Below, piece by piece: positions 1 through 41,969 of a stretch of DNA of 41,969 nucleotides; position 1 is the stretch's first letter; each line of letters opens with the position of its first letter. Under the pieces are notes generated by a model. It was not told where the DNA came from, searched no databases, and saw nothing but the letters and a program-made list of their open reading frames with translations. Source of the DNA: Acidobacteriota bacterium (GTDB taxonomy: Bacteria; Acidobacteriota; Thermoanaerobaculia; Multivoradales; Multivoraceae); the NCBI GenBank assembly GCA_026708285.1, contig JAPOVF010000279.1:17880-59848 (forward strand), given 5' to 3'. The position numbers and the translations under genes are program-made.

Positions 1-19
1 GGGAGCCGCGCCGACGCCC

Positions 20-1537
20 GTGGTGGGCGGCTTCGAACTCGAAGAGGTGACCATCGCCGAACTGGGGCGCCAGATGGCCGAGGGGGAGCGGACGAGCCGG
101 GAGATCACCGAGCTCTACGTCGACCGCATCGAGGCCCTTGACCGGCAGGGTCCGACCCTGCGGTCGGTGATCGAGACCAACCCGGACGCCTTTGAGATTG
201 CGGAAGAACTCGACCGCGAGCGGGCCGCCGGAAACCTGCGCGGCCCGCTGCACGGCGTTCCGATTCTGCTCAAGGACAACATCGCGACCGCCGACCGCAC
301 GACAACCACCGCCGGTTCCCTGGCGCTTGAGGGGTCGATTCCGCGGCGGGACGCCTTCGTCGCGGACCGACTCAGGCAGGCTGGGGCGGTGCTGCTTGGC
401 AAGGCGAACCTGAGCGAGTGGGCCAACTTCCGTTCCAACCGGTCCAGCTCAGGCTGGAGCGCCCGCGGTGGGCAGTGCCGCAATCCCTACGTCCTCAACC
501 GCAATCCGTGCGGTTCCAGTTCCGGTTCGGGCGCCGCCACCTCTGCAAGCCTCTGCGCCGCGGCTGTGGGCACGGAGACCGACGGCTCGATCATCTGTCC
601 CTCGTCGGCGAACGGCCTCGTCGGAATCAAGCCGACAGTGGGCCTCGTCAGCCGCAACGGCATCGTGCCGATCTCCGCGGCCCAGGACACGGCCGGGCCG
701 ATGGCCCGCACGGTCGCCGACGCCGCGGCGTTGCTCAGTGGCATGACGGGTGAGGACTCGCTGGATCAGGCGACTGTCGGATCGCCGGTTCCCACTGATC
801 TGACACGCCACCTCGGTGAGCCGGAGGCCGCCGACCTGAGCAGCCTCCGGATCGGCATCGGCCGCCAGTTCTTCGACCGTGACAGCAGGGTCGACGCGGT
901 GATGGAGGAGGCGATCGCAACGCTCCGGATCCTGGGCGCCGAGATCATCGATCCGGTCGAGATCCCGCGTCGCGGGGAGGTCGGGCGGCACGAGTACGAG
1001 GCCATGCTCTACGAGTTCAAGGCGGGTCTGAACGCCTACCTTGCCGAACTGGGCGACGGGGCACCGGTCGCTTCGCTCGCCGACGTGATTGCCTTCAACG
1101 AAGCGAACGCGGAGCGGGAAATGCCCTTCTTCGGCCAGGAGATCCTGATCGAGGCGGAGGCCAAGGGTCCGCTCACGGAGACCGCCTACCGGACGGCGCG
1201 CGACACGGCGAACCGCCTGTCCCGCGAGGAGGGACTCGACGCGGCGCTCGCCCAGCATGGTCTCGACGCCATTCTGGGGCCGAGCGGCGGTCCGGCCTGG
1301 GTGACCGACCTCGTGTACGGCGACCGCTTCTCGGTCAGCAGCTCCGGCCCGGCGGCTGTCGCCGGTTATCCGAACGTCACCGTGCCCGCCGGCCACCTCC
1401 AAGGCCTGCCGGTTGGGGTCTCCTTCTTCGGCGCCGCGTGGAGCGAGCCGACGCTGATCCGCATCGCCTGGGCCTTCGAGCAGGAGGCGCCGCATCGGCG
1501 GCCGCCCCGCTTCCGTGCCCGCGTCGACGAAGCGTGA
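20..1537 (+). CDS. Amidase (amidase-signature/GatA-like family); frame is open to the window edge, so the true start (probably with a signal peptide) may lie upstream
   Basis: Amidase signature: LLKDNI lysine, GSSSGSGAATSASLCAAAVGTETDGSIICPSS (Ser/cis-Ser/Lys triad context), NVTVPAG near the C-terminus. Confidence 0.93.
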   Translation: MVGGFELEEVTIAELGRQMAEGERTSREITELYVDRIEALDRQGPTLRSVIETNPDAFEIAEELDRERAAGNLRGPLHGVPILLKDNIATADRTTTTAGSLALEGSIPRRDAFVADRLRQAGAVLLGKANLSEWANFRSNRSSSGWSARGGQCRNPYVLNRNPCGSSSGSGAATSASLCAAAVGTETDGSIICPSSANGLVGIKPTVGLVSRNGIVPISAAQDTAGPMARTVADAAALLSGMTGEDSLDQATVGSPVPTDLTRHLGEPEAADLSSLRIGIGRQFFDRDSRVDAVMEEAIATLRILGAEIIDPVEIPRRGEVGRHEYEAMLYEFKAGLNAYLAELGDGAPVASLADVIAFNEANAEREMPFFGQEILIEAEAKGPLTETAYRTARDTANRLSREEGLDAALAQHGLDAILGPSGGPAWVTDLVYGDRFSVSSSGPAAVAGYPNVTVPAGHLQGLPVGVSFFGAAWSEPTLIRIAWAFEQEAPHRRPPRFRARVDEA

Positions 1538-1541
1538 TGCG

Positions 1542-2681
1542 TTAGGCCTTCATCTCCCGGAAGCACTTCCGCAGCTCGCCGACGAAGACGTCCGGTACTT
1601 CGAACGCGGCGAAGTGCCCTCCCTTCTCCAGCCGGTTCCAGTACACGAGATTCCGGTACCGCTTCTCGGCCCATCGCCTGGAGGCGCGGAAGATCTCCTT
1701 CGGAAAGATGCTGCAGCCGACCGGGATCTCGACCGGGTCGTTGCGACCCTTGCCGAAGCTCTCCCAATAGATGCGTCCTGAGGACGCGCCGCAGGCCGGC
1801 AACCAGTACATCATCACGTTGTCGAGCAACTGGTCGCGGCTCAGCACGTTCTCCGGGTGGCCGTCGCAGTCCATCCAGGACCAGAACTTCTCGACGATCC
1901 ACGCCGCCTGCCCGGCCGGGGAGTCGACCAGGCCGTAGCCCAGGGTTTGCGGCCGCGTCGACTGCTGCTTCGAGTAGCCCGAGTCCCAGTCGCGGTAGTA
2001 CTGGATGCCGGCGAGCGCGTCCTTCTCGTTGTCCGTCAGGTCGTCCATCGTGCTCTGGTCGACGCCGACCGTAGGCATGTTCACGTGGATGCCGTGGCAG
2101 TGCTCGTGGTCCTGAATCGCAATCGCCGTGCTGACGGCGGCCCCCCAGTCTCCCCCCTGGGCGAAGTACCACTCGTAGCCGAGGCGCGCCATCAACTGGG
2201 CCCAGGCATCGGCGATCTTCTCGACGCTCCAGCCGGGGGAGGTCGGCTTGTCCGAGAAGCCGAAGCCGGGCAGGGTCGGCACCACCAGGTGGAAGGCGTC
2301 CTCCGCCGAGCCACCGTGCGCGGTGGGGTCGAGCAGCGGAGCTAGCACCTCGAGGAACTCGACGATCGATCCGGGCCAGCCGTGCGTGAGCACCAGGGGC
2401 GCCGCGCCGGTGTGTCTTGAACGAAGATGGAGGAAGTGGATTCCCAGCCCGTCGATGTCGGTCTTGAACTGGTCCAGGTCGTTCAGGCGGCTTTCCAGCC
2501 GGCGCCAGTCGTAGGAGGACGCCCAGTACGCGCACAGCTCCTGCGTGTAGGCCAGGGGAATGCCCTGGTTCCAGTCGTCGACCGTCTCGCGTTCCGGCCA
2601 GCGCGTAGCGGCCAGCCGCCGGTGCAGATCGGTCAGTTGTTGTTCGTCGATTTCGATGCGGTAGGGCGTGATCTCGGTCAT
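1542..2681 (-). CDS. Epoxide hydrolase (alpha/beta hydrolase with EHN N-terminal domain)
   Basis: EHN-like N-terminus (PYRIEIDEQQLTDLHRRLAATRWP), HGWPGS oxyanion motif, GGDWGAAV nucleophile elbow, C-terminal GGHFAAFE His. Confidence 0.9.
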   Translation of the reverse strand: MTEITPYRIEIDEQQLTDLHRRLAATRWPERETVDDWNQGIPLAYTQELCAYWASSYDWRRLESRLNDLDQFKTDIDGLGIHFLHLRSRHTGAAPLVLTHGWPGSIVEFLEVLAPLLDPTAHGGSAEDAFHLVVPTLPGFGFSDKPTSPGWSVEKIADAWAQLMARLGYEWYFAQGGDWGAAVSTAIAIQDHEHCHGIHVNMPTVGVDQSTMDDLTDNEKDALAGIQYYRDWDSGYSKQQSTRPQTLGYGLVDSPAGQAAWIVEKFWSWMDCDGHPENVLSRDQLLDNVMMYWLPACGASSGRIYWESFGKGRNDPVEIPVGCSIFPKEIFRASRRWAEKRYRNLVYWNRLEKGGHFAAFEVPDVFVGELRKCFREMKA

Positions 2682-2745
2682 GGACCGACGGTAACACTCC
2701 CGCGTCCGGAGCGGATTCGGCCGCGAGTCCTCAGAAAGCGAGTCC

Positions 2746-3369
2746 TCAGAACCCCAGGCGAACTCCGGCGGAGAAGATCTCGATGTCGCCGCCGATGGAC
2801 TCGATGCGGCCCACGGCCTTCAGCCTTCCGAGGAGTTGGATCTCGACGCCCACGCCGTAGATCAGGTCATCTTCGTCGATGTCCTCGAGCGTCAGTTCGA
2901 GCTCTTCGGCCGCGTCCTCGATATCGGCGCCCCAGGCCACCAGGCCGGCTTTCGCGAACACGCTGATGCGGCCGGTGACTTCGTACTGCGGCACGATCGC
3001 GACGGACAGAGCGTTGATCTTGCCGCGGACCTGGAGGTCTGTGCAGGGAACACCCTCCGCGCAGGGCCGGATCGTCCCGTCGACCTTGGAGAAATCGTAG
3101 TAGGACGCCTCCACCGCGAAGTACCGGCTGAACTTGAAACCGGCTTCGTAGTTCCTGGAGTTCGCGTCGCCGTCGAGAACCTGATCGAAGGCGTCCTCCA
3201 CCTTGACGTCGACTCCCGCGTGACCCAGGTGGAAGCCGACGTAGAGTTCACGCTCGGAGGCCTCCGCGGGCGTGGCGAGCGCACTGGCCAGCAGCGCCGC
3301 GGCAGGCGCCGACAGTAGCAATCGGGGCATCCAAGAGCGGCGTCTGGTCATCATCGTCTCCCGGGGCAA
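2746..3369 (-). CDS. Outer-membrane beta-barrel protein (OmpA/OmpW-like porin fold)
   Basis: Signal peptide followed by alternating amphipathic strands (YVGFHLGHAGVDV..., GVGVEIQLLGRLKAVG) and C-terminal aromatic VRLGF. Confidence 0.7.
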   Translation of the reverse strand: MPRETMMTRRRSWMPRLLLSAPAAALLASALATPAEASERELYVGFHLGHAGVDVKVEDAFDQVLDGDANSRNYEAGFKFSRYFAVEASYYDFSKVDGTIRPCAEGVPCTDLQVRGKINALSVAIVPQYEVTGRISVFAKAGLVAWGADIEDAAEELELTLEDIDEDDLIYGVGVEIQLLGRLKAVGRIESIGGDIEIFSAGVRLGF

Positions 3370-3437
3370 GCGACCGTCAGTTGTGTCCGAAGCATACAGG
3401 AACGTCTATATGTTCCGATGCTGTAACGTCCGCGCCG

Positions 3438-4139
3438 ATGAGCGATCCGGTCTGTCTGATCTCGGGCGTCGGTCCCGGCACCGGTGCCGCCCTTTCCCGG
3501 CGCTTCGCTTCCGGCGGCTACCGGGTAGCGATGCTCGCCCGTAGCCATGAGCGCTTGAAGGCCCTGGAAGCTGAGATCGAGGGTTCGCGCGGCTACGCCT
3601 GCGATGTCTCCGACGCGGAGGCGGTGCGGACGACCGTGACGCAGGTGCGAGGCGATCTCGGCGCGCCCGGGGTGCTCGTCCACAACGCCGTCGGCGGCGC
3701 CTTCGGCGACTTCCTGGAAATCGATCCGGAGCAGCTGCGCGCGAACTTCGACGTCAACGTGATGGGCCTGCTCTACCTGGCGCGCGCGGTCGTGCCGGCG
3801 ATGATCGAGGCCGGACGCGGGGCGATCATGGTGACCGGCAACACGGCGGCCCGCCGCGGCATGCCGCACTTCGCCGGTTTCGCGCCGACCAAGGCGGGGC
3901 AGCGCATTCTGGCCGAGTCGATGGCTCGGACACTGGGGCCTCAGGGAATCCACGTCGCGTACTTCGTGATCGACGCGGTGATTGACCTCGAATGGACCCG
4001 GCGCCGGATGCCAGACCAGCCGGATGACTTCTTCATTCGGCCCGACGCAATCGCCGAGAACGTCTGGTACGTGGCACATCAGGACCCGTCGGCGTGGAGC
4101 TTCGAGGTCGAACTGAGACCGTACGGCGAGACCTGGTAG
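3438..4139 (+). CDS. SDR-family oxidoreductase
   Basis: N-terminal ISGVGPGTGAALSRRF (TGxxxGxG variant), NAVGG; the usual YxxxK appears as FAPTKAG. ATG at 3438 is preferred over the ORF-track start at 3381. Confidence 0.8.
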   Translation: MSDPVCLISGVGPGTGAALSRRFASGGYRVAMLARSHERLKALEAEIEGSRGYACDVSDAEAVRTTVTQVRGDLGAPGVLVHNAVGGAFGDFLEIDPEQLRANFDVNVMGLLYLARAVVPAMIEAGRGAIMVTGNTAARRGMPHFAGFAPTKAGQRILAESMARTLGPQGIHVAYFVIDAVIDLEWTRRRMPDQPDDFFIRPDAIAENVWYVAHQDPSAWSFEVELRPYGETW

Positions 4140-4192
4140 CGGTTCCTCCGGGCTGCCGGTCGGCGGTTCACCCGTGGTAACTTCGCAGGGCG

Positions 4193-5119
4193 ATGAGGTG
4201 TCCCCTCCTGGTGCTTCCGGCGGTCCTGCTGATTGCGCTTGGCGCTCTGGCCTGCGGCGGCGGTGCGGGTCCACCGGCGGCCGGAGATTCGGCGGAGGCG
4301 GACTCCGCGCCTGCCGAGCCCGAGAGCGCTGACCTGAACGACCCGGTCGCGCAGCGCGTGGAGCCGTTCCAGATCTTCGACAACCTCTTCTACGTCGGAA
4401 TCGAATGGGTCTCGTGCTACCTGCTGGTGACGACGGACGGTCTCATCCTGATCGACGCGCTCTACGGGGACCACATCGATACCGCGATCGACGGCATCCG
4501 CAGCCTGGGATACGACCCGGCCGATCTGAAGTACGTGCTGGTCACTCACGGTCACTTCGACCATGTCGGTGGCGCCGCCCGCTTCCAGGAGACATACGGA
4601 GCGCGCGTTGGCATGACCGCGGCGGACTGGGAGCTGGCCGAAACGCCCCCGGACAACCCGGACTGGGAGATCGACGTGCCGGTTCACGACATGGTGATCG
4701 CGGACGGCGACACACTGGAACTGGGCGACACGGAACTCCGCTTCTACGTCACGCCCGGGCACACGGAGGGCGTTCTGTCGATGGAGTTTCCGGTGCGCGA
4801 GGCCGGCGAGGAGCACCGCGCTTTCCTGTTCGGGGGCGTGGGGCTCAACTTCGAGGGGGTGCATCGCACGAACCTCTACCTGGACAGCGTCGCCCGGATC
4901 CAGCGGCTTGCCGCCGAGGAGGGAAACCCAATCGACGTGAACCTCTCGAACCACGCCTCGATGGGCAGGATCTTCGAGCGTGCGGAGCAGTTGGCGTCGC
5001 GTGCTGAGGGCGACCCCCACCCGTTCGTCGACCCCGAGGGCTACGTGTCCTGGCTCGCCGAACTGCAGAGGAACGCCGAGGAGAAGCTGGTCGTCGAACG
5101 CGAGTTGGCGGGCGAGTAG
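4193..5119 (+). CDS. MBL-fold metallo-hydrolase, predicted lipoprotein
   Basis: HGHFDHVGG zinc motif, TPGHTEG, lipobox LGALAC at the N-terminus. Confidence 0.88.
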   Translation: MRCPLLVLPAVLLIALGALACGGGAGPPAAGDSAEADSAPAEPESADLNDPVAQRVEPFQIFDNLFYVGIEWVSCYLLVTTDGLILIDALYGDHIDTAIDGIRSLGYDPADLKYVLVTHGHFDHVGGAARFQETYGARVGMTAADWELAETPPDNPDWEIDVPVHDMVIADGDTLELGDTELRFYVTPGHTEGVLSMEFPVREAGEEHRAFLFGGVGLNFEGVHRTNLYLDSVARIQRLAAEEGNPIDVNLSNHASMGRIFERAEQLASRAEGDPHPFVDPEGYVSWLAELQRNAEEKLVVERELAGE

Positions 5120-5149
5120 ATTTCTGGTCGTCGGGCTGGTCTTCTGGGC

Positions 5150-5770
5150 GTGAAGAGTTTCCAGTTGATGCCGCGTTTCGAGAACGCGGTGGCCGGTTTC
5201 GATCTGTTTCACCGGGAGGACCCGGCGACGGAAACGGTGGACGGCGAGGAGTTGCCGCGGGAGTTCGTGTACTCGCGGCGGATGGCCGCCTGGGTGGAGC
5301 GCCTCGATCCGGAGGCCGGCGAGATTCTCCTCCTGGCCGCGCACTGCCAGCACCTGCGCCGGTTCGCACTGCCCCGGAACGACTATCCGGCCGGGCGCAA
5401 GGGTTATCTGGCGTGGCGTCGAGCCGCCGCACTCGAACATGCGCGACTGGCGGGTGCCGTGCTGCGCGACGCCGGGTACCGGCGGGAGAAGATCGAGCGG
5501 GTGCAGAACCTCGTGCTGAAGCGGGTAGGCCGGAGTTCGCGGGCCGAGGCGCAGACGTTGGAAGACGCGGCCTGCCTGGTGTTCCTGGAGCACGACCTGG
5601 AGGCGTTGGCGAACCGTCTGGGCGCTGACAAGACCGTCGACGTTCTGGCCAGGACGTGGCCCAAGATGTCCGATGCCGGGCGCGAAGCTGCCGCGGCGCT
5701 GGAGCTGAAGCCGGAACTGCGCGAGTTCGTGGCGCGGGCGCAGACGCCGACCGCGGTCAGGCGGTCCTGA
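5150..5770 (+). CDS. DUF4202 family protein
   Basis: Whole-length DUF4202-like sequence (AAHCQHLRRFALPRNDYPAGRKGYLAWR..., LEDAACLVFLEHDLE); adjacent to a nitrite/sulfite reductase. Confidence 0.8.
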   Translation: MKSFQLMPRFENAVAGFDLFHREDPATETVDGEELPREFVYSRRMAAWVERLDPEAGEILLLAAHCQHLRRFALPRNDYPAGRKGYLAWRRAAALEHARLAGAVLRDAGYRREKIERVQNLVLKRVGRSSRAEAQTLEDAACLVFLEHDLEALANRLGADKTVDVLARTWPKMSDAGREAAAALELKPELREFVARAQTPTAVRRS

Positions 5771-6344
5771 ACGTCAGACGCTCGCGCGCCTCGCCGATTC
5801 GCTCCAGCGTCACCGGCCCGTCGCCGTTGCCGATGTCGCTGGCGGCCAGCGCCCGCGAGAAGGCGGACTCGAGGGCGGCAACCATGTCGTCGTCGGCGGC
5901 GAAGAGCCGGTCGTTCACGCGCAACTCGATCCGGCGGCGATCGAACGTCACCCGCCCCGCCAGTTGGGGCTCGGCTTCGATCTGATCGCAGGCCCGGAAA
6001 GCACAGCGAAGCAGCGAGTCGAGCCGCTGGTCCAGGGTGGCGATGCCCGCGCTCTCCGGGGCAGTCTCGCGGCGGCGGCTGTAGAGCAGGCCCGGTTCAC
6101 CGCGACTCTGGTCGTAGGCATAGATCGCGTCGTGGCCCACGAGGAGAACGCCCGGGCCTTCGTGGACGTGGCTGTAGTCGGCGACATCGATCAGCAGCTC
6201 GGGCAGGACCCGCTCCGTGATCCACCGGTGGAAGACCGGGATGAACTCTTCGGCCGCCGCCGCGGACTCGTCCTTGGCCAGGACCTTCAGCTCCAGTTTG
6301 ACCAGGTCGTCCAGCCCCGGCCCGGATGTGGAAGCGGTGCTCAT
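5757..6344 (-). CDS. Conserved hypothetical protein, translationally coupled to the nitrite/sulfite reductase
   Basis: Its start overlaps the stop of the 6341-8653 ORF by 4 nt; clean ORF with no recognised family. Confidence 0.7.
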   Translation of the reverse strand: MSTASTSGPGLDDLVKLELKVLAKDESAAAAEEFIPVFHRWITERVLPELLIDVADYSHVHEGPGVLLVGHDAIYAYDQSRGEPGLLYSRRRETAPESAGIATLDQRLDSLLRCAFRACDQIEAEPQLAGRVTFDRRRIELRVNDRLFAADDDMVAALESAFSRALAASDIGNGDGPVTLERIGEARERLTFRTA

Positions 6345-8653
6345 ACCGCTCGCCTCAGGGGATCCGCGACCTGGGCCTGGGAGATCCGCTGGTTGCAGGC
6401 GTGCGCCGCCTCGATGAACAACTGGGCCTCCTCGATCCGCCGGTGAGCCTCCTCGCCCGATGCAGTTTCGGGGTCGCCGTGGACGCGGAACAGGTAGTTG
6501 GCGAACTTGGCGCCAGCGTACGGGTCGAAGAACAGTTCACTGTCGTAGAAGCGCGTGCGGAACTCGTCGACGATCTCTTGCGGCGCGGTTCCGATGTCGA
6601 TGTTCTCGGTCGTGATCAGCGCGCGCGCCGCCTGCAGCATGGCCGTGTAGGCCTTCGCCGCTGCTCCTTCAGCTTCACCGCGGTCCAGTTCGAGCAGGCC
6701 CTGGAAGACCTCGCGCTCGGCGGCCGAAAGGCCGAACTCGACCGCGGTCACGACTTCGCCGGCGCACTCGCCCACGCCGAGGTCGCCGATCGTGTACTCG
6801 CGGGGGTCGCCCCAGTCGGAGTAGAGGTTGCGGTCCTCGAGGTACATCGGCAACTTCGTGAGATCGTCGAGCAGTTGCCGGACGCGGGCCTTGCCGACCC
6901 GGGCGATGAAGCTCTGGAACGTCTCGCCCTTCTCCCGTTCGGCGACGTACAGGCCGGCAATCCGTTCGACCGCTTCCGGAATGCGCTTGGCCGGCACGGC
7001 GACCACGGCCAGCCCGTACGAGCCCGCGTTCTCGGTCCACTGGCCACCAAGGATGACCTGGAAGTGCGGCACGGTGCGGCCGTCGCTCTTGCGGCTGACG
7101 CCGTAGAAGCCGATGTCCGCGACGTGGTGCTGCCCGCACGAGTTGAAACAGCCGGACACCTTGATCCGGAGATCCTTGACGGCCTCGTCAGCGAGCACGC
7201 CGGTGGTCCTGATGGAGGTGGCGATGCGCTTGCGCAGTTCGCCGGCGAGTCCTCGTGACGCCGAGATCCCGAGCTTGCACGTGTCGGTGCCGGGGCAGGC
7301 GGTGACGTCGACGAGGGAGGAAGCGCCCGGGGCTCCGAGGCCGGCGGCGCGGAGTTCCACGTAGAGCGCGGGCAGGTCGGCTTCGCCGATGTTGCGGAGC
7401 ACGATGTTCTGCTCGACCGTGTTGCGGACCAGACCGCCGTTGTAGCGCCGCGCCGTATCGGCGAGATCCCGCAACTGGGTCGAGGTGAGGTCGCCCAGGG
7501 GCAGATTCACGGCGACGGTGACATAGCCCGGCTGCCTCTGCCGCTGGACGTTCGAACCGAGCCACTCCGCGAAGCCCTCCGGCCGCGGCCCCGGCTCCAG
7601 CGTTGCCGCCGGCCGCGTCGGCGCCTCGTCCGTGACCGAGAGGTCGTCCAGGTAGGCGGTCCAGCGATCGTCGGCAGGCAGGACCGCGAGTTCCTCGTCA
7701 ACCAGGCGGGTGAACTCCTCGATACCCAGCTTGGCGACCAGGAACTTGACCCGGGCCCGCGCCCGGTTCCGCTTCTCGCCGAGCCGCCCGAAGACGCGGC
7801 AGACGGCCTGGGCCAGGGGCAGGAGTTCGTCCTCGCGCACGAACTCGCGCAGCACCTTCGCCTGGTGCGGCACGGCTCCCAGGCCTCCGCCGACGTAGAC
7901 CCGGAAGCCGCGTTCCGTGCCGCTGCTGGTGCCGTTGCCCGCCTTTCGGACCTGGGCGACGACGCCGAGGTCGTGCATGTTGGCGAGTCCGCACGCATGC
8001 TGCTCGCAGCCGGAGAAGGCGATCTTGAACTTGCGGCCGAAGTCCTGCGCGTCCTTGTGCCCGAGCAGGAAGTGGGTCAGCGCGTGGGCGTAGGGCGAGA
8101 CGTCGAACGGTTCGTCCCGGCAGACGCCGGCCATTGGGCAGGCCGTCACGTTGCGCACGGAGTTGCCGCAGGCCTCCTGGGTCGTGATGTCGACAGCGGC
8201 CAGACGCCGCATCAGATCCGGCGTGTCGTCGATGTGGATGAAGTGGAGCTGGATGTCCTGGCGTGTCGTGACGTGCGCGATCCCGTCCGAGTACTCTTCG
8301 GCGAGGTCGGCGAGGACCTCCATCTGCTCCCCGTTCATCGCGCCGAACGGGATCTTGATCCGCAGCATTCCGGGGGCGTCCCAGACCGTGTTCGGACCCT
8401 TCGTCAGGTCGCCGCACGGATACTCGAGAGCCCGGCTGGCCGTGCCGTCGTGGCGCTGGCCGTTGTCGTAGCGCTGGCCATAGACGCCGCGGCGGAGGCG
8501 CGTCTCGGCGAACACCTTGTCGTCGATCTTGCCCTGGCGCTTCTGCTCGAGCTGGGTTTCGTAGATCTCGATCTGTTCGTCGAGGTGGGGTGGAATCCAG
8601 CGCTCGAGTCGGGCCTTCCAGGAGGCGGTTCCATTCGCGGTTTGCTGGCTCAT
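6341..8653 (-). CDS. Ferredoxin-type nitrite/sulfite reductase (siroheme/4Fe-4S) with a long helical C-terminal extension
   Basis: CPGTDTC...SGCFNSCGQHH siroheme-4Fe4S ligands, N-terminal duplicated half (TRQDIQLHFIHIDD, CPMAGVC), C-terminal about 150 aa helical segment. Confidence 0.92.
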   Translation of the reverse strand: MSQQTANGTASWKARLERWIPPHLDEQIEIYETQLEQKRQGKIDDKVFAETRLRRGVYGQRYDNGQRHDGTASRALEYPCGDLTKGPNTVWDAPGMLRIKIPFGAMNGEQMEVLADLAEEYSDGIAHVTTRQDIQLHFIHIDDTPDLMRRLAAVDITTQEACGNSVRNVTACPMAGVCRDEPFDVSPYAHALTHFLLGHKDAQDFGRKFKIAFSGCEQHACGLANMHDLGVVAQVRKAGNGTSSGTERGFRVYVGGGLGAVPHQAKVLREFVREDELLPLAQAVCRVFGRLGEKRNRARARVKFLVAKLGIEEFTRLVDEELAVLPADDRWTAYLDDLSVTDEAPTRPAATLEPGPRPEGFAEWLGSNVQRQRQPGYVTVAVNLPLGDLTSTQLRDLADTARRYNGGLVRNTVEQNIVLRNIGEADLPALYVELRAAGLGAPGASSLVDVTACPGTDTCKLGISASRGLAGELRKRIATSIRTTGVLADEAVKDLRIKVSGCFNSCGQHHVADIGFYGVSRKSDGRTVPHFQVILGGQWTENAGSYGLAVVAVPAKRIPEAVERIAGLYVAEREKGETFQSFIARVGKARVRQLLDDLTKLPMYLEDRNLYSDWGDPREYTIGDLGVGECAGEVVTAVEFGLSAAEREVFQGLLELDRGEAEGAAAKAYTAMLQAARALITTENIDIGTAPQEIVDEFRTRFYDSELFFDPYAGAKFANYLFRVHGDPETASGEEAHRRIEEAQLFIEAAHACNQRISQAQVADPLRRAV

Positions 8654-8730
8654 GGCGTGTTCTCGTCAGGTCCTGTGGGCGAGGCGTTCAGCCCCATCGC
8701 CGTACTGCTCGTCGTATTCATGACCATAAC

Positions 8731-8746
8731 AGTCACATTAGTCAAC
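8731..8746 (-). promoter_or_regulatory. Direct-repeat element upstream of the nitrite/sulfite reductase
   Basis: Minus strand reads gTTGACTAATGTGACT (TGACT-aatg-TGACT) in an AT-rich patch of an otherwise GC-rich window, about 80 nt upstream of the start codon. Confidence 0.35.
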
Positions 8747-8825
8747 ATTCTACGCAAAACCGGCAGCGAACGTTGCGTGCCGGGACGCAGGTTCGAGGAC
8801 GACCGCCGTTCGGCGGACGGTCTGG

Positions 8826-9704
8826 CTACATCAGATCGCTGAAGTGGACCGGCTTGGGAAAGCTGGCGGATGCGGCGCGGATCTTCTCGCCGATGGCGGC
8901 GACATCCCACGGATCCTGGTCGTTCGGCCGGCTGGCGATCTCGAGCGCCTGCCAGGCCAGGAGCGACACCTTGTTCCCGCCGACCGCGAAGATCCGGCCG
9001 GTGATGTCCGCCGCGTCCTCGCTGCACAGCCAGACGACGGCCGGCGACACCTTCTCGGGCGCCAGCGGCTCGGCGGTGGTTGCCGGCATGATGTCCTCGG
9101 TCAGGCGGGACCAGGCCGCGGGAGCGAGAAGATTCACCGTGACGCCGTACTTGGTGCCCTCGAGCGCGAGACAGCGCATGAACCCGGCCATCCCGGCCTT
9201 GGCGGCGCCGTAGTTCGTCTGTCCGAAGTTGCCGAGCAGGCCGGAGGTCGAACTCGTCATGATGATCCGGCCGCCGGACTCCTGCTCGATCATCTGGTCG
9301 TAGGCAGCCTTGGTCACGAGGTAGGTGCCGCGCAGGTGCACGTCGAGGACGATGTCCCACAGCTCGTCCGTCATGTTCTTGAACGACTTGTCGCGCAGGA
9401 TGCCGGCGTTGTTGATCGCGATGTCGAGCTTGCCGAACTCGTCCACGGCGCGCTGGACCATCGCCCGGGCGGCATCGCCGTCCGAGACCGAGCCGTAGTC
9501 CGCGACCGCTTGACCGCCCGCGTCGCGGATCTCCTGGGCTACCTGGTCGGCCATGGCGGTGCCGGCGCCGGTGCCGTCCCGCGCTCCGCCCAGATCGTTG
9601 ACCACGACCGCAGCGCCTTCCTGCGCCAGGAGCAACGCGTGAGTGCGGCCGAGGCCGCCCCCAGCGCCTGTAACGAGTGCAACCTTGCCGTCGAGCAGAC
9701 CCAT
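8826..9704 (-). CDS. SDR-family dehydrogenase (17beta-HSD4/3-hydroxyacyl-CoA dehydrogenase-like)
   Basis: TGAGGGLGRTHALLLAQEGAAVVVNDLGG, NNAGILRDKSF, YGAAKAG. Confidence 0.92.
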   Translation of the reverse strand: MGLLDGKVALVTGAGGGLGRTHALLLAQEGAAVVVNDLGGARDGTGAGTAMADQVAQEIRDAGGQAVADYGSVSDGDAARAMVQRAVDEFGKLDIAINNAGILRDKSFKNMTDELWDIVLDVHLRGTYLVTKAAYDQMIEQESGGRIIMTSSTSGLLGNFGQTNYGAAKAGMAGFMRCLALEGTKYGVTVNLLAPAAWSRLTEDIMPATTAEPLAPEKVSPAVVWLCSEDAADITGRIFAVGGNKVSLLAWQALEIASRPNDQDPWDVAAIGEKIRAASASFPKPVHFSDLM

Positions 9705-9777
9705 GGTGGATTCCCTTCCCTATCGTCGTCCTGTCTTGATGCGCCTATGACCGAAACGCGCGAAGTGTAGCCCGAAA

Positions 9778-9811
9778 CACTGGGTGCGCCGGCCTTCTGG
9801 CCGGCATCCGG
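9778..9811. repeat. Dispersed palindromic element, copy A
   Basis: cactgggtgcgccggccttctggccggcatccgg with 7-bp stem gccggcc-ttct-ggccggc. Confidence 0.7.
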
Positions 9812-9875
9812 GCCGATGCCGCGAAGCGGCGAGGCGATGCCGCCCTTGGGACCTCGCCCCGGTAGAGTCCCGTTG

Positions 9876-10631
9876 ATGAAGATCCCGGCTGCACGGTTCA
9901 TCGCTGGAGCTTTGGCCGCGCTGTGCCTCAGCGCTGCCACGAACACCAGTTCAGCGCAACAAGCACAGCAAGACCGGGACGAGCCCAGCGCGGCGATGCT
10001 GCTCCGGCAGGCAAGCCTTCACGAGTCCCGCGGCGACTACGAGGCGGCCATCGCCGGCTACGACCGCGCGATCGAGGCCGATCCGGGCGACTGGCAGCTG
10101 TATCTGCTGCGCGGATCGGCACGGTTCAAGGACGGCCGGATCGACGACTCGATCGAGGACTTCGACCGCGTCGTCGCACTCGATCCGTCGCAGGATCCGT
10201 ACCTGTGGCAGCGCGGCATCTCGTACTACTACGCCGGTCGTTTTGCCGACTGCCGCGGCCAGTTCGAGCGCCACCGGCTGGTCAACCCGAACGACGTGGA
10301 GAACGCGGTGTGGCACCTCCTTTGTGTCGCGACCGAGGACGGCCTGGAGGCGGCACAGGAGGCGATGCTGCCGGTCGGCCCGGATGCTCGCCGGCCGATG
10401 AAGGAGATCGACGCCCTGTTCCGGGGCGAGGGCAGTGTCGAGGAAGTCGAGGTGGCCGTGCAGGAAGAAGGTTCCGGCGCGCGCTTCTACGCCGATCTGT
10501 ACCTGGGCCTCTACTACGAACTCGTGGGCGAGGAAGAGAAAGCCGAGGCGGCGATCGAGCGCGCCGCGTCGCTACCCAACCGCGGCTACATGGTCGAGGT
10601 GGCGCGGGTGCATAGGCAACTCCAGCACTAG
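9876..10631 (+). CDS. Secreted tetratricopeptide-repeat protein
   Basis: Signal peptide MKIPAARFIAGALAALCLSAATNTSSAQ, TPR units (GDYEAAIAGYDRAIEADPGDWQLYLLRGSARFKDGRIDDSIEDFDRVVALDP). Confidence 0.85.
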   Translation: MKIPAARFIAGALAALCLSAATNTSSAQQAQQDRDEPSAAMLLRQASLHESRGDYEAAIAGYDRAIEADPGDWQLYLLRGSARFKDGRIDDSIEDFDRVVALDPSQDPYLWQRGISYYYAGRFADCRGQFERHRLVNPNDVENAVWHLLCVATEDGLEAAQEAMLPVGPDARRPMKEIDALFRGEGSVEEVEVAVQEEGSGARFYADLYLGLYYELVGEEEKAEAAIERAASLPNRGYMVEVARVHRQLQH

Positions 10632-10680
10632 CCGGCGCCGTCCTGCAGCAAGGCTCCGCTGTTGTCTGTGTCAAAGGAAC

Positions 10681-10998
10681 ATGTACGAGTTTGGCGCCTC
10701 CTCCAACCGTGGGTACGATGACTCCGTGATCGACACCCTGCAGGCGGCACGAGCGTTCCGGAAAGCGGGCTTCACGGAGGCTCAGGCGGAGGCCGTACTG
10801 CAGACGATGAAACTGGTGGTCGACGGCGATCTCGTGACCAAGGCGGACCTGCGGGTCGCGAAGGCGGACCTGCGGGCCGAGATCCAGACGGTCCGTACCG
10901 AAGTCCAGTCCCTGCGCGGAGACATCTACCGGCATCTGTGGATCATGGCGGCCGGCATCGTTGGGATGACGGTGGCGCTGGTCAAGCTGCTCCCCTGA
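10681..10998 (+). CDS. Small coiled-coil/TM protein (DUF1640/CCDC90-like)
   Basis: AARAFRKAGFTEAQAEAVLQTMK, heptad region LVTKADLRVAKADLRAEIQTVRTEVQSL, C-terminal TM helix; internal ATG at 10681 preferred. Confidence 0.65.
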   Translation: MYEFGASSNRGYDDSVIDTLQAARAFRKAGFTEAQAEAVLQTMKLVVDGDLVTKADLRVAKADLRAEIQTVRTEVQSLRGDIYRHLWIMAAGIVGMTVALVKLLP

Positions 10999-11164
10999 GC
11001 CGACTTGCCGCAGCGGCACTTGGCGCCCGTTGCCGCGTTTGGGTGTGACCGCCCTCCATCTTCCCCAGGTAGGGACGATTCGATCGGAAAGGCCCGCTGG
11101 CGTCACTCGGGCCTCCCGGTGCGAGCATCTAGAGAACGCCACCTTCTGGGACTACTTCGACGGT

Positions 11165-12049
11165 CTACGGCACCAACTTGAGTTCGACTAGACGAGCGTT
11201 GCTGTGCCCCGCTCCCAGGAAGCCTGCGTCCAGAGTTACCGACCAGAGGATTCGTTCTTCCTCCTGCCAGACGAAGGCAGTCATCCTCCCAGGGGGCACC
11301 AGCAAGAGTGGCACAGACTCCACAACGGATCCGGTGAGGTGGAGAATCTGGGGCCTGCCGCTCCACGGTGTCAGTGCCACTCCACCGTCGGAGTCGAGGT
11401 AGGACACCGGAGGAAGGCCCATCTCGGGCATCCCCGCGTCGGCACTTTCGAATCGAACGATCTCGGTTTGGGTGATTCCGGGAGACGAGGATCTGCCTGA
11501 AGCGAATCGGCGCTGCTTCAAACCACCGGTCATCGCGATCCAAGCCGTTCCATCCTGGGAAATGCTCGACGAGGCACCGCCCCATCCTCTGGGCATGTTC
11601 CTCGGATCCCACTCCCAGTCGAGCTGCGGAGTACCGGCTTCGTCCAGTCCGTAGACTTGGTAGGCCCTGTCACAGTGATTGTCGCCTTCGGACAGGGGGA
11701 CGCAGTTGGTCAGAACGAACCGTCCGTCGGCGAGAAAACGAAGTGCCATCGCGTTGTCCGAGGGCACGGTAGCTGTGCGCGAGGTCAGTCTGTTCAAGTA
11801 GACCAGGAAGGTCGTTCCCTCCTCCCGGCCGTGGCCCTGAGCGACTGCAATCATCCCGGTTCCGTTGTCCCGAACGCTGCCGCCGACGATCCGACCTTTC
11901 GGGAGCTGCAACAACTCATCCGCCTTGACGTCGGCGGCGCAGGCGAAGAAGACAGTTGCCGAGAGCATGAAGCGCACGGCTCTCGGCAACGTGGCAAAGC
12001 GTCGTCGCGACTCCGGAATCGTAGGTTCGGGGCTTGGAGGCCTATCCAT
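11165..12049 (-). CDS. Secreted hypothetical protein, possible beta-propeller
   Basis: Signal-like hydrophobic segment (VRFMLSATVFFACAADVKA) and repeated strand-like units; overlaps the end of the next minus-strand ORF by 8 nt. Confidence 0.6.
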   Translation of the reverse strand: MDRPPSPEPTIPESRRRFATLPRAVRFMLSATVFFACAADVKADELLQLPKGRIVGGSVRDNGTGMIAVAQGHGREEGTTFLVYLNRLTSRTATVPSDNAMALRFLADGRFVLTNCVPLSEGDNHCDRAYQVYGLDEAGTPQLDWEWDPRNMPRGWGGASSSISQDGTAWIAMTGGLKQRRFASGRSSSPGITQTEIVRFESADAGMPEMGLPPVSYLDSDGGVALTPWSGRPQILHLTGSVVESVPLLLVPPGRMTAFVWQEEERILWSVTLDAGFLGAGHSNARLVELKLVP

Positions 12050-13368
12050 CGCCAGCGATCGCCCACAGGTGCCCGTCGGTGCGGATGTACCAGACGCCGC
12101 CGACCAGGGCCGGCGAGGCGATCGTCCGTTCGCCGATCCGGTTGACGTGGAGGAGTTCGAAGTCGGGCCCTTCCTTGATCACGAAGGTCTCGCCGTTGTC
12201 GTTGGTGAAGAAGATCTTGCCGCCGAAGGCGACCGGCGCGGCGGAGAAGCCCTCGCGCATCCGCTCGCCCAGGCGTTCCTGCCACACGACTTCGCCGCTC
12301 TTCGCCTCGTAGACCGTGATCACGCTGACCATGTCGTTGACCATGTAGAGGTACTCGCCGACCAGCATCGGCGCGACGACGAAGGGCGAGCCCTTGGCCG
12401 CGGTCCAGACGATGCGGCTGTCCGTCACGTCGCCGTTGCCGCCGGGACGGATCGCCAGGGTGGGGCCGGCGCGGCCGGAGGTGCTGAACAGCAGGTCGTG
12501 GCCGACCACGGGGCTGGGGATGACCTCGAAGGTCGTGCCGCCGGCGCGCCACAGTTCGCGGCCGTCTTCCGGCGCGTAGGCGATCACGTGGTGCTGGCTG
12601 TTGACGATGATCTCGTCGCGCTCCTCGCCGTCGTCGGTCGTGACCGAGATTGCGGCCGGAGAACTCCAGCCGACCCGGGTGTCCCGCTCCGTGCGCCAGA
12701 GTTCCTCGCCGGTGCGGCGGTCGAACGCCGCGATGAAGGAGGCGGCGCGCTGCTGCTCCTGCACGATGATCAGCCGCTCGCCGAGCAGAAGCGGCGACGA
12801 GGCGGTGCCGTGGAAGGCGTTCAACTCGCCGAAGGACTTGTGCCAGACGATCTCGCCGTCCATGTCGAGCGCCAGCAGGCCGTGGTTGCCGAGGTAGGCG
12901 TAGACGCGCTCGCCGTCGGTGGTCGGGGTCGAGGAAGCGTGGCCGTTCTTCGGGTAGGCGCGCTCGGGATTGGCCGCGGGCGCCGCGGTGGTCCAGAGCC
13001 GCTTCCCGGTCGCCCGGTCGAAGGCGAGCACGGAGCGTTTGGCGCCGGCCGCCTCGGCGGTCGTCAGGAGAATACGGTCGCCCCAGACGATCGGCGAGGA
13101 GTTGCCCCTGCCGGGAACCGGGACCTTCCAGCGTACGTTCTCCTCCGGGCCCCAACGGTCGACGTAGCCGCTGCCCGCAACTTCGCCCTGGCCGCTGGGA
13201 CCGCGCCACTGCGGCCAGGTGGTGGCCGGGTCCGCGTCCGCCGGCGTCATCCGCGCCCGTTCGTTGGCGGCGGCGGGGTCGGCGGCAAGTGCCGTGAGGA
13301 GGAAGGCGAAGGCGAACAGGCGAAGCGGCGTCATGCGAAGCATGCTTGAAGAAGTCGTGTGGCTCATA
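12042..13368 (-). CDS. PQQ-binding-like beta-propeller repeat protein (secreted)
   Basis: Signal peptide MSHTTSSSMLRMTPLRLFAFAFLLTALA, repeated SVLAFDRATGKRLW / AYAPEDGRELWRAGG / YEAKSGEVVWQERLG blades; ATG ending at 13368 preferred over 13460. Confidence 0.88.
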
Positions 13369-13419
13369 CCGGAATGATAGAACCTGCCGCGAATCGGAAC
13401 CCACTGGGAGCAGCATGGA

Positions 13420-14408
13420 ATGAGCGACACCTTTCGAGCGGTCGTCGTCGACAAGGTCAACGATCAGCACACCGCCGGCCTGCGTGACCTGGCGCTGGGC
13501 GACTTGCCCGAACACGACGTGCTGGTCGATGTCGAGTACTCCACCCTGAACTACAAGGACGGTCTGGCGATCACCGGCGCGGCGCCGATCTGCCGTTCGG
13601 TGCCGATGGTCTGCGGCGTCGACCTGGCCGGGACGGTGGCGGAGTCCGCTTCGGACTCTTTCTCCCCCGGCGACCGCGTGCTGGTCAACGGCTACGGGCT
13701 GAGCGAGAGCCACTGGGGCGGTTACTCGCAGAAGGCGCGGATGAAGCCGGAGTGGCTCGTTCCGGTGCCGGAGGCCTTCACCAACCTGCACGCGATGGCG
13801 ATCGGCACTGCCGGGTACACGGCGATGTTGTGCGTGATGGCGCTGCAGGATCACGGTGTGACGCCGGAGAGCGGCGATGTCGTCGTGACCGGCGCCGCTG
13901 GGGGCGTGGGCTCGGTGGCCGTGGCGCTGCTGGCGCGGGCCGGCTACCGGGTGATTGCCTCCACCGGACGCGAGGCGGAACATGACTACCTGAGCCGTCT
14001 GGGCGCCGCCGACTTCATCGCCCGCGACACGCTGGCGGCGAAGCCGCGGCCGATCGGCCGGGAGAGCTGGGCCGGCGCGGTCGACGTCGTCGGCTCGGCG
14101 ACGCTTGCGAACCTGATCGCACAGACCCGCTACGGCGGCTGCGTGGCCGCCTGCGGACTCGCTGGCGGCATGGATCTGCCGTCGAGCGTCTATCCCTTCA
14201 TCCTGCGCGGCGTGGTGCTCGCGGGCGTCGACTCCGTGATGGCGTCCATGGAGCGGCGGCGGGAGGCCTGGCGCCGGCTGGCCGCGGAGCTTCCGGCCGA
14301 CCTGCTGTCCGAGATGACGACGGTCGAGCCGATGAGCCGGATCGAGGAACTGGCGGCGTCGATCCTGGCGGGCCGGACGCGCGGCAGGGTGGTCATCGAC
14401 GTCAACGC

Positions 14409-14412
<4 letters not shown>
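13420..14412 (+). CDS. acuI: MDR-family acrylyl-CoA reductase-like oxidoreductase (YhdH/AcuI)
   Basis: STLNYKDGLAITGAAPICRSVPMVCGVDLAGTV, VTGAAGGVGSVAVALLARAGYRVIASTGR; typical YhdH/AcuI architecture. Confidence 0.85.
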
Positions 14413-16511
<2,099 letters not shown>

Positions 16512-16572
16512 GTTTCGGCGCGTACAATCCCTCGGGCACTTTCCCGGCACCGAGCAACGAAGGAGAACGAAG

Positions 16573-17544
16573 ATGTTGCGACTTGGCGAATGGACGAACC
16601 GACGGCGTCTTGGTGTTCTTGCCGCCTGCGCCTTCCTGTTGGCATCGGTAGGGGGAGCGGCGATGGGCAGTGACCTGATGGATCGGGTGGAGCACGGCTA
16701 CGCCGACTCGAACGGCGTCAAGATCCACTTTGCTTCGATCGGCGAAGGCCCGCTGGTCGTGATGATCCACGGCTTCCCGGACTTCTGGTACTCGTGGCGG
16801 CACCAGATGGAGGAGCTGTCGAGCGACTTCCAGGTCGTCGCGATCGACCAGCGCGGCTACAACAAGAGTGACCAGCCCGAGGGCGACGAGAACTACGACA
16901 TGCGCTACCTGGTCGGCGACGTGGCGGCCGTGATCCGTCACCTCGGCCGCGACAGGGCGACGATCGTGGGCCATGACTGGGGCGGCGCGGTCGCCTGGCA
17001 GTTCGCGTTCCACGTGCCGCAGATGACCGAGCGGCTGATCATCCTGAATCTGCCGCATCCGAACGGCATGGCCCGGGAACTCGCGAACAACGCCGAGCAG
17101 CAGCAGAACAGCGGCTACGCCCGCAAGTTCCAGGAGGGCAGCCCCAGCGACCCGGACATCTTCTTCGGCATGCCGATGACGCCGCAGACGCTCTCCGGCT
17201 GGGTGCGCGACGAGGACGCGAGGAAGCACTACCAGGCGGCGTTCGAGCGCTCCGACTTCGACGCGATGCTGGCCTACTACAAGCGGAACTACCCGCGTGA
17301 AGGCGGTGGCGGCATCGGTCAGGCGGAGGGCCAGGAAACGCCCCGCCTCGGCATGCCGGTGCTCCAGTTCCACGGCCTGGACGACACGGCGCTGCACTCC
17401 GACGGCCTGAACAACACCTGGGACTGGCTGGACAGCGATCTGACCCTCGTCACCGTGCCGGGCGCCAACCACTTCGTGCAGGAGGATGCGGCCGACCTCG
17501 TCTCCACGACGATGAAGTGGTGGCTGCTGTCGCGGGTGAAGTAG
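16573..17544 (+). CDS. Secreted alpha/beta hydrolase (soluble epoxide hydrolase/haloalkane dehalogenase-like)
   Basis: Signal peptide, [23 protein letters not shown] nucleophile elbow, [10 protein letters not shown] His. Confidence 0.9.
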
Positions 17545-17648
17545 CGGCCAGATCCCGGAGAAGGGTCGGTTCCAGGCGGGCGCCCGTGAGTGCGTCACGG
17601 AAAGGAACGTCCCCAAGGCTGGGTAGGTGCTTCCAGGAGTGAACTGAT

Positions 17649-17864
17649 ATGGCCGACGACACGTACTTCGAGATCTACAAAGATGAAGCAGACGAGTGGA
17701 GATGGCGCTTTCGTGTTGCCGGAACCAGACAGATAGTCGGTGCATCCAACAAGAGCTACGAGACGAGGAAGGACTGTCAGGACTCCATCGACGTCATGAA
17801 GACCTGTCGTGGTTCTCGCGTTTACGACCTGACCGAGAAGCCGCAGCAGACAGAGATCGGATGA
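17649..17864 (+). CDS. DUF1508 (YegP-like) family protein
   Basis: YFEIYKDEADEWRWRFRVAGTRQIVGASNKSYETRKDCQDSIDVMK matches the DUF1508 pattern. Confidence 0.8.
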   Translation: MADDTYFEIYKDEADEWRWRFRVAGTRQIVGASNKSYETRKDCQDSIDVMKTCRGSRVYDLTEKPQQTEIG

Positions 17865-17900
17865 AGTCGTGTATTGGGAGGTCCAGGACGGTTGACAGCG

Positions 17901-18026
17901 ATGGGGCCATCTACCGTCCCGCGCCAGGTCTGCCAAGTGGAGAAGTGCGACCGGATGGACTTCGATGATGGGGAGCCATGGTGCGCGCGCTGTCTCGGGG
18001 AGGACGACGCAGTCGACCGCTGGTGA
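17901..18026 (+). CDS. Possible 41-aa four-cysteine mini-protein (zinc-ribbon-like)
   Basis: Own translation: MGPSTVPRQVCQVEKCDRMDFDDGEPWCARCLGEDDAVDRW*; C-x4-C-x11-C-x2-C. Below the ORF-track length cutoff. Confidence 0.35.
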   Translation: MGPSTVPRQVCQVEKCDRMDFDDGEPWCARCLGEDDAVDRW

Positions 18027-18112
18027 GTGTCCAGCAGGCCCCTTGCCTCTGCACACGCTCCCGGCGTATGTGCTGCGCCAGCCTGGACTAGACCGGGGAT
18101 GGTGAGGGCGTA

Positions 18113-18853
18113 GTGACTCAAGAACTGGTTCTTGCCGACATCGCGGATAGCCGCTTCTACTCGGATGGGAAAGACGGTCCAGTCGTAGAGGTGCATCAGA
18201 GACGGATGGAAGGGCCTGTCCGTCTGGTAAAGGTGACTGAGCGGAAGCACTGCCCTCGAACCACCGGGCAGGTCTTCTTGAGTGATGCGAGCTTGTTTCG
18301 GCAGGACCCGGAAGGGGACCAGCACGACTCGACTCATCCGTCAAAGCACCTCCGGGTCCGGGTCAAGTTCCCGGACGGATGGAGGGACCTGGAAGGAGTT
18401 CAGGAGACCGCTTGGCGGTACTCGCCGGGGTTCATCTACTGCATGACCATGGAGCGCGACGTGGAGCCAAGCGTTGATCTGGGCGTGTTCGGAAGCAAGA
18501 AGGATCCCGTGGCCTCACGTCTACTACTGGACGTGATGGACTTTGCCGCGATGGTAGGTCACTCGCTCGCAGTGGAACTTGGCCTTGAGAGGGTGACGGT
18601 GGTCCACGGCAAGGTTCGTTACTTCGACTATGAGGGGCGCGACAGCGAACTGCACACGACCCACGTCCTTCAATCCCATGGCGGGGCGAGCCCTTCCGTT
18701 GAAGCGACCTTCATCAAGGGCCGGGCCTTTAGGCCGGAGAACGAGTACAGATTCGTGTTCCTTTGCGACCGCAAGGGCTTCGAGGGGGCCGTCCTGCCCG
18801 TCGGCCACTACGCCAGAGGCGGCGACCCGATAACGGTCTGGGAAGCCCTCTGA
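18113..18853 (+). CDS. Hypothetical protein, weakly DUF2971-like
   Basis: C-terminal FIKGRAFRPENEYRFVFLCDRKGF resembles the 'K...F..E.EYR' segment of DUF2971; GTG start. Confidence 0.55.
   Translation: MTQELVLADIADSRFYSDGKDGPVVEVHQRRMEGPVRLVKVTERKHCPRTTGQVFLSDASLFRQDPEGDQHDSTHPSKHLRVRVKFPDGWRDLEGVQETAWRYSPGFIYCMTMERDVEPSVDLGVFGSKKDPVASRLLLDVMDFAAMVGHSLAVELGLERVTVVHGKVRYFDYEGRDSELHTTHVLQSHGGASPSVEATFIKGRAFRPENEYRFVFLCDRKGFEGAVLPVGHYARGGDPITVWEAL
18119..18134. promoter_or_regulatory. 16-nt near-perfect palindrome at the 5' end of the 18113-18853 ORF
   Basis: caagaac-tg-gttcttg read directly. Confidence 0.4.
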
Positions 18854-18861
18854 GTTCCCCC

Positions 18862-19047
18862 ATGGCGGAGCAGTGGTTCGCATAGGGTCGATGGCCCGAG
18901 AGCGTCACGTGTCCCGAGTGCGACTCGCACAACGTTCAGGAGCGCCCCGCCCGGAAGCCGCTGCCGTATCGCTGCCGTGACAGCCGAAAGGACTTCCCGG
19001 TGAAGACTGGGAACCTGGGGCTCCAGAAGTGGGCCTGGCGATCGAAG
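18862..19047 (+). pseudogene. Degenerate N-terminal fragment of an IS1595-family transposase
   Basis: Own translation from 18862: MAEQWFA*GRWPESVTCPECDSHNVQERPARKPLPYRCRDSRKDFPVKTG-NLGLQKWA; matches the IS1595 zinc-ribbon leader (RWPxxVTCPxCGSxNVxxR...YRCRxCRKxFSVRTG...LxLQKWALA) with an in-frame stop, C->S in the last zinc ligand, an internal deletion and a frameshift after QKWA. Confidence 0.75.
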
Positions 19048-19127
19048 CCACCAGCCGCGATTTGACGGCGGGCTCCGAGTGGTTGGAGACGGTGGGCAAA
19101 CGAGCATGCATGCCTGGCCCTGCAAGG

Positions 19128-19367
19128 TCACGGCCAGTCGGCCAGTGCTCTGTCTACGTCCTCGCTGGTGATGGCCTCCGCGTCGGCACGGACGGCGAAG
19201 ACCGTGTCGTCTCCGCCCTTTCGGACGGGAGTGAGGTTGCTGTAGCCGCGCCGAGCGAGTTCCGACAGGGCGCTGCCCAGGCTGCTGCCCCTCCGTGAAG
19301 CCAGCGCCTTGGCCGCGGCCAGCACGTCGCCGTCTATAGTCACAGTAACGCGCACGCAGCGCATCAT
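19128..19367 (-). CDS. VapB-like type II antitoxin without an adjacent toxin
   Basis: MMRCVRVTVTIDGDVLAAAKALASRRGSSLGSALSELARRGYSNL... ribbon-helix-helix antitoxin; start CAT at 19365-19367. Confidence 0.7.
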   Translation of the reverse strand: MMRCVRVTVTIDGDVLAAAKALASRRGSSLGSALSELARRGYSNLTPVRKGGDDTVFAVRADAEAITSEDVDRALADWP

Positions 19368-19403
19368 GACATCAGGGAGTGGTTCGCGGTCCGGCTGCGA
19401 ATT

Positions 19404-19429
19404 GTCGCAGGATGTGAGACACTTGCGAC
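19404..19429. promoter_or_regulatory. Inverted repeat in the divergent antitoxin/HigB' intergenic region; candidate operator
   Basis: gtcgca-N14-tgcgac read directly in the sequence, immediately before the HigB' start. Confidence 0.35.
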
Positions 19430-19430
19430 G

Positions 19431-19553
19431 GTGGAGATTCGGCACAAGGGCCTGCGCCAGTTTGCTCTGACGGGCTCGCGTCGCGGGATTCCGGCGGCAA
19501 TGGCGAGCAAGTTACGGCGCATTCTCTCCGATCTGGAGAGCGCGGGCTCGTGA
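19431..19553 (+). pseudogene. Truncated HigB-type toxin (N-terminal about 40 aa only)
   Basis: Own translation from GTG 19431: VEIRHKGLRQFALTGSRRGIPAAMASKLRRILSDLESAGS*; matches the N-terminal half of HigB (RHKGLxxFxxxGxxxGIxxxxxxxLxxILxxLDAA). The usual HPLKGxxxGxWxVxVxGNWRxxF core is missing. Confidence 0.75.
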
Positions 19554-19558
19554 CAACG

Positions 19559-19810
19559 ATGGTTGATCCGGCCCATCCGGGGGAGACGCTGCGCGAGTGC
19601 ATCGCCGGCGAGGGCCTCACCGTAACGGGCGCGGCGGAGAGGCTTGCCATTTCGCGCGCGACGCTCCATCGCCTGCTCGCGGGCCAGACGGGCATCACCG
19701 CCGCGCACGCGCTGTCGTTCGAGCGTTGCGGCTGGTCGAACGCCGAGTTCTGGATGCGCCGCCAAGCCGCCTATGATCTTGCGTTGGCTCGCCGCGAGTC
19801 GGCCGCCTGA
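19559..19810 (+). CDS. higA: HigA-type antitoxin (XRE/HTH)
   Basis: MVDPAHPGETLRECIAGEGLTVTGAAERLAISRATLHRLLAGQTGITAAHALSFERCGWSNAEFWMRRQAAYDLALAR; GTG at 19550 is an alternative start overlapping the HigB' stop. Confidence 0.9.
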   Translation: MVDPAHPGETLRECIAGEGLTVTGAAERLAISRATLHRLLAGQTGITAAHALSFERCGWSNAEFWMRRQAAYDLALARRESAA

Positions 19811-19885
19811 GATAGCGCGCCCGGACCTCCTACCGTCCCAGCCTCCCGCGGTGCTGGGGTTTCTGCCCCTGCGGCGGAACCAGCA

Positions 19886-20965
19886 CTACCAACGCGGCCG
19901 CGTGCTGACGTAGGCCGGGTCGTTCGTCAGTTGGACGACCTCGCCGGTTTCGATCTCGATCTTCCAGATCTCCCAGTTCCCGGAGCGGTCCGATTCGAAG
20001 ACGATCCAGCGGCCGTCGCGGGAGAACCAGGGGTGGCCGTCGTTCGCGTCGGACACGGTCAGGCGGCGCTGGTTCGAGCCGTCGATGTCGGCCAGGAAGA
20101 TGTCGTCCGTCGGGCCCGTTCGGTTCGTCTGCCAGGCGATCGTCTGGCCGTCGGGTGAGACGGCGGGCCGGCGATGCCGATGATCCCGGTCGGTGAGCGC
20201 GGTGTACGTACCCTGGCCGTAGCCGTCGAAGCGGATGATCGCGATCTCCATTCGCCGTTCGCCGTTCTCGGGCTCGTCTTCGGCCTGGAACAGGACGGCC
20301 CGTCCGAGGCCGACACCGTTGCCAACCGCGAGCGTCGTCGTGTTCGAGGCGTCGATCTGGCGGCGGTCGCTCAGCTCGAGGATCAGGCCCTTGTTGAAGC
20401 CATCGCCCTCAGGACAGTTCCGGGCGTAGACGAGCTGCCGGGTGATCGGCGAGATGCTGGCGTGGTGCACGGCGCAGCCTTCGACTTCGCGTAGCACCTC
20501 GCGCTCGCCGGTCGCGAGGTCTTCGCGGAAGATCCGGGCGCCGGCCTCGACGCCAGCTTCGGCGTCGGTGAACTCGGCGTAGACCACGCTCCTGAGGTCG
20601 AAGGTCAGGGAGGGGTGGTCCAGGTGCTGGGGAACGCCCTTGCGCACCAGGCGCACGCCGCTGCCGTCCCCCTCCATGATCCAGATGTCGGCGCCGCCGT
20701 AGAAGCCGGGGATCGTGGGCGTGGCGCCTGTGTTCGCGAAGCGCTGAAAGACGATCGGCGCCGTGAACTCGGGCTCCGCCGCCGCCGGCGAAGCGCCGGC
20801 ATCCTCGCCTGATGGCGACTCCCCGTTGCCGGCGCAGCCGAGCGCCATCGCCGCGAGAGTCAGAGATGCGACGACGACGGCCGGCGAGTGGTGACGTCCG
20901 ACCGCCCGCGGACGGGCGCTCGGACCGTGACGCTGGTGACGCGCGGACGCGCCACCAGGGTTCAC
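19886..20965 (-). CDS. TolB-like WD40/PD40 beta-propeller lipoprotein
   Basis: Lipobox-like LAAMALGC, PD40 blades (RRPAVSPDGQTIAWQTNRTGPTDDIFLADIDGSNQRRLTVSDANDGHPWFSRDGRWIVFESDRSGNWEIWKI). Confidence 0.85.
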   Translation of the reverse strand: MNPGGASARHQRHGPSARPRAVGRHHSPAVVVASLTLAAMALGCAGNGESPSGEDAGASPAAAEPEFTAPIVFQRFANTGATPTIPGFYGGADIWIMEGDGSGVRLVRKGVPQHLDHPSLTFDLRSVVYAEFTDAEAGVEAGARIFREDLATGEREVLREVEGCAVHHASISPITRQLVYARNCPEGDGFNKGLILELSDRRQIDASNTTTLAVGNGVGLGRAVLFQAEDEPENGERRMEIAIIRFDGYGQGTYTALTDRDHRHRRPAVSPDGQTIAWQTNRTGPTDDIFLADIDGSNQRRLTVSDANDGHPWFSRDGRWIVFESDRSGNWEIWKIEIETGEVVQLTNDPAYVSTRPRW

Positions 20966-22203
20966 TGGCCGGCGGGACCCGCCGGGGTCGCTGCCTTGGC
21001 GGCGGCGCTGTCGGCGGCGACATAGTCGATGAAGCCGATCAGCATCTCGTCCGTCGACTCGGCGCCCCAGGTGACGTCGACCGTCGGGTCCGGGTTGTGG
21101 GGGTTGTCGGCCGAGTTGTCGAACGCAGCCGAGACTTCGATCCGGGTCCCGGCCGGCAACCGGAGCGGTTCGGCCAGGTCGTAGGACGTCTGCCAGTTGA
21201 AGTCGTAGCGACTGACGCTCAGCAACTCCCGCTGCTCGCCGTCGGGCAGGAAGGCGGTGTAGGTCATCGACTTGCCGCGGTAGTGCATGTGGGGCGTGAA
21301 CGAGCGGATCACGACGTCCTCGTCGAAGACGTGGGTCGCCTGCGCCCGGTAGTCCGCTTCACCGGCGGGGATGTGGAACGTGGTGTTCAGGATCCAGAGG
21401 TTGACCAGCTCCCTCTCGACCTCCTCGGGCTCGGCGAACCAGAGGGCGACGCGAGTCCGGTCGGTCGCGGCCTCGCCGTTCGGGTGGTAGTGAAAGTCGC
21501 CGAGCAGATTCTGTCCCTTGGGAAGCAGGCGGCCGGTGCCCGGCGGGAAGTGCTGCGGCGCGAAGCCGGCGGCCCAGGCGCCGACCCAGCCTTCCTGGTC
21601 GGGGTCGTCGTCGTCACCGCGCCACAGGATGAAGTGGTGAAGCACCGAGCGATCGCCGGCCTGGACCTCGATTGCGCGAATCCAGCGATCCTCCTCGAAC
21701 CCGGTCTTGATCGGGATGTCGAGGAACTCGTCCGGTCCGTCGGCGGCGACTTCGTGGGGATCGAACTCGTACACCCAGTCCGGCTCGCCGAACGTCCACT
21801 CGCTGGCCTTCTTCGGCTTCTCGTAGACGGGCTCGTCGCCTTCGCCTCGGGGCGCGCCGTTCGCCGCCCAGCGGGTGATCGCCGCGATCTCGTCGTCGCT
21901 CAGGCTGATGTCGTTCGCCCAAGGTCCGTAGCCCGGGTCGGCGTCCCAGGGCGGCATGTCCCGGTTCTCAACCGCGCGGGCAATGGAGCGCGCCCACGGC
22001 CGCGCCTCGCGGTAGGTCCGCAACGACATCGGTCCGATCTCGTCCGGCTGATGGCAGGAGACGCAGTTGGCGTGGAGGATCGGCGCCACGTCGTCGACGA
22101 ACGTGGGCTGGTCGACGTTCACGCCGCCGGCGATGGCCGGCGCCAGCAGGAGAAGTGCCGTGGAGGCGGCTGCGAGGCGCGTCAGGCGGGAGGCTCGGTT
22201 CAT
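20962..22203 (-). CDS. Secreted heme c plus copper type II ascorbate-dependent monooxygenase-like protein (copy 1)
   Basis: NCVSCHQPDEIGPMSLRTYREARPWA (CxxCH), VLHHFILW, GDFHYHPNG, PHMHYRGK copper-type His motifs. Confidence 0.82.
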   Translation of the reverse strand: MNRASRLTRLAAASTALLLLAPAIAGGVNVDQPTFVDDVAPILHANCVSCHQPDEIGPMSLRTYREARPWARSIARAVENRDMPPWDADPGYGPWANDISLSDDEIAAITRWAANGAPRGEGDEPVYEKPKKASEWTFGEPDWVYEFDPHEVAADGPDEFLDIPIKTGFEEDRWIRAIEVQAGDRSVLHHFILWRGDDDDPDQEGWVGAWAAGFAPQHFPPGTGRLLPKGQNLLGDFHYHPNGEAATDRTRVALWFAEPEEVERELVNLWILNTTFHIPAGEADYRAQATHVFDEDVVIRSFTPHMHYRGKSMTYTAFLPDGEQRELLSVSRYDFNWQTSYDLAEPLRLPAGTRIEVSAAFDNSADNPHNPDPTVDVTWGAESTDEMLIGFIDYVAADSAAAKAATPAGPAGQ

Positions 22204-22277
22204 TCGGTGATCTCCGGAACTGTTCGAGATGTGGCTGGGATTGTAGCCGGGACGCCCCCGCCGTGTTCCGGCCCCTC

Positions 22278-23849
22278 CTAGCCTGTCGGCAGAGTGGCCG
22301 GGGTCTCGTTCTCGGCCGGCGTGCCGACCATCTCGCCCGGCCCCATGTCCATCCGCAGCGTGCCGTCGTCCTGAATGGAACCCTTGAGCTGCATCGTGTT
22401 GCCGGGCGTCTCCGCGGTGGCTGTCACGTTGTTGCCGTCCCAGACGATGTCGACGATCGGTGCCGGCAGGACGAGGGTGCCGAACTGGACGAACCAGCCG
22501 CCCGGGACGCCGCCGCGAGGCAGAAGCATGGCGGTCGGCTCGGGCCCCTGGCCCGGCTGGCGTTGTACGTCGAAGCGCCAGGCTTGGCCGGGATGGGTCT
22601 GGGCCAGTTCGGCCAGCTTGGCGAGCACCGGGCTGGCCGGTTTGGGACTGACGCCCTCGGCGGCCACGAAGTCGACGAATCCGATCAGCATCTCGTCGGT
22701 CGAGTCGGTGCCCCAGGTGACGTCGATCGTCGGGTCGGGGTTGTGAGGGTTGTCGGCCGAGTTGTCCCAGTGCGCGGTGACCTCGATCCGCGTACCGGCC
22801 GGCAGGGCGACCGGCTCGACGAAGTTGTAGCCCGTCTGCCAGTTGAAGTCGTATCGGCTGACGCTGAGCAGGTCCTTTTCGCCGCCATCGGGCAGGTGCG
22901 CGGTGTACCTCATGTCCTTGCCGCGGTAGTGCATGTGGGGAGCCAGCGAGCGGATGACGACGTCCTCGGTGAACACGTGGTTCGCGCGTGCCTCGTAGTC
23001 CGGGTCGCCGGCGGGAATCTTGAACGTGGAGTTCATGACCCAGAGGTTGATCAGTTCCTTCTCGACCTCCTCGGGCTCGGCGAACCAGATGCCGATGCGG
23101 GTCTTGTCGGTCGTGGCCGTGCCGTTGGGGTGATAGTGGAAGTCGCCGAGCAGGTTCTGGCCCGCGGGCAACAGGCGGGCGGTGCCCGGCGGGAACTCGT
23201 TCGGCTTCGCGCCGGCGGCCCAGGCGTCGATCCAGGCGTCCTGGACCTCGCTGTTCGGGGCGGCGCGCCAGAGGATGAAATGGTGAACGACCTCACGGTC
23301 GCCGGGCTGGACCTCGACCGCCTTGATCCAGCGGTCTTCCTCGAAGCCGGTCTCGACCGGAATCACGGCGAACTCGTCGGGCCCGTCGGCAGCGACCTCG
23401 AACGGGTCGAACTCGAAGACCCAGTCCGGCTCGCCGAAAGCCCAGTCGCCGTCGCTTGCCGGAGGCTCGTAGACGGGTTCGTCGCCGTCGCCGCGGGGAG
23501 CGCCGCTGCTTGCCCAGCGGGTGATCGCCTCGATCTCCACGTCGCTCAGGGAGATGTCGTTGGAGAAGGGTCCGAAGCCCGGGTCGGCGTCCCACGGCGG
23601 CATGTCGCGGTTCTCGACCGCCCGGGCGATCGAGCGGGCCCAGGGGCGCACCTCGCGGTAGGTGCGCAGTGACATCGGCGCGATCTCTTCCGGCTGGTGG
23701 CAGGAAGCGCAGTTCTCGTGGAGGATCGGCGCGATGTCGTCGACGAAGGTGGGCCGTTCCAGGTTCAGGGCGTGGCTCGCGGCGGGGATGGCGAGCACCG
23801 CGATGGCGGCGACCATGGGCGCGTGGCGGAGCAGGGGAATCCGGTTCAT
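22278..23849 (-). CDS. Secreted heme c plus copper type II monooxygenase-like protein (copy 2, with about 100 aa C-terminal extension)
   Basis: NCASCHQPEEIAPMSLRTYREVRPWA, VVHHFILW, GDFHYHPNG, PHMHYRGK; clear paralog of 20962-22203. Confidence 0.82.
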   Translation of the reverse strand: MNRIPLLRHAPMVAAIAVLAIPAASHALNLERPTFVDDIAPILHENCASCHQPEEIAPMSLRTYREVRPWARSIARAVENRDMPPWDADPGFGPFSNDISLSDVEIEAITRWASSGAPRGDGDEPVYEPPASDGDWAFGEPDWVFEFDPFEVAADGPDEFAVIPVETGFEEDRWIKAVEVQPGDREVVHHFILWRAAPNSEVQDAWIDAWAAGAKPNEFPPGTARLLPAGQNLLGDFHYHPNGTATTDKTRIGIWFAEPEEVEKELINLWVMNSTFKIPAGDPDYEARANHVFTEDVVIRSLAPHMHYRGKDMRYTAHLPDGGEKDLLSVSRYDFNWQTGYNFVEPVALPAGTRIEVTAHWDNSADNPHNPDPTIDVTWGTDSTDEMLIGFVDFVAAEGVSPKPASPVLAKLAELAQTHPGQAWRFDVQRQPGQGPEPTAMLLPRGGVPGGWFVQFGTLVLPAPIVDIVWDGNNVTATAETPGNTMQLKGSIQDDGTLRMDMGPGEMVGTPAENETPATLPTG

Positions 23850-24029
23850 ATCCAGGTCCTTGAGAGCGGTTTGAACGTGTTCGTGGAAACACGGCGGCCG
23901 CCGGATGCGTTTACAACTCAGGGCGTTGCACTCCGTGACCGCGATGGTTTCGACAGTACCCGACTATACGGCGCTGGTGGCTTCGGGTTTCGGCTTCCGG
24001 CCAGATCCCGGTGCTACGCTCGGCGGTAT

Positions 24030-24858
24030 GTTTCCGGTCGGATCGACACGCAGGCGAGGCTTCCTTCCGGCGGCGGTTCTCCTCGTGTCGAGCCTCTGCT
24101 GGGCCGACGGCCTGGCCGCCCAGAACGTGCTTTCGAGGGCGCTCCAGGAACGCATTCAGGAGAATCCGCACACGACCGAAGCGGACGTCGAGGCCGGCGC
24201 CAAGGTGTTCCGCCGCAGTTGCTCGCTCTGCCATGGCGCCGACGGCACCGGCGGCGACGGCCCCGACCTGACGCGCGGCCTGTTCCGCCACGGGAGCAGC
24301 GATGCCGCGCTGTTCCGCAACATCCTGACCGGTATCCCGAACACGGGCATGGGCGGCATCTACCAGCCGGACAGGTCAATCTGGCAGGTCGTGTCCTACG
24401 TGCGCTCGCTCAGCCGGGGCGGGGGCGCGGAAGAAGTGCCGGGCGACCCGAGACGTGGCCGGATGCTGTACATGAGCCGCGGCTCCTGCTCCGATTGCCA
24501 CCGCCTGAACGGCTCGGGCGGACGCATCGGTCCGGACCTGAGCGACCTGGGCTGGCGGCGCGCGCCGGTGCACATCCGGGCTTCCATCGTCGACCCCTCG
24601 GATGAGATGGCCGCTGACTACCGCACGGTCGAAGTCAGGACCAGTGACGGCGGTGTCGTCCGGGGCGTGTTGCGCAACGAGGACCGCTACTCGATCCAGC
24701 TCCTGGACGAGTTCGAGAACCTCCGGTCCTTCCAGAAGACGGACCTCGCGGCGATCGACAAACCGGAGGAGTCCCTGATGCCGCCTCTCAGCAGCTTCTT
24801 CCGCGGCCGGGACCTGGACGATCTCGTCGCCTACCTCTACTCGCTGCGACCGGAGTGA
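24030..24858 (+). CDS. Secreted di-heme c-type cytochrome
   Basis: Two CxxCH motifs (CSLCHGADGTGGDGPDL, CSDCHRLNGSGGRIGPDL); signal-bearing ATG near 24030 preferred over 23905. Confidence 0.88.
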
Positions 24859-26552
24859 AGATGAAAAACACTGGGTGCGCCGGCGGTCGCGTGGGCCTTC
24901 TGGCCCACGGTACCGGCATCCGGCGCGCAACGCCGGCTCCGAAGAGGCCGCTCGCCGCTGTCGCTTTCTTGGCGTTCCTGCTTGCGGCTGGCAGCCTGTC
25001 CGCCCAGGGCGGCGTCTCCTACGAGCGACTGCGGGCGGCGGACGACGAGCCGGGTAACTGGCTCATGTACTCCGGCCAGTACGACAGCCAGCGCTTCAGC
25101 CGCCTCGACGAGATCAACCGCTCGAACGCGGCGGACCTTCAGCTCCGCTGGGTTCATCAACTGCCGACGCTTGGACGTGTTGAAACGACGCCGCTGGTCG
25201 TCGACGAGGTGATGTACGCGACGACACCGGACAACGTGGTGATCGCGCTCGATGCGCGCACCGGCCGGCGGTACTGGTCCTACGCTCACGAGCTGCCGGA
25301 TCAACTCGCCCTCTGCTGCGGCAAGCAGAACCGGGGCGTGGCCATTCAAGGCGACCGGCTCTACATGGGCACCGTTGACGCGCACCTGCTTGCCCTGGAC
25401 GCGAAGACCGGCGCGGTGATCTGGGACACCGAAGTGGGTTCCCCGCGCACGGGGCACTCGATCACGGCCGCGCCCATGATCATCGGCGATCTCGTCATCA
25501 CGGGAATCGGCGGCGGCGAGTACGGCATCCGGGGTTTCCTCGACGCTTACGACGCGGATTCCGGTGAACTCCGCTGGCGCACCTACACGATTCCGGGACC
25601 GGGCGAACCGGGCAACGAGACCTGGGAGGGCGACTCCTGGAAGACGGGCGGCGCGCCGACCTGGATGACCGGCTCCTACGACCCCGAACTCGATCTCCTC
25701 TACTGGGGCACCGGCAATCCGGGGCCGGACTGGAACGGTGAGGTCCGCGAGGGCGACAACCTGCACTCGGATTCCGTGCTGGCGATCCGCCCGGACACTG
25801 GCGAAATCGTCTGGACCTTCCAGTTCACGCCCCACGACGTCCACGACTGGGACGCCTGCCAGGTGCCGATTCTGTTCGACGCGGAGTACCAGGGCCAGCA
25901 GCACAAGCTGATGGCCTTCGCCAACCGGAACGCCTTCTTCTACCTGCTCGACCGCGAGACCGGCGAGTTCCTGTTCGCGCGCGAGTTCGCCCGGCAGACC
26001 TGGGCCGAGGGGATCGACCAGGACACCGGCCGCCCGATCCGGGTCCCGAACATGCTCCCCAGCGAGGAGGGCACCCTCGTCTCGCCGACGATCGGCGGCG
26101 CCGCGAACTGGTTCTCGCCCACGTACAGCCCCGACACCGGCCTGTTCTACATCCAGGCCTACGACGCGGAGATGCTCTACTACATGGCCGAGGCGGAGTA
26201 CGAGGAGGGTGAGCTCTTCGTCGGCGGATACGGCAAGCCGGCCGGGCCCGCCGACCAGTACGTCAGCGCGGTGCGCGCGCTCGATCCGCTGACGGGCGAC
26301 CGCGTCTGGGAGTACCGGGTGCAACCCCGGTCCAGATCCGGGCTGCTCGCCACGAAGGGCGGACTGGTCTTCGGGGGCAGCGTGGCCGGCATCTTCTACG
26401 CTCTCGACGCCGAGACCGGCGACGAGCTCTGGCACCGCCGGCTTGGCGGCGACGTCCACGCGGCACCGATCAGCTACGAGGCAGGCGGACAGCAGCACGT
26501 GACTCTCGCCGCCGGCCGGGCGCTGTTCACGTTCGCGTTGCCGGCCGAGTAG
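24855..26552 (+). CDS. PQQ-dependent dehydrogenase, methanol/ethanol type
   Basis: NWLMYSGQYDSQRFSRLDEINRSNAADLQLRWVHQL, adjacent-Cys motif LALCCGKQNRG, YWGTGNPGPDWNGEVREGDNL, TPHDVHDWD. Confidence 0.92.
   Translation: MKMKNTGCAGGRVGLLAHGTGIRRATPAPKRPLAAVAFLAFLLAAGSLSAQGGVSYERLRAADDEPGNWLMYSGQYDSQRFSRLDEINRSNAADLQLRWVHQLPTLGRVETTPLVVDEVMYATTPDNVVIALDARTGRRYWSYAHELPDQLALCCGKQNRGVAIQGDRLYMGTVDAHLLALDAKTGAVIWDTEVGSPRTGHSITAAPMIIGDLVITGIGGGEYGIRGFLDAYDADSGELRWRTYTIPGPGEPGNETWEGDSWKTGGAPTWMTGSYDPELDLLYWGTGNPGPDWNGEVREGDNLHSDSVLAIRPDTGEIVWTFQFTPHDVHDWDACQVPILFDAEYQGQQHKLMAFANRNAFFYLLDRETGEFLFAREFARQTWAEGIDQDTGRPIRVPNMLPSEEGTLVSPTIGGAANWFSPTYSPDTGLFYIQAYDAEMLYYMAEAEYEEGELFVGGYGKPAGPADQYVSAVRALDPLTGDRVWEYRVQPRSRSGLLATKGGLVFGGSVAGIFYALDAETGDELWHRRLGGDVHAAPISYEAGGQQHVTLAAGRALFTFALPAE
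24869..24923. repeat. Dispersed palindromic element, copy B (within the N-terminal coding region of the PQQ dehydrogenase)
   Basis: cactgggtgcgccggc...cgtgggcc-ttct-ggcccacg...ccggcatccgg; shared flanks with copy A. Confidence 0.7.
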
Positions 26553-26571
26553 GGACCCCGTCCAGCCGGCG

Positions 26572-27954
26572 ATGAAGGTCTTCCCGGAACTGCTGATCGA
26601 GGATCTGCGCGCGGAGATCGAGCCGGAACGGCTGGGACGTCGGGCGGGAGAGCGGGGCATGCCGCCGCTGAACGCCACGGACGATCCCGGGCAGACAGAG
26701 ATCGAGGAGTTCATCGAGGCGAAGAAGAACGAGGCGGTGAGGATCCGCGACGAGCAGCTCGAACAGGTCGACAACCACCTGGACCAGGTCGACCAGGCGG
26801 TGCTCGCCGGCGACCTGGAATCGTCGGCTCGCAAGGCCGCGACCGAGTTCAGGGAAGTCGAGCAGAGCGAGCTCCAGGCGCTCAAGGCGAGCCTGCACGA
26901 GTTCGAGCGGAAACGGCGGGACTTCTTCGACTTCAAGCACCGCAACGGACTGGACCGCGAGCCGGACTACGTGAGCCAGCGGACGACGCTGTTGCTGGTG
27001 GGTCTGATCGTCCTGTTGTTCGTGATCGAGAGCGGCTTGAACGGCGCCTTCCTGGCCGTCGGCAGCGAGGGCGGTCTGGTGGGCGGATGGGGTCTGGCGC
27101 TGGGCTTCAGCGTCGTCAACCTGGTGCTGCCGGCGCTGTTTTTCGGTCCGGTCAGTCGCTACGTGAGCCACATCCACGTGCTCCTGAGGGCCGTGGGAGT
27201 GCTGGCGGTCCTGGGATGGCTTGCGACCGCCCTCGTGCTCAACCTGGGACTGGCGCACTTCCGGGACGCCTCGGCCGATCTGATCGAGAACATCGGCTCC
27301 GAGGCGCTGAGCCGCTTTCAGGCTTCGCCGCTCGGGCTGCAGGACGCGGAATCGTGGCTTCTCTTCGTGCTCGGCTTCTTCTTCTCCGGGGTCGCCTTCT
27401 TCGACGGCCGGAAGCTGTTCGGCGATTCCTATCCCGGCTACTCCCGGAAGCACCGCAAGATGGAGGAGGCGCGGGCCGACTACGACGACCTCTGGCAGGA
27501 CGTGGTGGAGCAGTTGCGCACGATCCGGGAGGACGGTCTGGACGCGATCCGGCGCACGGCGCACCAGGCGAAGAGCCAGCCGGTCGAGCGGCGGCGCGCG
27601 CTCGAGAGCGAGACGAAACTGCTGGTCGCATTCGAATCCCATGTCGAGCAGTTGCAGCGCTTCGGGACGATGCTGATCGAGGAGTACCGGGAGGCGAACC
27701 GCTCGGTCCGTTTCGACCGCGGTACGCCCGAGGCGTACGGCAGGCCATGGAGGATGGATCCGCCGGTGCCGCACCGGCGGGGCCGGGAGCCGGTTGCGGT
27801 CGAGGACGTCGATCTGGACACCTTGAACGAACAGTACGAGTCGGCACTGGGCCGCGTACACGGGGAGTGGGAACAGACCCGGGCGCGGTTGGACCTCGAG
27901 GGCTCGATGTCCGATCCGGCGGAGTCCCTTTCAACGAATGGCGGCAGCTCGTAG
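26572..27954 (+). CDS. Hypothetical membrane protein: soluble N-terminus, about 4 TM helices, helical C-terminus (cassette gene 1)
   Basis: Hydrophobic segments TLLLVGLIVLLFVIESGL, GLALGFSVVNLVLPALFF, LLRAVGVLAVLGWLATALVLN, WLLFVLGFFFSGVAFF; charged helical flanks. Confidence 0.75.
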   Translation: MKVFPELLIEDLRAEIEPERLGRRAGERGMPPLNATDDPGQTEIEEFIEAKKNEAVRIRDEQLEQVDNHLDQVDQAVLAGDLESSARKAATEFREVEQSELQALKASLHEFERKRRDFFDFKHRNGLDREPDYVSQRTTLLLVGLIVLLFVIESGLNGAFLAVGSEGGLVGGWGLALGFSVVNLVLPALFFGPVSRYVSHIHVLLRAVGVLAVLGWLATALVLNLGLAHFRDASADLIENIGSEALSRFQASPLGLQDAESWLLFVLGFFFSGVAFFDGRKLFGDSYPGYSRKHRKMEEARADYDDLWQDVVEQLRTIREDGLDAIRRTAHQAKSQPVERRRALESETKLLVAFESHVEQLQRFGTMLIEEYREANRSVRFDRGTPEAYGRPWRMDPPVPHRRGREPVAVEDVDLDTLNEQYESALGRVHGEWEQTRARLDLEGSMSDPAESLSTNGGSS

Positions 27955-28783
27955 ACGGCGGCGCCGCCGTTCGCGGCGGGGTGATCTCTCGCCGCGGGAT
28001 CTGGCAATCGGCGGCGGTATCGCGGTCACGGTACTCGTGCTGCTTGTCGTTGCCGCGCGCTTCACGGTGTTCGCCCCGAAGCCGCCGGATCGTGACCCCG
28101 AGACTGGTTGTCCCGACGCCGGCCCCGCGGCCCTGACCGCGATCCTGGTCGATGTCACGGACCAGGTCGGCGCGATCAGCCGCGCCGACGTGCTCGCGCA
28201 CCTCGACGAGTACGTCGCGGACAGCCGGGAGGACGAGATGGTCCTTGCCTATGAGGCGAAGCCGGTGGGGGACGAAATCGGGGCCCCGCTGCTCTCGGTC
28301 TGCCATCCCGGCGATCCCGACGAGGCCAGCGAGTGGACGGAGAACCCGCGGTTGATCCGGCGACGCCTGGAGGAACGGTTCGAGCAGCCGCTCGATCGTC
28401 TCTTCGCCGAGTTGCTCGGCCGGGATGCCGCGCCGACTTCGCCGCTCATGGAGAGCGTGCAGAGCGTGGCGGTTTCCGTTCTTGGCCGGCACGAGTACGC
28501 GGACCTTCCGAAGCGTCTGATCCTGGTTTCCGACCTGATGCAGAACACGCGCAACCTCTCCTTCTTCCGCCAGGCGGTCGACTACGACGCCTTCGCCGCG
28601 ACGAACGGCGCCGGCGCGCTGCGCACCGACCTTCGGGGAACCGCGGTCGAGGTCCTGTTCGTGCAGCGCACGGCCCACCAGCGTCTGGACGGCACCCGCG
28701 GCCTGATCGACTTTTGGCAGCAGTGGATCGAGGACCAGGGAGGCACCCTGAATCGGGTCGTGCGCGTCGACGGCGTGAACTGA
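27938..28783 (+). CDS. Hypothetical membrane-anchored protein with VWA-like extracytoplasmic domain (cassette gene 2)
   Basis: Arg-rich N-terminus (AARRRRRRRSRRG), TM IAVTVLVLLVVAARFTVF, strand ALTAILVDVTDQV and strand KRLILVSDLMQN reminiscent of VWA beta1/beta4; overlaps gene 1 by 17 nt. Confidence 0.7.
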   Translation: MAAARRRRRRRSRRGDLSPRDLAIGGGIAVTVLVLLVVAARFTVFAPKPPDRDPETGCPDAGPAALTAILVDVTDQVGAISRADVLAHLDEYVADSREDEMVLAYEAKPVGDEIGAPLLSVCHPGDPDEASEWTENPRLIRRRLEERFEQPLDRLFAELLGRDAAPTSPLMESVQSVAVSVLGRHEYADLPKRLILVSDLMQNTRNLSFFRQAVDYDAFAATNGAGALRTDLRGTAVEVLFVQRTAHQRLDGTRGLIDFWQQWIEDQGGTLNRVVRVDGVN

Positions 28784-29976
28784 TGCCCGTCGACTCGCGG
28801 CAACGGTCGATGGATGCCGAGCCGCGGAGCGGCCGTGGACTGTTCCTGGCGTTCTTCGTCGGCGGGGGTTTCCTCATCCTGTTGATGAAGTCGTTGACGG
28901 CCAGCCCGCTTCTGGCCGTTGTGCTGCCGGTCGTCCTGATGGGCAGCTACGCCTGCCTGCTCGTGGAGTGGCCGGACCTGCGGCCGAGGTACGACTTCGC
29001 GGGCGACAACTTCTACTACCTGGGCTTTCTCTACACGCTGATCTCGCTGGCCATCTCGCTGTACCAGTTCAACACCGAGGGGGCGACGAGCTCCATCATC
29101 ACGAACTTCGGTCTGGCGCTGACCAGCACGATCCTCGGCCTGGCCGGACGCATCCTCCTGAACCAGCCGCGGGACGAGGAAGAGGTCGAAGCGCGGGCGC
29201 GCGAAGACCTGGCCCGGGCGAACCGCCGCCTGCGGGCCGAGATGGAGTACTCGATCGACGAGTTCCAGCAGTTCCGCGTGGAAGCGAAGCGCGTGTTCGA
29301 GCAGCTCGACCGGGGCGTAGCCGCCGCGGGCGCCGCGCTGGAACGGCAGCTCGAACACCTGGAGAGCGGCGCCGCCCGGTTCGGGGCGCTCCGGCAGCGC
29401 GTCGCCGCGGTCGATGAGGCCGCGGCCGAGGCGGTTCACGACATCCAGGCGCAACGGGAGCGCTTCGTCTCCGAGTCGCAGGCTGTGAGCAACTCCCTTC
29501 AGCAACTGCTCGCGAACTTCCGTTCCGTCGACTTCCGGCGGGAGTTCATCGAGGAGTTGATCGAACCGACGTCGCAGCAGTTCCGTGGCCTGGCGCGGGA
29601 GTTCCTGTCCGTCGCGGAGGGTCTTCGGCGCATCGAGACGAGCCAGCTGCGGGTCTTGGAGCAGAACCAGAGCGCGGTGGCGCGGCTGACGGAGATCCTC
29701 GAAGAGAACCGCCGCTTCTCCCAGGCGAACGCCCGGGCGGCGAACGGCTTCCGGTACGCGACCGATGCCCTGGTTTCTCTGCGGGCGCAGATCGACCGGT
29801 ACAGCGAAGGAACGCGGGCGGTCGTCGGCGAACTGGCGGCCGCGCGGCGCCAGCTACACGACGCGCCGGAGCGGCTGGAAGCGATGAACAGGTCGCTGCT
29901 ACGCATGGCGGACCGACTCGACACCGTCGCGGAGGATGGCGGCCGGCGGCGCGAGTTGCAGCGCTGGGGTCTCTGA
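28783..29976 (+). CDS. MotA/TolQ/ZorA-like membrane protein with long cytoplasmic coiled coil (cassette gene 3)
   Basis: Four TM segments including FYYLGFLYTLISLAISLYQF and IITNFGLALTSTILGLAGRILL, then about 250 aa heptad-rich tail; 1-nt stop/start overlap with gene 2. Confidence 0.6.
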   Translation: MPVDSRQRSMDAEPRSGRGLFLAFFVGGGFLILLMKSLTASPLLAVVLPVVLMGSYACLLVEWPDLRPRYDFAGDNFYYLGFLYTLISLAISLYQFNTEGATSSIITNFGLALTSTILGLAGRILLNQPRDEEEVEARAREDLARANRRLRAEMEYSIDEFQQFRVEAKRVFEQLDRGVAAAGAALERQLEHLESGAARFGALRQRVAAVDEAAAEAVHDIQAQRERFVSESQAVSNSLQQLLANFRSVDFRREFIEELIEPTSQQFRGLAREFLSVAEGLRRIETSQLRVLEQNQSAVARLTEILEENRRFSQANARAANGFRYATDALVSLRAQIDRYSEGTRAVVGELAAARRQLHDAPERLEAMNRSLLRMADRLDTVAEDGGRRRELQRWGL

Positions 29977-30755
29977 TGATGGAGCGCGGCCGGACGTTCC
30001 CGCGCGGCCTGGTCCTTGGCTTGACGATGGCCGAGATCGCGATTCTGATCATCTTCGTCCTGCTGCTCGCCCTGGCCGCCCTGCTCGCGCGCGAGGCGGA
30101 CCGGCGGCAGGCCGCCGAGCGGGAACTCGTCCGCTTCGAGCAGATCGCCGCCCTGTTCGAGGAGGAGGCGCTTCCGGAGGACCCGATGGCGCTCAAAGCG
30201 GTGCTGCGGGAGCGCGTGGATACACACCGGGACGCCGACAGTTGGCGGGAGCTCGTGCGCGAGGTCGAGACGACGCCGGGCGCGCTGCGGGAGATGGCCG
30301 AAGCGATGAACGCGGCCGCACGCGCGGGCATGTCGCCGGTGGAGGTCCGGGAGGCGATCGAAAGCCGGCAGGTCGGTGGCGGCACGGACCATCCGAGCTG
30401 CTGGTACGACCGTGACGGCACGGTCGCCTACCTCTTCGATGTAGCTCTCATAGCCCGTGGTTTCGTGGTGGATTTGGCTCGGGCTCCTCAGCATGAGGCC
30501 GAGCGCGCTCTGCTGCCCCTGGACCTCGTGCAGACCGAAAGCGTCGTCTCCCAGGCCCAGTTCCTCCGGCAGACCCGACCGGTGTACGAGTGGAGCGTCG
30601 AACGGGGGTGCCGGTTCTTCGTTCGCGCCTTCGATCTGACGGCCGCCGATCAGAAGGACCTCTACAAGCGCCGGATGCGCGTGCTCGAGTCCCGGTTCTA
30701 CAAGAACGCGAACCCCACCGGCGGCCTGCCGGCAGGTCTTCGCGCCGCACGCTGA
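29976..30755 (+). CDS. MotB/TolR/ZorB-like single-TM protein (cassette gene 4)
   Basis: N-terminal TM GLTMAEIAILIIFVLLLALAALLAREADRR, then coiled coil and a non-OmpA-looking C-terminal domain (PSCWYDRDGTVAYLFDV...GCRFFVRAFDLT); 1-nt overlap with gene 3. Confidence 0.6.
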   Translation: MMERGRTFPRGLVLGLTMAEIAILIIFVLLLALAALLAREADRRQAAERELVRFEQIAALFEEEALPEDPMALKAVLRERVDTHRDADSWRELVREVETTPGALREMAEAMNAAARAGMSPVEVREAIESRQVGGGTDHPSCWYDRDGTVAYLFDVALIARGFVVDLARAPQHEAERALLPLDLVQTESVVSQAQFLRQTRPVYEWSVERGCRFFVRAFDLTAADQKDLYKRRMRVLESRFYKNANPTGGLPAGLRAAR

Positions 30756-30784
30756 AAACGGGTTCCACGCCCGGCGGAGTGGCG

Positions 30785-31633
30785 CTACCTCGGGTACTCG
30801 GCGAAACAGGGAACGCTCTCGTCGAGCGCGCTCCACGGCGCCCTGGAGCCGACGAAGATGTTCACGGCCGGCTTGACTCCCGGGTCGGCGTCCAGCGAGC
30901 CGGCTGGAATCTGCATCCCACCGGGATCCCGGAGCCGGGGAACCAGGCTTCCGCAGTGCCGGCAGAACGCGGTGCCCTTGATGTCCGCTTCCGGCATCTT
31001 GTAGTCGACGACCGCGTCCCGGCCGCCCAGCCATCGGAAGGCGTCCTCCGCGGCGAAGACGAACGTGCCATAGGCGGCGCTCGTCTGGTGGCGGCACCGG
31101 GAGCAGTGGCAGTTCACCATGCGATCCGGTGGGCCGTCGAACTCGTAGGTCACGGCGCCGCAGAGGCAGCTTCCCGGGATGGCGCCGTGCGTCTGGGCCT
31201 CCCGGACGGGTTGCTCGATGCCGGGCGGAGCACCCCACTCCGGCGGATACTCGTCGTGCTGGGCCAGATCGTCGACGATCGTGTGCCAGGGCGCCTTCGA
31301 GCCGGCGAAGATGTGAAGCGTGGGCCGGATGCCGGGATCCTCGGCGACGCTGCCCATCGTGACGAGGGAGACGGAGCCGCCCTCGGGGTTGGCCGGCACG
31401 CCGGAACCGCAGCGCGGGCAGAAGTGCCGGACTCCGTGCGGCGAGGACTGGTAGTGGACGATCTGGTCAGCGCCGCGGGTCCAGCGGAAGAACTTCGGGT
31501 CGACCGCGCCGAAGGTGGCGTACGCGGAACCGTGGAACTTCCTGCACACAGAACAATGGCAGTGGGCGATCTCGATCAGATCGCCGTCGACCTCGAATGT
31601 GACGTCACCGCAGAGACAGGCGCCCGTGAGCAT
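30785..31633 (-). CDS. Tandem-domain GFA (CENP-V/GFA) family protein
   Basis: Two copies of the CxCGxVTYE...NCHCSxCRxxxGSAYxTF...FCxxCGSxVP pattern in one ORF. Confidence 0.9.
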   Translation of the reverse strand: MLTGACLCGDVTFEVDGDLIEIAHCHCSVCRKFHGSAYATFGAVDPKFFRWTRGADQIVHYQSSPHGVRHFCPRCGSGVPANPEGGSVSLVTMGSVAEDPGIRPTLHIFAGSKAPWHTIVDDLAQHDEYPPEWGAPPGIEQPVREAQTHGAIPGSCLCGAVTYEFDGPPDRMVNCHCSRCRHQTSAAYGTFVFAAEDAFRWLGGRDAVVDYKMPEADIKGTAFCRHCGSLVPRLRDPGGMQIPAGSLDADPGVKPAVNIFVGSRAPWSALDESVPCFAEYPR

Positions 31634-31875
31634 GACTCAACAATCCGTGCCGTGAGGTCGGTTTCCGGTGAGCAGATTGTGGCGGTGCGTGCGTTTGCCT
31701 CGTCGCGAAAGTCGGGGTCGGAGCCTGCGAGCGTACTCCGTTCACCAGCGTGGTGACCCGACTCCGCTACCGAGGCGGTGGCGCACCTTCCCCGGGCAGA
31801 CACGAGGGCTGCCCGCAAGGGGCACATGGAAGCTGCGCCGCCTGGAAAGTTAGCACGCTACGGTAGGTTCCCTCC

Positions 31876-33474
31876 ATGCGGCGTGGAGTTCTAGTGGCGG
31901 CCCTGGCCGCGGCCTGTCTGCTGCCGCTGCCGCTTGCAGCCGAGGATGGAGACGCTGCGGCCGACGCCCACGTCACAGTCGCGTTCGCCGCGGAGCCGAC
32001 CCAGATCGACCCCACGCGGACCTCGGCCGGCGTCGACCAGTACTTCATGGCGCTGTTCTACGAGCAGTTGCTGACGGCCGGGCCGGACCTCAAGCAGCGG
32101 AACTGGCTGGCCGAGTCCTGGCGGTTGTTCGAGCGCGACGGAGTGTGGCTGATCGGCGTCGAGTTGCGGCGGGGTGTGCGGTTTCACAACGGCGACGAAC
32201 TGACGGCGCACGATCTCCGCTACTGCTACCTCCGCCAGCGGGATCCGGGCCTGTCGCGCCAGGCCGGGCGCTGGCGGCACGTGGCCGACGTCCGCGTGCT
32301 GGGCGACTACGAACTGGAGATCGTCTTCAAGGGTCTGCCGGACTCGGCTCTGCTGCCGCTCAACCTCGACCTCTGGGCGATTCCGCGGCGCTACTACGAG
32401 GAGGTCGGGAACGAAGGTGTACAGGCGCATCCGATCGGTACCGGGCCGTGGAAGTTCGTGTCGCGCAGCGTGCGCGAGGAGATCGTCGTCGAACGCTTCG
32501 ACGACTACTGGGACCCCGACTCGCTGCCGGGCATCCGCCGGCTGACGATCAAGATCATCCCCGAGGACACGACCCGGGTCGCCGCCTTCAAGACCGGCGC
32601 CGTCGACTGGATCGATGCCGTGCCGCCGGCTCAGGTCGCTGACTTCGAGCGCACGCCCGGCGTGAAGGTCGCCTCGCTGCCCACGAGCAACAACCTATTC
32701 CTGGCGCTGAACGCTCTCGACCCGAGAAGTCCGCTGGGAGATGTCCGCGTGCGACAGGCCGTGGCGCACGCGATCGACTTCGACGCGATCATCCGGTACA
32801 TCCTCCATGGGCAGGGCATCCGGACGGTTCAGGTGACGCCCGGGGCGCCGGGGCACGACCCCGCGCTGAAGCCGTACGTCTTCGACCCCGACCGGTCCCA
32901 CGAGCTGCTGCGGCAGGCCGGCTATGGCCGGGGCATCAACGTGAACTGCTACAACCTGACGACGCCGCGCGAGCCGTACCTCAAGGAAGTGGGCGAGGCG
33001 ATGTTCGCCTACCTGACCGCCGCGGGCATCCGCTGCCGGATCGTGCAGCTCGAGTACGGAGCCTGGATCAACCTCGGCCGCCGGGATGCCCGTCCCGAGA
33101 TGGACGGCATCGCGAGCTGGATGTGGGGCCACGGCGCCCTCGGCGATCCGACCGACCCGTGGGGCGGCCACCTGCACTCGTACGGCGATGGCTGGGGCTG
33201 GTACTCGTACCACGACGACCCTGAACTGGATGAGATGGTCGAGACTCTGCGCGTGACGGTCGAGCCGGAGGCGAAGGAGGCGCTGATTCGCGAGATCGCC
33301 CGGCTCAAGCACGAGCGGGTGGCCGGCGGCGTGCCGACCTACCGGCCGCTCGTGACGTTGGCCTGGCGTGACACGCTGCGCTTCGTGCCCTGGCCGCAGG
33401 CGAATTGGCGGATGATGCGGGACATCGCGTTGGCGGCAAGAGGATCCGACGGGGCGGAATCGCCAGGTCCGTGA
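31876..33474 (+). CDS. Peptide-type ABC transporter substrate-binding protein (SBP_bac_5)
   Basis: Signal peptide, AAEPTQIDPTRTSAGVDQYFMALFYEQL, FHNGDELTAHDLRYCYLR, IGTGPWKFV. Confidence 0.9.
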   Translation: MRRGVLVAALAAACLLPLPLAAEDGDAAADAHVTVAFAAEPTQIDPTRTSAGVDQYFMALFYEQLLTAGPDLKQRNWLAESWRLFERDGVWLIGVELRRGVRFHNGDELTAHDLRYCYLRQRDPGLSRQAGRWRHVADVRVLGDYELEIVFKGLPDSALLPLNLDLWAIPRRYYEEVGNEGVQAHPIGTGPWKFVSRSVREEIVVERFDDYWDPDSLPGIRRLTIKIIPEDTTRVAAFKTGAVDWIDAVPPAQVADFERTPGVKVASLPTSNNLFLALNALDPRSPLGDVRVRQAVAHAIDFDAIIRYILHGQGIRTVQVTPGAPGHDPALKPYVFDPDRSHELLRQAGYGRGINVNCYNLTTPREPYLKEVGEAMFAYLTAAGIRCRIVQLEYGAWINLGRRDARPEMDGIASWMWGHGALGDPTDPWGGHLHSYGDGWGWYSYHDDPELDEMVETLRVTVEPEAKEALIREIARLKHERVAGGVPTYRPLVTLAWRDTLRFVPWPQANWRMMRDIALAARGSDGAESPGP

Positions 33475-33487
33475 ACCCGACGAAGCG

Positions 33488-34405
33488 ATGCGCGCCTACC
33501 TGATCCGCCGTCTCTGGCAGGGCGCGGTGGCGGTGCTCGGCGCGCTCGTGATCGTCTTCGTGGCGCAGCGCCTGGCCGGGGATCCGGTAGCCCTGCTGCT
33601 GCCGATGGATGCTTCGGAGGAGGATTTCGCCGCGATGCGCGAGGCCCTGGGGCTCGACCGGCCGCTGCCGGTCCAGTTCCTCGTCTTCCTGCGCGACGCG
33701 TTCACGGGCGACTTCGGCGAGTCCTACCAGTGGCAGGCGCCGGCGATGACGCTGCTGCTCGAGCGCCTGCCGGCGACCCTGGAACTGGCGCTGGCCGGGC
33801 TCGCCTTCGCGTTGCTCCTCGCCGTGCCGCTGGGGGTGATGTCCGCCGTCTACCGTGGCCGGTGGGTCGACCGTCTGGCGAAGGTGCTGGCCTTGCTCGG
33901 TCAGGCGATGCCGGGATTCTGGGTCGGCCTCCTGCTGATCCTGTTCCTCGCCGTGAGGCTCCAGTGGCTGCCGGCGTTCGGCCGCGAGGGACCGCTTCAT
34001 CTCGTGCTACCCGCGGTCGCCCTCGGCTGGTATCCCGTTGCCGCGATGACGCGCACCCTGCGCTCCTCGATGCTCGACATTCTGGACAGCGACTACATCC
34101 GCACCGGCCGGGTGATGGGCCTGCCCGAACGCACCGTCATCTGGCGCTACGCGCTGCGTAACGCCGCCGTGCCCCTGGCGACGATGATCGGCGTCTACTT
34201 CGCGAACATGCTCGGTGGCGCCTTCGTCATCGAGGTCGTGTTCGCCTGGCCGGGCGTCGGCCGGGCGGTGGTCGACGCCGTCTTCGCGCGCGACTTTCCG
34301 GTCGTGCAGGCCGGCGTCCTGCTGTCGGCGGTCATCTTCGTCGTCGTGAATCTCCTGGTCGACCTGAGCTACGGGCTGATCGATCCGAGGATCCGTCATG
34401 GCTGA
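33488..34405 (+). CDS. ABC transporter permease (DppB/OppB type)
   Basis: RRLWQGAVAVLGALVIVFVAQRLAGDP, RTGRVMGLPERTVIWRYALRNAAVPLATMIG (EAA loop), DLSYGLIDPRIRHG. Confidence 0.92.
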   Translation: MRAYLIRRLWQGAVAVLGALVIVFVAQRLAGDPVALLLPMDASEEDFAAMREALGLDRPLPVQFLVFLRDAFTGDFGESYQWQAPAMTLLLERLPATLELALAGLAFALLLAVPLGVMSAVYRGRWVDRLAKVLALLGQAMPGFWVGLLLILFLAVRLQWLPAFGREGPLHLVLPAVALGWYPVAAMTRTLRSSMLDILDSDYIRTGRVMGLPERTVIWRYALRNAAVPLATMIGVYFANMLGGAFVIEVVFAWPGVGRAVVDAVFARDFPVVQAGVLLSAVIFVVVNLLVDLSYGLIDPRIRHG

Positions 34406-35228
34406 GCGGAGGGTGCCCGTCGTCTCCTGCCTGGTTCTCGGCCTGGTGCTTGTGTGCGCCGTCGCGGGGCCGTGGTTCGCGCCTCACGAGGCCTCGGAGA
34501 TCGCGCTTGCCGAGTCGATGACGCCGCCGTTCTGGCGGTCCGGCGGCAGCCTCGACTACCCGCTGGGAACGGACATGCTGGGGCGCGACATCCTGAGCCG
34601 GATCATCGCCGGCGCTCGCGTCTCGGTGACGGTGGCGGTCTACGCAATCGCCCTCTCCGGCGGCATCGGCGCCGCGTTGGGTGTCTCGGCGGGCTACTTC
34701 GGCGGAATGGTCGACGCCGTGATCTCGCGGCTGATCGACATCCAGATGTCGATTCCGGCGATTCCGCTCGCCATGCTGTTCGCCGCCGTGTTGCCGCCCG
34801 GCGAAGGGATGGTCATCACGATCATCGTTTTGACCTACTGGACCTGGTATGCACGGATCGTGCGCGGCGAGGTGCTCAGCCTGCGTGAGCGGGACTTCAT
34901 CACCGTCGCCAGGGTCGCCGGCGTCTCGAGTCCGATGATCCTGATCCGGCACCTGACCCCGAACGTCCTGAACACGCTGCTCGTGCTGGCAACGCTCCAG
35001 TTCGGCAGCGTGATCGTCTTCGAGGCGGGACTGAGCTTCCTGGGGCTCGGCATCCAGCCGCCCCAGGTGTCGTGGGGCGGAATGCTCGCCGACGGCCGGA
35101 ACTTCATCGAGGTCGCCTGGTGGTTGATCACGATGCCGGGGATCGCGATCATGGCTTCGTGTCTGGCGTCGAACCTTCTAGGCGACTGGTTGCGGGACAC
35201 GTTCGATCCGAAACGGCGGATCACGTAG
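34398..35228 (+). CDS. ABC transporter permease (DppC/OppC type)
   Basis: PLGTDMLGRDILSRIIAGARVSVTVA, EAA loop VARVAGVSSPMILIRHLTPNVLNTLLV, LGLGIQPPQVSWGGML. Confidence 0.92.
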   Translation: MAERRVPVVSCLVLGLVLVCAVAGPWFAPHEASEIALAESMTPPFWRSGGSLDYPLGTDMLGRDILSRIIAGARVSVTVAVYAIALSGGIGAALGVSAGYFGGMVDAVISRLIDIQMSIPAIPLAMLFAAVLPPGEGMVITIIVLTYWTWYARIVRGEVLSLRERDFITVARVAGVSSPMILIRHLTPNVLNTLLVLATLQFGSVIVFEAGLSFLGLGIQPPQVSWGGMLADGRNFIEVAWWLITMPGIAIMASCLASNLLGDWLRDTFDPKRRIT

Positions 35229-35235
35229 TGGCGTT

Positions 35236-35268
35236 CACTGGGAGCGCGGGCATCCTGCCCGCATCCGG
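35236..35268. repeat. Dispersed palindromic element, copy C
   Basis: cactgggagcgcgggcatcctgcccgcatccgg with stem gcgggc-atcct-gcccgc. Confidence 0.65.
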
Positions 35269-35286
35269 TCCGAAGGCGGGCGGTCC

Positions 35287-36378
35287 ATGAACGTGGCGCC
35301 GCTCGGGCCCTGGGGTTGGGCGGCCGACTTCGCTGAGTCCTATGGCCGGTTTCTGGAATCGGCGGGTGCGCCCGAGCACCTGTTCCCGGCGCGCGTGGTC
35401 TCGATATCGCGAGGCGTGTTCCACGTTGCCGCCGCGGAAGGTGAGATCGACGCGCGTGTGTTGAAGCGCGTCCGAACCTCGGCCACTGGCCCGCCGGCAG
35501 TCGGCGACTGGGTGGTGGTCGAGTCTTTCTCCGTTCCCGGCGTCGATCCGAGGATCGTCCACGTGCTCGATCGCCGGAGCCGGCTGTCGCGCAAGGCGGC
35601 GGGCGCGCGGACGGAAGAGCAGGTCGTGGCCGCGAACATCGACGCCGTGTTCCTGGTGATGGGCCTCGACGGCGACTTCAACCCCCGGCGCCTCGAGCGC
35701 TTCGTCGCCATGGTCAGGGAGAGCGGCGCCGAGCCCGTCGTCGTGCTGACCAAGGCGGACCTCTGCGCCGACCCGGAGGCCGGACGCGCGCAGGCCGAGG
35801 AGGCGGCGCCGGCAACGACGGTCGTTGCCGTCAATGCCCTCGCCGGCGAGAACCTGGAGCCGCTCGCGGCGCACCTGGCGGCCGGCAGGACCGTGGCCAT
35901 GGTCGGCTCGTCGGGCGCGGGCAAGTCGACGCTGCTCAACGCCCTCTGCGGCGAGGTCGTGATGCGTACCGCCCCGGTCAGGGAGAGCGACGACCGAGGC
36001 CGCCACACGACGACGCACCGGCGGCTGGTTCAGTTGCCGGGCGGCGGCCTCCTGATCGACAACCCGGGTATTCGGGAACTCCAGCTCTGGGCGGACGACG
36101 AAGGCAGTCTGGAGGAGACGTTCGACGACATCGAGGAACTCGCCCTCGAATGCCGCTTCCGCGACTGCGGCCACGGGCGGGAGCCCGGCTGCGCGGTCCA
36201 GGCTGCGATCCGGGACGGCTTGATGGATTCGGCACGGCTGCGCAACTACAACGATCTCCGCGAAGAGCAGCGCCGGCTTGAGCAGCGACGCGACGAAGCG
36301 TCCCGTCGCGCCGGGGAACGAAAGCTGGGCGCCTTCTACAAGTCGGTCCAGCAGGCGAAGAAGAACCGGCGCTGGTAG
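35287..36378 (+). CDS. rsgA: Ribosome small subunit-dependent GTPase A
   Basis: Circularly permuted G motifs: TKAD, GSSGAGKSTLLNAL, DNPG; zinc motif CRFRDCGHGREPGCAV. Confidence 0.95.
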   Translation: MNVAPLGPWGWAADFAESYGRFLESAGAPEHLFPARVVSISRGVFHVAAAEGEIDARVLKRVRTSATGPPAVGDWVVVESFSVPGVDPRIVHVLDRRSRLSRKAAGARTEEQVVAANIDAVFLVMGLDGDFNPRRLERFVAMVRESGAEPVVVLTKADLCADPEAGRAQAEEAAPATTVVAVNALAGENLEPLAAHLAAGRTVAMVGSSGAGKSTLLNALCGEVVMRTAPVRESDDRGRHTTTHRRLVQLPGGGLLIDNPGIRELQLWADDEGSLEETFDDIEELALECRFRDCGHGREPGCAVQAAIRDGLMDSARLRNYNDLREEQRRLEQRRDEASRRAGERKLGAFYKSVQQAKKNRRW

Positions 36379-36388
36379 CCGGCGTGGG

Positions 36389-37126
36389 CTACCCGGACGC
36401 GAAGCGCCGGCGCACGAGGGGCGCGGTCAGCGTGGACAGGGACTCCCTCTGCACGCCGTCCGCGTCGAAGTTGTCCGGCGCCAGCCAGCGCTCGTAGCAG
36501 GAACGCAGTTCCTCCCAGTCCCGGTCGATGATCGCGAACCACGCGGTGTCCCGGTTCCGGCTGCGGAAGATCGTGGCTTGCCGGAGCACGCCTTCGAAGG
36601 TGAAGCCGAGCCGCTCGGCGGCAGCGATGGACGGCGCGTTCAGGCGGTCGCATTTCCATTCGTAGCGCCGGTAGCCGAGTTCGAAGGCGTTCCGCATCAT
36701 CAGGACCATCGCCTCCGAGGCGGCCGTGGTCCGCTGCATCCGGGGCGGATAGCAGATGTTCCCGACCTCGATCGAGCCCACGGCAGGGTTGATCCGCAGA
36801 TACGACGCGACGCCGGCCGCTCGCCCGTCCGCTTCGTCCACGATGGCGAAGAAGAGCGGGTCTTCGCTTGCCGCCGCGGCTTCGGCCCAGGCCTGGAGGT
36901 CGGCGTGCGAGCCGAACGGACCGTAGCTGAGATAGGTCCAGATCCGGCCTTCGACATCGGCCGCGGTCGCTTCGTACAGGTCTTCGGCGTGGCGCGCGGG
37001 ATCGAGAGGCTCAACGCGACAGCGGCGTCCAACCAGCGAACTGCGGGAGGGAGGCGGCGGGGCGCTCCAGCCGTCGAGCGCGAGCCCGACCGGCTGGCCG
37101 AGAGGATTCAGGGTCGATGGGCTCAT
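36389..37126 (-). CDS. GNAT-family N-acetyltransferase (RimJ/RimL-like)
   Basis: VEPLDPARHAEDLYEA..., GSIEVGNICYPPRMQRTTAASEAMVLMM, CDRLNAPSIAAAERLGFTFEGVLRQ. Confidence 0.9.
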   Translation of the reverse strand: MSPSTLNPLGQPVGLALDGWSAPPPPSRSSLVGRRCRVEPLDPARHAEDLYEATAADVEGRIWTYLSYGPFGSHADLQAWAEAAAASEDPLFFAIVDEADGRAAGVASYLRINPAVGSIEVGNICYPPRMQRTTAASEAMVLMMRNAFELGYRRYEWKCDRLNAPSIAAAERLGFTFEGVLRQATIFRSRNRDTAWFAIIDRDWEELRSCYERWLAPDNFDADGVQRESLSTLTAPLVRRRFASG

Positions 37127-37203
37127 CGGAGTTGGGAGCGGCGGGCCTCTGCCGCAGCGTGAGCCTAGACGAGTCCCCCGTTGGCCTCCGTATACTCCCG
37201 AGC

Positions 37204-37800
37204 ATGTCCGTGACGCTGCTTGAACAGCCGCCGCCGACCGTGCCCAGCAAGCCTGGCCCCTATCGCCGGGCCGACTACGCCGCACTTCCCGACGAGCCCC
37301 GCTGCGAATTGATCCATGGCAGGTTCTACTTGAGTCCGAGCCCACGCCGAGTTCATCAATTCCTGGTCACGCAGTTCTGGCAACTGCTGCACATCGTGGC
37401 CGAGGAACGAGGTGGTGAAGCCCTCGTGGCCCCGATGGATGTCCATCTCGCGGATCACACCGTCGTGCAGCCCGATGTTCTCTACGTCTCCCCGGAGCGG
37501 CGGGAGATCCTCCAGGACTGGATCGAGGGCGCGCCGGATCTGGTGGTCGAGGTGCTGTCCCCGAGCACAGCGCGCATGGACCGCGTACTCAAGCTGAACC
37601 GCTACGCCGAGGCGGGCGTCCGGGAGTACTGGCTCGTCGATCCCGTTGCCCGAACATTCGAAGTCAGGGTGAACGATGGCGGTCGTTTCGTCGCCCATGC
37701 GCCAACCGGCGGAAGCTGGACGTCCCCAGTGGTGGTCGGCGTCGAACTGGACCTCGACGCGCTTTGGTCCGCTGTCGAGCGGAAGTTCGGCTCTAGCTAG
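37204..37800 (+). CDS. Uma2-family endonuclease (DUF820)
   Basis: YAALPDEPRCELIHGRFYLSPSPRRVHQ..., VVQPDVLYVSPER, PDLVVEVLSPSTARMDR..KLNRYAEAGVREYWLVDP. Confidence 0.92.
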   Translation: MSVTLLEQPPPTVPSKPGPYRRADYAALPDEPRCELIHGRFYLSPSPRRVHQFLVTQFWQLLHIVAEERGGEALVAPMDVHLADHTVVQPDVLYVSPERREILQDWIEGAPDLVVEVLSPSTARMDRVLKLNRYAEAGVREYWLVDPVARTFEVRVNDGGRFVAHAPTGGSWTSPVVVGVELDLDALWSAVERKFGSS

Positions 37801-37802
37801 GG

Positions 37803-39236
37803 CTACCCGAACAGCCCCTTAGCCGCCTTCGCCTCAGGCGCCAGCCAGGCGGCGACGCAGTAGGCGGCAAAGGAGATCGCCATCGCCGGGAAGACCGCGT
37901 GGATGCCCTGGATGTCGAGCAGCATCCACAGGCCCAGCGTCAGGCCGCCGGCCGCGAAGGACCACAGGGCCGCGGCGCCGTTGCCGCGGCGCCAGGTCAG
38001 GCCCAGGGCGAGGGAGGGCAGGAAGCAGGCGGCGTAGAGCGCGCCGGAGAAGGAGGTCAGTTCGACGATGCCGCCCGGCGGATCGATGGCGAGAATCGCG
38101 GTGATGGCGGCGAACAGCACGACGCAGACGCGGGTGTTGCGGACGGCGTGACGGTCGTCGGCCGGAACCAGTAGGCCAAGCAGGTCGCGCTGGAAGGTCG
38201 ACGCCATGACGAGGAGGACGCTGTCGAGTGAGGACATGGCGGCGGAGACGAGGGCGAGGAACAGCAGTGCCTGCACGACCGGCGGGAAGATCGCCGGGTC
38301 GCTGAGCATCATCGGGATGACCTGGTCGGTGTCGGCGATGCCCTGGCCGACGACGAAGTGGGCGTAGAGCCCGAGCGGCGCCAGCAGGCTGAATACGATG
38401 AGGAAACTCAGGGTCGACACGACCAGGCCGCTTCTGGCGGCGGTTTCGGTCTCCAGGGCGTAGAAGCGCGAGAGCTGGCGCGGTTCGACGATCAACTTGA
38501 CGGTGGAAGCGAAGACGACCCCGATCAGCATCCCGAGCGGCTGCGCCGTGTCCCAGCGGACGAGAGAGCCGTCGCCGATCTGGGCCAGGTCGGCGAGGCG
38601 TCCGATGCCGCCGGCGGCGCGGGTGATCAGGAAGAACATGAGCACCGCCGCCATCGTCATCAGCATGCCCTGGACGAAGTCGGTCCGCGCCACGGAGTGG
38701 AAGCCGCCGATCATCGTGTAGAGACAGACGATCAGGACGACGACGAAGAGCGACACGCCGTAGCTCAGGTCGAGGAGTTCGACCAGCAGCGAGCCGATGC
38801 CCTTGAACACCGCCGTCATGTACAGGAAGCTGGAGAAGATGACGATCAGGGCGGCGGCGAAGCGGGCCGGGCGGCTGTTGAAGCGGAAGCCGATGTAGTC
38901 CGGGATGGTCACCGAACCGAGGGTCTCGGTCACGCCGCGCAGGCGCGGCGCCAGCCACGCCCAGGCGACGAAGGAGAGGACGACCGCCGTCGGGATGATC
39001 AGGAGCCAGGCGATGCCCGAGGCGTAGGCCCTGCCGGCGAAGCCGATGAAGCTGTTCGTGCTGGCGTAGGTGGCGAAGAAGGAGACGCCCAGGATGATGC
39101 CGCCGAGCGACCGGCCACCGACCAGGAAGTCGGCGAGGTCGCGCGTCCGACGCTGGCCGAGCAGTGCATGGTGGACCAGAACGCCCGTGTAGAGGGCGAA
39201 CAGGACGAGGATTAGCGCGTGTTCCCGGAGCCACAT
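37803..39236 (-). CDS. Sodium:solute symporter (SSS family)
   Basis: DFLVGGRSLGGIILGVSFFATYASTNSFIGFAGRAYASG, many TM helices, SAAMSSLDSVLLVMASTFQRD. Confidence 0.9.
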   Translation of the reverse strand: MWLREHALILVLFALYTGVLVHHALLGQRRTRDLADFLVGGRSLGGIILGVSFFATYASTNSFIGFAGRAYASGIAWLLIIPTAVVLSFVAWAWLAPRLRGVTETLGSVTIPDYIGFRFNSRPARFAAALIVIFSSFLYMTAVFKGIGSLLVELLDLSYGVSLFVVVLIVCLYTMIGGFHSVARTDFVQGMLMTMAAVLMFFLITRAAGGIGRLADLAQIGDGSLVRWDTAQPLGMLIGVVFASTVKLIVEPRQLSRFYALETETAARSGLVVSTLSFLIVFSLLAPLGLYAHFVVGQGIADTDQVIPMMLSDPAIFPPVVQALLFLALVSAAMSSLDSVLLVMASTFQRDLLGLLVPADDRHAVRNTRVCVVLFAAITAILAIDPPGGIVELTSFSGALYAACFLPSLALGLTWRRGNGAAALWSFAAGGLTLGLWMLLDIQGIHAVFPAMAISFAAYCVAAWLAPEAKAAKGLFG

Positions 39237-39295
39237 GGGCGTTCTTCAGCCTCGATGCTCGCGCGGCGGAGTGCACCGCGGCCGGGGTCGCCGGC

Positions 39296-40429
39296 TCACA
39301 GGCCCATCTGGTCCAGGTACCAGCCGTCGAAAACCTGGATGCAGGCTTCGCTCTCCTCGAAGGCGGTGGGGCGGTAGCCGCGCGACGAGACGCCCAACTG
39401 CGTGCGCGCGCAGATCTCCCAGTCCTGGCTGTTGACGAGGTGCCAGAAGTCCACGGCGTCGCTGGGGTCGAAGCCGGGGGCCGCGACCGCGTCGGGGTCG
39501 AACAGCCACTCGCAGACGACCCGCGTTCGATCGGCGGCGATCGGCCAGAGCGTGTGGGTCACGACGTAGTCCCGGTGCAGGCTGATCAGCAGGTTGGGGT
39601 ACACGTTGTAGTACTGAACCGAGGTCCGGTCGGCCACTTCGATCGCGGGAAGGTCGGGCCGGTCGCTGCGTCCTGTCGCCGTCATCGAGTTGCAACCGTC
39701 GTTGAGTGTCATCGGGCCGCCGACGAAGAAACGGCCGGTCTCCAGGTTGCCGCCGTTACGGTAGTCGGACACCCGGTTCAACTCCGGGTGGACGACGGCG
39801 CAGTGGTAGCACTCGTTGTAGTTCTCGCAGAGGATCTTCCAGTTCGCCTGCGCTTCGTACTCGTGGCGGTCGCCCCGGACGAGCCGGCCCAGGGTGAAGC
39901 GGGACAGGTCCGGCAGGTCGGCGGCGACCTCCGCGAGCGGCGGCCCGTCGGCCGCGAGCGACAGGTAGAAGAAGCCGTTCAGCGCGTCGATCCGCACCGG
40001 CACGAGGCCGGCGCTGTTCGGATCGAAGTCCTGACCCATGTGCGGCGCGCCGATCAGCCGTCCGTCGAGACCGTAGGTCCAGGCGTGGTACGGGCATTGG
40101 AAGACGTTGGCCCGGCCGGCGCACTCGTCGACGACGCGCGATCCCCGGTGGCGGCAGACGTTGAAGAAGGCGGACAGTTCCTGCGTTGTCCCCTCTGCCG
40201 TACCGTTGCCGTTCGATCCGACTCCGGCGTCGGAGGCAGCGGTCCGCACCGCGATCACCGATTCGCCGCCGATCTCGCGGGTCACGAAGCGCCCCGGTTC
40301 GTCCAGTTCCTGGAGTCGTCCTCCGCATACCCACATGCGCGAGAAGATGCGCTCCATCTCATCGCTGAAGACGCCGGGGTCGGTGTAGAGGCGGCCGTCC
40401 AGCGGTCGGGGTGCTTTGCGCGGCGTCAT
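39296..40429 (-). CDS. Rieske aromatic-ring-hydroxylating-type oxygenase alpha subunit
   Basis: Rieske CRHRGSRVVDECAGRANVFQCPYHAWTYGLDG; mononuclear iron ENYNECYHCAVVHPEL. Confidence 0.92.
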   Translation of the reverse strand: MTPRKAPRPLDGRLYTDPGVFSDEMERIFSRMWVCGGRLQELDEPGRFVTREIGGESVIAVRTAASDAGVGSNGNGTAEGTTQELSAFFNVCRHRGSRVVDECAGRANVFQCPYHAWTYGLDGRLIGAPHMGQDFDPNSAGLVPVRIDALNGFFYLSLAADGPPLAEVAADLPDLSRFTLGRLVRGDRHEYEAQANWKILCENYNECYHCAVVHPELNRVSDYRNGGNLETGRFFVGGPMTLNDGCNSMTATGRSDRPDLPAIEVADRTSVQYYNVYPNLLISLHRDYVVTHTLWPIAADRTRVVCEWLFDPDAVAAPGFDPSDAVDFWHLVNSQDWEICARTQLGVSSRGYRPTAFEESEACIQVFDGWYLDQMGL

Positions 40430-40469
40430 GGACGAATCCTAGCGCTGTTGATGTGCCATCATCTCAGCC

Positions 40470-41969
40470 GTGCCGCGTCTCTTCCTGCTTGGCATCCTGC
40501 TCGGCGCGTTCGCCGCCCCCGATGCGGTCCACGCCCAGGAGGCCGAGGCGACGGCGCCACCCGAGGAGGAGCTGGTCGCGGAGTTCGACGAAGAGTTGGT
40601 GGTCGTCGGCAGCCGCGCGCGGCCGCGGTCGGTGACCGAGTCGTCCGTACCGATCGACGCCATCCCGGTCGAGGATGTCATCAGCCAGGGCGCCAGCACG
40701 CTGGACTACCAGTTGCGAAACCTCGTGCCCTCGTTCAATGTCGCGACCCATCCGATCAGCGGCGCCGCGTCACTGGTGCGGCCGGCCAGCCTGCGCAACC
40801 TAGCCCACGACCACACGCTGGTGCTCGTCAACGGCAAGCGGAGGCACCGGTCGGCGATTCTGGTCTGGTTCGGGGGCGTGACCGACGGCACCCAGGGGCC
40901 GGACATCTCGACCATCCCCGCGACCGCGCTGCGACAGGTCGAAGTGCTCCGTGACGGCGCCTCGGCGCAGTACGGCTCCGACGCGATCGCCGGCGTGATG
41001 AACTTCCTGCTCAAGGACGCTCCGTCGGGTGGCAGCCTGGAGGTGAAGAGCGGCGTCTACGGCGCCGGCGACGGCCAGTCGTACGCGATCGCCGGCGACA
41101 TCGGACTGCCGCTTGGCGAGAACGGCTTCGCTCACCTGAGCATGGAGTACGGCAACGCCGACCCGACCAGCCGCAGCGTGCAACGCGCCGACGCGGCGGC
41201 ACTGATCGCCGCCGGCAACACGCACGTCCGCGACCCGGCCCAGATCTGGGGCGACTCGGAGTACGAGGACGACCTGAAGCTGTTCGGCAACTTCGGCAAG
41301 CTGCTCGGGAACGGCGCGCAGGTCTACGGGCACGCCAACTACGCCGAGAAGACGGCGACACAGGGCTTCTACTACCGCAATCCCAACACGCGCGCGAACA
41401 TCTTCAGCCTGGACGGCGGCCGCACGCTGCTCATCGGCGACGTGCTCGACGCGCAGGACGGTGTCCGTGACGGATCGGCGGGCTGTCCTACGGTCACGAT
41501 CACAGACAACCGGCCGGATCAGGACGCGCTGGCGCAGGTGTTCGCCGATCCGAACTGCTTCTCCTTCCAGGAGACCGCTCCGGGCGGCTTCACCCCCTAC
41601 TTCAGCGGCGTGATGACCGACATGTCCGCCGTCGCCGGGGTGCGCCGGAGCACGAAGAGCGGCTTCACCTGGGACGCCAGCGCCAGCTACGGCTCTCACG
41701 AAGCGGACTTCTTTCTGTTCAACACGGTCAACGCCTCGCTGGGTCCGGAGAGCCCGCGCGATTTCGATCCGGGCGTCTACCGGCAGGCCGAACTGAACCT
41801 GAACTTCGACGTCTCCTACGCGGTTTCCGAACTCGTTCACGTGGCCGGGGGCGCCGAGTGGCGCGACGAGCGCTTCACCATCCGTTCCGGGGAACTGCCG
41901 TCGTGGCAGGTCGGGCCGTACGCGGCGCAGGGTTTCGTTTCCGGCTCCAACGGTTTCCCCGGGTTCCCC
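40470..41969 (+). CDS. TonB-dependent outer-membrane receptor (3' truncated by window end)
   Basis: Own translation, GTG at 40470, 500 codons open to 41969: signal peptide, EELVVVGSRARPRSVTES (TonB-box region), plug LVLVNGKRRHRSA, LRQVEVLRDGASAQYGSDAIAGVMNFLLKD. Confidence 0.9.
   Translation, partial: MPRLFLLGILLGAFAAPDAVHAQEAEATAPPEEELVAEFDEELVVVGSRARPRSVTESSVPIDAIPVEDVISQGASTLDYQLRNLVPSFNVATHPISGAASLVRPASLRNLAHDHTLVLVNGKRRHRSAILVWFGGVTDGTQGPDISTIPATALRQVEVLRDGASAQYGSDAIAGVMNFLLKDAPSGGSLEVKSGVYGAGDGQSYAIAGDIGLPLGENGFAHLSMEYGNADPTSRSVQRADAAALIAAGNTHVRDPAQIWGDSEYEDDLKLFGNFGKLLGNGAQVYGHANYAEKTATQGFYYRNPNTRANIFSLDGGRTLLIGDVLDAQDGVRDGSAGCPTVTITDNRPDQDALAQVFADPNCFSFQETAPGGFTPYFSGVMTDMSAVAGVRRSTKSGFTWDASASYGSHEADFFLFNTVNASLGPESPRDFDPGVYRQAELNLNFDVSYAVSELVHVAGGAEWRDERFTIRSGELPSWQVGPYAAQGFVSGSNGFPGFP

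Follow-up and report, generated by a model that had tools for sequence, protein, structure and literature searches.

Introduction

What work might be done by four tightly packed genes of an Acidobacteriota bacterium, two of which look like the halves of an ion-driven stator and none of which has a product that can be named? The question touches on a wider one, as for Zorya it is still open by what means the rotary stator confers immunity and what links the motor to the nuclease. Within the window (the whole stretch of DNA analysed, 41,969 nucleotides), the original prediction took the four genes for a stator-type module with two unfamiliar partners, a description now supported by a ZorA-like fold, by co-conservation of the genes and by the lack of a match to any annotated system. 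The cassette, which looks like a miniature ion-driven motor related to Zorya, is in most of its relatives paired or even fused with an exported DNA-cutting enzyme, and it is therefore a good candidate for an anti-virus device not yet described. No description of it was found in the literature searched, which covered neither subscription papers nor most preprints.

Results

Four overlapping genes without an annotated counterpart

The four overlapping open reading frames on the forward strand at 26572-30755 (Table 1) lie exactly where they had been predicted, with overlaps of 17 nt between genes 1 and 2 and of 1 nt (TGATG) at both the gene 2/gene 3 and the gene 3/gene 4 junctions. Each is a genuine gene according to the list of reading frames and comparison with homologues; that they are real genes follows from the conservation of the gene 3 protein, which is 79-94% identical among genomes of the same genus and has a second form, about 40% identical, in other genomes. 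The claim that no product could be named also stood: none of the four proteins (0/4) scored above the cut-off of any Pfam, NCBIfam, PADLOC or PHROG model, the searches returning coiled-coil noise and sub-cut-off matches only. The host genome is a 5.0 Mb draft, in which the locus is chromosomal and stable with metabolic genes on both sides, and a scan with the gene 3 transmembrane (TM) motif found a near-identical cassette protein in Acidobacteriota metagenome-assembled genomes named Holophagales, Thermoanaerobaculia or Vicinamibacteraceae. Elsewhere in the window (20962-23849, reverse strand), two adjoining paralogous genes for secreted proteins appear by eye to be of a CxxC type resembling copper monooxygenases.

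Table 1. Features of the window, and defence loci found beside the cassette in other genomes
Feature	Position or locus	Strand	Description
Gene 1	26572..27954	+	460 aa; coiled-coil N-terminus, four TM segments, coiled-coil C-terminus; conserved partner
Gene 2	27938..28783	+	281 aa; Arg-rich N-terminus, one TM (aa 19-44), VWA/I-domain-like fold
Gene 3	28783..29976	+	397 aa; MotA/ZorA-type stator subunit (probable), 4 TM helices and ~260 aa coiled-coil tail
Gene 3 signature GDNxYYxGFxxTLxSL...FGxAxxSTxxGxxxR	29002..29151	+	TM3/TM4; alignments of 42-46 sequences
Gene 4	29976..30755	+	259 aa; MotB/ZorB-like; single TM, coil, variable periplasmic domain
Glu20 codon, gene 4 TM	30033..30035	+	Invariant in alignment; putative ion-carrying residue
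Gene 4 alternative C-terminal domain (CW...YxFDVxL...CRFFV...)	30375..30752	+	Replaces OmpA; from alignment
Junction gene 4/GFA gene	30756..30784		SNase gene here in several same-genus relatives (L041, L033, L034, L037); absent in window
GFA gene	30785-31633	-	Downstream of gene 4
Thoeris	L102		Directly upstream of cassette
Short Argonaute with TIR-APAZ	L076
HerA-DUF4297	L107
PDC-S06	L045
SngA	L084
Type II methyltransferase	L056

Genes 3 and 4 resemble a stator pair

The AlphaFold model of the gene 3 product has helices at residues 16-38, 42-62, 70-95 and 102-126 followed by a helical coil at 132-394, in agreement with the four TM helices and coiled coil first read from the letters. The likeness of its last two TM helices to TM3/TM4 of MotA, TolQ, ExbB and ZorA finds a counterpart in the fold: among solved structures, the type II ZorAB complex (8vvi_C) gave the highest Foldseek probability (0.97, but E 0.76), with a TM score of 0.67 by target length and an rmsd of 3.0 over 84 columns, and MotA/PomA were also among the matches, at low probability. 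At the structural level alone, then, the predicted model would give gene 3 what is expected of a ZorA-type subunit, a MotA/ExbB TM core with a long helical tail.

The sequence kinship appears weak when searched for directly. Gene 3 scored 11 bits against Pfam MotA_ExbB (cut-off 22.9), 9.8 and 8.4 bits against the NCBIfam ZorA models (cut-offs 250 and 700) and at best 18.5 bits against PADLOC ZorA, a match placed on the coiled coil and below the family cut-off; in profile searches of PDB, the full alignment was overwhelmed by coiled coils, and the TM core by itself had no significant match. By hhalign, a narrow gene 3 profile did not match TolQ/ExbB, but a profile broadened with distant members aligned to TM2-TM3 of TolQ/ExbB with G-F-x-x-T in register (P 0.0085) and to ZorA2 with a score of 20.4 (P 0.0096), 40 shuffles reaching at most 14.8. 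We consider this profile support to be modest but consistent. Across 46 sequences the gene 3 signature is invariant or nearly so, and the positions of the invariant T85, S88 and T116 resemble the polar ring of MotA/ExbB/ZorA. In 5:2 stators generally, a pentameric ring surrounds a dimeric axle whose acidic residue faces a ring of Thr/Ser, and these three residues together with Glu20 of gene 4 would fit such a pattern. Two variants deserve mention on their own: gene 3 is seemingly split by a frameshift, through assembly error or decay, in two same-genus copies (L013/L021 of G007, and L041), and the Vicinamibacterales version (L048:9812-13765) has a very long gene 3 product in pieces of 1002 and 312 aa.

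Gene 4 opens, as anticipated, with a single N-terminal TM helix of the MotB/TolR/ZorB type, and its motif RGLxLGLTMAE ends in Glu in 81 of 82 homologues, the remaining one being a frame-broken fragment. The corresponding acid is Asp in MotB, TolR and ZorB. A Pfam OmpA domain follows in 20 of 30 relatives and matches PomB in PDB (E 8e-6). Members of the window's genus have in its place the alternative domain of Table 1, as do Legionella, Sphingomonas and further distant relatives; this domain has two conserved Cys and is seen in sequences L137, L150, L151 and L155. The original layout of gene 4 therefore needs amending, as the window copy is without the usual OmpA domain; the claim of a stator pair itself is supported, and that genes 3 and 4 form a MotAB/ZorAB-like pair we regard as highly probable.

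Genes 1 and 2 are constant partners

Gene 1, present at 85 of 85 loci and with many invariant residues in a 31-sequence alignment, has no Pfam, NCBIfam or PADLOC family and no relative in a profile search of PDB; its reading as a 4-TM coiled-coil protein agrees with four TM segments that appear evident from the sequence. Gene 2 had been called VWA-like, and the AlphaFold model (pLDDT 90.8) does have a Rossmann-like VWA/integrin I-domain fold: of the 54 PDB entries that a structure search matched at E<=1e-3, most are VWA/I domains. A profile search by sequence found no relative in PDB. Its alignments contain invariant Cys58 and Cys122 and a degenerate MIDAS (D72, D75), and the domain is probably periplasmic.

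Distant gene 1-gene 2 pairs also occur. Those at L140-L149 lack recognisable genes 3 and 4 and have housekeeping neighbours such as ileS and tatABC, from which the pair may be judged capable of an independent existence; another (L139:1076-4948) lies immediately 5' of a gene for a T4SS coupling protein (VirD4/TraD). A diverged five-gene version (L146:5143-9796) has an extra gene, for a 268-aa protein, after gene 2 and ahead of the stator-like genes. This protein looked TIR-like by eye (ADLVIANITT motif), an assignment for which family scans gave no match, and tblastn of plasmids with the divergent gene 4 of L146 likewise gave none.

The four genes travel together

The expectation that the four genes would be inherited as a set was borne out strictly. 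With home-made HMMs, genes 1-2-3-4 were found on one strand and in constant order at 85 of 85 loci spanning Acidobacteriota, Alphaproteobacteria and Legionella, contig ends and frame breaks aside; searching GTDB genomes for the TM motif of gene 3 gave 201 relatives, of which 80 were kept. Pairwise protein distances among the four genes correlate at 0.87-0.94, a level reached by none of 500 permutations: the genes co-evolve. The order is identical in five annotated regions, four of which have gene 4 annotated as an OmpA family protein, and all four genes can be recognised in another phylum with order and strand unchanged. Plasmid searches with gene 2 and with gene 3 returned 24 records each, with identical genus counts. 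Phage records gave no match to the cassette. The cassette is complete on three putatively viral IMG/VR contigs (L211, L212, L213), two of which also have SNase genes close to it.

Within the window's genus, 19 of 21 genomes have the cassette. In G006, a genome without it, similarity to the window stops at 26554, 18 nt upstream of gene 1. Outside the genus the distribution is patchy, with one sampled genome among the 297 Acidobacteriota searched, 16 of 386 from the class that includes Bradyrhizobium, and 8 of 369 from that of Legionella, where several of the matches are remote gene 2 relatives only.

The 19 occurrences in the genus, amid ordinary metabolic genes, suggest a stable, housekeeping-like role there. 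The cassette might then be a Tol/Ton-like motor for envelope maintenance or trans-envelope transport, in which ion flow through genes 3 and 4 would drive the periplasmic VWA and OmpA domains, so that the wall is remodelled or a substrate moved, with the nuclease gene described below a mere passenger. Near-universality in the genus, at a single chromosomal position among metabolic genes, speaks for such a motor, the periplasmic VWA and peptidoglycan-binding OmpA domains would suit it, and a PBP1A gene adjoins the cassette in Rhizobium pRL11. The patchiness outside the genus argues against it, as do two further observations given below, and we consider it unlikely.

An exported nuclease is the most frequent neighbour

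The gene most often found beside the cassette encodes an SNase (thermonuclease). With lineages delimited at 70% gene 2 identity, 23 of 37 have an SNase gene no more than 3 kb from the cassette, in four arrangements that differ in side (upstream or downstream) and in strand. The background density is 46 SNase genes in 16 genomes, or ~2.9 per genome; by our own calculation, less than 1% of loci would therefore be expected to have one that close by chance. Neighbouring and fused SNases pass the cut-off of Pfam PF00565, and nearly all neighbouring ones retain the RxxGxDxPE motif of that family; 52 of 55 begin with a hydrophobic segment, from which we predict export. SNase distances track those of the cassette (r 0.67-0.72). 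In two loci the nuclease is fused to gene 4 as a TM-OmpA-SNase polypeptide with the SNase at the C-terminus (L153:4795-6429, reverse strand; L154:10341-11807, forward strand), both SNase domains being above the Pfam cut-off, an architecture for which no description in a stator cassette was found in the literature searched. Such linkage and fusion are hard to account for if the SNase were the passenger of an envelope motor.

That no nuclease is adjacent, as first stated, holds for the window, whose own genome has no SNase anywhere, and fails for most relatives. A close relative (L032) is also without an SNase at the junction with the GFA gene, and a nearby SNase is missing in about a third of lineages. 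The SNases that several other members of the genus have at this junction belong to a different subgroup, which suggests a second, independent association.

A nuclease that is exported and fused to gene 4 could also serve the motor-driven processing or uptake of external DNA, for nutrition or transformation, in which the periplasmic enzyme would trim the DNA and the stator power its movement or positioning. A ComEC gene ~6 kb from the cassette in Microvirga and the VirD4/TraD gene adjoining a distant gene 1-gene 2 pair are in keeping with this. No competence gene such as a pilin is prominent among the recurrent neighbours, however, and defence genes are commoner there, making this second alternative quite improbable in our judgement.

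Defence genes flank the cassette in Alphaproteobacteria

The flanks of 15 loci, almost all from Alphaproteobacteria, were represented by 150 ORFs chosen by a simple codon-composition rule. These matched 73 PADLOC models at E<=1e-15, whereas 150 ORFs taken at random regions of those genomes, controls that are unmatched for accessory regions in general, matched 7; the number of models exceeds that of proteins because several models can match one protein. The matches include ThsA/ThsB, pAgo with TIR-APAZ, HerA, PDC-S06 and a methyltransferase, defence loci were confirmed in at least 6 of the 15 regions (Table 1), and integrases and IS66 transposases are also found in the flanks. The alphaproteobacterial flanks are enriched in known defence systems; the neighbours of the cassette in the window are metabolic genes. 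Flanks so rich in defence genes also speak against an envelope motor. The recurrent neighbours of the cassette are SNase and DUF4236, the gene for the latter overlapping or abutting gene 4 at L058:6452-7651 and about 15 other Mesorhizobium/Sinorhizobium loci.

Discussion

The reading we prefer is that of an ion-driven stator working with a periplasmic SNase-type nuclease, most likely against phage or other foreign DNA, to which we assign a probability of roughly 0.55. A defence role for the cassette, taken by itself, seems probable to us. The window genome free of SNase, the near-constant presence of the cassette amid metabolic genes in that genus, the lineages without a nearby SNase, the weak direct similarity of gene 3 to MotA/ExbB/ZorA and the distant gene 1-gene 2 pairs without a stator speak against the preferred reading.

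We propose a mechanism modelled on that of ZorAB (PMC11890865). Gene 3 would form a MotA/ZorA-type ring in the inner membrane with its coiled-coil tail in the cytoplasm, and gene 4 a MotB/ZorB-type axle extending into the periplasm, perhaps in a ratio of 5:2, with the membrane coiled-coil protein of gene 1 and the periplasmic VWA protein of gene 2 as constant partners. The envelope-facing OmpA or Cys domain of gene 4 and the VWA domain of gene 2 might sense or anchor at the cell wall. Let us assume that ions flowing through the pore bring about a conformational or rotary change. Then, the signal perhaps would pass from the motor to the periplasmic SNase, encoded by a neighbouring gene or fused to gene 4, and the nuclease under this control would cut DNA as it crosses the envelope. 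More tentatively still, one might picture an immune machine not described before, whose ion-driven stator, equipped with a VWA sensor, would guide a nuclease anchored to peptidoglycan, so that phage or plasmid DNA is destroyed in the periplasm before reaching the cytoplasm; we would regard this version as possible rather than probable.

If the preferred reading is right, the cassette, which occurs in many rhizobia and in Acidobacteriota, would represent a second, separately built stator-based defence, one with extracytoplasmic DNA cutting. The coupling of motor to nuclease would here be visible in the genes themselves, as axle and nuclease are sometimes one polypeptide with the nuclease on the periplasmic side.

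Comparison with known systems

Like TolQR/ExbBD, the cassette has a polar Thr pattern in TM3/TM4 (G-F-x-x-T ... T) of its ring subunit; gene 3 differs in having four TM helices, not three, and a long tail, there is no TolA/TonB-like gene, and genes 1 and 2 are without a Tol/Ton counterpart. With MotAB/PomAB it shares a 4-TM subunit paired with a single-TM subunit bearing an OmpA domain that matches PomB, but gene 3 lacks the large cytoplasmic TM2-TM3 loop and has a long C-terminal coil. A flagellar MotAB stator is not supported: the MotA_ExbB score is below its cut-off, and no flagellar genes lie beside the cassette in annotated relatives.

The closest comparison is with Zorya types I and II (ZorA5B2; PMC11890865), where defence requires peptidoglycan binding, the ZorA tail and the ZorB TM Asp (PMC11890865). 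Both have a MotA-like subunit with a long cytoplasmic helical tail, a MotB-like subunit with a TM acid and an OmpA/peptidoglycan-binding domain, a nuclease partner and other defence genes nearby. These likenesses, and weak PADLOC ZorA matches that take in the TM region, could be explained by a divergent true Zorya whose usual effectors have been replaced. We nevertheless find this very unlikely: the axle acid is Glu, not Asp, the window's gene 4 has no OmpA domain, unlike ZorB, two additional membrane proteins (4-TM coiled-coil and periplasmic VWA) are obligatory, the partner enzyme is an SNase, exported or fused to gene 4, where the nuclease of Zorya is cytoplasmic, no ZorC, ZorD or ZorE is among the PADLOC matches of the checked neighbours, and the ZorA matches fall under the family cut-offs. 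Because axle acid, effectors and scores against the curated ZorA/ZorB models all fail, the cassette is not filed as Zorya. On the preferred reading of a stator paired with a periplasmic nuclease, it would work like Zorya, a kind of stator-based defence that is already known, and be distinct from it.
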